Assembly: GCF_000275845.1 (NCBI RefSeq)
Contig: NW_006766908.1
Location: forward strand, 258,516-322,515
Origin: Dichomitus squalens LYAD-421 SS1
Lineage: Eukaryota > Basidiomycota > Agaricomycetes > Polyporales > Polyporaceae
Length of the DNA stretch: 64,000 nt
Direction of reading: 5' to 3'
The notes under the pieces were generated by a model. That model saw nothing but the letters and a program-made list of their open reading frames with translations. It was not told the origin of the DNA and made no database searches. Both the position numbers and the translations under genes were made by a program. Shown here in pieces: positions 1-64,000 of the stretch. The stretch's first letter is position 1, and each line of letters opens with the position of its first letter.

Positions 1-1550
1 ATTGCCGGTTAGACTCAGCATCACGATGCGGGAGAGAACTCATCATAATGTTTGACGACCATATTGTCTTATCCGCTTTCCTCGGTCTTGGTCCTCCAGT
101 AAGTGTAGAGTACTTGTCCGACCGCCTTGATGGGCTGATCTCTATCACATAGCAGATGGTGGGATTGACGCGTGGGCAGGCGTTGCTCGTCATTATGCTG
201 AGGAAAGACCAGACGGGACCGACAGGCCCAAGCGCTGACGTAGTGCGCGGCCTTTGAACACCGAGTGCGACACTACAGCGGAGGTGCCGACATGAGCGAA
301 TGAATCACGAAGTACTCAGTAAGTCGGACCCGAGCTTGAGCGTGTAACCCCTGTGCAATCGGAGGAGTGCAAGAAGTCGGAAAGTACCTGTGCTGTACAG
401 AGGCGGCATGTTCACATGTCTCATGATCTATGTGGGTTCTTCAACACGGTCCGGCGGTCAGATTCATTGTCGAGGCCCTTGCACAGCTGAATGAAATCGG
501 CGCATTCTCCGTGTTTACAGCTCTGTGCAGGGTCTGTCATCTGGCTCATCTAGCCCAAGCCACACCTCGGTGCGAGCAGCGCATCATCAGCCTGCCCGAG
601 AAACCCGCCGAAACATACGGCTCAGCGCTGCTACGATATGAAGTACAGCAGGTTGACTGGGCGGATGTCAATGGGAGCGAGTCGGTCAGTTGAACCGCAA
701 CCATATCCCAGGGCCACTGGCAGCCAGGCAGCCTGGATATCGAGTTTCAGCGAGATTCGTGTATTGTTCGTAAGTTATGCCGATGCGTACGGAAGGCCAA
801 GGGCTCTCCGCTGATTCCGGTTGAGGTGTCTCCCCGCGATATGATGGTGGTGCTACAGGCGGTGCTACAGGTCCGCCTCGCTGACAAAGGGTGTCTCGGG
901 TGTTGACGCTCCAGTCGCGCGTCATGACAGTCTCGCTCTTCTACATCATAGCCTCCAGCGCGAGCAGCTGCGCAGCCTCGGTAGTCCTATTGCGTGCCGG
1001 TGCTTGCGCTGTAACGGCGTAACAGGAGTAAGTTAGAATGTCTCCGTACGGATTCACAAAATTCTCCAAGTGAGGACTTGGATTTTCACTTGAGTGGGGA
1101 CAATCTAATGTATGTGTAGATAGCCCCGGTGCTTGTGACCCCCAACCGTCGACAAGTTCATACGCTCTATGTGGTAGCGGGACTCTCTCTACGTTCTTCA
1201 CATGGGCACATTGTATCGATTGACCATTTTGGACGACATCGCACCTATTGAGTGCCGCACACAAATAACCTGCACCCTGGGCACGTATGGAACACGCAAG
1301 TTAAAGATGCGCCGCCGAAGAACCCGATTTTGAATATCAAAGAAGCGGGCGCTCTGGACGCCGGTTTTGTTACGCAACAATGCGGTGCCTTTGCCGCCCC
1401 CGCTCAGGCTACACCTTACGGGCTTACAGCCTAAGGTGCACACAGGCAGCGCCCAATGGATCCGTCACTCTGCTCACAGTGCGCGACCAATCAGGGCTGC
1501 CACGAGGTACCCGAGCGGTGCGGGTATGCGCTGCCCTGACACGTCGTTTC
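1..1550. other. Intergenic, no supported gene
   Basis: No open frame here joins into a recognisable protein on either strand. The longest frames are under 110 codons, overlap each other and have no domain-like composition. No tRNA or repeat was recognised. Confidence 0.5.
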
Positions 1551-1557
1551 GACGTGG

Positions 1558-1563
1558 TATAAA
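1558..1563 (+). promoter_or_regulatory. TATA box of the DUF3455 gene
   Basis: A TATAAA hexamer lies about 120 bases before the ATG at 1683. The interval between them is rich in C and T, as is common in fungal core promoters and leaders. This is inferred from sequence only. Confidence 0.5.
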
Positions 1564-1682
1564 GGTCTCGGGGGCAGCACGGTGGTCCCTCAGCATTTCA
1601 GCTCTTTCCCGTTCTTCACACTTCTTTTCCGTCTCTTTGTTCTTGACTGTCTCCACTACCTACCCTTCATCTCTCCTCTGCC

Positions 1683-2642
1683 ATGGTTGCGATCAAGGGT
1701 CTGATCGCCGCTGCCGCTGCCAGCTACTTGAGCTCGGGTTACAACACGGGCTCAGGATATAATTCTGGCTCTGGGTACAATGTCAGCTCCTATGACTGGA
1801 CAATGAAGGGCCAGCCCACAACAGGTTATGCCTACTGCCCGATCGACAAGTTTGTCCCGTTGTTTCCCTCCGGTCAGAACACGCTTGTCGCGCCCTCCAA
1901 CCCGAAGTTCCTCGGTCTCGCGTTTGGCACACAGAATTACACCTGCTCAAGCTCGAACAACTACACGTACGTCCCTCCTTATGCTTGTATGGGCGAGGCT
2001 TACCCGGATATTTTTCTTCCTTGTGTCTAGGAGCACCGGCGCCGTTGCAGAACTCATTGATGCATCCTGCCTGGCTTTTGTGCCGGAGTTTTCGACGATA
2101 CAAGAAGACATGTACAATGTCTGGACGACCCTCATCCCGCAGCCAATCCAGTCGATCATCGATCTCCTCCACTTTCTTAACCCTCCTACGATTCTCGCCC
2201 AACACTTCTTCCAGACGAACCCCGTCACTGGCCAAGGCGTGAGTCCCGTCTGGGACTTCCGCTCGAATCCGCGCTTCAAGGGTAACAACGACGTGTTTGT
2301 CTTGGCCAAGGGTAAGGGATCTATCCCTGCGCCTACGGACCCCAAGAAGGATGTCGCTTGGTTGGACGTCGTGAACGTCCAGGGCAAGATCGCTGACGAG
2401 GTCTTCCGCTTTGATACTGTCGGTGGTCAGCCACCTGCTACGGTAAGTCTGAGCATGGTTATCTGTTTGCAGACGAGCGTCATAGTGACTGGTGTTTCGA
2501 TAGTGCAAGTACGGGTATGACAAGGATATCTCTGTCAAGTATGTCTCGAAGTACAGTGAGTTGTCGGATATTTCGTTTGTCAGGCTACTTGACTCAATAT
2601 ACTCTGACAGTCTTCTACGGCGGTTCGATCAACTACTCTTGA
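1683..2642 (+). CDS. DUF3455 family secreted protein
   Basis: Four exons (1683-1966, 2031-2442, 2504-2555, 2611-2642) join in frame to 259 residues. After a short hydrophobic N-terminus (LIAAAAAS, possible signal peptide) comes a low-complexity GYNTGSGYNSGSGYN stretch. The body matches the DUF3455 pattern I recall from fungi: LVAPSNPKFLGLAFGTQNYTC, then STGAVAELIDASCL, WDFRSNPRFKG, a DPKKDVAWLDV segment, and a C-terminal VKYVSKYIFYGGS. Some database entries call the family malate-dehydrogenase-like, but no nucleotide-binding motif is visible and the biochemical role is unknown. The ATG follows a pyrimidine-rich leader and a TATA box. The start and all three introns are supported by frame and consensus sites. 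Confidence 0.85.
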
Positions 2643-5600
2643 GGGGCGTTGCATGCGTGATGCGTTCGGTTGTTTGTTGTGATGAAGGACGGTTACCCTC
2701 TTGCTTAATATCGCTGTATCAATTTTTTCCGCTTTCAAGTGTTTCGGACTCTTAGACATTCTGTTCAGTGCTTACCTGTACCCTAATACACCTAATATAT
2801 ACGCTCGTTGTTGTTGGTGTACTTAGAGCTCCCTAAATTTCTATGCCAGATGGCATGGATATCACCGATGAGAAAGAAGAGGCTTCAGAAGCGATGGACA
2901 AGGGTTGCGCTAGCGGAACGAACTGCGAGCATGAACAGCTAGGAGAATCATTGGCATAGTCAAGCAGCGAGCAAATAGAAGGTGGATGGGTTACGAGCTT
3001 GGATATGAGACGGAGGATATCTTTGAGGGTGGCTCTAGCCAGCTCTGACGCGTACGTGTACCGCGCAGATCGGGCCTACGAGGTAGGGACAATGCCGATA
3101 TTTTAGAGTCCTCGTACCATCATTGGATGAATCGGCCGTCCAGACGGGCGACTTCTATTCAGTGTGAGTAGCGCTTTGCTTCACGTACAGACCACAAGAT
3201 GGTCCGACAGGAGATCAGGGAATACAATGAGTATTGTGCGTAGAAGAACCATGCACAGAACAAGCGATTTGAGACTCTAAGTCCCCGGAATAACCCCAAC
3301 CACGTCCGATGTGTCCTAGGACCATGAGTACTGGCTTGCATGCCGCTACGCAGGTATTGCGCAGCCACGATATGTTGGCTGGGACATTCGAGACATCCTA
3401 GGAAAGCGGTAATATGAGCCACAGAAAGGGTCTTCTGTCGTGAGCAACGACGGGAAAGAAGGGATCTACCGGATATGCACAATTAATCGGGAACGGGTCC
3501 GTCGTTATTGTCATCTAAGAAGGCCACTGAGCAGGCAGTTTCCGCGTAAACATGCAACATTCGATTGCGCAGTGGAAACGGGCATTGGCATAAAGGGAAA
3601 CAACGATCGAAAGCAGAGTCGTCCCGCTGAAAGCCTGTAGCAAACGTCAATGCAATCTAACCCATTGCAAATGGTCTTGAAAGGCCTGTCATGTCGAAAA
3701 GCAGCGGCGTGTTACGCAGAGTCCTCATCGAGGGAGGTGTACATCCGGAGGAGGAACAAATAAGTTGAAACGGTGTCCGCCGCAGCCTGAACGCCCGGGT
3801 GAGAGGGACATCCGACACCCCTATGGGCGCCCGAAGGACCTGGGCAGCGCAGCGTCGCGCCACCAAATGAAGCAACTCCCGTCGCGTTTTCGCAGCGACC
3901 GTCTCATTGATCGACTGCATTCTCTAGATCAAACACCCCTCTATTCTGCCACTGAATATTCGTCTCTCCTCTGTCAGGATTCCAGCGGTCCGATCGCGTT
4001 CCTTGGGCCATTACAGTGCTTTTGGTGACGGCGACCACGATCACGACCGGTTTTCTCAACTCCTCCAGCCAAGGTGCCCGATTAAATGTGGGCCGCAGGA
4101 CCACTGCATTCTTGACAACAACTCTTTCCTCCAGGGGAGCCACACGCCTCTCATCCGATTTCATTCTCCAAAATCCCTGCGCTCGTAGAATTCTTGAATG
4201 CGTGCTCTTCCCCCGGCATCCTACAGCTATCTGAGCCTTAGGCAAGGTAGAACTGAACGTCTCCAAATCGTAGCCGTTCGACGTGGGTTTGCACCCTTCT
4301 CCAGCGTGGGCTGGACGTGACCCTATGTCGTAGAACACTGGCCTGAGCAACTCGAAGCTCGAGTTGCCACCAGTCTAGTCCTATACCCAATGGCTCGCCC
4401 AGGCCTGGGCCAAATAAAGTCATTCAAGGTTTCTCCGCTGTCGAAGGTCATGGCGGATGGGCCATAAGCAAGCGCGTGACGAAGTCGCATGCGAACGAAC
4501 TACTGTCCATGCTGGAAGAACCGGCGGACGACGAACTCCAGCGAGTCTCAGCTCAAGACGTGCCCCCCTGGGGAATAGACACGACATTAGGCGCATATCC
4601 AGCAGTATGGACCTCCGGATTTTGGCCCTCAGCCGACCTTGTCGAACCGCCATACGGACATGGCGGACGAGCAGAAGGACTATCTGGCGCACTGATGCGA
4701 CCAACTGGAAGTCCCGTCTGCCGCATCCTGGGCCGTGCTGGCGTTCCGGATGTTCAGAATGATCGGGGAATTAGGGACGGTGCAGCGGCTGCCGAGGGAG
4801 AATGGAGGTGCCTCTCCGGGGTGCAGCCGGTTACGACCGCAGGCGACGAGGGCTTGTGCGCAGGTGAGAGAGACTGCGGTAGAAGTTGAGGAGAAGTTGA
4901 GCGGAAAATGTAGAGCAGGGAGCGCTGGCTATGGACTGAAGGGGTCGCCGAATGTCGTACTGGTCACATTGTAACATGGGTCGTAGGCGACCTAGAGAGC
5001 TATCCATGGGAGGCATGTGTATCCCTAGGATAACAGAACCAATTGTCGCGCATACACATGCGCTAGACTTTTTGTCCGTGGGGCGTCGGACGTGAGTGGC
5101 GGATGCTGTACTGTGCTTTCCAGGTATGCCCGAGTCCGCGATCGCGATCGGAGAGCGCCCGGACGCGGTGCATCCGCCGCGATGGGTATTGTTGAGTCGA
5201 TGTGAGCAGACCATACGTCGGCTCCAGGTACACGATTGTGAGCAGGGCGGTGTATTTTTCTTATGATGCGCCGCCTGCAGCGCCACGGTACGGGTGACTC
5301 CAGTGACCCGAGCGCACCTTCGGTCCCGCAAGCTTGACAAGCCTGGGCCCTATGGACTTGTGCCATCGTCACCGCCTCGTCGACGGGTATTATCGGTTCC
5401 TTGGATCCAGGATAGACTCTTAGACTCTCGTTCGATCGCTCCGAGCCTACTAGCCTACTACGGACCAGACGCCGAGAGCTCCGGTTGTACGCGGACCGTA
5501 GTAGGGTGGCAACGTCTCACTGCATCGCAGTGGGGTCGGGTAGGCGAGCTGAGGGGAATGGACAGATCGGTCCCTGTCAGAAGAGTGTGCTGTGGGAGGT

Positions 5601-6690
5601 CCGGGTGAAACTTGAGGGGGGTGTCCAGATGCCGCCTAAAAGTTCGCGCATGGAATGGTGGCACCGTGCGGAGCTACGCGCGAATGAATGGTAGTGTAAG
5701 CGAGTACAGGATTCGCCTTCTGGGGATATCGCCGTGACCGACGTGCGAGCATATACCGATCATGAGGAGGTCTCGAAGAACCTTTTGTATAAGGGACGCT
5801 GCGATTCTTGTCAGCATGGTTGTTTCGCAATGGAGAGACAAGCTGTGTACGACAGACTAGGGAGGTGCCCACGGTGTGATTTGGAGAAGGTAACTTACTG
5901 TCTGTTGCGATGTCTGCGTGCGCTACTCGTCCGAATTGATAAATCGATGAAGCGGACGCTATTATCGATTCCAAGGGCTTCTAGGCTCGACTGATTGGAA
6001 GAGGCTGTCCCAAGAGAAAAACCCAGGGAGCTACGCGAAGGATGCTCTCTCCTGGGTAAGAAGATGCGCTTTCGATGCAGTCGTCCACAGTCAACAAACT
6101 GGTCTGAAGGTAGAATTTATGGGTCGTCGGGCGAGAGAGGCAGAAAAAGCAAGCACTGACTGCGGCCAGTTGACAGACGCTCGAGCTCATAGAAGAGCGT
6201 CTGGCGCCTCTGAGCACAGCCCCGATGGCCATAGAAAGTTTCCCAGCGACGTCATGTGGTCGGGATCTGTACTAGGACCTTGCCGATGTTGGTCCCGACG
6301 ACGTCCTTGTGCTGAATACTTGCGCGAGGACACCTGTCCAGCTCACACGCGCGCACACAGCTGAAGGTTGCACAGCCTGCGAAAACGCACTAGCCTTGCG
6401 TCTTCGTCCGTCTTTAGGCGTTCCGCTTGGGCCACTCCCCGGCCTCAACGTCAACTCCGCCCCCCGTCTTGCCATCCTGGTCCAAGCACTGCAACAGGTC
6501 AAACCGACTCATCTACTTGTTAGCTGTTGCTGCATCGCAAGAGTGACGCTACCAACTGTTGTTATCTTGCTCTTTTTGGCCGCAACGGGAAACATACAAG
6601 AACAGTTGATCTGGCAGCCCCGCCTGCTTATATCAACAGCATCTACTCGCCACAGCGCCCACTCTCCATTATCGCACACGGACACCCTGG
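2643..6690. other. Long intergenic region, no supported gene
   Basis: About 4 kb between the DUF3455 gene and the ABC transporter. Many frames of 60-150 codons exist on both strands, but none matches a family I recognise and none extends through plausible introns. Several begin only at GTG or TTG, for example at 4476. An unrecognised element or very degraded gene cannot be excluded. Confidence 0.4.
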
Positions 6691-6696
6691 CTCTCT

Positions 6697-6702
6697 TATA
6701 TA
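6697..6702 (+). promoter_or_regulatory. TATA-like site upstream of ABC transporter
   Basis: TATATA within CTCTTATATACCG, about 120 bases before the favoured ATG at 6824. The spacing resembles that of the DUF3455 gene. Inferred from position only. Confidence 0.4.
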
Positions 6703-6823
6703 CCGCGGGTGAACTGGGTGTCATTACCTACAGAACTTACCTCCTACCCTCATTCGCACGGTTTTGCGCCACTCCACCAGTCCCTTCTGCTCCAGAACCC
6801 GCCCTTGCTCCCGCTCTATCTAC

Positions 6824-9800
6824 ATGGACAATCCAGGTGGTACCGGAGCTGAGCGATTACCACCAGAATCTCAGCCGCGCGACATTCACCCCTTCGACCG
6901 GGAGTCCCGTCATTCCATTGAGTCGCCCTCCAAAACAAACGCAATGTTCAGCATATATGACCTAGTTTTGACTCTTGATGTCTTGGCTTTGCTTGTCTTG
7001 TTTGCTGTGACGATACCTGTGGTTCCGCCACATTTTCCCAGCCGCGAGAGGCGCATATACCCATGGCTCTTCTATGGAGCGCGCATAGCAGCCTTCGTAA
7101 GTACAACTTCTTTCCTTCATTTATGGATCGCATTGCTGAACGCATCTTCAGGCATTAGTACTCGGAATGATGTGTCTACCTCGTCGTTGGCGGACTCGGT
7201 TCAGCATCCCCCGGAACATCATTCTGTTGGCCATATGGGCGGTGTACGCGTACCGTGACATATGGCCGCTCGCCACGTACGATCTGACACCCATCGATGG
7301 TGCAGAAGGGAACCTCCTCTGGGCCAAGATCGGACTTCTCACACTGGCTGCTATTGTTCTTCCCCTGATATCCCCTCGCCACACCGACGATCTCGACGCA
7401 CGTCCGGAGCAGAGAGCATCGATTTTCTCTTTGGTCACTTATGGCTGGCTTGATCCACTCATCTGGAGAGCACAACACCTAAAGCATCTGCCCTTTGAAG
7501 AGTTGCCTCCACTAGCAGAGTACAACAGCACAGACCACCTTGTGGAGACCAGCTATGCAGTAGGCGCCTCCTTTATCTCGGTTTACGTTCGGGGCGCTCA
7601 TGTGGACTGCAGCTCGTGGACCCAATGCGGGTAAGTGACGATCGAAGCAAGAGCAGGGACGTCGCATGGGGCCTTGCTAGACTCTTCTGTGAGTGCATCT
7701 CGCCTTCTTCTGCGCACCGCCATTGTCAGCTGCGGTAGTATGGACCGAATCCTAACGACCCACGTGCCTCTACCCAAGCCCCCGATTTGCTGGTCATGGG
7801 AATCATGGTCATCCTCGCTGTACGTGGTTCGCTGCCTCATGCCCGGGGCTGTGCGGTTCTCTTACTCAATATGGACATTTCGATAGAGTGCTTCCTCGTT
7901 TCTAACGCCCCTCGGCCTCAAGCACATTCTATCGTGAGCGTCTTCTTCTGCAGCACAGGGTTCGAACCGCGCTCAACCCATTTGGCGTACCAGGCACGTC
8001 GAGCAAGGATCGCAGAACGAGACCTTCAAGCCCTGGTTCTGGATCCTCGCTCTCCTTTTCGGCTCTATGGGCGTGTCGATGTGCATGCAATATTACCATT
8101 ACGTCTCGGTACGAGTTCATCTGTCCACCGGCCTGTCAGTGGAGCCTGGGAAGCATGTAGCAGGAATGCTGATACGCTGCGTGTGGATAAACAGACGCAG
8201 GTTGTGGCACGGACACAGGCAATTCTGACGCAGCTTATGTACGACGTGGCGTTGATGATGCGGCCGAAGGCCACCACGAACGCCAAGACCGCCCCGGGAA
8301 AGCCGCAAGACGGGAAGGGGGCCATGCCGCTCGTCCAGAACTTGGTCACGACGGACTTGACGAATGTGACGAATGCGAGCACCTTCGTGCTGCTTGTCTG
8401 TGCGTGCATAGATTTCCTGAAGGTTCGGTGTCATGGGTGTGGCTGACCGGGACGATTGCAGTGTTCGAGACTCCCATCCATATCGTGCTGTCTGTGGTCT
8501 TCTTGTACTCGATTCTCGGATGGAGGTAAGAGCGCTTAATGCACGGATGCCAGGCTGTCCTCCGGCTAACTCGTTATGCGGCATCATAGTACGTTCGTGG
8601 GAGTCGCAGTCATGGTCGCCCTGTTCCCAGTGCCGACGGAACTCAGCAAACGTACGAAAGGCCTACAGGGTGCCAAGGCCAGGGCGGTGAGTGCTTCGTA
8701 ATTTATGGCTCTAGACTCTTTGTTTATAACGGATGTTTGCCCTTTCCCCAGTCCGACCGTCGTGTGACGCTGGTCATTCAAAGTGAGCTTTCGCTTTCTC
8801 GCGTTGATTTAAATCAGGCTGACTCTTATGTTGCAAATGACACCGCGCAGTGCTGGACATGATACGCACGATCAAGTTTTTGGCATGGGAGCCGGAACAG
8901 GCTGAGAAGCTGGGCAACGCGCGACTGGAGGAGCTCCGCGCCATTCGCAAGGTTAACATGATGCAGATTTGGATTGGCGCTATCAAGTGGGGTTCATCGC
9001 ACCGCACGCAATGGCTGTTACTGACTGACCTGGATTTCAGCGTCTGTATCCCATTGTTGATCATGCTGGCGAGTTATGCAACCTTCGTGAGTCCAATTGT
9101 CTTGCGTCGCGAGCGCGACTTTCACATGTTGTATAGACTCTTGGGATGAAACGCGAGCTATCAGGTATGTCCGCCCGCCGCATATGTGCGTGGTGCATGG
9201 CACTGATGTCCTACAGCCTCCATCGTTTTCTCGTCTATCTCATGTGAGCTCGTAGCATTCACATGTCGCATCTTTGGTGCTAATGCTCTACAGTGTTCGA
9301 GATACTCCGTTCGCAGCTGGGATTGATATTCTTCCGCATTCCGATCTTGACCAACGGTATGTCAACGCAAACCCATATTCTACGGCTGACACTCATGCCT
9401 TTCTCCCAGGCAAAGTTTCGCTGGAGCGTATCAACCGTTTCCTCAAGGAGACTGAACTTCTGGATCGATACACGAAGAAGGGCGGCAACGTTGACCATCT
9501 CACGGAGAATGGACACAGTCTTGAGACTCATGCCACCGACATCGGCTTCCGCGACGCACACTTCACATGGACAGAAGAGTCCGCACAAGATCAACCCTTC
9601 ACTCTCAAGATCGACAGGGAGCTGCTCTTCAAGAAGGGCGGGTTGAACATCATCTATGGTCCGACTGCGAGCGGGAAGACATCCCTGCTGGTGGCATTGC
9701 TCGGTGAGTTCCTTCCAAGCACGGAGCGAAGAGGTGGATAAACGTAGCGCCTGCAGGCGAGATGCACTATAGGCCGCAGAATGGCTCTTCCTTCGTTAGC

Positions 9801-12800
9801 TTGCCGGTCGAAGAGGGTGTGGCATACGCTGCACAGGAGTCATGGGTCATGGCAGCCTCCGTTCGGGTGAGTATTCGCCTGTATGATCCCGCCGTCGCTG
9901 TAATCGAATGATTTGCATTGGCAGGACAACATCCTCTTCGGGCAGCCTTATGACGAGGATCGGTACTATCACGTCATCGAGGCGTGTGCCTTGGATGAGG
10001 ACATTGATGAATTCGAGCACAAGGACGAGACGCTGGTTGGGGAGCGTGGTATTCTTTTGAGGTGAGTATCTCTCTTGACAACAGGGTCCAAGCGGCTCAC
10101 CAGGACTCCTTTACTAGCGGTGGGCAGAGGGTAACGTGACATTATTTATTGTTGACAACCTGCATTAAAGGAGTATTTAGGCAAGGCTCACGCTTGCTCG
10201 AGCGGTCTATTCGAAGGCGCAAATCCTATTGTTAGATGACATCCTCTCTGAAATCGATAACAGCACGATTCAGCACATCGTCAGGCATGTTTTCCGGGGC
10301 GATTTGCTCAAGGGTAGAACAGTTATCTTAGCGGTGCGTGCAAATCAGCTAACCGGTGCTTCATAACTGACTACTCCTTCCTAGACCAACAACGTCAAGG
10401 CGGTGCTGCCCATCGCGACTTGGGCTGTGCAGCTCGGTCATAATGGAACTGTTGTCGATGCGGGACCCCCTCCTCAGGATCTCATCGCATCGTCTGCAAC
10501 GCCGAGCGCTACACCCAACGGCGTACATGTGAAATCTTCCAGAGCGGATAGGAAGGCGGGCGCCGACCAGCCTGTACAGCAGCAACAAGTCGCACCGGAG
10601 GAGACGCAAGAGGGCCACGTGGGCTGGAAGCCAAGTATGCTGTCTTCTCGTCACTTCCAATCGCCACGAGACTGGCTGCTTACATCGGCTGTGTCTAGTG
10701 AGCCTCCTGTTTGGCAACATGTCAAAGTATCCCATTTTGTTCTGGATTGTCTTACTGAGCTCCCTGCTCCTTGCGAGTGTCGTGATCAACGCGCAGATCT
10801 GGCTACTTGGCTATTGGGCGAGCCAATATTCTGATCAGCCGGCATCTAGAGTTTCTGTGGTATTGTAAGTCTTATCAAGCTATTATGCTTTTCCCACAGA
10901 GCTGATCACTCAATATAGTTTCCTGGCGATCTATGTTACACTTCTGATTGGATCCTTGTTGACCGACGCTGTTTCGCGGATGGTGCACTTGGCAGGAACT
11001 TTGGAGGCGTCTGCGAAGATCCACTCAAAATTGGCGAATTCGATCCTCGGAGCGACGCTCAGGTACGTATCGAGACATTGCACAAAACATGATGTGCTGA
11101 TATCTTCTCAGGTGGCTGGACTACACCCCCAAATCCCGCGTCGTCGCCCGTTTCACAGACGATATTGGTGCCAGCAAGTATCCCAACTATTGTTTTGTCA
11201 GGGTGACGAGTGTTAACCACCCCCTAGTCGATGGACAGATCTCGAACTTCCTGCTGAAGCTGCTAGAGTTGTCTACGTCGATGCTCGTGCGACTCGTCCT
11301 CGTGTTGGTGGTGGCCCCCATCTTCACCGTGGCTGTTTTGCTGTTCGGAATCATCAGTGGGATCTATGCGAGGGCATACATGAAGGCGCAGCTGCCGGTA
11401 AAGCGCGAACAAAGCAAGACACGTGCACCTCTCATCGGTCATCTCAACTCCACGGTTGCTAGTCTTGGTGCGCCTGAGTGCTCTCACTCATTAATCATTG
11501 ACTAATCCCTCTTAAAGTCTCAATCCGTGCGTATGGTGTTCAGAAGACATTCCAGAACGACATGCATGATCGAATCGATCGCTGGACTCGGGCTTCCAAT
11601 ACGTTCTACAACTTGAACCGGTACATGGCTCTGCTCTGAACGTGCGCTGAAAATGTCTGACCGAACGCGTAGATGGGTCATCGTTCGCGCAGACCTTGTC
11701 GGGACGATTTTCACAGTATCGCTAGCGACGTACTTGACGTATTTCACGAAACTAAACGCATCCAATATCGGATTCTCTTTGAACATGGCCAGTGAGTTGT
11801 GCTCTCCTTACGTAGGTTTTATGTCGCTTATTGTGATATGAAGTCGCATTCAGCTCCAAGGTATTCGAGTTTGTCCGGACGCTCAACACGTTTGAAGTTT
11901 CTGGTTAGTTCTAGATGCTTGAGTTCCTCCTGTGATCAACTAATGCTAACGACCTTCTACAGGGAACAGGTTTGTCATGATGACAGTGGATCGGGCCAAG
12001 GGAACTAATACAGTGTACAGTCTCGAGCGTATCCAGCAGTATCTCGTGATTGAGCAGGAGGACATGTCAGAACCGGATGCTTTCCCGCAAGCCGAAGGCG
12101 ATTGGCCCACGGACGGATCACTCGATGTCGAAGATCTGTCGGCGTGGTACACGCTTGATGGACCGGAGATTCTGAAGAGGGTAACCTTCAGCATCAAGTC
12201 AGGGGAACTTATCGGCATCGGTGAGTGGTACCTTCAGAGAGCAACATACTCCCTTGCTCACATATATTTAATTCGCCAAGTTGGTCGTACTGGTAGTGGA
12301 AAGGTGAGGTCTCACTGCCGACATACGCGATGAATCACTAAGTTTGCAATTTCTAGAGCACTCTAACGCTGGCACTGCTGCGTTGCATCCCAACCAATAT
12401 CCGTACCAGTTCCTCGCCAGAGGCAACAGGCGATGTCGTCTACTCCGGCAAATCAATCGGAATGGTTGGCCTTACAACGTTGCGGAAGAAAATTACAATC
12501 ATTCCTCAAATTGTGAGCGTTACATGTTCTTGCGATCCTCCTGTGGGGTATTGATAATACGTTATATAGCCGGAATTGTTCCAAGGAACCATTCGGCAGA
12601 ACCTAGATCCCTTCGGGAAGTATAGGGACGCAGAACTAGGAAGTGCTCTGCTTGGTGCACAAGGGATTGAGAACGCACAGGAGACGGTGACGGACACGCT
12701 CACACTCGACACTCAAGTGTCGTCGGGCGGTAAGAACTTGTCCGCTGGTCAGCGACAGATCGTTGCTCTAGCCCGTGCGATCGTCAGAAAGAGCAAACTA

Positions 12801-13313
12801 CTCGTCATGGATGAGGGTACGTGGATTATGAGTATTCTCAAACAATATCTGACACATGGGGATCCGAAATATATAGCGACATCCTCCGTCGGTACGTCTT
12901 CCCCTCAATCTACACTTCTGGCTCACTCACAACTCAATTCATAGACAACGAGAGTAATGCTAAGATCCAATTAGCCCTGCGCAAACAGCTGGATCACAAA
13001 GTCACTGTGATCACTGTAGCTCACCGATTGTCAACCATCAAAGACTACGACAAAGTGGTATGTCAATCTGTGTGGCATTGCGTTGCACACTCCTACTAAT
13101 CCCTCTGAATTCAGCTTGTGCTCGATTCCGGATCAGTGGTGAGTGGTATAGGATGAGACAAGACTCTTTGACACTCATTCGCGCCTGCAGGTTGAGTTCG
13201 ACAGCCCCATAAATCTACTTCGCAAGGAAAACGGTCGCTTCCGGGAATTAGTCGATCAGGCATCTGCTGAAGAGAGACAATTGATACGTGCCGCAGTCGG
13301 TCTCGTGACTTGA
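6824..13313 (+). CDS. ABCC (MRP-type) multidrug/conjugate exporter
   Basis: A full ABC transporter spread over roughly twenty short exons. Order: N-terminal membrane helices (6944-7300, including WAVYAYRDIWPLATY), first membrane domain (7640-9400), NBD1 (9510-10420), second membrane domain (10720-11960), NBD2 (12120-13310). NBD1 has Walker A GPTASGKTS (about 9660), signature LSGGQR split by an intron near 10070-10130, and Walker B ILLLDD. NBD2 has Walker A GRTGSGKST split near 12300-12360, signature LSAGQRQ, a Walker B followed by Glu (LLVMDE) and switch TVAHRLSTI. The Asp after Walker B in NBD1 and Glu in NBD2 are the usual ABCC asymmetry. Likely role: ATP-driven export of organic anions or drugs at the plasma or vacuole membrane. 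ATG 6824 is favoured; 6764 and 6944 are in-frame alternatives. Splicing around 7690-7780 is uncertain, but an open path exists (LFSPDLLVMGIMVILASASS). Confidence 0.85.
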
Positions 13314-13419
13314 ATTCACTTTGTATCCTGCCATCGAACAGAACTCCGCCGTGCATCACCATATGTCGATTCAAGTATTTGTAAGCTACTAAACTGTTTA
13401 ATCTCTCAGACTCTACATC

Positions 13420-14300
13420 GTGGAATAGTCATGCAGTCGCACAAACGCGTTTTCCTCATTCTCCAGCATTTTGAAGATTTCCCGACTTCGACGATGCTTC
13501 CCCTAAGATCGCGACTTGGTCGTGATTCACGTTTGTGCCGATGCGATGAGCGATGGTGACGACAGTGGGTTTCTTGAAGGCGGTGCGGACTGTTTGCCCT
13601 ACAGCCTAGTCTGTCTCCACATACAATTTCCCGGGCGCCACGTCCAGCAGAACGATCTTATTCTTCCGCAGTAGCACGAGAAGCCGCATCTGTCCCTTCC
13701 AGAGCTCGTTGCCACGGGCACTTAGGGATTGATCCAGTTTACCATCGAAGAACCCGATGACGTCCTGAAGCTAGGGCAAGGTGAGTTGAACGGCTGGGAT
13801 TTCATTGCGCAATTGACATACCTGAGCAGCCTGATTCGCTTCCCAGATCTCTGCCATGTACTTCTCGCCGGAGATGTACAGGTTCTCGCGGAGGATCCCA
13901 TCCATTAATGAGAGGCTCTTAGGGCGCAACAGTAATCTCGCTGTCGAGTGCTGTGGGAACCATCGGCGCTGTCCATGTTGTTGACCGACAGATTCCGTCA
14001 GGAACAAAGGCTTGCGGGGTGATCAAACACACTTACTCAAGATTTTCCACGACGTGCAAGGCCCGCAGGATAGCGAGCAGCATCGCACTATGACAATACG
14101 ATATGTTTCAGCTAACACCAAGTCCAGACCCAGTGCACCCACAGAGTCCAACAATTGCTGCCGCCCGCCAAGGTCATTGTGATACACTTCAGCGTAGGCT
14201 TTGTCTGCCTTTGTAACTGGCAATCACGCTGTCAAACCCGATCGTGCCGTGTGACGGCCACGACTTGTCCGTGTCCATAAGGCCGGAGAATGCACGGCTA
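13420..14300 (-). pseudogene. Relic of a second ABCC transporter (NBD2 end)
   Basis: On the minus strand, pieces of an ABCC second nucleotide-binding domain occur in order: DTDKSWPSHGTIGFDSV (near 14280, the usual segment before NBD2), DGILRENLYISGEKYMAE (13840-13900), a conserved-looking intron, LSARGNELWKGQ (signature region, near 13720), KNKIVLLD (Walker B, near 13660) and TVVTIAHRIGTN (switch region, near 13550). A TAG stop at 13606-13608 interrupts the part corresponding to VETDRAV. The signature and the residue after Walker B (Val instead of Glu) are altered, no Walker A survives, and frames shift. It is tail-to-tail with the intact ABCC gene, but sequence differences suggest an older or separate ABCC subtype rather than a fresh copy. 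Confidence 0.75.
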
Positions 14301-14939
14301 TACTCTTCGCCGACGGCTCCGAGTCTGGAGGAGACACATTCTTGGACGAAGTCGGTGCAACCGTGCAATGCATGGACGCACCCTCTCCCCTGGAGGCGAG
14401 AGAACCGCAGTCGAGCTTGAGCGTGAGGCAGGGAGGTCGTGCACGCTCACATGATCGTGGAAGTTGGGGTGGTCGCGTTGGGCCAGAACTCGACCGGGAC
14501 TAGCCTGGGTTCCCAGCTCAGTCAGACACAGCGCCGCGTCCTGATTCTCAGAACATGTCCCGCGCATCCAAAGTCTTTGCCTGTCCGGCACATGGGAACA
14601 TCAAGCTTAGAGCGCAGCTCAGATAGGGCACCTGCCCTCCAAGTTCCAAGATATCCCCAGAATTTCCACACGGACCCGAGCAAGGCGGACGCTATCCTCC
14701 CTCCCGAGTCGAGCCCGTTCCAGCTCCTATTCCTGTTGTATTTTACCTCGGGACTCAACATAGAGTCCACTGTCACGCCCCAGCACCTCCCATTTCACTC
14801 ACCTTCGCGAACAGCCTGGGTGCTGTGATCTGTCGTAGTCTCATTGACCTCCGTTCCCTCTCCCGCCGCCGCCCAAACCCAGTTCCTCCACCGAAATTAC
14901 GAGCCGTGTCCTCCGTTGCGCCCACTTACCGACCTCGCG

Positions 14940-15775
14940 ATGCCGACCTTCCAATCCAGCCTTGCGACAGAGCGCGGGTGGGTAGACCCGCTCACGCTTC
15001 CCAAATACGGCGATGCCTCCGAAGTGGCTGGGAATGCGCCAGAAGACGCAAAGCAGCTTACGCTCAACACCCTCGGCTCATATGGGGTGGGAGACATAGA
15101 CTGCTTCGCGTACGCGGTCGGGCGGCGGATACGGATTACCGAGATGAACGTGGAAAGGAAGGGAGATAAGACGGAGGTGGTCGTCATTTCAGAGGTGCAG
15201 GTCACGAAAGGTGCGTGCTAGCACGGCAGAACGGCATTGCATAGGTCGAGGACGCTGAGGCCGCTGGGCGTGAAGAGATGCTCAACGGGGCTGGGCTTGT
15301 GCATGGGGGATGTCTGTGTTATCTCATCGACAAGTGAGTGCTATCACCGAGCTGTGCCTCCGGGATCTTGAAGGACTCATGCGCCCCCACAGTTGCGCCT
15401 CGTTTCCCCTCGTCGCCCTCGGTGTCCTACAAAACGCGAACGGCGTTGGGGTCACCCAAGCTATCAACATTTTCTTCCATGCACCCGCATCATTGTAAGC
15501 TTTCATGCACCTGCTCCGAACCTCTTTGAACCCCTCTTCGTGCCCTAGGCAGACGTGCATGAAAATCACGAGCACGTCTGTGACCCTCAGCGGGCGCATC
15601 ATGACCTCTCGGTGCGAGGTACGCTCCTTCTCCCCTCCTCACTCAACGACCCTCGTTCCTGAACGCTGCTGAGTGGCGCCTGGCGGCGTGACCACGATAC
15701 TCGCAGATCGTAGACAAAGCCTCCGGACGGATGATTGCGTCCGCGCTGCTGGGGAAAATGCAACCCAAATTATGA
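14940..15775 (+). CDS. Hotdog-fold thioesterase (PaaI/ACOT13-like)
   Basis: Five exons (14940-15210, 15276-15333, 15393-15494, 15549-15618, 15707-15775) give 189 residues. The core reads MLNGAGLVHGGCLCYLIDN, with the HGG element of the hotdog helix, then SFPLVALGVLQN, GVTQAINIFFHAPASL and ITSTSVTLSGRIMTSRCEI, ending DKASGRMIASALLGKMQPKL. These are the elements of fungal PaaI/4HBT-type acyl-CoA thioesterases, which hydrolyse acyl-CoA thioesters. The acceptor at 15275 was chosen over an earlier one because only it keeps the frame. An in-frame ATG at 14844 would add 32 Pro-rich residues; 14940 gives a more normal N-terminus. The gene is convergent with the fumarate reductase. Confidence 0.85.
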
Positions 15776-16542
15776 CCTCAGCAGACCAAGCGACCGTCGC
15801 TACTTCTTCCGCCCTCCTTGCGCGTCATCCTCCACGCAGATCCTTCGCACACCGCGAGATCATGTGTGCACGGATATACCCCTTCGGTCCCGCCCACACA
15901 CACGTGGCGAGAACGACGTTGCTTCTGTCGCTACCTGTCGGCCATGTGTATGTTTAGCTGTATTCTTAGGGCTGTCATGTTGCGGTACAGCCGCTCTGGC
16001 TGCGCTCTCGTTCCTGTCCACGCCCATCTGGAACTACCTTGCCTACGTTTGGCACGCATAGAATCATCTGTACCTTTACGCTGAACAGCGCAATACTGGA
16101 CTCCCAGCAATGGCCATTTCCTAACAACCCTAAATGACAGCGACAGCAGCTTGAGTCAATTCCAGGGTAATATTATATGCACAGGCTGACGTACCCGCGA
16201 AACACAACGAGCAGCCGGACGCTTTGGGAAACAGAACGGCGATATTAGATGTCTTGTCTTACAACAGCCAACCCTCCCTACTCAGAGGCGCGATCCGCCT
16301 TCTACGACAGCCAAAACACCTGTCTGCCTTCTATTCGAAACGCGAGCGTCGGACTGAAACTTGGAGTATACGGAACGATACATTAAAAGTCTACAATACA
16401 AGCACAACATGCGATAGCCTGCGAGACGGAAGGGTGTGCCTTGTGTGCGTGGTATAGCGGATGATGGATGACGATAACAATGCAAAGAGTCACGACGTGC
16501 GCTGCTCCGTCTCTCCCCCGACGCTCCGCTCCGCCCGCGCAC
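15776..16542. other. Convergent 3' intergenic region
   Basis: Lies between the stop codons of the thioesterase (plus) and fumarate reductase (minus), so it should hold both 3' untranslated regions and polyadenylation sites. Nothing else was recognised. Confidence 0.5.
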
Positions 16543-18496
16543 TCACTTCTTGAGCGAGCCGATGACCGCATCGGGCGCGTACCGCGGGATGACCTTCGGG
16601 TCGTGGAGCATGTTGAACTCCTCCGTCGCGTCGCGCCCCGCGTAGAGGAGGATCGCCTTCTCCCCGCCCGGGTGGTCCGGCAGGAACGCGGTCACGTCGA
16701 GCACCTTCCCGTCGATGATCACCCACACGTCGTCTTTCTTGTTGTGCTTCGCGACCTCCTCTGCCGTATACTCGCTGCCCCCTGATGAGGGAGCGGAGGG
16801 CGTGCTCTTCTCTTCTGAGGCGGCCGCGGTCGCAGGTGGTGAGGGCTGCGACTCCGCGCCGAGGTGACCAGCGACGGCGCCGAGACGGCCGGCAGCCTTC
16901 TCCGCGAGAGGCCCGATTTTTTGGAGGAGGTACGACGCCGCTGACGCGCCCGAGACACGCCCGAAGACGACGCAGCCGAGCAGAGACGAGCCGCCGAGGC
17001 GGTTCGCGCCGTGGACACCGCCCGCGACTTCGCCCGCGGCGAAGAGGCCGGGGATGGGCTTGCCGGACTTGTCGACCACGCGGCTCTCCGGGTCGATCTC
17101 GAGCCCGCCCATGGTGTAGTGCAGGACGGGGGTCATGATCGCGACGTTGAAGACGTCGTCGAGCTTCCACTCGCTGTCGGAGAAGAACTTCTTCCCGAAG
17201 GGGTCCTTCTTGGTGCGCGCAGCGGTGTTGTAGTCGTCGAAGGTCTTCTTGAGGGCTGCGGGGGAGATGCCGATGTCCTTGGCGAGGGCTTCGCCGGACT
17301 CGTAGCGCTTCATGAGGCCGCGGCCGACGTAGTGCTTGACGTGCCATTCGATCTCCTTGGATGCGGCGCCGTTGAGGACGAGGCGGATGGGATACTGCAC
17401 GGAGGGTGAGTCATGTGGGACGCTAGAGGTGAGATGGTGTCTTACCTTGCCGTTCTCCCAAATCTTGCCGGTGACATAGTCGCGATGCTGGAGCTCGTCC
17501 ACAAAACGCTGACCAGTACCGTCGAGAAGGAGACCACCGACACCACGCAGCGCCTCCGCAGCCAAGAACTTGACCTTCGCTTCGGGTTCCTTAGGGTCGA
17601 CAAGACCCGTCGGGTGCACCTGGACCTTCTCGAGGTCGATTGCGCTGGCGCCGATGGCCAGCGCCAGCTTGTGTCCGTCACCGGTGCAGTGCTCGCCGTT
17701 GGTGGTGGGGAGGTCCCAGAACTCGGGACGGTACTTCTTCAATAGCGAGTCGCTCGTGAAGTCCGCCGCGTATCCGCCCGTGGCGAGGATGACCGGGCCG
17801 TACGCGGTCTGAACTTTGCCCTGGTGCTCGTACTCGGCGCCGATGACAGCGCCCGAGTCGTCCTTGACAAGCTTGATGACGCGCGCCTTCTTCTTAATCT
17901 GGACGCGGGAAGGCGTAGTCTCTGCGAGGTCCTCGAGGCGCTCTAGCTGGGCATAAGTGATGACCATGCCCGGGAACTGGGCATTGCCGCGGTGGGTGCG
18001 GGGGTGAGTGTGACCGCCGAGCCGGGCGACCTTAGAGAGGTCAAGGGCGAACTTGTCCTGGAGCCAGTTGACGGCATCTCCGGACTGGCCGGTGAGGACG
18101 CGGATGAGGTCGTCGCGGGCAAGCTCGCGAGCCTGTGTTTGGAGAGAGTGGGGAAAAGGGGTTCCGTATGTTTGAGTGTTATTTCGGGATATGACGGAGC
18201 GGATGAACTTACGGAACGCTTGGTGTCCTCGAAGAAAATCTTTGCGTTGTCCGGAATACCAAGGTCCTGCTGTGACTGGGTGCCGGCGCCGTTGATTCCT
18301 GAAGTGGCCTTGGTGGAGTTACCACCCATGAAGCTGGAGGATGCGCGTCGTCATGAGTCTACGCGTAAGATGCCATGTCATAGGAGAGAACCCACGGTTG
18401 CTTATCGAGGAGCAGCACATTCGCGCCGCGCTCGAGGAGAGTGTGAGCGGCCGAGAGACCTGCGAGACCACCACCGACAACGATAACTTGGGCCAT
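16543..18496 (-). CDS. Fumarate reductase (OSM1/FRD-like) with C-terminal cytochrome b5
   Basis: Four exons (18496-18396, 18333-18213, 18132-17446, 17394-16543) give 586 residues. The N-terminus has a Rossmann FAD site, VIVVGGGLAGLSAAHTLLER, followed by DKQPFMGGNSTKATSGING, the flavoprotein-subunit signature of soluble fumarate reductases. Later come ILATGGYAADF, HPTGLVDPKEPE, YTMGGLEID and LFAAGEVAGGVHGANRLGG, all expected for the family. After a Pro/Ser/Ala linker (about residues 455-500) there is a cytochrome b5 domain with the heme motif HPGG and a second heme-ligand region. The family reduces fumarate to succinate and helps reoxidise FADH2/NADH when oxygen is low. No mitochondrial presequence is evident. 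The intron at 17395-17445 is 51 bases and open, so an unspliced form would stay in frame. Confidence 0.93.
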
Positions 18497-18552
18497 TGCT
18501 GTGAGGTATGGGGAGGGAGGATGTGTGAGACGAGCACAAGAGAGGGGAAAGC

Positions 18553-18558
18553 CTTATA
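18553..18558 (-). promoter_or_regulatory. TATA-like site of fumarate reductase gene
   Basis: Read on the minus strand the sequence is GCGATATAAGG, about 57 bases before the ATG at 18496. Position and composition fit a core promoter; no functional evidence. Confidence 0.4.
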
Positions 18559-18559
18559 T

Positions 18560-20440
18560 CGCGCCCGGCGTTGACACTGCGCCGACCTCCTTCGCGGCCG
18601 GACGGCGCATGTGATTCCCACCCGGCGGCATTCCTGCCAAAGACAGCCTCGGGCGCACGGCCCGGCGCCCGGCCGTCCGAACGAGGCTCTCGCTCGCTCT
18701 GGACGGCCGTGACCGGGGACCGGGTGTCCTGCACCGGTCCCGGGTCCGGCCAATGGGTTTCATTTCAAAGGTCACCATCCGGGCTTCCCGCGAAATCCCA
18801 TGTCTACCCCGCGTTCTTACCCCGCACCCCGCATCCCACCTCAAGTCAACTTGCGACGTGCATTGAACGTGTATGCGAACGAAGGGGATCATCCACTGAC
18901 CACTGAACTGCATACGGGTCTGCAGTAGTGTGTCAGCTTCTCAGTAATTTCTGCCTGATGTGGCCCATCGTCGAAAATCAGATGAGATTAAATACGTAGG
19001 GAGCATCGACTTCTCCTATTTGTGATACAACAAAAAAGGGGGATGTGTGTCTACACCGAATACGCTACGTCTGGTCTTCCTCCTAGTGCATGGCTCCCTC
19101 CAGCTCGCTTCGAACAGCTCGAGAGCCCATCAATGCCGAACATGGTTCTTACCTCTTCCCACATCAAGTCATGCTCCTGCTTAGTTACAAATTTCAAAGC
19201 TCGAGCTGTCGGACAGTCTCGTCGACAACGTGCCGGCTAGGTTAGGAGAAAAGTTCAAGAGGGGAAACGTAGATATCCAGCGGCTTATGGCTTTTGGCAA
19301 GAAACTCAAGGGTCGTACCGACATAGGACCTATCAAGGCTTAGTGAGCACCATGCTATCTTGCGTTCAGAATACTCACCCCAGAGTTTCACGTTGACTTT
19401 GGGATGTCTCTCTTCAGTATGCAAGAAGAGAAGGAGACACAGAGAAACGCATGACTACGTCTGCGAAAGGGGAACCGCAGAATTCACAGATCGATGCTGC
19501 CTTTCGGAGATTGTCTGGCCGATACCCCAGCAGGCATTCAACGGCAACCAGTCGTACGACAGAGCAGGTGGCGGACAAAGAGGGCAGACTTGATATTTGG
19601 AGAGTTATGCTCAAAATGACAGCCAAGACGTCGAGTGCTGGCATCCCCGGCGGATAATCTCCATTTGTTCTAGCGCCAGTTAGATGAATGCTCCTCAAGT
19701 AATCTTGATAATAGAATGGATTCATCTTAAGTACCGAGGCACAACGGGAGCCAGAGAAAGTACCGTGGAGAGTGCACGGAAGGACTTGGCTCGCAGCAAT
19801 GACTCTCCCTTCAAGTGAGATGGTACAATTGAATAGGTGACGATGTTGGAATGCGATGATATGAGCAATGTGAGCAATGCTCGGTGCATGTGGGCAGCTC
19901 TGCAAGGCTGTCGATACTGGCCATCCGGCAGCTCTAGAGGTCATATTCTCGAGCCACCGTGTGCACAAGTCACATTGCACGGGCTGCTCATGCGGTCGCG
20001 AAGAGCGTAGCAGACATAGGGAGGAAATGACGAAAACTCGACAGCCCTGCGAAAAAAGCATTCGTCATTGCATCGCCGCCGTATGGTCCACGTGTGTAAA
20101 GTTTCCCAAACACAAGTCTTGGAAGAGCCGCCTGACGAATTTGAGCCGACGATTGTGCGAGCGGAGGAACGGTGTGTGTAGGGAGTCGGTGAGATGGGGA
20201 CAGCGATGTTAGGCGAGATAGCGATGGTAGGCGAGGTTAACAAAGCACATGCCCCTCCGCGCCGATTCCGCGTCGGAGTCGACCTGGGTACATATTCCGC
20301 ACAACTTGTCCCTCGCGCCTACCATCTTCCGACCGTCCTGGGGTTTACATTTCTCATCTTGGCCCCCTCTGACAAATCTTCTGCGTCTTTATCAGTTGCG
20401 TGTCCCTGGTCACATCAACGCAGCACTCGGCGGCAGCTCA
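18560..20440. other. Divergent intergenic region
   Basis: About 1.9 kb between the divergent fumarate reductase and enoyl-CoA hydratase genes, so it probably holds both promoters. A 215-codon minus-strand frame (19414-20061) starts with ATG but has no recognisable domain and I do not support it as a gene. Confidence 0.4.
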
Positions 20441-20461
20441 GTCTATAAGTATACGCAAGCT

Positions 20462-21679
20462 ATGCAGGCTGCTTTTCGTCGACCCCTTTCTTCCACCTCC
20501 GCGGCCGCATTTCGGAGCATCCGCGCGTACCGCCAAGCCACGCCCATCCGTGTGCGGTTCATGACGACCACCCAGTACGAATTCATCTTGACGTCGCGTC
20601 CCGCGGACGGCGTCGGCCTCATCACGCTCAACCGCCCCAAGGCGCTTAATGCGCTCTCGACGCCTCTCTTCACTGAGCTCAACGCGGCAGTAAAGGAATT
20701 TGACAAAGATGACAGCATCCGCGCCCTTGTCCTTACGGGCAGCGAGCGCGCATTCGCTGGTGAGTATCCATCCTTCTCTTGCTATTGGATGTGTTACTGA
20801 ATCCGGTGCCGGTTAGCTGGTGCGGACATCAAGGAGATGAAGGACAAGGAATGTGAGTCTTACACTCATGATCTACTAGGATGTGTATCTTATGCCATTA
20901 TCAGTCTCCGAGGTGTTCAAGGGCAAGTTCCTCGAGAGCTGGTCCCTCCTCACCACCGTCGGCAAGCCTATCATTGCTGCTGTAAGCGGCTATGCGGTGA
21001 GTCCGGAAGCGTTCCTCGGTCTACCTTCTCCTATGCTTCCTTGACTTCGATATCGACGCGCTCTTGACACCACTTAATTGAACATCCCGGCGCATCCGGT
21101 ATGATGTGTCCACGAAGAAGGCTGTGCGCTGACCGTGTACTCCACAGCTCGGCGGCGGCTGCGAGCTCGCCCTCATGTGCGACATCATCCTCGCCTCCCC
21201 CACCGCCGTCTTCGGCCAGCCCGAAATCAACATCGGCGTCATCCCCGGCGGCGGCGGAACGCAACGCCTTGCGCACGCCATCGGCAAGTCGCGCACGATG
21301 GAGCTCACGCTCACCGGCCGGAACTTCACTGCCAAGGAGGCCTCGGACTGGGGCTTGGTCTCGCGCGTGGTGGGCGAGGGCGAGGGCGAGGTCGTGAAGG
21401 AGGCGGTCGCGCTGGCCAGCGTGATTGCGAGCAAGAGCGCGATTGCGGTCCAGGCGGGCAAGGAGGCGGTCAATGCGGCGTACGAGCATACGTTGACTGA
21501 GGGCCTGAGGTATGAGCGGAGGTTGTTCCACTCGCTGTTCGCGACGAAGGATCAGAAGGAAGGTGCGTGGCTTTCATTGCATTCTGCGGCGAATGAGCGT
21601 GATGGCTAATGGCTGGATGGGTACGCTAGGTATGGCCGCATTTGCGGAGAAAAGGAAGCCGACTTGGAGTCACTCTTGA
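20462..21679 (+). CDS. Mitochondrial enoyl-CoA hydratase
   Basis: Crotonase-fold enzyme that hydrates trans-2-enoyl-CoA in beta-oxidation and amino-acid breakdown. The first about 35 residues are rich in Arg, Ser and Ala ([20 protein letters not shown]), a typical mitochondrial presequence. Family landmarks follow: [14 protein letters not shown], the oxyanion-hole segment AGADIKEM split by an intron, [20 protein letters not shown] with the first catalytic Glu, and [20 protein letters not shown] with the second. It ends [13 protein letters not shown]. Introns begin at 20760, near 20850, near 20997 and near 21562, all GT..AG and frame-preserving. The ATG at 20462 is chosen because upstream in-frame codons from 20249 look like leader. 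It resembles human ECHS1 in length and motifs. Confidence 0.93.
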
Positions 21680-22319
21680 AGCGTGGATGAGCGGCGACGT
21701 CACTAATTTGTCAATATACAGTATTACTCGTGCACCCCAGTGTCATTACAATGCTATCACGGTTGAAGTGTGTGCCGCGGATCTGCGCCCTCAGAGCTTC
21801 ATAGTAACCGTCAGGAACGGAACGCTCACGAAGCTACTGTATGGCATACCTATGTAAGTCATACCACATGTTTTCAAAGTTCACCGGTGGTGTTCTGTCG
21901 AAGGAGACATCTCCGATGACACCATGACAGTCCTGGGCTGTGTGGATCGAACAGGAATGCTTTGACACTCACCCCGGTCGGCGTTATATGGGCATGGTGC
22001 AGTTGCCCCTCCCACCACAGCTCTCCCTGACACCACTCTAGCAATACATGCTCTTAGCAGGGCGCGTACTGCCCGTCGCCCCAGTGTCTGACCCCAAACT
22101 ATCAATACGACACAAGTCGTCCGGCGCGATTAGAGTACAGTTCTGAGTTGCCCTCGTTGAAGGTACTGTCTCTGCAGGTGTGCAATCGAATACCGCTTCG
22201 CCATCCAAGTCATCTCTTGTTACAAAGTGACGCTGAGGGATTGTTCCATGAATCGTCGTATCACAATACATCCTACTCGCTAATGAGCGGCGATTCATCC
22301 CATTTGTCCCAGCCTCTTC
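21680..22319. other. Convergent 3' intergenic region
   Basis: Between the hydratase stop (plus) and the kinase-like gene stop (minus). No supported feature was seen beyond likely 3' untranslated sequence. Confidence 0.4.
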
Positions 22320-23318
22320 TCAATCTCTGTGAGCCGAGAAGGCTCTCCTAGCTTCCAACAGTGCACGCCTCTTCAACATCTCGTTCGAGTTTGAGTATCC
22401 GGCATGTTGCACAAGGCTCTCCACGCTCGTGGCATGCGCGATTGGGACCTCTGTGTCCAATACCTTGATATATGCTTGGTGGAGACAGCGGTGAGTCATA
22501 TACCTGTCGTATGTTCGCACGGAGACAGGGACATACCTGGCCGCCAGAAATCTGAATCCATGCAAGCGTAGTAGATCTCGTCGCACATGATGTCCGATCT
22601 CTCAGGTCGCAGACCATTCGCCTGAATGTTCCCATTCAACGGACATTGATGCTCTGTTGCTTCGCCAAAGCCGACGAGAACAGGGACGTGTTCTCCTTTG
22701 TTGGGACCGCTATTGATGACTGAGACCACAACGTTCCGCTCCGTGAAGCTATTATGTATCACTCCGGCTTTGTGAACCTCAACGAGCATACCACATGCGA
22801 GATATCTAGAACGACGTCATATTATGGAGTTTGTCAGCACTGTACGACTGCGTATACAATGAAAGGGACACGCACCGAAACGTAGGAGGACATTCTACGA
22901 GAGGTACATGGAGGGATTGCCCACAGTCCTCCATTACCGAAACCCTTGTGACACCTTCGTCCGTGACTCCATCATAGCAGCCGTAAATCCATGGGAGGCC
23001 ATCACCTTGGAGATGGGAGAGTTTGTCACGGCATAGCTCTGCCTCCTTCTTGACTCTTTGCGCGTGCTCACGTCCCCACCCGACCTTACAGATCGCAGTG
23101 AGCTCCTTGACGGACGCGTCAAACGGTTCGGGGAGGAGTTGAACTCGGAGAATGGCTGAGCAACGAGCTTTGGAAGACAAGACACACAGGGTCTCGCAGA
23201 CTCTGTATGTCACATCCTCCCATATTTCCTCGTTAAGGAAGTAGGGTTGGAGTTCATCGAATTGCGTAGGGGAAGTGCCAACCTCCTCAGGCGCAACGGG
23301 GAATTCCAGGTGAGGCAT
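22320..23318 (-). CDS. Protein-kinase-like protein with altered catalytic motifs
   Basis: Exon 1 (23318-22876) encodes an N-lobe-like region ending in VSVMEDCGQSLHVPLVECPP. The intron to 22806 is frame-preserving and leads into RYLACGMLVEVHKAG VIHNSFTERN VV, matching the catalytic-loop region of the basidiomycete-expanded kinase-like family. The Asp expected in the HxD position is Ser (HNSF), and the segment where DFG would lie reads VGFGEA, so catalysis is doubtful. The C-terminus is uncertain: one frame runs out at 22496, while another (to 22320) carries a plausible tail, HATSVESLVQHAG, but the join I can see leaves the frame off by one. This could be an unseen splice site or a frameshift. 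Function unknown. Confidence 0.6.
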
Positions 23319-23391
23319 CCTGAAGCTGATGACGGTTAGAGAAGATATGAGTTATGAGGGGATCTGAATAATTGGGGTCAAGCAAGAACGA

Positions 23392-23399
23392 GTATATAA
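23392..23399 (-). promoter_or_regulatory. TATA-like site of kinase-like gene
   Basis: CTTATATACT on the minus strand, about 75 bases upstream of the ATG at 23318. Inferred core promoter. Confidence 0.4.
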
Positions 23400-23723
23400 G
23401 TGGTTCTGCGTGACGCACTGTGGCACAACAACACCAGGACCGAAGGATGCGAGGTAATCGTGGCTGGCGCTCTAGTACTTACTGAACCGCCGTTCTACCG
23501 AAGAGAGACCGACTGGAGGCCTTCGAGAAAGCGATGCACCCACCTGCCATAGAAGGCAGTCTGATCAGGCGCTTGCGCCGCTGACAGCGCTGGGAGGGAC
23601 GTCGTGGCGGCCACCGCTACCATGGCCAGTCCCTCCCACATCCTTCCCTACTTCGTAGTCCCCTTCAGTCGCTCCAAACTGGCTTACATATCTCAGACAT
23701 CGCTTGAACTACTCTGGTAGTTG

Positions 23724-25530
23724 ATGTCCACCCGCCAACAACACCGGGACATCGACACTGATCCCGACGCCCATGGGGCCCTTGCGGAGATCTGGAGCAG
23801 CAATACTCAGGCAGGACACTCCCAGTCATCCTTCTCGTCCGCCGTGAGACGCAACGACACTACTCCTTCCAAACGACGGCGTGGCTCAGATGGACTGGCT
23901 AGGCGCAATCGGACGGACCACGACCCATGGATCTCGGAGACATCCTCGCCCTCTCACAGTCGATCGAGGACAGTGGACGACAATGTTGGCGCGGGAGAGG
24001 ATGATCGTTGGCCTCCAAGTCGTCGGAGCGCAAGCCAACATCCGTTGCGGTCCACTGCGAGCATGGCCTCTTCCAGCTCGTGGACGCTCGACCACGAGAC
24101 GCGTCCCTCCATGAGGAGGATGCTCAGCGAGTCAGACGTGCTAGACTCCGGTTCTACTGGGGACGGGGGCGATATTCGCGAAGGATCACTGGTGCAGAAC
24201 AGGGAAATGCTGGTCATCGTTCACGAGGTGAGTAGCGTGGAGCCTACTGCCTACCGTCCATGTTTGCGCTATGCATCGCAGAACATAGTCTTTCACTGCA
24301 TACTATATGGAAACTGACCCATGAGGTCATACGTCTAGCTAGATTGATGTAGGAATATGGGGACGATGGCTTGTCCTGAATCGTCATGCTCAACCCTTCT
24401 ATGTCTAGGTTCAGCCCAAGGACTCGTTGGCTGGGGTGGCCTTAAAGTATGGCATTACGTTAGCGGACCTCCGTCGAGCAAACCAGCTCTGGACATCTGA
24501 TTCCATACACCTCCGCAAGGTCCTCTATATCCCGGTGGACAAGACGCGTCAGGCGAGGCAGCTTCGAGAGGCCCTCATAGACAGGAGTCTGCCGAAAGAG
24601 TCATCTATACCGGAAACCGAGCCGAACTCCGTCTCCGAGACCGTTAGCGACATCACACCCTCGGTGGAAGCCCTGCCTGACATTGGGAAGCTCACACTCC
24701 GTCGTGTCCCAGCGTCGCAATTGTCATACTTTCCCCCGCCTACCCACGCCTCCTCGTTAGACAATGGCCATCCGCCAACGGCTTACCAGACTGCAACACT
24801 TCCCAACGGCAACACGTCTCGCGGCCGCCCTGCTCTGCCCGTCTCGTTCACGCGCTCCAAGGAGAATCCTTTGCAAGGAGTGTTGGACGTATTCTCCTCA
24901 TCTCTGCAATCGACCGCTCAACATGTCCGCACATCGACAACTACGCTATTCGGCCATCTGCCAACCCGCGCCCCCACTACTCTTGCCTCCCGTCTCTCCC
25001 TCGAATCGACTAGCGGCACGCCGTCGAGCGTCAGCGACGACTTCGACTGGGAACACGAGATGGAGGACGTTAGCTCCGCCAAGGCTCCCCGCCGCGCACT
25101 CAACACCGTCAATGGTACATCCCGCCCCCGCACACGCGCGTACACTCATGCCCGACAGGCTTCCGCGTCTCTCAACGACCTTCGCGACCCCACGCAGAAC
25201 GGGCGCGCCCGCGAGCAGGAGGTGCGGGACAGCGTCGAGCTTGACTCTGGTCCATTTGAGTCCCAGTCCCCGCCGTCCGCGGAACCTCGCACCCCTACAC
25301 ATAGGCATGGCAGAAGCAGCTCGAGCAAGTCGCGGCATGGGTCCGGATCGGGATCCGCGCACCGCGACAGAGCGAACCAGAACGGTGCAGTGCCGTATGC
25401 GGGGACGGAGGCGGCGGTCGAGTGGGAATCCCCGAGGGGCGCGAGCGTGGTGCGGACGGCGCAGATGGAGCCGTCACCTGAGATGCAGCTGCCGTTGTTT
25501 TCGAGGAGGACGAAGTCAGGTAGCTCGTAA
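23724..25530 (+). CDS. LysM domain protein (LysMD-like, cytosolic)
   Basis: Two exons (23724-24227, 24409-25530) give 541 residues. The intron sits inside the single LysM domain, which reads MLVIVHE then VQPKDSLAGVALKYGI, LADLRRANQLW and LRKVLYIPVD (about residues 160-212). The rest is Ser/Pro/Arg-rich and probably disordered. There is no signal peptide or transmembrane segment, so this resembles eukaryotic intracellular LysM-containing proteins (LYSMD1/2 type) rather than secreted chitin-binding effectors. Such proteins are poorly characterised; the function here is unknown. The ATG at 23724 is the first in-frame one. Confidence 0.85.
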
Positions 25531-26811
25531 ATCCAGCGGACGGCCAAAGAAGGCTTGATCAGGAGTTGGTGGCTCGGGCTGTGCTCATGGCTCCTGCGTT
25601 CGCATAGTGCGATGAAGCTAGCTAGCCGTATCATGTGCGAGCAGGGGGCGAGCGTCGTGAGGTTTCGGGAAGGGATGTACAAACGAATATCGGATCTGAT
25701 ACCAAATTGGCTTTTTGCGAGCAACCTCTGGGACTCTTGCTGTAGATGTGATCGGTCATCTGTGCTATCGGATGTAGATGTATGTGGAACTATCTTTATC
25801 GTTCTTAGAGGCAAGGCCGCATGTACGTGTCCTCGTAAGAAGGGAAAGCTCTTGCAATTCGAGATTGACTGTCGTTACGTAGGCTTCTCGGTGCTCGCAT
25901 TCGAAGCAGAGTAGGCATTTTGCACCGAAGCGGCGTCCTGCCAAGTGTGAATTGAATGTATCCATCAACGCTCACCATCTGCTATCCACTGCACCCGGCT
26001 GGCTATCTTACTAGCACCGCTGCTGACAGTGCTGCAGTCCGCTGGGGCGCCTGTTGATGGTGCTCCTCTCCGTTCTCTCCCATCAGTCCGCTGTATCCTC
26101 TTTATTCCGATCTGGATTCTGCGACATGATGACTCCTGCGAAACAGATATTCTCCTGCCCTCAACCTCCATTCCATAGCTGCTGTGCTCACTGTGCAACG
26201 CTTTTCGACTAGAACTAACCAAGCTGAGGTGCATTCTGCATAGGCTATCGCACCGCTGATGATGCATGAACCCTAATGAGCCGTCCCCTCGTCGTCAGAG
26301 GGGTATATCCTGATTCCTAATGGTCACTGGGGTGCGCTATTCTCGTCTAATCTGGCGCTGCGCCCAGCCAAGAACCTCCCGGTCGGACCAACCTGCCTAA
26401 ATAGCCTCCATTCGTATAATTGCTGGGCTTGTTCACTGCTTCTCGTGGCGTCAATTCGCCCCTGGGCGTTCACCGCAATTGAAAATACAGGAATGCCTTT
26501 TGTACCACTGCATTCGAGCGCTGAACATGTATCAAAAAATTCACGGACTAGACGCGCCAGAACGGCCTATTCTAAAGAGAGATCGCAAACATCGGGAGTA
26601 GCAGGCAGACTCCTGATATACGACGATCCTCGGCTCTCCTCTGTGCACTATGTAAGTCACTTGTTTGCAGCTTTTCAGGTATGTTCTAATGATCATCAGA
26701 CACCTCCCAAAGTGCCTCTTTGCATTTCCTTTTCATGCCTGCTGTTCTCTTTGTATCAGACGCTCATGCAGCTCGACAGCCAGACTTGATCGGCACTCGA
26801 ACGGGGGACCG
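25531..26811. other. Intergenic region upstream of GMC gene
   Basis: About 1.3 kb with 3' sequence of the LysM gene and presumably the promoter of the GMC oxidoreductase. Short frames on both strands show no recognisable domain. Confidence 0.4.
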
Positions 26812-29128
26812 ATGATCGGCATAAAAGATCGCCTTCGTACTACTCGCCGCTGCGACAAATGCAGCGCTTCTGACAGATCCTTCGCAACTTCCTGCCAACA
26901 AGGTCTATGACTACGTGGTAGTCGGCACAGGTCCTGGCGGAGGTGTTATCGCGAGCCGACTATCAGAGGACCCGAACACTAACGTTCTCGTCATCGAAGC
27001 TGGTCCAAGGTGAGTGTCGATAGTGTCTATGGTGTGTTCGCGTTGTAATGTTGCGCTTTGTAGCGACCAAGGTGTCACGAGTCTCCAGATCCCCCTTCTG
27101 GCTCCGCAACTTCAGCCGAATCAGGCCTTCGACTGGAACTTTACCACTGTGCCGCAGAAGAATCTGGACAATCGAACTCTACAGTACCCTCGCGGTCGTG
27201 TCCTGGGAGGCAGCAGTGGCATTAGTGAGCTCGTTTATACAGAGATCAAGAAAGGCTGATAGAGACTCACATCTACCCCATGATGCTAAGATTTCATGGT
27301 TTATACCCGAGGCCCGCAAGATGACTTTGACAGATACACTTCAGTCAGCGGTGACGATGGATGGTCGTGGAACTCAATATTACCCTACTGGAACAAAGTA
27401 AGTGAAATGCACTGTGCGTTGATCAGGCTGCTGACGCGCTGTCTTCATTAACAGATCGAGCGGCTCGTTCCGCCGCGCGATGGTCACAACACCAACGGCG
27501 AGATTGCCCCTGCTATCCATGGCACGAGTGGAGCATTAAATATCAGTGTACAGAATGCGCCCTTCGCTCAAGATCCACTCGTCATCGAGACGACGCAAGA
27601 GTTGCCTACAGAATTCCCGTTCAACGAGGACATGAATTCAGGCTACCCCCTCGGTATTGGTAGGTGATTTGCGCCTTTAGATGTGATAATTGTTATGAGT
27701 GTGCAATCGTTGCAGGTTGGATGCAAGGGACGTATGGCAACGGCATGCGGTCGTCCGCTTCGACTGCATATATCGAACCTGTCCTCTCGCGGCCCAATCT
27801 CGACGTTCTGGTGGAGACAACGGTAACGAAGCTCATACAGACCGGCGAAGCGAGCGGGACTCCATTATTCCGAGGCGTTCAATTTGCAAGTTCGGCGACC
27901 TGTAAGTTGCCCCTCCTTTACTTCTACCCTGCGCTGTTGCCACCCTGCAACGGAATGCATCGCTAATCAAAAGGGTTTCATGCTTTTTTTTCAGCACCGA
28001 AGTATGCATTGAATGTAACTAGAGAAGTCATCCTGTCTGCCGGCGCGGTCAACACGCCGCAACTTCTAATGCTCTCTCGACTCGGTCCCTCCAAGACATT
28101 GTCTTCTCTCAATATGAAAACAATTGTCGACCTACCAGATGTTGGACAGCACCTTACAGACCATCCATTTCTGCGGACCTTATTTGGACTTGTCAATCCC
28201 GACGACGACATTCTAGAAAGCCTGGCCCGCAATGCCACATTCGCCAACGATGTCCTCAACGAGTGGGCCTCAGAGAGGCAAGGCGTCCTGACTGATTCAA
28301 CTGGCAACCAAGTCGGCTGGCTAAGGATACCAGATGACGACTCTATCTGGAAGACTGAGCAAGATCCTGGCTCTGGTCCGACCGCGCCGCACTTTGAGTT
28401 CCTCTTTGTAGTGAGTCACAAGTCACTATGCCACGCTGAATTATGAAATGCTCATGGGAATTCCCACTAGCCTGGCTTTGTTTCAGAAACTGAGACCGCG
28501 CCCACTACGGGCAGCTGCTTCACCCTGCTGACGGTATTGGTCTCACCGAGCTCCGGTAAGCATTCGAGCCTTGGAACCGGACGTTCGGCTGATACATTGC
28601 GCCCTCCCGCAGGTGGCTCTGCGACTATTGCCTCCGCTGATCCTTTTGCGAAGCCAGTCATCCATCCCAACTTTCTCGACACGACTTTCGATGTCTATGC
28701 TATACGCGCTGCTGTCCGATCTGCCGCCAGATTTGCCGCTGCCGGAGCATGGAACGGCTTCCTGACGGGACAGGCAGGGCCCTTCGCCAATGTCGACGTC
28801 GGCTCAGACGAGGACGTCGATGCGTGGGCGCGGGCACAGTCGTGGACCATTTGGCATCCGGTCGCGACCGCTCGCATGGGAACTTGCGCCCAGACCGTTG
28901 GGAACGGCGCGGTCGTCAACCCGGACGCCACGGTCAAAGGCGTGCAGGGGCTCAGGGTTGTGGATGCCAGCATACTGGTGCGTAGTCCCTTCAAGAGACG
29001 TTGCTCGGTAGCTGAGGTGTTCCACGCAATTTCAGCCGTACATACCTGCTGCTCACCCGCAGGCTGTGATATATGCCTTCGCTGAACGGGTTGCCGACCT
29101 CATCAAGAGTGGGCAGTCGATTTGTTGA
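26812..29128 (+). CDS. GMC oxidoreductase (aryl-alcohol oxidase-like), start region frameshifted
   Basis: FAD-dependent GMC alcohol oxidase or dehydrogenase, probably secreted. Landmarks in order: YDYVVVGTGPGGGVIASRLS (FAD site), VLVIEAGPS, QYPRGRVLGGSSGIN (GMC signature 1), FMVYTRGPQDDFDRY, NVTREVILSAGAVNTPQLL (signature 2), WHPVATARMG with the first catalytic His, and AAHPQAVIYAFAE with the second. About nine introns all preserve frame, giving nearly 600 residues. The start is anomalous: the hydrophobic signal peptide (IAFVLLAAATNAALL) is in a frame with a stop just upstream, while the ATG at 26812 is one base out of frame across an AAAA run at 26823-26826. Either the genome copy or assembly has one extra A, or the true start is an unseen exon. 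The body looks under selection. Such enzymes supply hydrogen peroxide in wood decay. Confidence 0.8.
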
Positions 29129-29225
29129 TCCGCTTGTGATTGTTCGGTAGGTCGCCGGTTGTATCGGACGGTATCTTTAGCCGGCTTCACAAGACCATAC
29201 GATTCGTGTAGAGAATACATGCATA

Positions 29226-30316
29226 TCATATTACGACCCATTCTGCTACGACAGGTCCCGAATTGCGTTGTGCGATAAGGGTACAGAGCCGACAAGTGGA
29301 CATCCGTTCCAACGGCTGACTATTCGACGTCTCCCCGCTACCCTGCACGTCTGCATAGTGCAAGGAGAAACACGACAGCGAGAGCATTCGTTCGCAACGG
29401 GTGCAGTGATACCGCATTGTATTGGGGATTGGAGGCGTCAATACATCCATAGGAACGAATTTGCATAGGTCGAGCGAGGCATGCAAAGCTCGAAGTTCGC
29501 GAGTCGGATACGAGTGCAGATAGCGCTCGGTCGTCGCCTTGAGTTCGTCCAGTGGCTTCAGGTAACCGAATTTGCTGAAGCGGGCGTACATAGCGGCGAT
29601 CATCTCGATGTCGTGGCAAGAGTAGCGGAGGAGTGGGGCGGGAAGGGGTCGGAGCATCCACATGTCGCCACCCCTCTCGTAGTGCATAGCGACTACCGCG
29701 GCTGAAGCGGCTTAGATGAGTTTTGACAGACGCGCGCAAGACTGGCAATGGATCGCTTACGGTCCTTGCCCCCCGATTCGTCGAGCGCCTGGAAGATTCC
29801 CGCGCAGTGTTCTAAGCCAAAGAGCCGGTGTATGCCTTCCAGGGCAGCGGGCTCGGCTAGCAGCTCATCCTGCATCTTCTTGAAGTACTTAAGCGTGTGC
29901 CCTGCACGGAAGCCCTTGCGCTTCCTGGGATTGAGTCGAGCACGTTGTGCGGCCTCGGCAAGCTGCAGGTCGACGACGCCTTGCATGAGGACCCCGTATG
30001 TGTCCGCGATCTCGAAGAAGTCCGAGCGGCCGTCCCAAACGAGCTTCATGATATCGGGTCGGCGGAGGAGGGTGAATAAGCGTGAGAGAAGGGGATGTTG
30101 CTTGTTAGAGAGGGCGAGCGTGTCGAAGAGATAGACGTGGGATGCAGTGGAGTCGCCGATGGCTATGATGCCCAGTTCGCCGTCGGGCATTCCTATGTCA
30201 CGGCCTTCGCAGTCGAGAATGAGGGTTTCATGGCGGGACAGCGCGTCCGATGCTTCGGCAGCTGCCTCGTATGTGTCGCAGAGCGTATAGCGCATGCTGC
30301 CCGTTGTTTGGCTCAT
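29226..30316 (-). CDS. DEDD 3'-5' exonuclease with C-terminal cysteine module
   Basis: Two exons joined by an intron near 29710-29762 give about 345 residues. The first two thirds match the RNase D/WRN-type 3'-5' exonuclease fold: LILDCEGRDIG (Asp and Glu of Exo I), VWDGRSDFFEIADTYGV (Asp of Exo II) and YSCHDIEMIAAMY (Exo III, with Asp four residues before the Tyr-containing end). These residues bind two metal ions that cut nucleic acid from the 3' end. The C-terminus has CTRC and CRLC pairs about 35 residues apart, a likely zinc site not typical of RNase D. The start is the ATG at 30316. The gene is convergent with the GMC gene, with only about 97 bases between stops. A damaged paralogue lies at 53.8-54.9 kb. 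Substrate unknown. Confidence 0.8.
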
Positions 30317-30789
30317 GGTAGGACTTGTAGGAGATGTTTGAGTTAGTCTGACACGCAGATACTGCCTAATACGTACTACTCAATAGGGAGCCTGAGGTGT
30401 TTGTGGTGGAGAGAAGGCAAGGTGTACGATTCAATCTGAGTTTGCCGCAGCACCAGAAGCAAGGAACGCTTCGATCGTGAGAACCGCTTGCTTCGCAAGT
30501 GACGCTCTTCATATTCTCAGGGCGGCGAATGATGACTAGAAGGAAAGAGGTAAAGGGGCCATACAAAGCGGATATCATGTATTGCCTACTGCTGTAAGCA
30601 GCAAACCTCGACCGAGTATGACGGAGTATGATTTATTGTTGTCCTTGTCAATTTCCTCCCTATGATTTCTACTCTGTGAAAAGAGTAATGTTGAGCGGAT
30701 GAGCGGATGAAGTCTCTAGACTGATATACTCACAACGACATGTATGCTACACAGTGTGGATGGTGGAAAAATGACTGAATTTAAGACAT

Positions 30790-31657
30790 CTATGCCGCGC
30801 TAGCACTCACTCCATGCCCGATTAGTCCTATCAATACGACCAGACCAGCGACTTGCGCAGTCCTGATAAAAACGGACTCGCGTGCAACGTAGTCGGACTG
30901 AGTGGGCCCTCTGTCAGTTGGTAGCGGCCCTTTGCGACCGGTAGCACGCTGGACGTTTGGGTTGTGAAAGGGATTTGGACCGCCGGCTGGGTGCTGCTGC
31001 TGGTGAGCATAATACTGGTAAGAGCCTGGTGGAGGAGGGTAGGTGTGGGATCGGTGGGCGTTTGGTCGACGGGCATACTCCCATGCGTGGGTTGCACCGC
31101 GTCGGCGACCCTCGTAGGACCAATGGGTGTGGCTAGGCTCATGGTAGGATTGGGTGTGTGTTTGTGAGGACGTTGCTTGTGAGCGATCGTAGGCTCTCCT
31201 AGAGACATGTTGCGGGTTGAGCGCGACTGGGGAAGAAAAATGGTATGAAGCGACGTACCGTTGTCGTTCGTCGCCCAAGACGGCATATGCCTCACTGACA
31301 GCTTGGAACTTCTCCTTAGCGTCTGGATCTTTGCTTATGTCAGGATGGAGCTGCTTGCTGAGCTATTTGACCTGGCTCTGTGAGCACATCCGTAGAGGGA
31401 AGGGTCGGTCCCGGCGTACCTTGTAGTAGCTGGCCTGAACATGATGAGCGCATACACTCGCTTAGACGCCGAGATATTGCACATACCTTGATCTGGTTCT
31501 TGGTTGCGCTCGCCGGTATCCCCAGTGTCTTATAATGACTTTCAGGGCGAGTACAAGACGCACTGAAGGGCCGTCTCGAGCAGGATGGGCCAACAAGAAG
31601 ATGTCGATGCTGGTGACGGATTGGACGCGACGCTGAGGTCTTGTGCAGAGGATGCAT
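30790..31657 (-). CDS. J-domain (DnaJ-like) mitochondrial protein
   Basis: Four exons on the minus strand. The N-terminus (about 30 residues, Arg/Ser/His-rich, [11 protein letters not shown]) resembles a mitochondrial presequence. The J domain follows: [17 protein letters not shown], then [15 protein letters not shown] with the essential HPD tripeptide, and [22 protein letters not shown] domains stimulate Hsp70 ATPase. The acceptor before LSKQLHPD is the one that avoids an in-frame stop. The C-terminal half is His/Tyr/Pro/Gln-rich and ends with a single hydrophobic segment ([15 protein letters not shown]), probably a membrane anchor. It is divergent from the membrane protein at 31995, sharing a promoter region of about 340 bases. 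Confidence 0.85.
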
Positions 31658-31994
31658 TAGTGATAAGCGTATCTACAAAGGGCGAGAGTGTGTCTAGGTG
31701 TGGATGTCGTGGTGACCGTCGAGATTAATGGCGTCTGACCCCAAACTCGCAGTCGCAGCGGCCACTGATGAGCGCCTATCTTATCTACTATAGATAAGGG
31801 GACCACGTCATCCGGGATTGGGCGTGTGGGGAGTCGAGGCCGGGGACAGGCGGCGTGGCAGAAGCGTGCAGTCTCCTCGAGGCCACCACCGCGCAAAACA
31901 CCGCCCTCACCACCGCCCTCGACGTCGACACGTTCAATCGTGTCTGGCAAGCTTTCTTGAACGTTCACCGCAGCTGGCTTCGGCCGTGTCCGCG
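31658..31994. promoter_or_regulatory. Bidirectional promoter region
   Basis: About 340 bases between the divergent ATGs of the J-domain gene (minus) and the membrane protein gene (plus). It contains ATCTTATCTACTATAGATAAG near 31774-31798, an imperfect palindrome. Specific sites are not identified. Confidence 0.45.
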
Positions 31995-33649
31995 ATGACT
32001 CTCAACATCCTGGTCTCCTTCTCCCTCCTCGCGCTGGTCGTCACCGCTCGTCCTCTTTCGGACACGCCACAATCGTACGTTCTGTTCATTCTCTTGCTAG
32101 CAGCAATTGCTACAATGCTTATGCCACCCTCAACTCAACTTCAGGGCCAGAAGATCCTTACAGGTTCAGAATGCCGTTCAAGCCATCTTCCAATCTCGCA
32201 CTGGGTCAGTGTCCACGTACTTCCCCCGCGTGTCCGTAGAAGCCGACGTAGATCAACATGCTTCTACTTCATGCCTCTCCGCAGTCTTAATAATCCTGCT
32301 TTTGCTGACCCCCGTTCCCTTCTAGACAATCTCCCGACTGCCTGGCTTGCGAAGAGGACGATGACATTCACGTATCACTCACGACTTCCGAAGAACAATC
32401 CGCCCTACTCTCCAGTCTCGATAGTCTGGACGCAGTCAAGGCTGTCGTTCCCCTCAATATAGACGGCTCTCCCTCAGAAGACGAGAAACAGCTCTACGAT
32501 CTCCTTGCCAAACTCAAGAGCACTGGCTCTCTTGAGGACATCGACGGCGACAGCCTCCCTATCCTCGACACCACTCCTTCTGTCCTTACCGCAGAACCAG
32601 CGCATGCCGAGGATGCTGCTCCTTCAGACGAGTCCTCTCCAGACGGATATCCCTCTGTCGCCTTCGCAGACCTGTACTCGTCTCCAATCCTACTAGTCCT
32701 CGCCGTCTCATCCCTCGCTGCACTTCTTGCGGTCCTTTGCGTCGGCGCTGGGTTGTACGCGTACAACCACATCAACAGCATCATGATCAAGTCTGGCCTC
32801 GCTTGGGACGTTCTTCCCCGGCTCGAGAAGCGGGTTGGCCTTGACATGCCTTATGACGACAACTCGGAAGGTGGTAGCACGCCCCTTCCCGAGAAACGCA
32901 GGCTCATACTGGACGCGCCGTTGCCTCCGGCTGGCCTGATTCAGGACAATGCTGGAGACGACCATAACGAGAAGTTGGTACTTGTGGATGTCGACGGACC
33001 TGTCTCCGATGACACAGATCTCGATGAGAAGTTCCATGACGCCCAGGAGCACTCGCTTCTGTTCCTCGACTCCGACTTGCCTCCGCAATATCAGCCCAAG
33101 CTTGACGTTCCTCGCATCGTCGTCGAGGAGCACGCCGACCCGGATCTACTTCCATTGCCTGAAATCTCGTCTGATCATCCCACCCCGTTCTCGACGCCTC
33201 TGCCAACTCCTTTGCGCACGCCCATTGCTAGTCCCACGCGGTCGCCGGCCCGTCGCACCCCTCAGATGCGTGAGCTGCAATCCTCGCCAACTCTCACCTC
33301 GAAGCCCGTGTGGTCTCTTCGGGCCGCAGACGCTCCCGTTCTAGGTCTCGCCGATCAGTCAACGTCTTTCAACGCTCATTATCGCTCCGATTCGCCCACG
33401 CCTCAACTGCCTGGCGCTCTCTTCGCGGATGATGCGCCGGAGATGGTCGAGCTTCAGCGACCACGCCAGAAGCTGCCCCGCCAGCCACTCGACATCGCGT
33501 TCGCGCTGCAGTTGCGACCGGGCCTTGGCTTGGGCGCGGACTCGGCGTGGTTGGTTCGCTTCCTGATGGCCATGTTTGGCTGGATGACGTTCTTCGTCGG
33601 GGGTGGACCTCGACGGGAGGACGGGTCAAGGCGGGCGCTCACTGCGTAG
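31995..33649 (+). CDS. Single-pass membrane protein of unknown function
   Basis: Three exons (31995-32074, 32145-32204, 32326-33649) give 487 residues. A signal peptide (ILVSFSLLALVVTA) is followed by an acidic, Ser-rich lumenal or extracellular region of about 200 residues beginning SPDCLACEEDDD, then a strong transmembrane segment (ILLVLAVSSLAALLAVLCVG), and a long Pro/Ser/Asp-rich cytoplasmic tail. A short hydrophobic patch occurs near the C-terminus (LVRFLMAMFGWMTFFVGGG). I do not recognise the family, though similar signal/TM/disordered-tail proteins occur in polypores. All exon joins keep the frame. Confidence 0.75.
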
Positions 33650-34071
33650 GCGTCGAATAAGTGCGTCTCGACATCCTCGCCGAGAGTTTATACGTGGTTT
33701 TCAGTTTCCCATCAACATATGCATACATCTCATCTACATATGTGCATCATCATCCATCGCCGCATCTTTCAGCGTGATACAATTACCCTTGGCATAGTGG
33801 TCAACCCGGATTATCTTACAACTTCTTCTCATTGCATAGTCCTCCTTACTCAGTAGCTGTTGCCCGGTGCCAGTTAGCATGGACCATCAGATCATGGCGA
33901 CGGCTTGTGCGTCTCCGGGACTTTGCATACCCATACATACTTACACTCACGCTCCCTGTTTGTCTGATATAGCAATGGATGGAAGTGGATACTGTGAACG
34001 ATGTGCAGTAATGTAGACACCTGAACACACGTAATATTATTTGCACCTGGTCTGGTTGACTAATGTGGCTA

Positions 34072-34076
34072 TAGTC
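34072..34076. repeat. Target site duplication (left) of gag-only LTR element
   Basis: TAGTC directly precedes the left LTR and the same five bases follow the right LTR at 35601-35605. Five bases is the usual Copia/Gypsy duplication length. Confidence 0.9.
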
Positions 34077-34272
34077 TGTAGAAGTTCGAGGGCAAGCGGG
34101 CACAAATGGGATTCGCGTTTGGCCGGTGCAAACGCGTGCCGTACACAGTAGATACAATAAGGCTTATATACGTAGCTAAATAGGGGTAGATAAGGGCGCG
34201 GGTATCCGTCGGGGGGCGGGACCTGTGGCGCTCGTTCCGCGAGCTCGCCATCTTGACGCCAGGATTCCAACA
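34077..34272 (-). repeat. Left LTR (3' LTR)
   Basis: 196 bp, TG..CA termini, same sequence as the copy at 35405-35600. Confidence 0.95.
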
Positions 34273-34428
34273 CATCCCCTCGAGCGAGCGCGGGCAACGA
34301 GCGAAGGGTAACAAACAAATTGAACGGGGCGGGGATAAGGGAAACAGCGAGCAAGGAAGGAGGGGTTGTGTCCGCACAAATAAGGGATAACGTACGATAA
34401 GTCTAATACATCCCCTTAATCGGGGCGT

Positions 34429-35214
34429 TTACCACGCTTCCGTCTCCTTCTCGGCAAGAAGCCGATCGGCGCTAACGGTTGCCGAAAATGCGCAGTTGGC
34501 CTCTTCAGTCTTGAGCTCTGGGCAGTCGCGCTGATAGTGGCCCTTCTTTGAGCACTCGAAGCAGGTGATGCGCTCGAGCGGGGTGCGGGGCTTCGTGTAA
34601 GCAGCGAGGGCGACTTCGGAGTCATGATGAGGCGGGTTGAGGGACAATTGGCGCGACTCTTCGTTAAGTAAGCGGGTGATGACGTAATCGATGGTAAGCT
34701 CGCTAGGCGGGGTGGAGTCGAGATTAACGACCAGCTGGGAATACGAATCGGGGAGGCCATTCGTGAGAACGAGGATGCGGTCTTCATCGGAGATAGAGGC
34801 GTCAATCTCCTCGAGGCGGAAGGCGGCCCGGCGGACGTCAGCAATCCACGATGTCATCGTTTGATCCGGGCGCTTAGACAAGCGCCAGAAAGCGCGCCGG
34901 TGTGCGACCCGGGTACCAAAGCCGCGGGCGCGGTGGACTCGACGGAGCTCGGTCCAGACTTCGTGAACGTCTTGTGATTGGATGTGGGCGTACTGGGTGG
35001 GCTCGATATTCAAGATAATCTCGGCGCGCGCTTCTGCGATCTTCGCACGCCAGGCACGCACAGCCTTCGTGTTATCAGAGCCGGAGGGGCGGGTTTCATC
35101 AGCAGGGGCGCTCGTAACCTCCCAGAGACCCTTGCGAACAAGGAGGGCCTCCATGCCGATAACCCATTCGGCGTAGTTGTCGTCGGCGAGCTTCGCAATT
35201 GTGGGCGGTGCCAT
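34429..35214 (-). CDS. Copia-type Gag polyprotein (UBN2-like with zinc knuckle)
   Basis: A single 261-residue frame inside the LTR element. It begins with a Copia Gag N-terminus (KLADDNYAEWVIGMEALL), continues with a UBN2-type core (AHIQSQDVHEVWTELRRVH, then DRILVLTNGLPDSYSQLV) and contains a CCHC zinc knuckle, CFECSKKGHYQRDC (C-x2-C-x4-H-x4-C), that binds nucleic acid. It ends about 25 residues after a region ADRLLAEKETEAW with a normal stop and no pol continuation. Gag should form the particle that packages element RNA; mobility would need reverse transcriptase and integrase from a related full-length element elsewhere. Confidence 0.9.
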   Translation of the reverse strand: MAPPTIAKLADDNYAEWVIGMEALLVRKGLWEVTSAPADETRPSGSDNTKAVRAWRAKIAEARAEIILNIEPTQYAHIQSQDVHEVWTELRRVHRARGFGTRVAHRRAFWRLSKRPDQTMTSWIADVRRAAFRLEEIDASISDEDRILVLTNGLPDSYSQLVVNLDSTPPSELTIDYVITRLLNEESRQLSLNPPHHDSEVALAAYTKPRTPLERITCFECSKKGHYQRDCPELKTEEANCAFSATVSADRLLAEKETEAW

Positions 35215-35262
35215 CGGGGCGGGAGCAGCGGGGAGCGCGGGGCGGTCGCGGTTACGGGGTCG

Positions 35263-35345
35263 TCGGGGTGCACGGGGTCGTCGTCGGGTCGGTCGTCGTC
35301 GGGTCGGTCGTCGTCACGGGTCGTCGGTTCGTGGGATCGTCGAGT
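35263..35345. repeat. GTCGTCGGGTCG simple repeat in Gag leader
   Basis: Imperfect tandem GTCGTCGG/GTCGGTCGTC units between the 5' LTR and the Gag ATG. It is in the untranslated leader, where packaging or primer-binding signals would be expected, but none could be assigned. Confidence 0.7.
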
Positions 35346-35404
35346 GGCTTCGGCCCCACTAGGCAGTGCCTCGAATTATCCTTCGGGCAGAGGAGACGCG
35401 TTTG

Positions 35405-35600
35405 TGTAGAAGTTCGAGGGCAAGCGGGCACAAATGGGATTCGCGTTTGGCCGGTGCAAACGCGTGCCGTACACAGTAGATACAATAAGGCTTATATACG
35501 TAGCTAAATAGGGGTAGATAAGGGCGCGGGTATCCGTCGGGGGGCGGGACCTGTGGCGCTCGTTCCGCGAGCTCGCCATCTTGACGCCAGGATTCCAACA
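35405..35600 (-). repeat. Right LTR (5' LTR)
   Basis: 196 bp and the same as the left LTR. In element orientation it contains a GTATATAAG promoter motif that would drive transcription leftwards, away from the SPO7-like gene. Confidence 0.95.
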
Positions 35601-35757
35601 TAGTCATCTTTGTCGACGGTCGAGCATCGGCTGCGTGAAGGTCATGAACGATGAGAGCAGCCATATGTGGAACATGGAAGCGGTCAAGGTTAGGGTTCGC
35701 GTGTGCTTGGAGTGGGCTCAGAGTTCCCGGTTCACGACTTGTCCCCGACCACAACCT

Positions 35758-37045
35758 ATGCCTCCGCGGCCTCCCCTCAACCTTCCTGCAGGCTCCTACT
35801 ACCCGCCCAACGATGCCGCAACCCACCTGGACTTGCTACTTTTTGAGGAAAGGCTCAAGACGAACGCTGCAACGCTGAATAGCCGGAAACGACGGTACCA
35901 ACGTGCGTGAGTTAGAGCTCTCCACGGTTCCCCACCGATCGTGTAATCAGTCGCTGAACATGGACGTGCCATGCTCCTTCGCCGTTGCTATTGCCTTCGC
36001 TGCATTTGAATGCGGCCCGTACAGTCTTCCTTGGGCAGCTGTTGCTCATCATCGGCTTCCTGCTCTGTGAGGTCCTTCTCCAGACGAACTGGCTTGGCGT
36101 CCCGTACAAATGGGTTCTGCATAAGGTCCTCCCGGAGATATATCCCGAAGACGCGGACGTGAGAGTCCACCCCTACTTCGCCTCGGGCCTGCTGTTCGTG
36201 AGCGTGACGACCCTCGTGCTGTTCTTCGCGAGTGGGATGTACTCGGAGAAGATCGGCTACGCGAATAAGTGCGTATCCACGCTTACGGTCGCCCAGCGTG
36301 TCTCGCGGCGCTCTCTGACTGAACGTTGACGTCCGGGTGTACTTGTGGAAATAGATACGTCCCGCACGCGAACCGTGCCCTGAGGAACTTCAATATGTAC
36401 CTCAATATGCGTCAGCCCCCATTGCGCTCTAAGCTCCCCTTCAACCCCTTCGCATTCCTTTTTGCCCGCCCACAATTGCCACCGACGTCGCCCACGTCGC
36501 CAACCTCCCCGCATCCTTCACGTCGGCGAAGCCCATCACCATCTTCAGGAGCGAGCAGACGCAGCTCGTCCGTGCCCATCCCGCCCATTCCGCCGGCGTC
36601 GAACCCACGAGGGGAGTTGATCTTCTCGTCTCGTGTGGACCGCAGCTTCCGCGAGTCGTACGATCGGTACCGCGCGCAGTTCGAGAGACGAAGAGAGGAG
36701 AGGGAGCGCGCGGCGTACAGCCAGACGTGGCGCGGCTGGCTGCACCTGATGATGCCGTGGATGCGCAAGGCGCACACCGCAGCGGGCGCGCTCGAGAAGG
36801 GCACCGGGTCTGGGAGTGCGACTCCGGTCGGAAGCATAAGGGGCGTGCCTGGGAGAGGGAGAGGGACGGCGAGTCCTGGCGGATCGAGGAGATCGAGTCC
36901 TGTCCCGGGCTCAACCCGGAGCGGGAGGAGGGTGTCGGGCGGGTTGGGGGAGAAGGGTGGGAGGCCGGAGGGGAGTGGTACGCCGCCTGGGCATCACTCG
37001 CAGCATCCGTTGGCGTTGGAGACGGTTAGGGGAGAGGATGCCTGA
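35758..37045 (+). CDS. SPO7-like regulatory subunit of the Nem1-Spo7 phosphatase
   Basis: Three exons (35758-35902, 36025-36268, 36355-37045) give 359 residues. The core is LLLFEERLKTNAATLNSRKRRYQ, immediately followed by two membrane helices (LFLGQLLLIIGFLLCEVLLQ and YFASGLLFVSVTTLVLFFAS), then YSEKIGYANKYVPHANRALRNFNMYLN. This matches the Spo7 family as I know it. Spo7 binds Nem1 at the nuclear/ER membrane; the complex dephosphorylates lipin (Pah1) and controls phosphatidate and nuclear membrane growth. The C-terminal half is Ser/Pro/Gly/Arg-rich and likely disordered. The first exon was found through the RRYQ-LFLG join; starting in the second exon would remove the conserved N-terminus. A gag-only LTR element lies only about 160 bases upstream of the ATG. 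Confidence 0.85.
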
Positions 37046-37554
37046 CTGTGAGTGCGGTTCGTGTGGTGCTGTCAAAGTTCATAATGGGATGCTGAATGCT
37101 ATAGAGGACGCTGTATGCGCACCAGTGTAAAACATTAATATTGCGTTCTGCTTGCCTCGCTTCTCCCGCGCAACATCTGCTTGTTTGAGTGCCTGCACGC
37201 TGCGGCGTTGTCGCGCAGTCCACTCATGGACCCCAGTATTCACTCGGCCAGGTTGACAGAATTTCTTGGTCTCTCAGCACCGCAGTTCCCAAGTCACAAT
37301 TCCAGGGCCGTGGCTGTGTCTCAACGGCCTTGGGTCGACAAACCGGACTTGGCAATTACGCTGCGGTGCGCGGGCAGAGTCGACTCACATGCGCTTCCAC
37401 TGTCACTATGTGTCTTATCAGTTCAGCGTGAGCCTCCACGGGGCAGCGCGCCCGAGGTTGACATTGACACTGCGATTCGCGGGTTCTGATCCATGGATGT
37501 CGGGCCTGTGGTAGAACACGCCGCGCGCAGCGTGCATCGCGCCTTCACAATGGC

Positions 37555-37562
37555 ATGTATAT
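37555..37562 (+). promoter_or_regulatory. TATA box of F-box gene
   Basis: GTATATAAG about 65 bases before the ATG at 37625, followed by a C-rich leader. Confidence 0.5.
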
Positions 37563-37624
37563 AAGTCAACTTCCTACCCCCACCCCTGCACTCACTATTG
37601 ACTCCAATTTCACGCGTTCTCGCT

Positions 37625-38898
37625 ATGCCCACCTTGCTTTCTCTTCCACCAGAGCTTCTGATACACATCCTGGACCTTCTTTCTTCTGACGTCTGGACTC
37701 TCAGGAACTGCGCGTATACCTGCTCCGCTCTTCGCCCGTTTTGCCGGCATCACCTTCTCGCTGTCGCGGACTTCAATGTCCTCGGTGACGCGGACGCAGA
37801 ACCGTTCCGCGACTGCATCACGCACCTCCAGATGTCTGTCAAGTCTGGAGGACTCGACGGCATCCCGGAAACTCACATCGAGGTCGCGCTCCGCCTACCA
37901 AAGCTGAAGAAGATGTCTTTTTGTGGCCCATCCAATCCTTTCCGGCACTGGTTCCCAACCGGTATCCAGGAAGCGCTCCATCTATTCAGTTCGGTCACGG
38001 AGCTCGCCCTTGTCAGGACGACCCACGCAAGCGTCGAGCAACTTCAGAGCCTCATATCCTCCCTCAACAATCTGAGTCACTTGACCATTCACGGACTAAC
38101 AGTCCAGGGGTCGGTGCACGGTAATTACTTCGCGCGGCACCAACATCGACATGCCGAAGAACTGGGTGGACCTCGACTTACACATCTGAACGCCGCCCCA
38201 AGCTTTCATGCGGACGGCACGGCGGCCGTCCTTCAGTGGCTCTCTCACACGCCTACGCGCCACTGTTTGCGGACCCTAGACATTCCGGCGGCGTCGCGGA
38301 ACACACAGTTTGTCGTCGACTCCTTTGGACCCACCATCCACCGTCTTTGCGTGGCAGAGCTCAAGAGCATTGCAGGTACGGTGTCGTCCTTTATGACATG
38401 ATTCGATCTGTATCGACTCCTCCGCTGACCGGCTTGTCGGGTGTAGCTTGGAAGACATCGTTCATACATCGCTATACGAATCTACTTACTCTTGAAGTCG
38501 GCTCCCTCTCCCAATTGTCCTGGCAACCTCTCTACAAAGTGGTCGCAGGAATCTGCTCGCCCGACTTCTGCGAGCTTGTTTTGCGATATGACGCCGTGGC
38601 TGATGCGGACGCCCGCATTGCGGCCAGCAGGGTGGAGACAAGCCCTGTGGACTACATCCTACATGACGACATGCCGGCTCTACAGAAAGTCTGCTTCGTG
38701 GTCCAGTACGATTCGAGGCTGGCGGGAAGAGACGCGCAGTGGAAGGATGCCGTGAGAGAGAGAGTGCGGTCTTTCTTCTACCGGTTGGCGGAGGATGGAA
38801 CTTTACAAGTTGAGTTCGAAGCTCAAAGGATAGTGAGTGTCTTGCAAATTCTGCGTATCGCGTTGCTCGGACTGATCAGCGTGCCGCAGAGAGCCTAA
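37625..38898 (+). CDS. F-box protein
   Basis: Three exons (37625-38375, 38447-38832, 38890-38898) give 381 residues. The N-terminus LLSLPPELLIHILDLL, then WTLRNCAYTCSALRPFCRHHL is an F-box, which binds Skp1 in SCF ubiquitin ligases. The rest has leucine-rich, repeat-like spacing (LTHLNAAPSF, LRTLDIP, LLTLEVGSL) as in the expanded basidiomycete F-box families, and should recruit an unknown substrate. The last exon is nine bases; if the intron at 38833-38889 is retained the protein ends at the same stop with 19 more residues. Confidence 0.85.
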
Positions 38899-41800
38899 AC
38901 CAGGCAGTGATAGTGACATGTCTTCGGTTAGGTGGCCAATGGCAATCGGACTGCTAACTATGGTCATGATGTGTATGATTTCTGTAATCTCTGTGGTGAA
39001 TGATGTTGTGTATCATTCCTCGAAGCACTACACTTGGGGAGACCGAGCAAGATGGGTGACGACAATGTCGAGCGGGTACCTTCTCCTGCGCCCACATCTC
39101 CGGAACGGACGTCTCTTATGCTCTATTGGAGAGCTACGAAGGATTCTGACAAGGGCCTCGTGTTGACCATGAAGTTCTTGCGTACATGCACGGTCCGGCT
39201 CACCGGCGAGGCCGCTCTCCGATGCTTCTCGCTGATCATTAGCAATTCGTCTCTCTTCTCAACATAGTCTCACGCTTCAGGACTTCCCAACCAAGATTCA
39301 GAACCTCACACATCACTGCACTCGTGAAGCGTCTTGTTTCTGAGTGTTGGCGCAACCCCGGGAAGAGCAATCTCATGTGGCGCCATTGATTCACCTGGCT
39401 ACGTAATGTGGCTTACAACTCTGGGGCAATGTATATAAGTCCGTATGGGGACACCAATGAAGACCACTACGGCTTCTTCATCGATTCTAGCGCATCCGAA
39501 TCCTCCAGGTAGACACATTGGTGGCACTTCAGCATCGGGGCAGGGACTGCAGGCATACGGAGGGCGGCGGGATTGTCTCGTACGACCCTCTACACATATC
39601 CATAAATACAGAGTCGCCATCCTGACGATGAGGACTATCGCGGAGCCTCTAGGTCTACGATTTTGTGTCGTAGATACTCAGATTCTGACATGACTCGTCG
39701 CCGGTACTGGGGCCAGAGGGTTCTATTTGTATATACAAATTCGTTTTTGAACTGAATACGAGGATAGGAATCATCATCATAGGATGCTTCTCTTCCGCAA
39801 AGGACCTCGCTTCGATGACTATCGAGTGCAAGCAACTCCACGGAAGAGAAATTCCCCTCACAAGGAAGGGATGCCCTCGAAAGGGCGGTGCTCCGACTAG
39901 CGATACACCTTTTGCTCCCCGAAGGGAGGATCTTTAGCCTCCATGTCTCCATCCACAGAGGGCCCACCGCTGGGCGCATGCTGCAACTCCCCCGAAGGGA
40001 GGTCGCAGACTTTGCCGACACGCACCGGACGTGTGGCTCCCGAGCACGGAGCAACGAAGCAATGAACGGCGAGGCCTTAGAGTTGGCGTACCCCACCGCC
40101 CACCACCCCGCGCCCCACCACCGACCGAGAGGAAGAGTTTGGAAGAAGGCACAAAAGGCGGCGACTCCCCGTACCCTCGACCGCCCCCCTCGCTCCCGAC
40201 CAGAGGCTGCCCGTACCGGAGGACGAGCCGAGAGAAGAGGTTGGTCGTACGCATCAGGGTTAGACCCAGTACCGCACACCGCGCCCGACCCTGCGACAAG
40301 TGCTCCGTTGGCCTCGAAGGTACGACGGTTCGAAGAAGGATTGACGAGGCATGAAAGCCGGCGAGTCTCCGTACCGCCGCCGCACCCTCTCCCGCCGCAC
40401 CCCGTCCCTGGCCTGCAGATCTAGATGAAAGTGTGGAAGTCAATTGCAGCGAGTCCGAGTCCAAGTCCAAGTCCAAATCCGAGCGCGAAGCGTCCAAGTT
40501 CGTGAACGAAACCGAAACCGAAACCAAAACCGAACCCGAAACCAAAACCGAAACCGAGACCAAATCCAAATCCGAGGACGAAACCAAAACCACCGAAACT
40601 GTCCAGTCCATGAAAAAGCCGAAACACGAAACACAACATCGTCCAACCCAAACACCCCCGACGCGGGAGACCAGGTTCACCGAGGCGATCAACTCCCTCC
40701 CCCAGCCTCACCAACGCCAACCTGTCGGCGCTGTCGGTCTTGAGGGTCGAGGTTCGAGGTTCGAGGTTCGCAGCTTGAGGGCGAGTAGATGGGCTTGCGT
40801 CGTAACGTGGTCGTGGTCCGTCGGGGAGATCTGCGGAGAAAATCTGGCAGCAACACGAACGCAACAGGCAGATGAAGCAAGACGAGATGCCCTCGTACGT
40901 GCGTCGTTGCCGCGATCGTCAGGTCCATGACTCCCTCCCACGAACAACGCAGCGACGTGTGTCGGGCATACCTCACGGGCACACGGACCCGCGATACGGG
41001 GTCCAGGGTCTTCGGCGCGCGGGAGTTGTCTGGATGGTTGTCCTGTCTTGAGGGTCGGTCGGGCTAGAGTGGGGAAGGAGGAGGGGAGGAGGATGACCGT
41101 TGGGCGTACTGAACTTATGTCTCGCGTTCGTCAAGATCGGGACTGACGGGCTGAGCTGACGCGGGCAGCTACTCTGCGGCAGACAACCTGTCTTTTGACA
41201 GTCAGAGGGAGAGAGCTTGAGCTGACATGCTCGATCGGCAGCGCATGGCTGCTAACGATTTTAAGGGGCATTAAGTGATTCCCAGGTTTCCTGATGCATG
41301 ACTGAGGATAGCGATAGCAATACAATAGAGCTGCCTTGCGTGCTGGTGGAAAGTGCCAGTGTGTTTTCTGCGACAAGACGCTGACATCGTTTGGCAGATG
41401 ATACGTAGTTCAACGACTCGGAGGATAGACCAGGTTTGCATAAACGTGACCGTGTCGCTGTTGCTTACATAATCTAGCGCGGGCAGCCGCATGTTCGGAA
41501 TGAGTGGCGGGCAGCCTTGAACCTCCCTCCGATATCGTGCGGCACAATTATGTCGAGTTCATTGATACATTGTTATCTCTACAGATTGCGGATGACGGTG
41601 TGGAACTACGACTGTACAGGGGCAATGCCAAATGCACCGAACCCAGCCGACGGACTGTGGACATTCCACTACGCGCAACAACCACGATGAACACTCACCA
41701 ATGTTCTGAGTTGCTCAAAGCAACGGGCGCACGTTGGTTTCCTCGTCTCGCCCCCGCGCCTGACACGGTGTGGCGAGAGCGAGTACTCACCCCGGGGACC

Positions 41801-42784
41801 ACGAGAAGGTCTGCGCCACAATGCCCCGGGACCTCGTTCGACCAGCTAACCCCTGCCGTGCGCGCTTGCGAGTCGTGCCCGGTTGGGGCTTATCCTCTTC
41901 GGCGCCGGCGTCACGTCGCCCTGTTGATCTTCACCGACGTCTTGAATCGCAGACGACACCGCTTAACTGCGATGCGCTGCGAAGCCGGCAGTGGGGTCCA
42001 TATGCCCGGCGATGGGCAGCATGTGTGCATGAACGAGGCACGCTACATTTAAACAGGCACTCCTAGCATAGAGGGAAGAAGAAGGTAAGCATGAGGCGAG
42101 AGAGTGGGTGTGGCGGTGGCGGGCGATGAGGACGAGAGGCGTACCTGGCGATGTGCTCTTCAAGGTGGTGGTAGAGAGAAAAGATATGCTGGCGGGATGC
42201 GAGGGACTTATATGTGCTTGGGCGGGGAATTTGGACTCCGCGGGGAAATGAGGCTGACCTCGATCAGATAAAGAACAAAGGATGGGTGCCGTTCTCAAGT
42301 CGCCTTTGTCCATTGCCACAAGGTCTATACGCAAGCCGAGTAGTACAGGATACGTCCAAGGATAGTAGAGCCTCTAGCCCGTCCGGATGCATCGTCATAC
42401 AGGTAAGGGGCAGGTCGCGTAGGAAAAAGACGGAGCGAAGGGGGTGGTAAGAGGAAGGGCAGCGCCCCCTTGGCCGTGAGGTTTCTTTCGGGTGCCGAGC
42501 GAACCGCTGCTTGTCTTTGTTTGCCGCTGTGGGCGTTGCGTTTCCACGTGGCAGCTCAAATTCAACACTCTTTCAACCTTCGCATGAGAGTATACGCACA
42601 GGATTATTCGTGTAGCGTGCGGGATAGCAAAGAGAGGGACGATTGGGTCGTTTGGAAACGAGAAGTCACCGGGAGCATGGTGGCTGCCGCATTGTGGAAT
42701 CAGGGTATGGCATAGCTCCTTAAAAGACAGTCGGCGCGATTCAACGATGTTGGAAGTTATAAGCGGGGGTATGCTGCGTCCCAG
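38899..42784. other. Gene-poor region
   Basis: Nearly 4 kb without a gene I can support. The many overlapping frames between 39.6 and 41.0 kb follow from low-complexity composition. A 182-codon frame at 41504-42052 starts with GTG and shows no domain. Confidence 0.4.
40448..40600. repeat. Hexamer-like simple repeat (TCCAAG/CCGAAA)
   Basis: Runs of TCCAAG/TCCAAA units pass into CCGAAA/CCAAAA units. They keep several frames open on both strands (for example Glu-Thr-Lys repeats), so those frames are not evidence of coding. Confidence 0.7.
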
Positions 42785-42786
42785 TA

Positions 42787-43239
42787 CAGTCGACACCCTC
42801 CTAACCCATACCCCTGGTAACCCATAAACTCTAAAAACCCATAGGATTTTGGCTTTCCCAAGTCGGGATAGGGGGAATTCGACCCCATAACCCATAGGTC
42901 CCCAGTACCCCATAACCCATAGCCTTCTAGGGCTCAAAACCCATACGGTAATAGTGGTCACATTGAGATTTCGCTCATCAATAACCCACAAAGTACTTGA
43001 TACATGCTTCCTTGTGTCCTCCCAGCATCCATCCATGCTTCAACCACATTGTGGGTAGCTTAGTGTGTTCGAAATCCCATAGCGCTCCCTCGAAGGGTCA
43101 GTAGACGCCTGTTCAGCGCTCGCTAACTGGGACTTATCAGGACGCTTAGAAGGCGCTAAAGTTCCGGTAGCCCATAACCCCTCAAAACCCATATATTTGG
43201 GCCTGTCCCGAGGGCTATGGGTTAAGAGGGTGTCGACTG
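42787..43239. mobile_element. TA-flanked MITE (Tc1/mariner type)
   Basis: A 453-bp non-coding element with terminal inverted repeats beginning CAGTCGACACCCTC and continuing to TAACCCATA; I count 26 of 28 terminal bases matching. TA dinucleotides at 42785-42786 and 43240-43241 flank it, the Tc1/mariner target signature. The interior carries many AACCCATA motifs, mostly in one orientation (near 42804, 42820, 42835, 42886, 42907, 42938, 43184), with an inverted copy at the right end. No transposase is encoded. Confidence 0.85.
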
Positions 43240-43241
43240 TA

Positions 43242-45960
43242 TTGAGTACGGTACAAACGCTGTCGAGGCAAACAACGGGGAGGACACGCGTACTCGGCGA
43301 GCAAAGGGTTTTAGCACGCGGTCACATGACCACACCACAAGTCTGCTGATGGGACGCGACCGCGTTTCAGGCATCCGTGGCTGGTTCCTCCATCGCTGGA
43401 GGAACCAGCCCGTGAGCTGCACAACGCGGTGCGTGATATACCAAGGATCGAGCATGCCGATGTCAGCTGCCACAGTCTCGCAGGGGGGGGGGGTGTTCCG
43501 GCGTGGAGTGAGTCTACGTCTGTATCGAGCGACGTTCAGTAATAATGGAGCGTCGTCGTACGTACTTGTTACGTACTGCCTGTCCGCCATGTGAGAAGAC
43601 CGACGAACGTGGGTCCGTCTATAAGGCCACCGAGTGAATGGGGGCCATTGGCCCGCGCAGAAGAACGATGCTCGGGTCGCGCCCGGACTCGCCATCACGC
43701 GGAGGGTTCGCAGCTCGGCACCCCTGGAGACGCGTACGGAGACGGCGAAGCGGGAGCAGTTGTGCATCTTGGGCTGCGGAAGCGTCGCTGCTGGCCTGGC
43801 CACGGCGTGGGGAGCTGCGGCCTCCTCGTCCGCTCGGGGAGTGGGGCGTGTCGCCTTCTGGGAGCGTGGCTGGGACGAGGGGGCGCGACGGAAGCTTGCG
43901 AAGCGGCTGGGTTCGACGGAGAAGACGCCGCTCGGAGCGGTGCATGCCGAGCGGGGTGCGCTCTGCTCTGGGAACGTGCGGCGGGAACGTCGCGTGTGCT
44001 CGTATTCGGGATCGTGGTTCGAGAAATGCGGACACGTGCGGTGGTGAATGCCGAGGCGTAGGGGGGATCGTTCCAGAGAACGCGTCGTGCGCTGTCATGT
44101 GCGAGTCATACCGAGACCGATCCCCGCTGCGGCACTTACGACCACAACGAACGAGGGCCGTGCAGGGCGTGATGATCGAGAGGCAGCTGGGGGGGAGTTA
44201 ACGAGGTGTGCGCGGCGCAGATGATGATCGGATATATATTTAGAGTTTACACGCGAGAGGGAGCTGATGCCCAGCCACGCCGCACCGCATGAGCATCGGA
44301 AGGGACGCCGATCGCAGTTGTGGGCGAGCGCGGCAATCGAGATGCGTGGCGCGGCAGAGCGCCGTAAGCGGCTCGGGGTTGCCTGCTGGGGTATATATGA
44401 TGGGGGGCGTGGTTTGCGGCCGGGGATGGGTCGACTACGGCAAAACGCGCTCGAAGTGCGGGGAAGGCTGTACATAAGGCGTACGAGGATGCGGAACGAG
44501 TGCGTTACGTCGGACGGTCCGAGGGAGTACGTGATGCAGGTAGAAGACTCTGGCATGTTGGCTGGGGGGGGGAGGTCGGAGGTCGAAGGAGTGACGTATG
44601 GCGAGACAGGGACGTCCTGGGGGACGGAGCGCGAGCTGGAGGAGACAGTGCGGCTGCTTCTGGGGGAATGGAAGGGGGCTCTAAGAGCTTGACGGCTGAA
44701 CCATGGGATCCGCGTCGTGCGGTGGATTCTGGCAACGGAGCGCTGATGCTGGTGTTACGAGCTGGAGCTGACGGCGCGGAAGGTCGGGTCGCTTGCCTGC
44801 GGCGGCAGAGGTAGAGGGTCGGACGGGCCCCCGGAAGGTTGGACTGCGGGAGCCGGGATCGGAGACGGAAACGGAGCCGGAGTTGGTGTGGAATGTCGTA
44901 AGCGACGCCCTGGAAGAGGCCTGGGACGGTGCGGGCCCCGAGCGTTGAGGAGCACCATCATGATCGTGACGAGGGGGGTTCTTGGTAGGTCCGCCGATTG
45001 ACATACGGCGACGCCGCTTGGTATGATCTGCGAGAGGCGTGGATGGACGATCCGGGCCGGGTTGCGGGGTGTGGCAGACGACTGGTGAAATACCTCACAA
45101 CGGAATCACCGCTGTGTCATTTTGCGACACAAGGCAGTCATGAAGGGTCGAGGCCGTCGGGGTTATTTGGCAGGATCGGTAGGGAGCCAGCTCTCTGGCG
45201 GGCGTTGTCTATAGCGAGGGGACGGTAAGAGCGCGTGTGCTGTCAAACAAGATGTGGGGGATTGGTAGAGCCGAAGTGGGCTGGTGAATGAAGTGATGAG
45301 GCTGACGGCTGGCGTGTGGGCGGTGAAGAAGGACGGAGGACATGTTCGGGACCGACCATGGTATTCGTTGACTTGACGCTGAGGACACAGTCGGCGGCGT
45401 AAGTTGAAGATAGTCGAGCGATATATGGGATCGGCAAGAAGTACAGATACGCATAGTATGATTTGAGGTGTTCAAAGGTCACACGAGCGGGGACGGGTAG
45501 AGGTAAGCACGAGTGACGGTAGGACGATGGGACGGGGAAATGTCGGTTAGGAAAGGGGAAGAGATTTGCGGGCGGAAATTGAGAGTATGATGATGTGGGT
45601 GAGCGCGAGGCAATGATGTGGGAGGGTGAGGGACAGGTGGAGGTGGGTCCCGCGAACGTTGGCAGGTCACCGCCGGCCCGGGCTCACGCACACGGCGCAC
45701 GCGAGCGGCAGTCGCCGGTGGCCCAGGGTGCAGAGGCCGGAATAGGCAGGAGGCAAGAGGCCGATCAGAGATGCCGTAAAAGGAAGGAGGCGGACAGGGC
45801 GCAGCGAACAGGCGCTCGCAGCGAACAGGCGCTCGCAGCAGACAGGCGCTCGCAGCGTCCATCCTCGCCGCCTGCCCAGATCGAATACCACTCCGCCTCT
45901 CCGCCTCTCTCATAAACCCCGCATCCATGCCCTCCCACCCCCCTCCCTCCCTCCTCAAGC
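43242..45960. other. GC-rich region, no supported gene
   Basis: Dense overlapping frames on both strands without recognisable domains, as expected from high GC. It includes a perfect hairpin (43379-43410) and an 11-G run (43483-43493). Confidence 0.4.
43379..43410. repeat. Perfect inverted repeat (14-bp stem, 4-base loop)
   Basis: GGCTGGTTCCTCCA, loop TCGC, then the exact reverse complement. It would fold into a strong stem-loop in RNA or single-stranded DNA. No coding unit or terminator context was recognised. Confidence 0.85.
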
Positions 45961-45964
45961 CACC

Positions 45965-48355
45965 ATGGCCAGCCCTGGCTCACCCCTCGACGTCCTCCCG
46001 TCCGACGTCCTCGACCACATCGCCTTCTACGTCGCCGTCGCAGAACCTACCGGCCCTCCCTGCCCTCTTCTCCCGCTCCTCACCACCTCCTCCCGCATTC
46101 ACTACCATCTCTCCATAGCCAACAATCCCCACCTCTACGCCCGCATCTTTCGTGCAAACTTCGACCATCGCGCCCCCGCACGTCGCTTCTGCGAGGAAGC
46201 CGCATACGCCTCCGCCCTCGCCTCCCAGCTCGTTCACTACTCTCGCGCCTTGTTCCACATCAAGCAAGCAGATATCTATTCCCCCGACCTCCTCCATGCC
46301 TTCTACCGCCTCTTCGCTCTCTCCATAGAGAACGACGGCCGCAACGCTCGCCTCCTCCAATGGGCTGCCTTGCCCCAATTCCTTCAACGCTACATCCGAC
46401 ATCGCCTCTGGGCCTACCGCGCAGACAGCAACGGCTGGCCCCTCGAGTCTCCCGAAAACTCCTTCGCCCTCTGGCTCTACTTCTTCTCCCTCGATCAACG
46501 TGCGTCCCTTTCCTTGCATCCCACCCACCCTGCCCCCTCATCCTCTCTACCTTCTCTCCACAGAAACCCTGGCTCAGCAATCCGAACAAGACCGCCATCA
46601 CTTCTTGTTCCTCTTCCGTCCCTTCGCCTTCTACAACTTCCGCTACCCTCCCTTCCTCGTCCCCGACAATCACGTCCACCTCCCCCTCGTCGCCCATCCC
46701 ACCCTCTATCATGATCACTCGGCCATCACTCCCCATGGCTTCTACCCCCTCTATCGCTCCCCCGACAGTCTCAAGCACTCCTTCGAGCACTTCGGTAGGC
46801 GCATCGCCATCGCAGAACCTCCCATAGGTCTCGTCGCCAAGCTCTTGTATGTCGCACTCCACGAGCGCTACCCCATCGTCATCCCAGACCTCATCCCAAG
46901 AGACCGTCACGAGGCCAACGCCCTCAATGTCGGTGGTCCAACCATCGCCGACTACCAAGAGTTCGCCAACCAGACCGCTGTTCAATTCCCCGCCCCTAGC
47001 CACTCGAGTTGGCGCGACGAACCCGACGAGGAGGGCGGCAGGATCGCCGATACCAGACCGTGGAGGATCGACGGCAAGGGCGAAAGCGCGCGACATGACA
47101 ACGACTGGGAGCGCTGGCGTGGCTGCCTCGATCCCTGGGACGCGACCCGCACAAAGGGTCCCGTCTACACCCCCGGCAGTCTCAGCGGCTTTTGGACCGG
47201 CCAATACCTAGTGAGTCCACTCACACGCTACTGCTGTGGAACTGGGCGGGCGCTGAAGTCGCGTCTCCTCGTCGTAGGTGCCCGACGTTGAGAACTACCA
47301 CGTCGCGATGAACAGCGCCGCGTTTATCCCGAGACTGGAGCACCCCGCGGTCATGGCAAGCGTCGTCCCGCTGTTCTTCAGGCTGCGCGAGCACCACTGC
47401 GTCAGTCCCGCAGTCCCCTTGCCGCACACGGAGGTGCGTGACAACGATCCCTTAGACGAGGGCGTCATGAACGCGTACTTTCCGCGCGGCTTCCCGGACG
47501 CCTACCTGGGTCTCCCTAGCTCGTTCTCTGAGATCCGCCGCGACGGCGTTCTAAGGTTGAGGCAGAGGGGCATGACGCAGGAGTACGTCTACGAGACGTA
47601 CGTGGAGGGGCGGGCGAACAGCCATGACGAAGCAACCTGCGAGATGTGCAGGTACGAGGCCGAGGGTGGGCGGGCGGCGCGCATGGCGGAGGAGCGCGAG
47701 AGCAACGTCCCTCCTTCTGAAGGATCGGTCGGCGACGTCTCTGACTACGAGTCCGAGTCGGAGGCCGAGAGCCACGTCGAGCGCGTGAGGCGCGACGTGC
47801 AGAGCGCGCTGGGCGACCAGGTCGACCTCGAGGAGCTCATTGACGACGTATCCCGCCAGGGGGACTGCTCGGACGACAGCGCCAGCTTCTGCGACACGGC
47901 GAGCGACGGCGGCACGGAGATCATCAGCACTTGCTCGGGCGTGCTGGACATCATCGTCACCGGCGAGGTAGCGTCCGCTCTCCCCCCGTCTTGCATTCAT
48001 GCTAATTGGCTTTGCCCCCGCCCCCTAGACCCTCCCCCACCACGCGCTCGCGTGGGGAGACTTCAGGATATACGGCCGTGTGCGCGCGTGGGACGGGCTC
48101 GTCGTGCTCGTCCGCGCCCCGATCTGGAATGGCCCGGGCCTCCCGCCGCACGATACGTTCATCTTTAGGGGGTACGTCGTCGCGGGCAGGAACCTCGTCG
48201 GCTCGTGGCGGCATGTGACGGGCAACATCCACTCGATCCCGCTCGAGGGCCCGTTCGTGGTCAGCAAGCAAGACGCGCGGGAGGGGGCGGAGGAGGGGGC
48301 GCGGGAAGACGGGGAGACGGCGCAGGGCCCGGGCGATGGGGGTCCTCAGGCCTAG
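45965..48355 (+). CDS. Large F-box-like protein
   Basis: Four exons (45965-46499, 46564-47210, 47278-47967, 48029-48355) give 732 residues. The N-terminus DVLPSDVLDHIAFYVAVAE, then LLPLLTTSSRIHYHLS, is an F-box-like segment of the type found in large uncharacterised basidiomycete proteins. A middle region rich in aromatic residues follows (FLFLFRPFAFYNFRYPPFLV, RCLDP-type Trp motifs near GFWTGQYL), then an acidic stretch (SDYESESEAESHVERV) and a C-terminal beta-rich segment (RIYGRVRAWDGLVVLVRAP, FIFRGYVVAGRNLVGSWR). The final segment is typical of this family, and a role in SCF-type ubiquitination is inferred only. All joins are in frame. Confidence 0.8.
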
Positions 48356-48884
48356 GCCTTGCAAGACGTCGAGGGGCAGATGGAGTTTAGGGTTGACATG
48401 GACACGCGCGCGTGCGTGTGGTGATCGAAGGGAGGTGTTCCGTGCGTGCGGCGAGCGCCGCGTGCGAGAAGGCCGGTGTTATGTGCGATTTCTGTTCGTC
48501 GCGGACTTTATGCACCCCACGCGTCAGTCTCGTACACATACTGCGATGCTTTGTTATTGCGATTCAAGGAGACGTACTCGATGCACCGGCGGACATGGAT
48601 TGCATTTAGACGAGATGAAGGACGGGGCGATGCGGCACCCTCGTTCTCGATACCTTCCACTGTATTATTGTATTATTAGACGTACGCTGATCTGGCAATG
48701 CACGGTTCTTGAGAGCGTGTCTGGAGCTCGGATCCAATCCAGAGCTTGCGCGACGATGAAGGCACCGCGAACGCTTCACGATAGGGGTTGTACGACGCGG
48801 CGAATGATAATAGGTACACAGCGTCCTCTCAGGCACGAATGAATGAATGTATGTATGTAATACGGACGCGATGCTCCGCGGCTT

Positions 48885-51366
48885 CTATATGCCCGTATCG
48901 GCGGAAGCCTCGTCGAGACCCGTATCCGCGTTCGAATTCGACCGTCGGGCGCGCCGCGTGTACAGGGCTCGGGAGATGGTCATACACAGAACCCCTGCCA
49001 CGATACATACCTGCGGGGAGGAGTGGAAAGGTGCCCGAGACGACCGAGCGCAAGGGGGTTGCGTGGTACGACAAGCGGTGAATACAGGCGTCGCACGTCA
49101 GCTGTGGAGTAGCGCACGCTCGCGAGAGTGTGACGTACTCCGGCGAACACTAATGCCTTCCACCATACGAGCACCACACCCGAGCTGTCGGTCTTGAGCA
49201 GTACGCCAAAGATGGGCGTGCCGATGAGCATGGAGACGCCCACGACGCTGAACGCTAAGCCCATTCTCAGTCTGAGCGGACGTGGGTGTACGAAGCATGC
49301 GGCGACGGCGGGCGGGATTATATATGTCAGTACAAGGTCAGCGTTCAATCAAGGTCAAGAGATCCGTGCAAGAACGGGCGTACCCCAGCTCGCTATGGTC
49401 CGTACAAAGCATCCCGAGCAAGGGCGGTATCAGGGAGACATCTGGACCACCGAACGGCATCCGACAGGCGCGGAGCGGCGTCGCAAGAGTAAGGCAGGGT
49501 TTCCGAGCCAGATCGCCGGCGCATCGGAGGGTAGAATGCCGAGTGAGAGCCCGGGTTGTATGGTCGCGCGGAAGGCGATGAAGACGAGTTAGTCCAAAGT
49601 TGGAATGCGCGGGAGGTCGAACCAGATGATGAAATGTTACGCACACGCCCCAGATGAGAATCCAAACAGCACCGCCACGGTGATCACGCTGCCGGCGGAC
49701 GTCGCGCCGAAAAGGGCGAATATGAGAACCGCGGACATGAGGATGGAGAATAGCAGCATGTTGTAGACTCCGAGCTGGTTGGCGAGAGCGACGGGAAGGA
49801 CTCGCCCCAGGGTGCTACCGGCGTTGAGGATCGCGAGCTAGATCGTGTGTCAGGATGGGCAAGGGACGATCCATCGAAGTGAAGATGATACATACGATGT
49901 ACGTTGTGATGGTCGCATTCACGCCATGGTCTGCAGCAAACAGCTGTAGGTAGAAGACTGGCTCTGGTCATCACGTTGGTCCCTGAAACACGTCAGCTGC
50001 CAGACAAAAGCGTGCTCACAAGGAACGAACAACCCGAGGTTGGTATAAAACGCTCTGTTTCATGAGGCGCGGTGAGCCACACGTTGTGCCATATCCTGGC
50101 ATCGCTTACCCCACGACCGACGTAGTATACGCATGGTCCACCAATATTCGCTTCGCGTGTTTCCAGTGTGACACCGGAAGGAAGCCATGGCGCTTCGACG
50201 GCGAACTTGTCCGCATAACAGCGTTCGCTACGGTCAGTAGAACAGCGACGAGAGCGCCGCTTGCCCGCACCCCGTTGGCGAAACCCATCTTCGGATTGGC
50301 AAAGAGCTGGTTGAGCACGATCGGAAACACGACACCTCCACAGGAAGCGCCGGATACTGCAATGCCCGTGGCTAGAGCGCGTCGCCGGCGGAAGTGATGC
50401 GAGACTACGCTCAGGGATGGGAGGAAGAGCATGCCAGCTCCCAGACCCACGCCGACGCCCTGTGCGAGCAACACCTGTTACGCGGAGATAGTAAGTGAAG
50501 TGGATAAGCGAGATGGAGGTCGGCGTGACCATCCAAGCACGTACTTGGTAATACCGCTCTGGCGTCGTCAGGGAGAGCATGAAGATGGAGAATACGTGAA
50601 GTAATGATCCCGCGAGCTGGACATGGCGACTGGCGATCCGTGGTGGGCGCAGACGCGCAGCAAATTCGCCGACCGGGCGACCAGTGATTCAGCTAAAGAC
50701 ACCGGCGGCGGCGAGGAGTGGTGGACTCACAAATAACCGGCATCGAAGGCACGTCCCACTACTACGGCCGGTGCGTACATCAGGCACAACTGCAGACTTC
50801 CAATCCAACTATGGCGGAGTCGCGGTTGCGATGCGCGTCGGAGATGGGCGGTAGAAGTATCAGATGAGAACAAGGCATAGCTGCGAGATTGTGAGGCTGG
50901 ATGGTTTCTGACCTGATGCTGGATGGCGTTTCGTGGGAGAGGAACTCGCGGGTGTAAAAGTCTGGGTGACAGGCCTTGTCAAATGGTTGCAGAGCGCGCA
51001 GGCGTGAAGATGGACGTACCTTGGTAAACCCCGAACGCATTCAGGTAACTGAAAGGGAAGCCTATGGTCTGCATTTTCCACGCCAGAATATAGGCCCGGT
51101 GCTCACCCGAAGGTACAAAACTGAACCATCCATCTGGACACCGAGGTTCAGCTGACATGGGTCATGGATTCGGTGGGAGACAATGAAACAAGGGCGTACG
51201 CTCCAGCAAGAGTGAGCCAAGCGACACGACCGCCATCTGGAGGGAAAGACTCGGATGTCGCGGTCGAGGGATCGTCTGCCAGCTTTTCGAGGAGATCGTT
51301 GCCGCTGTTGTCGGATATGGTGGTGCTGATATGACCAGAGCTCGCTGTCGCGTGCAGCGTGGACAT
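48885..51366 (-). CDS. Monocarboxylate-type MFS transporter (MCT/Mch-like)
   Basis: About ten short exons on the minus strand. The cytoplasmic N-terminus (51366 down) ends in PPDGGRVAWLTLAGA, the MCT-family motif at helix 1. It continues FCTFGFPFSYLNAFGVYQ, DFYTREFLSHETPSSIRWIGSLQ, LPSLSVVSHHFRRRRALATG (loop between helices 4 and 5), VSGASCGGVVFPI, FFYLQLFAADHGVN, LAILNAGSTLGRVLP, SSGAYVSLIPPL, LRMGLAFSVVGVSMLIGTPI, and a last exon ending SADTGI at 48885. Introns near 49640-49460 and 49380-49265 are long but restore the frame exactly. The family moves monocarboxylates or related small molecules across the plasma membrane; the substrate is not predictable. The start is the first ATG before the motif. 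Confidence 0.85.
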
Positions 51367-52683
51367 GTGGGGGAGGTGACCTAAGGAGGGGCAGCAGTTG
51401 GCATGTGAGCGAGGAGAGAGGAGCAGGGAGGCGGGGCTTCGCAACTACCAGGGAGAGCTTTATTGAATATGGATGCGCGGGTGACCTGGAGCAAAGATGA
51501 AGAGATCGGGTAGTTGGGATACTGCTTGCGATCCGGGGGGGCAGGAGAGTTTGTGGGGACGCAGGGTACCAAGCTGCCGCCGCACGCAGAGAAAGCTCTT
51601 CCCGTCGAGCACCCGGCGGCGATTCTCTGTCCGCCTGCGAAGCTGATATCGGTCCATTTCTGGATATGGAGATCCGACGTTGTCGCTTGCGGATGGCCAA
51701 GTGCCGAATGCAGCGCGCTGGCTTGTTACGTGCGTCGCATTTCTACCATCTTGGAAGCACAAACGGATGCACGTTTTGATGAACGATGAGAACGTGTGTT
51801 GACGACCGGCTAGGAGAGGATCGAGCCCTATGAAGGCAGGCGGTTTGCTCGCGGGTGAGAGCGAAACGGATGAGTCAGGCGCAGCGGACGGTGGGCACTG
51901 CCCGGCGGGAACGGGAGGAGTTCATTCAGGCCGGCAGAAGGGGCTGTCAGTGTCAGATAGACGTTCGTCGGAGTGATGTATCTCCCCGGTATGATATTGA
52001 CCTCGTCCAGTAGCCTCAGTTCCATTCTCGTGAGACAATGCATGTTGCTTGCAACCACGTTTGGACATTACGAGGCCATCGCAGCTCACACGCCGAGTCG
52101 ACGTTCGGGGGTTTGCGACCCGACAGTCGGGCTACGACGTGGAGAAATGGTAACGAACCGCTTGAGCCCGCAACACATACGTAACTGGTAACCCAAACAC
52201 GCCTCTGGTTACGCCGGCATATCCTCTGCCCAAAGGATCGTTGACCGTTGGCTCACGTAGCTGCTGCAGAGACTTATTGGGCTACTAGTATTGCAAGGAT
52301 GGGAGGCACACCGTTCCCAGCTTGTGGAGAGCGCGGTGGTCGCTCTCGGCCGGCAATTCTCTCCATGGGGTTTAATGGCAGCCGAGGCGAACAGAATGCA
52401 CTCACCTGGGCACGCGCGACGCCGGTTCTCGTCGGAAGAATGGCAGTACCAAGCAGACAGTCTCGTTGGCCTATTTAGAAGGAATACTTGCTAGATGTAC
52501 TCGGGTTTTGGCTGGATACGTAGCCCGTGGGCATGGATGTGGATATGGACACGGTATGCATACGCCGGGCAGGGCTCCGACGGGATCTGTCGGGAGAGGG
52601 AGATTAGATAATGGCCAGCGAGCGTCTATCTGACGCACTGTGACTGACCTGGACACTGACCTGCGGTTCATCAACTGGCAGTC
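51367..52683. other. Divergent intergenic region
   Basis: About 1.3 kb between the divergent MFS and ferredoxin genes. Short frames only; no recognised feature. Confidence 0.4.
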
Positions 52684-53684
52684 ATGTCCAGTCTTGCACA
52701 ATTACTTGTTCGCTCATGCACTCGACAGTCTACTTCCTCCCGAGCGGCTCTCAACCAGTCTAGGACTGCACATACATCATGCTTTTCCTACACTTGCAAC
52801 ACTCCGGCCCTACATCATACAGCTCAACCTCGCCCACCTGCACGGCCATCGGTCGGTTCTCCAGCCGGCCAGTGTCGATTCCTATATCAGGTTCGCGGCT
52901 TCCATAGCACATATAGTACACATTCCTTCTCTGCATCGGTTATATGTTGAGTACGCCTAACGGTTTCGATTCCCAGTTGCTCGGCACGGAGGCATTCAGC
53001 GACCAGAACCCGGCACTGGGTCCGTCCACTCAGCTTCTCCGGTCTTCTGCCTCATCATGCGCTCAATGTAATCCGTTGCGCACGCTTATGTTTGCAGAAT
53101 CAAGGTTCATTTCAAGGACTCCAAAGGAAACCATCTCAAAACCGTGGAGGCTAACGAGGGAGACGACATTCTCACAATCGCTCACGAGTACGATATTGAC
53201 CTCGAAGGTGCGCTATCTGACTTTATCATGTCACGTTCCTGATTGGCATTCGAAACCTATCTTCCAATCATTTGGCAGGTGCATGCGAAGGCTCAGTCGC
53301 TTGCTCTACGTGCCATGTAATCCTTGACTCGGAATCATACGACAAGCTCCCCGAACCTGAGGTGCGCTTTCTCCGTCCTGATGCCTCCCTTCCCTCCGAA
53401 TCATATTCTCCCGGAGACAGGACGACGAAAACGATATGCTTGATATGGCATTTGGTCTCACAGACACTTCTCGTCTGGGCTGCCAAGTGCGGTTGACGAG
53501 AGAGCTCGACGGCATGACTGCCACTTTGCCTGCAGCAACACGCAACATGTTCGTAGATGGTCAGCTCGCATTCCTTCCTCACCTTCCGCGCAGCGCTGAT
53601 CTAGCCGCTCTCAGGGAAAAAATCAGCGCATTAGCATATACTGTTACGGCACCACGCATTCCGACGCGCCCACAGCGTCGTTAG
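52684..53684 (+). CDS. Mitochondrial [2Fe-2S] ferredoxin (adrenodoxin/Yah1-like)
   Basis: The N-terminus is rich in Ser, Arg and Ala ([15 protein letters not shown]) and includes [12 protein letters not shown], a mitochondrial presequence. The ferredoxin core starts [25 protein letters not shown] and contains [15 protein letters not shown] with three cluster cysteines (C-x5-C-x2-C) and RLGCQVRL with the fourth. [13 protein letters not shown] is the acidic segment that binds ferredoxin reductase and partners. Yah1 feeds electrons to Fe-S cluster assembly and heme A synthesis. The N-terminal intron (52957-52987) is only about 31 bases in my model, so exact borders there are unsure. After NMFVDG the usual short tail is replaced by about 35 residues if the frame is read through to 53684; a possible splice would instead stop near 53605. 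Confidence 0.85.
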
Positions 53685-53797
53685 TACCTATCCTACTAAC
53701 ACTGCACTCATCCTAATGTTACGTTACGCCCACTTCACACTCATCATCGCTCGATCAATTCTATAGCTCCACCTGCCGAGCCTTCGTGCTACGTTCC

Positions 53798-54891
53798 CTA
53801 GACGTCTAGCCAGCGTTGCCCAGTCTCCTGATTCTTGCGAGCAAGTGCGCCGCACAGGCGGCAAAGGGACCATCTCCGCAACTTTGCCGAACTGGTGCGC
53901 GCCCTTGTTCCTGCTTTCTCACCGCCTGACTTCACAAAGCAGCTGAGCGGCAGTTTCAACTCGCAACGCTCGCACCTGTATCGAGGGTTGTTTGCGGAAG
54001 CCTCGTCCAGGACACCCATTGGCATGAATCTGCCGAGTTCGAGAGCGTGGTGTCGTGCCTTCTGCTCCCGGGTGTGGTATACTGATACGTAAGTGGCTGA
54101 CTGGCTCTTGAGCTTCTCTAGTAAGGTATCGTCGCTCCCGATCCTCCAACGGTGGATGGCGTGTCGGTAGCGTGCGGCGATGAGCTCATCGTCACGTGCA
54201 GCGTATGCGAGCAGGTTTGCCGGAAGAGGGCGCTGTGTCCACATCACGGATCCTTGCGTCTTATGCATCTTCACGACTTCCTCTATCTACTGGTGAGTTC
54301 ATCACAACATGAGTGCGCATGCAAGATTGCTCACCATCATTAGCCTGCTCGTTGACTATTCCTTGGTAGCGGAGGCACCCGTCCAAGCCAATCAGGGGAT
54401 AAATCCCATCAAAGACAGCCGGGTTCGCGAGGACCTCGTTGCGGATCGACTTGAAGGTTTTCTCCGCAAGAGCCCTCAAGTGGCGGTCTTTTGATTGCCA
54501 CTTGGAGCGGTGCACCACTTCCGCCACCTGGAGATCGAGCACGGGCGCGACGCAGACTCCGTATGTCAAGGAGAGCTCGAGGACGTCCGTGCGCCCATCC
54601 CAGAATACCTTCAGCACTTTGTTACTCGATAGGAGCGCGAGAAGCGGTTTGAGGGAGGGATTATTCGGGTCGCGCAGGGCTAGGACATCGATGAGGAGGA
54701 TGCGTGAGCCGTCGGGGGTGCTGAATCCTGATAGACAGGAGTGTGAGTGAGCCATGGGGATGGCCAAGGCTCTCGCCTTCGCAGCCGACGATAAGGACAG
54801 GAGAGCTAGCGAGTACTGTAGCCGCCTGCGCTGCCTCTAGGTAAGTAGATACTAGGGTAAACCGGTCTTGTGGACTGGTTCCTGGCTGCAT
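53798..54891 (-). pseudogene. Damaged paralogue of the 3'-5' exonuclease/cysteine-module gene
   Basis: Same layout as the gene at 29.2-30.3 kb: a first part with LIVGCEGESLGHPHGS, then VFWDGRTDVLELSLTYGV (Exo II Asp kept), an intron near 54280-54340, RPLPANLLAYAARDDELIAARY (Exo III), and a C-terminal CERC plus CRLC cysteine module. Two faults are visible. The first catalytic Asp of Exo I is Gly (GCEG instead of DCEG). The frame is broken by one base near 54727-54731, between LTLLSI and GFSTPDGSR, with no splice site to explain it. The rest stays open, so decay is recent or the break is an assembly error. Confidence 0.7.
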
Positions 54892-55753
54892 CGCACCTGC
54901 TCGGTGCTCATAAAAGCTGCAGCAGAATTGAGGACGAAGAAGGAAGTTGGGGTCGTCGAGTGGGGAGCGTCGCGGTATATGAGGGGAACGCTAGTACCGC
55001 AGCACAATGCCGGTCTCTATGATCTAGGTTAACGTTCACCCCATGACTGAGAGAGTACAATGACATACGCGAAGGGTCTGATCCCATGTGTGCATCGACA
55101 GTACTGATCGACTAGCTATAGCCCGGCGCAGACACTCGCTTACGCTGAACCAATGTCAATGTCACGGCAGGCACGGGCCAAATTCTTGTGCGAAGAAAGG
55201 CGAGAGAAACTTTGGGACAGTCTTAACTTTGCCCGGAAACATGACATCTACACCACATGACGCAACAATTTGACTTTCTCAACGCCTTTCTAAGAATTGA
55301 ACCCGAGAGAAAACTACACCTTTCCCGCGCGCTCGCCCTGTCAGGGAAAATGTCCGGGAAAGGTCAGCTTTCACAGGCTGAGCGTCGGAAAACCTTTGTG
55401 AAAGCTAGCCATTAAGCCCCTTTCTCCACTCTGGCGAGTGGCACTCCAAAGTTGTTCTGTTGTATGAGAAGAAACGTGTTGTATCTTTCTGTGAAAGTCA
55501 TTCTATACTTGTGGGAGAAACGGAGGGAATATCAGCTGTTCAAGTTAGGACTGCCCCGGAAAATCTCTTACATTTCGCAGGGTTGGATTATGCGCCATGT
55601 GTCTGTTCCTCCGCGGAATCGGAGATCTCCGACCCGAGAGGGCAAGAGATTAGATAGGAAGACCGACGATAGCCGAAAACGAGCTCGGCGACACTTCCTC
55701 TCTGCCCTCCATCTCCTTCTGCTGGCATCTCGTCTTGAACTTCAATACTCATC
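54892..55753. other. Intergenic region upstream of URC4-like gene
   Basis: Holds promoter sequence for the divergent exonuclease paralogue and the URC4-like gene. GTGAAAG/GGGAAA-type motifs recur near 55340-55520, but no specific site was assigned. Confidence 0.35.
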
Positions 55754-57447
55754 ATGAATCCGATTGCATTCGACTCCCCAGTCACAACGGCGGCATACCT
55801 CAGAACTCTACCAGCGATCCGCGAGAGATGCCGTCGCGTGCACGCCCTTGCCCAGGAGGGTAAGCTCGAATACTTCGACTACCATCCGGAGAAGGAGCCG
55901 GAAGTTGCGGCTTTCTGCGTAGATATCATAAAGGTACGTCTCACTGTCTCGTGTATGCACCATAAAACTCATGTTGATCTGATAGCGTGACTTTGGCACG
56001 AACTTCGCGGCTGTAAGCGTGTAACGGTATCTGTTCACCTACGCTGGCTGATACTTCGCACTCATACCAGATTCCGCCTCATGGGAGGTGGAGACACCTC
56101 GATGCCGGACGTTCGCGTGTAGATCCGCTCATCAACAAGTGGCGAAACTCCCTCAATCCTCCTGACGTGAAGGAGACCACGCGGCGACTTATCGATCTCT
56201 TCCTCGTCTCCGTTTTGCTCGATGCAGGCGCGGGTAACTCGTGGTCATTCAAGGAGGAATCTTCGGGTTTGAGCTTCTCGCGATCCGAAGGGCTTGGGGT
56301 CGCCAGTATCGCCATGTTTGAGCAGGGTCTCTTCTCCGGGGATGCCGCGAATCCTTATCAGGTCGACGGTGGGTGTCCATTGCGCGCATACAGAGAGCAT
56401 GCTGTCATATCAGTGTCCGTTCCTACTGCTGGTCAGCTGACTCGAGCCAACAGCCGATGGTCTTTCCAAGGTCACTGCGTCCAAAGTGGCAAACGCCATG
56501 CAAGTATCGGCTAGCAACCCTTTGGTCGGACTCGAGGGTCGGACTTCGCTCCTGGTGAATCTGAGCAAGGCTCTTCGCGCGAGTGTCACCTACTTCGGAG
56601 ATGCCGGTCGGCCTGGCCATATTGTTGGTACGTGATGCAATCCGTCTGACTGGCCTGACTGACCTGACGAATCACTTCAAAGACTTCCTTGAGTCGGAAT
56701 CTGTCGCAGAGGGCGGTGTTCGACGGGTGCACATATCCGCGCTCTGGACCGCTCTTATCGAGGGTCTTGCTCCTATATGGCCCGCAACACGGACGACGCT
56801 AGGCGGTATCCCGCTTGGTGACGTTTGGCCGTGCGAAGCGCTCAAGAAGCAGAGCGCGACCGCTGGCACGTACAAAGAGGGAGATGAACTTGTCCCTTTC
56901 CATAAGCTGACAGGATGGATCACATACAGTCTCGTTGAACCACTTGAGAAGGTGCTGGGTTGGAAGTTCGAAGGCATCGAGCATATGACTGGTCTGCCTG
57001 AGTACAGAAACGGTACAGTTACTTTCCTATCACTCGTTGGATGTGCTCATTCGGAGACTTCTCGGGCAGGTGGTCTCCTCGTGGATCTCGGAGTACTCTC
57101 TCTACGGCCCGGCGTACTGGATGCCTCGTTGTACCCAGACCCCAGCTCAAGCATACCGAAGCTGCCTCCTTCCCACCCCGCCATCATCGAGTGGAGAGCG
57201 ATGACGGTCATCGAGCTGTATGATTCTTCTTCCCCACATCTCCGATTTTGCTAAGCGGCTTGCTGTCTTTAGGGACCGTGTCGCTGACGAAATACGGAGG
57301 CAGCTGGACTTGTCAGCGGAGCAGCTCACTCTCGCTCAGGTTCTGGAGAGCGCGACGTGGAAAGGAGGGCGTGAGATTGCAAAGCAGAGACGTCCTGCAA
57401 TGGGTGGACCACCTATTGAAATAGAAAGTGATGGCACAGTGTTCTGA
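55754..57447 (+). CDS. URC4: Uracil catabolism protein 4 (DUF1688)
   Basis: Multi-exon gene of the DUF1688/URC4 (urg3) family. Recognisable stretches: MNPIAFDSPVTTAAYLRTLP, IPPHGRWRHLDAGRSRVDPL, LFLVSVLLDAGAGNSWSF, GLGVASIAMFEQGLFS, VHISALWTALIEGLAPIWP, LVPFHKLTGWITYSLVEPLE, then GLLVDLGVLSL and HPAIIEWRAMTVIEL, ending in RRPAMGGPPIEIESDGTVF. These match the family over its length, and introns keep the frame. URC4 is needed for the fungal URC pathway that degrades uracil to release nitrogen and 3-hydroxypropionate; its exact reaction is unclear. No other URC gene is nearby. Confidence 0.88.
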
Positions 57448-57750
57448 GATTGTGCAGGGATAGCATGTCAATTGTGTTCTGTGAGAAATGCAACGAGATT
57501 TCATGATCACAAAGCTAGTCATGTACTAGATGCATGCTAGCAATTTGGTAGGGGATAACACTGAATAGTATGACTTGTGCCAAATTGAGGAGAGGCATGG
57601 TAAGTGAGGAAGACATGACAGGTAAGGTCCCTGTTTTTGGAATAGAGAGATAATGTGGAAACAAATCTGAGGGTTTGATGTTCTGTGACTGTTCCCTACA
57701 TTAGGAAACAATTTCTTGCCATGGGAATGCTCTTGAGTATTCTGAGTTGG

Positions 57751-58317
57751 TGTCACAGTTTTCTTGTGCCACGTGACCTGGGGGTCATGTGTACTGGAAC
57801 AGACACTCACCTTGACCGCGGACAACTCGTATCAGAAAGTGGAGGGGCCAGGATTGAACCCCAGACCTCATGACGGCCGGGAGCGCCCATCCTCACTCAC
57901 TGACAGGTGACTGATGTGATAGCAGGAGCACTTATTCATTGGAAGGGGTCCGGACTCGGCACGACTCAGGTATTAGTCGTAAGGTCACCATGAGGCAGGT
58001 CAGAGGGTAGGACATGAGGCAGAGAACTCTGACCAAACAATGGTCAATAGGTACCTGGTCTGTGCACCGGTGTATTAGTATATATAGTAGGGAGTCTGAG
58101 GCAGGGAACCTCAGACTTGATCTTCTCATCGATTCCCCATCTCCTCTGTAGGTAGCTAGCAGCCCTACCTTCCTTACTGCCCCTTCTAGTCTAGGGAATA
58201 CATCTCTTCACATCTCTTGCTGTGTCACCTCTGGTTGCTTCGCTTCTCAGCACCAACCTCTGCATCAGTAAGCTTTGCCCTTGTTTGTTTTGGTGGCACA
58301 GCTCGTTGGCTGTGACA
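57751..58317. mobile_element. Solo LTR with 5-bp target duplication
   Basis: A 567-bp segment beginning TGTCACAG and ending CTGTGACA, an exact 8-bp terminal inverted repeat, flanked on both sides by GTTGG (57746-57750 and 58318-58322). A TATATATAG motif lies near 58078. There is no internal coding region or second copy, so this is the product of recombination between the two LTRs of a full element. The AT-rich composition contrasts with the URC4-like gene beside it. Confidence 0.85.
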
Positions 58318-58614
58318 GTTGGCCTAGGCAGATACCCTGTTCATGAGGGATGTTGAGCATCCACTGGGGGAGCAATTCTAAGCCACAGGAGCATACTCTC
58401 AAATGTCTGACCATTTGCCTTAAATTCACACAGCATCATGTAGATATATATGGAGATATAAATAAACTGTTACAGCAAAGAATACACAAATTACATACAT
58501 GATATGGATACACTAGTGACTTTAAGCCTATATGATCCAATTCAAGCAACTCAGTTATATAGGCACATATTATAATGTGTGCTTACAAAGCAAGTGAGGT
58601 ACAATGCAAGGGTA

Positions 58615-59551
58615 CTAGTGGTCGCGGAAAGTATTCAAACACTCGTGTTTAGGTGCCCATTGACTGCTCCTCCTCCTGGTCCTGTAAGTAGTATAAGTAG
58701 ACATATCTCTACAGTAATTGAGGTATATATTGCTGTTATTGTCAGGAATGTGTGCGCACCATGTGATAGGGATATGATCTCTATCTTGAGCCAAACTAGG
58801 CTCAACAAATCTCAGCATGCTCAGTGAGCATGAGTAGAACATTTGCCATTCTTGGGTGCTAGGGATTGATCAGCATACCTCCATATTCTTGCACATATAT
58901 CTAGTCATAGAGGAGGGTCTATATTATTAGTGGTCACCAGCTTTTGGCCATCTCTTTCTTGAGAAAATAGTCCTACAATACTAGACCAGCTCTTTCTATG
59001 AAGCTAGTAAGACACTTTCTTGCCATTCTTTGGTTCCCCTTATAAATACTGTGCACCCTGTTGTTATAGGTAGATGCATAGAGAGGGATACTAATATAAT
59101 CAGAACTCAAGTCTCTAACTTTAGCTATGGTATTGGAGAAATGCCCAGTAGAATACAATATCCTTGAACTACGCTTACTTTGGACTCATGTTAGCACTAA
59201 TCTTTCCAAGCAGAGGCATAGATACACTATACTTTCTGATGTTGTAGAATCTCCCATATAAGCAGACTCATGCGCAAGAAGTTGGAGGTACTCTGATCAA
59301 TTCTCAGTACCCAAGAATAGTGAATGTGCTGCTCATGCTCACTGAGCATGCTGAGATTTGTTGAGCCTAGTTTGGCTCAAGATAGAGATCATATCCCTAT
59401 CACATGGTGCGCACACATTCCTGACAATAACAGCAATATATACCTCAATTACTGTAGAGATATGTCTACTTATACTACTTACAGGACCAGGAGGAGGAGC
59501 AGTCAATGGGCGCCTAAACACGAGTGTTTGAATACTTTCCGTGACCACTAG
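58615..59551. mobile_element. Tc1-like element with long terminal inverted repeats
   Basis: The first about 280 bases (58615-58896) reappear inverted at the right end (59270-59551) with few mismatches. Termini read CTAGTGGTCGCGG and AAAGTATTCAAACAC. TA dinucleotides (58613-58614, 59552-59553) flank them, as in Tc1/mariner insertions, although a CTAG duplication is also possible. The 370-base centre has no intact transposase frame. Outer arms are more alike than inner ones, consistent with repeated use of the ends. Confidence 0.8.
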
Positions 59552-59967
59552 TACGTTCATATTGTTACCATCGGTACGCCCCACCCCCATCTTTTTGTTA
59601 TTGAATTACTCCTTCTCGTCGCCCTCGTGTACACTCAACCCTCTTCCTATCCCTGGCGGCCTATGCTTACCTTTCCAGCTCTCCGTCGTCCACCTGTACA
59701 CTATCATCCCCCACTCTGTCGCGGAGACTAGGCGTGACGGTCTGAGGCTCAGTGATCGGTGCCGAGTCGAGCATAGCGTAAGACTGAGGACGTAGGAGGA
59801 GAGGGAAAGAGAGGAGTATACAAGGCAGAGGGCGGGCGACGGTGCGGACAGAGAGGTCTCGCACAGCACGGCACCGACATACCAGGGAACCGAACCAAGG
59901 GTTAAAAGGGCCAGGGCGGCACGGAGGCACAAACCTACCAGCAAGACGTAGTGGCATACAGGCATAG

Positions 59968-60056
59968 GCTAGTCCCTAGTCCCCAGTGACGTAAGTATAT
60001 TGACAAGTACAAAGATACAAACGGTAACTCACCTAGTCCCCAGTGACGTAAGAGGT
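59968..60056. repeat. Short direct repeat CCCCAGTGACGTAAG
   Basis: CTAGTCCCCAGTGACGTAAG occurs near 59977 and again near 60033. It lies next to the hAT end and may be leftover from nested insertions; no function assigned. Confidence 0.6.
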
Positions 60057-60065
60057 AGTGCTGCA

Positions 60066-60300
60066 GGGTCCGGTCAAGTCCGGTTTTCGGACCCCCAAGC
60101 GAGAGGACCGGGACCATGACCAGACGGGACTGTACTTGTTTGGGGCGGACCGGACTGCACCAGCGGTCCTGTTAAGACAGGACCGGACCTCGGTCCTGTG
60201 ACTGGTCTTGACCGGTCAAGACTGATTTGCAGTCCTTTGCGGTCTTGACCGGTCTTGACTGGTTATGGGACCGGTCATGACCGACTTGAGGCCAAAAAAG
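60066..60300. repeat. hAT subterminal repeats and probable 3' end
   Basis: Starts CAGGGTCCGGTCAAGTCCGG, a CAGGG-type hAT terminus, followed by clustered GGTCCTG, GGTCTTGACCGG and CAAGAC motifs in both orientations. Such subterminal motifs are transposase binding sites in hAT elements. The other terminus was not found. Confidence 0.6.
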
Positions 60301-60338
60301 AAGTGAGATCAATGCCAAAACAGCTACTATAATGCTAC

Positions 60339-61665
60339 TCAGTCCGAATCTGAGCCGCTAGGTACGTCATCATTCCCGTATGCCTCAGCTATGATACGCT
60401 CCGCCTTCTCCATGCTCTCAAACTCCTGCAAATAAATCTCCTCAATGGTATCTTGATTAGCGCGTGCGTAGTCAACCAGCTTAGGCTTCCAGTAATACTT
60501 CAGGCATTCAATCTGCTCGAAAAGCTCTGGATCGAGGGTGGAGCGGCGGTCGGTAGACACCTGTTTTGCCCGTGAGAAAAGCGACTCAATACCTACCGAG
60601 GCTGCGGCAATCGGAAGAATGTCTATGGACATCCGACCTAGCGTGGGCCATGACCTGTGAAAGCACTACAATAGGGCAATTTGGTGAAAACAACTATTGG
60701 GGGCACAGATAAACACACTTACCTCCCAATACTTCACAGTATCCATGTCCTTCTTGACCTCCGGAGTGCCACAATCCTTGAACCAGCTCTCGAGCTCCAA
60801 TTTCCATCTGTCCTCAGGCTCTCCACGCCGCAGCATGGCTTGGCACGCACGATCATACTCATCGTCCGAATCAGTCCCAGTGGGAGACAATTCCTCAGCT
60901 CCTGGTCTCGCAGCATCTGCTGTCGGACGCCCGAACCGAATGGGCCAGTATTTCCGCATCTAGAGCAGGTAAACATGAGTAACTAAACAGCAATAGTCAC
61001 AATACAGAACCCACAGCCTTTTCGACAACTTCACGGGCATATGCGACCCAGTTCCGGGGGTTTGGAATGCCAGCTGTCACATCAGCCAGATATTCGGCCT
61101 CTCCACCCCACTGGTGTTCTATGTACTCAAACTTGTAGTAGGGGTGAATGACTATTGTTGCAGCATGTTACGTCAGTAAAGAGCAAGAGCAGAAATAACA
61201 AAAGCCACGTACGGAGGGCGAGGATGTAGATGTCTGCATTGTTCAGCCTCTTGTAGTACTTGTCAAGCTTCGATAGACCTGCTTTGAGAGCGTCATGAAA
61301 CAACCCGTAGTCAGGGTCCCGAGACTTCTTCTCCCACTTCGAGACAAGGCACTCGATAGTGGGGATCACCTGATGCAATGTTGGCGAGCGTGTGGTGGAA
61401 CATATCTGATGATAGCTATTTGCATCCTATATGGTGTAAGAACATGCATTAGTATTTTCCGATCACAAGACAAGTGCAAACGGACATAAGGCACATACTT
61501 CTAGAATTTTACCGCAGAGATTGACACACTCCCAATCATCATCCGAAAGCATAAATGCTGACCACGGAATCTTCTTCGGAGGTGCACCCTTCCGTTGGAA
61601 AGTGGTGATCGGTCCAAATCAGAGGTCTGCGACCGCCACAAATGCTTTCATTGTCTGCTCGGATA
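60339..61665 (-). pseudogene. 5'-truncated hAT transposase
   Basis: Several exons on the minus strand join into the C-terminal half of a hAT transposase: FMLSDDDWECVNLCGKILE, then TLHQVIPTIECLVSKWEKK, GLSKLDKYYKRLNNADIYILAL, LIHPYYKFEYIEHQWGG, and the dimerisation domain WPTLGRMSIDILPIAAASVG, IESLFSRAKQVSTDRRSTL, ending at 60339. A TGA at 61619-61621 interrupts the frame at VADL, and no zinc-finger or upstream catalytic part is present up to the F-box fragment. One junction near 61010 requires a GC-AG intron. It cannot make a working transposase. Confidence 0.75.
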
Positions 61666-61965
61666 CACGTCAGCAATATGTACAAGGTGATTTGTCCGAC
61701 ATGCAAAACTGTGGGGAGACACTCAAAAGAAGAGGATGAACAACAAGCGCATGGCTCAGAAGATCTCGACACCTCCAACAGAGGGCTCAGGGAGGGGGGG
61801 CAGGAGCAGGAGCACGAGCAGCGGGAGTACAAGTGTGAGCGCGATTGTGAATCCCAAGCAGGCGATATCGAGCCTCTCTACGAGGCATTCGTTCTCCAGC
61901 CGCATAAGCTGCGATCCGCCCTGTAGTTCAACATAGCCAGCGACGTCGTAAACGGGGGCGACCAA

Positions 61966-62429
61966 AACACGCTCCCATTATGCCTCACACTAAGTATTTC
62001 CAGTGTCTCCACCGTGCTCAGGTCGGTGTGCGTGTACGCGAACCCGTTCCTGTCGCCATTTGCACGTGCGACACGCTCCATTGCAATGCGCGTCCAGAGC
62101 ATCGGAGAGTTAATCGCCACCTCTCCCCAACACAGGCACACGAGCATCAGGTTTGAGAAGGTGAGCGAGTCCTCGTCTTCTTCGTCCAGGACCGCAATCG
62201 AGAAGATCGATGAGAGCGGATCGTTGGGCATGCGCTGGACAGGAGAGTGCATACAGACGGCTGAGAGTATTGTCTCCGGCAAGTAAGGTATCGACAGGTA
62301 CAGAGCTGATCTTCGAGGGCTTGATATCCACGGAGCAGCGGATGCGCCACGCGAAAAGCTTCCTGCTAGTGGTGCAACATCCTGTGGACGACACTGGGAT
62401 GAGGACTTGTCGGCGTACATTGCGGCCAT
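61966..62429 (-). pseudogene. F-box gene fragment
   Basis: An open frame encodes VQRMPNDPLSSIFSIAV, then NLMLVCLCWGEVAINSPMLWTRI, the basidiomycete F-box plus following helix, and ends soon after LSTVETLEILSVRHNGSVF. The leucine-rich remainder of a normal protein is missing, and the frame runs into unrelated sequence next to the hAT remnant. Probably truncated by that insertion or by rearrangement. Confidence 0.5.
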
Positions 62430-63530
62430 GAGCGCGGCTGTGTCGCACGCATCGTACCGTGGGGGCTTGGTGAAGTACTCAGTCGTCTAGGATATTGTGG
62501 TGGGTGGGCGAGTGAGAGGCTGTTCGAGAGTAGCGTGCGACGTGGCAGAAGGGTGCATGCGGGGGGTAGGATGGATGAGGGGAGTGTGGTGCAAGATATA
62601 ATCTGTGGCAGGGCGACGGATCGTGGCCTGTTGTGCGGCGCAAGTAGGCCTTGTGGGTGAGGGCGCGGTGAAAGGGAGCTAGGACAATAAGACATTTGTA
62701 TGGTGTTTGAGGCATAGAAAGGATGGACGAACGCACCTTGTCGTCGTCAGGTCGTACAAGACGGCCGCAGAGGGCGCTATGGGATCAGGCGGACTTGAGC
62801 GGCGCGCTGTGCTTCGACGGAAAGCAGGCAGGGATAAAGTATGAGACAACATTGCGATCCGACATTGGCAAGGTGATATGCGGGCAGAGAGAATGATGGG
62901 AGAGACAATGAGGCTCGGTGCATGTCTGGCCGAGCGGTGCATGCCATAGAGAAGAGTTTGGGAGTGACGGGCAACGTGGGACGTCAAATAGCATCGCCGT
63001 CTCGTGGTTCCACTGCGGTGCAGCCCGGACAGTGGTGTCCATAGCCAGGCGGGTACTCAGGGAGGTGGGGGATGCGAGCACTCGCTCTGCTTGCGCAGAT
63101 TGACCGCCTCCGACTTGACACGCCAGTGTTGGAGGTGATGACGGTGATGGGATGGTCCCTTGGCACTGGGCAGAGTAGGGTATTGATGGAGCGATGAGAG
63201 GCTGGTGTGCCGGACGATGAGAATGCCCCTAGTTTGACACCAGGGATGTGCGTGCGCCCGCGAGACGACCTTGCTCTTGAAGGCGAGCTTGTTCTGCGAT
63301 ATTGCGATCCTCGAACAGTCTGTGAAACACCCTATGCACAGAAAGGTCTCGTCCTTGCTGGCATCGCAACATATGGGGTCGCAAAGGAGCAGCGTGGAAC
63401 AAGATGGGGAACAAGGCGGATGCAGTGACCCAAGGGAACGGACACCGTTGTGTGAATTTGAGGAGACGACATACCTTTTTTAGCCTGTAGCAGTGCTCAA
63501 CCATCCTGCCGGCACTCAGTCATCGGGTCT
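62430..63530. other. Unassigned region
   Basis: Short frames on both strands without recognisable domains. It may include the promoter of the F-box fragment. Confidence 0.35.
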
Positions 63531-63589
63531 TCGTGTGCAGGATGAGGTTGAGAGGCCGTTGCATCTGGAAAAACAGCCTTTGCGAATTG

Positions 63590-63880
63590 ACACTAATTAT
63601 CACTATTCAGATAATCTCATCTATATTAGCAAGTGTTAGTAGAGATGACATCTACATTAGAGCTACTATTCAGACGCACTTCTTCAGTAGTGCAACTAAG
63701 CACTAATTAGTATACTTGGTACTAGTTATAACTACTCTTCACTATCGCTTTTTCTATAGTGCCATGTAGTGCCAACATGATACTACTATAGCACTACCGC
63801 AAATGTGGTCCTCTAATTTTCGCTATTTTGCACTACTGTAGTACTATTTTGCGCTATTTTAGCACTACTCATTTAGGGGA
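63590..63880. repeat. AT-rich repeat-like tail with AGTGC/GCACT motifs
   Basis: Composition turns AT-rich and the pentamer AGTGC or its complement GCACT recurs at least seven times within about 200 bases, together with TAGTACTA-like palindromes. This looks like the end of a mobile element continuing past the window, but no terminus is visible. Confidence 0.45.
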
Positions 63881-64000
63881 GACTCAAATAAGATGACAAT
63901 CCTTTATTTATAGCTCATAGTTCTCAACTCAAGCATTACGCACCTCTATAGCTGCAAAATCACCATGATAGCTGACTTATATTTGAGGGCACAACTCAAC

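What the first reader, a model, noticed from the sequence alone, without database searches (positions are those of the whole stretch)
34072..35605. Gag-only LTR retroelement (TR-GAG-like) in a basidiomycete
Complete 1,524-bp element: two identical 196-bp LTRs, TG..CA ends, 5-bp duplication TAGTC and one intact 261-residue Copia Gag with a CCHC knuckle, but no pol. Gag-only LTR elements were described in plants; I do not recall fungal examples being established. Identical LTRs and an open Gag suggest it moved recently using enzymes supplied by another element.
Basis: partly seen in the sequence, partly recalled or inferred. Interest (0 to 1): 0.78.

Follow-up and report, generated by a model that had tools for sequence, protein, structure and literature searches.

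The report
Capsid-only jumping gene family in fungi
In a wood-decay fungus we find a family of small jumping genes that carry only the gene for their own protein shell and must borrow the copying enzymes from other elements; the shell gene is kept in working order, and its closest relatives in other mushrooms look like the same capsid-only kind, which suggests an old lineage rather than a recent accident.

Summary
It is not a lone deletion. The same genome holds 57 places with its LTR hairpin signature, seven further two-LTR copies, and a second Gag-only subfamily with a different 177-bp LTR. In 11 of 11 loci where the end of Gag is assembled, Gag is followed by a short 3' region and the LTR, never by pol. 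Gag is under purifying selection between copies (dN/dS 0-0.30). Other Copia loci have only 21-30% similar Gag, different LTRs and a different primer site. A 5.8-billion-protein search found 108 short Gag homologues (Ganoderma sinense 80%), but only 3 long gag-pol hits (at most 32%). Homologues share a natural C-terminus, an acidic tail ending in W or F (69 of 87). One distant homologue reads past Gag into an apparent PPT-LTR junction at similar spacing. Best explanation: a non-autonomous, TR-GAG-like Copia satellite lineage that makes its own capsid and borrows Pol, old in polypore fungi and their kin. Self-priming of reverse transcription is possible but unproven. New variant of a known kind.

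The parts
34072..34076 (.). Target-site duplication, left copy (TAGTC)
   Evidence: Sequence; equals 35601-35605
34077..34272 (-). 3' LTR in the sense of Gag (196 bp)
   Evidence: Direct repeat D1, 100% identical to 35405-35600
34273..34281 (-). Polypurine tract GAGGGGATG next to the 3' LTR (sense strand)
   Evidence: Sequence; printed for 11 of 11 loci scanned, GGGGGTG in L015
34409..34419 (-). Second, internal polypurine-tract-like motif TTAAGGGGATG, starting 12 nt after the last Gag codon
   Evidence: Found in 11 of 11 loci scanned, varying in step with the terminal tract
34429..35214 (-). Gag ORF, 261 aa plus stop; capsid domains, CCHC knuckle, acidic tail ending EAW
34522..34563 (-). CCHC zinc knuckle (Gag residues 218-231)
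   Evidence: Pfam zf-CCHC; invariant C218, C221, H226 and C231 in 39 aligned Gags
35215..35404 (-). 5' leader (190 nt) between 5' LTR and Gag
35396..35404 (-). CAAACGCGT: first 9 nt after the 5' LTR, at the primer-binding position
   Evidence: Complementary to ACGCGTTTG inside the LTR
35405..35600 (-). 5' LTR in the sense of Gag (196 bp)
35457..35465 (-). ACGCGTTTG in the LTR (position 136), 33 nt downstream of the start of TATATAAG; can pair with the 9 nt after the LTR or with a nearby CAAACGCG
35491..35498 (-). TATATAAG box in the 5' LTR
   Evidence: position 103 of the LTR
35601..35605 (.). Target-site duplication, right copy (TAGTC)

Best explanation
A non-autonomous Ty1/Copia-type LTR retrotransposon that encodes only its capsid/nucleocapsid protein. 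Shown: LTR-Gag-LTR layout, target duplications, many copies, recent insertions, purifying selection on Gag, and a Gag homologous over nearly its whole length to the Drosophila Copia VLP protein. Inferred: LTR-driven RNA makes Gag; Gag assembles particles and packages its own RNA, preferentially in cis, which would explain why selection keeps Gag open; reverse transcriptase, RNase H and integrase come from an autonomous Copia in the same cell; priming uses either the element's own 5' RNA end or an unidentified primer; the copy is integrated with a 5-bp duplication. Inferred from homologues: this is an old Gag-only lineage of agaricomycete fungi with a selected natural Gag C-terminus (acidic tail plus a final W or F), not a fresh deletion of a resident element.
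For: Layout and insertion. Copies: 43 matches; 57 LTR hairpins, 49 with the loop of this LTR type or close to it and 8 with that of the second type (sorted here by loop sequence); eight two-LTR copies including this one, all with 5-bp duplications (that of L011 is read across a gap, that of L018 comes); 26 of 40 single-LTR loci with TG..CA and an exact duplication. Second subfamily L015: Gag 91% identical, different LTR. Gag open from end to end in 4 copies of this subfamily, the window included, and in L015. dN/dS 0.00-0.30 in 27 of 28 pairs of 8 sequences, one pair undefined. No pol: 11 of 11 informative loci go Gag-stop-3' region-LTR. No partner: RVT_2 at 11 places, Gag at seven other Copia loci 21-30%, a different site after the LTR in 5 of 5 Copia elements read there. 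Old lineage: 108 short homologues; long candidates give 3 hits of at most 32%; a probe from a distant branch finds one long gag-pol, 26%; final W/F in 69 of 87, and in 18 of 24 representatives under 50% identity; P0076 reads past Gag into an apparent PPT-LTR junction. Capsid: PDB 8vvw E 6.4e-30 over 3-249; model pLDDT 88, tail 240-261 under 50.
Against: No expression or transposition data. The assembly has gaps inside many copies (L012, L016-L018 and others) and in several Copia loci, so an autonomous relative could be missing from it. Homologues other than P0076 were seen only as proteins that stop at Gag, so most could be the gag frame of two-ORF elements with a stop between gag and pol, as in Tca2 and VdLTRE5. 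The padded searches had no positive control with a known close gag-pol. In the larger tree one long-branch gag-pol row (P0110) fell among the Gag-only rows, and in the smaller one the support is only 81. Low dN/dS shows that Gag matters to propagation but does not by itself prove cis action.
Confidence: 0.8

Rival explanations
1. Recent internal-deletion derivative of an autonomous Copia of the same family, amplified by it, with the parent missing from or broken in this gapped assembly (ordinary TR-GAG origin, as for Arabidopsis AT5TE33540).
For: The Arabidopsis TR-GAG has a close autonomous relative (PMC8704663, passages). Many copies and several Copia loci here are interrupted by assembly gaps.
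Against: No Copia locus examined in the assembly has a near Gag, LTR or site after the LTR. Two subfamilies with different LTRs share the layout. Homologues at 40-80% are abundant among short proteins, against 3 long hits of at most 32%.
Confidence: 0.12
2. The family is autonomous in other species as a two-ORF element (gag, stop, pol), and the Gag C-terminus is conserved because of that; only the copies seen here have lost pol.
For: Copia elements with gag and pol separated by a stop exist in fungi (VdLTRE5, Tca2; passages of PMC3441728). Most homologues were seen as proteins only.
Against: In both subfamilies here the LTR follows the last Gag codon closely (159 nt in the window; 117 nt in L015). 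In the distant P0076 (42% identical), letters read as a PPT-LTR junction lie 138 nt after Gag, and the internal tract motif has the same 4-codon spacing.
Confidence: 0.15
3. Reverse transcription is self-primed as in Tf1: the RNA begins near ACGCGTTTG of the LTR and pairs with CAAACGCGT just after the 5' LTR.
For: 9-nt exact complement anchored at the first base after the LTR, kept in both LTR types. It lies 33 nt (this LTR) or 36 nt (second LTR) downstream of the start of a TATATA box. The five resident Copia elements show no anchored self-match of 8 nt or more; the best anchored one is 7 nt in L054. None of the 21 places with a 12-nt complement is among the 60 tRNA places.
Against: The same LTR motif also pairs with a nearby CAAACGCG (-11.3 against -11.9 kcal/mol), and the predicted fold prefers that local hairpin. 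Two tRNA genes (L084, L092) have 8 nt complementary to the same start, and two more 7 nt. Only 43 of 60 located tRNAs were read, none of them typed as methionine. The transcription start is unknown.
Confidence: 0.4
4. A domesticated host gag gene rather than a mobile element.
For: Gag is under purifying selection.
Against: LTRs, target duplications, identical LTR pairs and dispersed copies.
Confidence: 0.02

Closest known systems
[quoted passage not shown] Chaparro et al. 2015, not held; passages in PMC10025401 and PMC8704663)
   Same: LTRs around a single gag ORF, no pol, non-autonomous; one shown to transpose in Arabidopsis
   Different: Smaller (1.5 kb against a median of 4.8 kb for TR-GAG in PlantLTRdb); fungal; no autonomous relative with like Gag or LTR found; homologues are mostly Gag-only proteins of other fungi; 261-aa Gag against 562 aa in AT5TE33540
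Gag-only Copia families of the brown alga Ectocarpus (Copia-N1_Ec32, Copia-11_Ec32; PMC12477816, passage)
   Same: Copia families with one ORF similar to gag
   Different: Reported there as having at least partial homology to gag of fully autonomous elements; no sequence compared here
Drosophila Copia VLP protein (PDB 8vvw; capsid isoform from a spliced RNA, PMC11835246, passages)
   Same: Gag homologous over residues 3-249 (E 6.4e-30); a Gag product made without most of Pol
   Different: Copia also has a full gag-pol RNA; its spliced form keeps a small part of pol, mainly the protease region
Fungal GalEa Copia elements with a Conserved Hairpin Site instead of a PBS (PMC5445492, section 10)
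   Same: Fungal Copia without an evident tRNA site after the 5' LTR, and with 5-bp duplications
   Different: CHS is CTGATCAGT or CTAATTAGT in 85% of families, with an inverse copy downstream; here CAAACGCGT with the complement upstream in the LTR
Tf1 of fission yeast (self-priming, passages of PMC5445492)
   Same: Site after the LTR complementary to sequence near the presumed RNA 5' end
   Different: Tf1 is autonomous and Ty3/Gypsy-type (recalled); start site and priming untested here

Membership tests
TR-GAG | Two LTRs with TG..CA ends and a target-site duplication | tested here: met
TR-GAG | A single gag ORF and no pol | tested here: met
   11 of 11 informative loci
TR-GAG | PPT before the 3' LTR | tested here: met
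   GAGGGGATG next to the LTR
TR-GAG | tRNA-type PBS after the 5' LTR | tested here: inconclusive
   Best tRNA match 8 nt at the site among 43 tRNA genes read; 9 nt to its own LTR
TR-GAG | Mobilised in trans by an autonomous element | not testable with these tools
   Needs expression or transposition assays; RVT_2 at 11 places shows that enzyme sources may exist
Ty1/Copia superfamily | Copia-type Gag (PF14223) with CCHC | tested here: met
Ty1/Copia superfamily | Integrase upstream of reverse transcriptase in pol | not testable with these tools
   No pol in the element
Deletion derivative of a resident Copia | An autonomous element with the same LTR and leader in the genome | tested here: not met
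   LTR/leader junction found exactly at 8 places, all copies of the two subfamilies; LTR, interior and LTR2 find nothing better than E 0.1 in 14 Copia loci. Holds for this gapped assembly
Tf1-type self-priming | PBS complementary to the first nucleotides of the RNA | tested here: inconclusive
   9-nt complement present, start site unknown, local hairpin competes
Fungal GalEa with Conserved Hairpin Site | CTGATCAGT/CTAATTAGT-type palindrome right after the 5' LTR | tested here: not met
   Site reads CAAACGCGT

The most novel reading that the evidence does not exclude
A retrotransposon lineage that gave up pol long ago and has persisted through the radiation of agaricomycete fungi as a capsid-only satellite: it makes its own mature-length Gag, primes reverse transcription from its own RNA, and recruits foreign Copia enzymes, perhaps through the conserved acidic-aromatic Gag tail.
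Probability: 0.3. Interest if true: 0.82.

Novelty: new variant of a known kind. Interest (0 to 1): 0.62.

Why it matters
Gag-only LTR elements are usually read as derivatives that parasitise a parent. Here selection keeps Gag intact, no parent is found, and a wide family of fungal Gag proteins shares one natural C-terminus. That makes testable how a capsid gene alone can sustain a mobile lineage, whether Gag acts in cis on its own RNA, and how foreign Pol enters its particles. It also offers very small (1.5 kb) natural elements for such tests, and a way to recognise proteins now annotated as 'transcription factor' or 'hypothetical' as capsids.

Tried and rejected
Deletion derivative of a resident Copia: rejected for this assembly. 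Domesticated host gene: rejected. GalEa hairpin site: not met.

Gag end as a copy of the Gag/protease junction of gag-pol elements: some linkers look alike by eye, but a shuffle test gave 5 of 8 linkers against a mean of 2.83, with 498 of 5000 shuffles as high. Not shown, so left out of the explanation.

Relatives with DNA: the IMG/VR scan found none. Three loci with one-mismatch versions of the LTR/leader junction (L106-L108) held no LTR or interior match. Trees: POL_P0110 and P0107 (long branches) were dropped; with P0110 in, the gag-pol rows are not one group. P0085, P0106 and P0108 (under 200 aa) were left out of both trees, and the 21 of 108 homologues without a CCHC match from the tail counts and trees. 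In one search one tRNA-Tyr stretch has a 9-nt complement to the leader, but 19 nt away from the start of the site and partly in the flank of the tRNA gene.

Papers: ten searches of the held library. In the titles and abstract openings listed I saw no fungal gag-only or TR-GAG element; one search listed 20 of 149 papers. Passages of four fungal papers did not describe one either. Most subscription papers and Repbase reports are not held. Chaparro et al. 2015 is not held.

Full report
Observation. The element is exactly as described. It lies at 34077-35600, on the minus strand, with two 196-bp LTRs that do not differ at any base, TG..CA ends and TAGTC on both sides. Its longest sense frame is a 261-residue Gag; the next from an ATG has 123 residues. 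The Gag matches Retrotran_gag_2 (E 1.3e-27) and zf-CCHC above their cut-offs; DUF4219 falls just below its own. The host is probably a Dichomitus: the nearest named proteins are D. squalens fragments, one 98% identical over 60% of the query.

Copies. The own genome (40.3 Mb, 116 contigs) gave 43 matches to the element and 41 to the LTR, both limited by the tool. A pattern for the LTR hairpin, ACGCGTTTG-loop-CAAACGCG, is found 57 times, against 0 for the reversed pattern. By loop sequence, 49 are of this LTR type (one with a variant loop) and 8 of a second type. Eight loci have two LTRs and 5-bp duplications: the window, L009, L010, L011 (duplication read across a gap), L012, L016, L017 and L018 (AAGAA). 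Seven LTR pairs, all but that of L018, were compared and differ at 0, 0, 1, 0, 2, 0 and 0 positions. Of 40 single-LTR loci, 26 show TG..CA and an exact 5-bp duplication. Of the other 14, four end in an assembly gap (L013, L019, L020, L117), and L021 has the LTR plus 90 bp of interior.

A second subfamily. L015 (C11:572500-575400) carries a Gag that is 91% identical, but a different LTR of 177 bp and a different 3' region. This LTR matches at six further places over its full length and at one over 147 bp; six of these seven have exact 5-bp duplications. Between the two LTR types BLAST finds one short similar stretch, about 43 nt around the hairpin. So the Gag-only layout exists with two unlike LTRs.

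No pol. In 11 of 11 loci where the end of Gag is assembled (window, L009-L013, L015-L019), Gag is followed by a stop, a short 3' region and the PPT-LTR junction. L014, L020 and L021 do not cover the end of Gag and say nothing. Gag is open over all 261 residues in four copies, the window included, and over 257 from the matching ATG in L015, which has its own tail. L009 has a frameshift; L013 and L014 end at a gap or contig end. Between eight sequences, 27 of 28 pairs have a defined dN/dS, from 0.00 to 0.30; the pairs are not independent. A passenger frame would not be expected to show this.

No partner in the assembly. Copia reverse transcriptase (PF07727) matches at 11 places. Seven other loci match the Gag at 21-30%. 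Three of these (C16, C47, C23) also have the reverse transcriptase match; the other four contain assembly gaps. Five Copia elements with two LTRs were read at the site after the LTR. Four show GGTTATGAGCCC, and L054 shows TATGAGCCC by the called boundary. By recall this fits the anticodon region of a methionine tRNA; no methionine tRNA was read here. L045 has 100% identical LTRs and one 1,406-aa frame, so enzymes are plausibly available. Its LTR also begins TGTT and ends TCTACA. The exact LTR/leader junction of the Gag-only elements occurs at 8 places, all of them copies of the two subfamilies. The assembly has many gaps, so a missing partner cannot be excluded.

Relatives. A search of about 5.8 billion proteins gave 108 hits, all within the length filter of 144-457 aa: Ganoderma sinense 80% and 70%, Trametes pubescens 60%, Fomes, Hermanssonia, Phanerochaete, Phlebia and many metagenome proteins. 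With X-padding, so that only long proteins are candidates (5,890 of them), three gag-pol hits remain, at 32, 25 and 23%. A probe from a distant branch (P0070, 6,823 candidates) gives a 683-aa Mycena protein whose only listed Pfam domain is Gag (53% over 52% of the probe) and one gag-pol at 26%. No positive control for the padded search was run, and proteins between the two length ranges were only partly covered. In a tree of 96 rows, 9 of 10 gag-pol Gags sit together and the tenth, on a very long branch, strays. Without it and P0107, the nine form one side of a branch with SH-aLRT 81, not strong. So separation of Gag-only and gag-pol Gags is likely, not proven.

A conserved end. Of the 108 homologues 87 have a recognisable knuckle. 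Of these 69 end in W or F and 4 in Y; position -2 is A or V in 60%, and positions -4 and -6 are acidic in 51%. Under 50% identity, 18 of 24 representatives still end in W or F. The tail is otherwise hardly alignable and has low model confidence (residues 240-261 below pLDDT 50), as a disordered tail would. It therefore looks like a short motif at a natural C-terminus. A link to the Gag/protease junction of gag-pol elements was tested and not shown.

A layout kept over distance. P0076, a metagenome protein 42% identical, continues past the usual Gag end. Four codons later it has LRG, as the window does when read past its stop. After 138 nt it has GCVE preceded by W, which fits TGGGGNTGTGTTGA, that is, a PPT followed by an LTR start. 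The LTR begins 159 nt after the last Gag codon in the window and 117 nt after it in L015. The reading of P0076 rests on protein letters only, but it is the one distant relative whose 3' side could be seen, and it looks Gag-only. The internal tract-like motif 12 nt after Gag is present in 11 of 11 loci here and changes in step with the terminal tract (GGGGATG or GGGGGTG). Its role is unknown; a second plus-strand primer is a guess.

Capsid. The homologue profile matches the Drosophila Copia VLP protein 8vvw over residues 3-249 with E 6.4e-30. The AlphaFold model has mean pLDDT 88 and is mostly helical, as expected for a capsid. A fold comparison could not be run.

Priming. The nine bases after the 5' LTR (CAAACGCGT) are complementary to ACGCGTTTG within the LTR. 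That motif lies 33 nt downstream of the start of TATATAAG, and in the second LTR 36 nt downstream of TATATA. Among 43 tRNA genes read of 60 located, the best match to the start of the site is 8 nt (L084, L092). None of the 21 genomic places with a 12-nt complement is a located tRNA. But the LTR motif also pairs with a CAAACGCG a few bases away and the predicted fold prefers that. Self-priming is a fair hypothesis at about 0.4.

Mechanism. Most likely the LTR promoter makes one RNA that is both messenger and genome; Gag forms particles around it; Pol from another Copia enters and copies it; integrase inserts it with a 5-bp duplication. Gag, layout and insertion marks are shown; packaging in cis, Pol borrowing and priming are inferred. 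An origin by reverse transcription of a spliced Gag messenger is conceivable, since Drosophila Copia makes a capsid isoform by splicing (passages of PMC11835246), but it is speculation.

What is known. Gag-only LTR elements are established in plants as TR-GAG (passages of PMC10025401 and PMC8704663), including one shown to transpose, and Gag-only Copia families are reported in Ectocarpus (passage of PMC12477816). Ten searches of the held library listed no fungal example in titles or abstract openings. That does not cover subscription journals or Repbase. I file it as a new variant of a known kind: TR-GAG-like in layout, different in size, host, apparent age and lack of a parent.

Noticed in passing
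L015:1-2510 (G000 C11:572500-575010): Second Gag-only subfamily with an unlike 177-bp LTR; its 5' LTR holds a nested solo-LTR-like insert (TGTTGAAC..GTTCAACA) flanked by TGGCT, read by eye.
   Followed up: partly
window:34409-34419 and the matching place in 10 other loci: A second polypurine-tract-like motif 12 nt after the Gag end, varying in step with the terminal tract between subfamilies and apparently present in distant P0076.
   Followed up: partly
P0076 (metagenome protein, 340 aa): Gag frame running past its usual end into what reads as a PPT and LTR start.
   Followed up: yes
L109 (G000 C46:189500-193400): Two copies of this LTR in opposite orientation about 2.5 kb apart.
   Followed up: no
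L045 (G000 C16:237500-245500): Copia element with identical LTRs, a 1,406-aa frame and GGTTATGAGCCC after the LTR; possible enzyme source.
   Followed up: partly
P0001, P0003 (Ganoderma sinense): Gag proteins of this family are annotated as 'transcription factor' in public records.
   Followed up: no
L018:1276-1896: A gapped copy with about 620 bp of unrelated sequence inside Gag next to the assembly gap.
   Followed up: no
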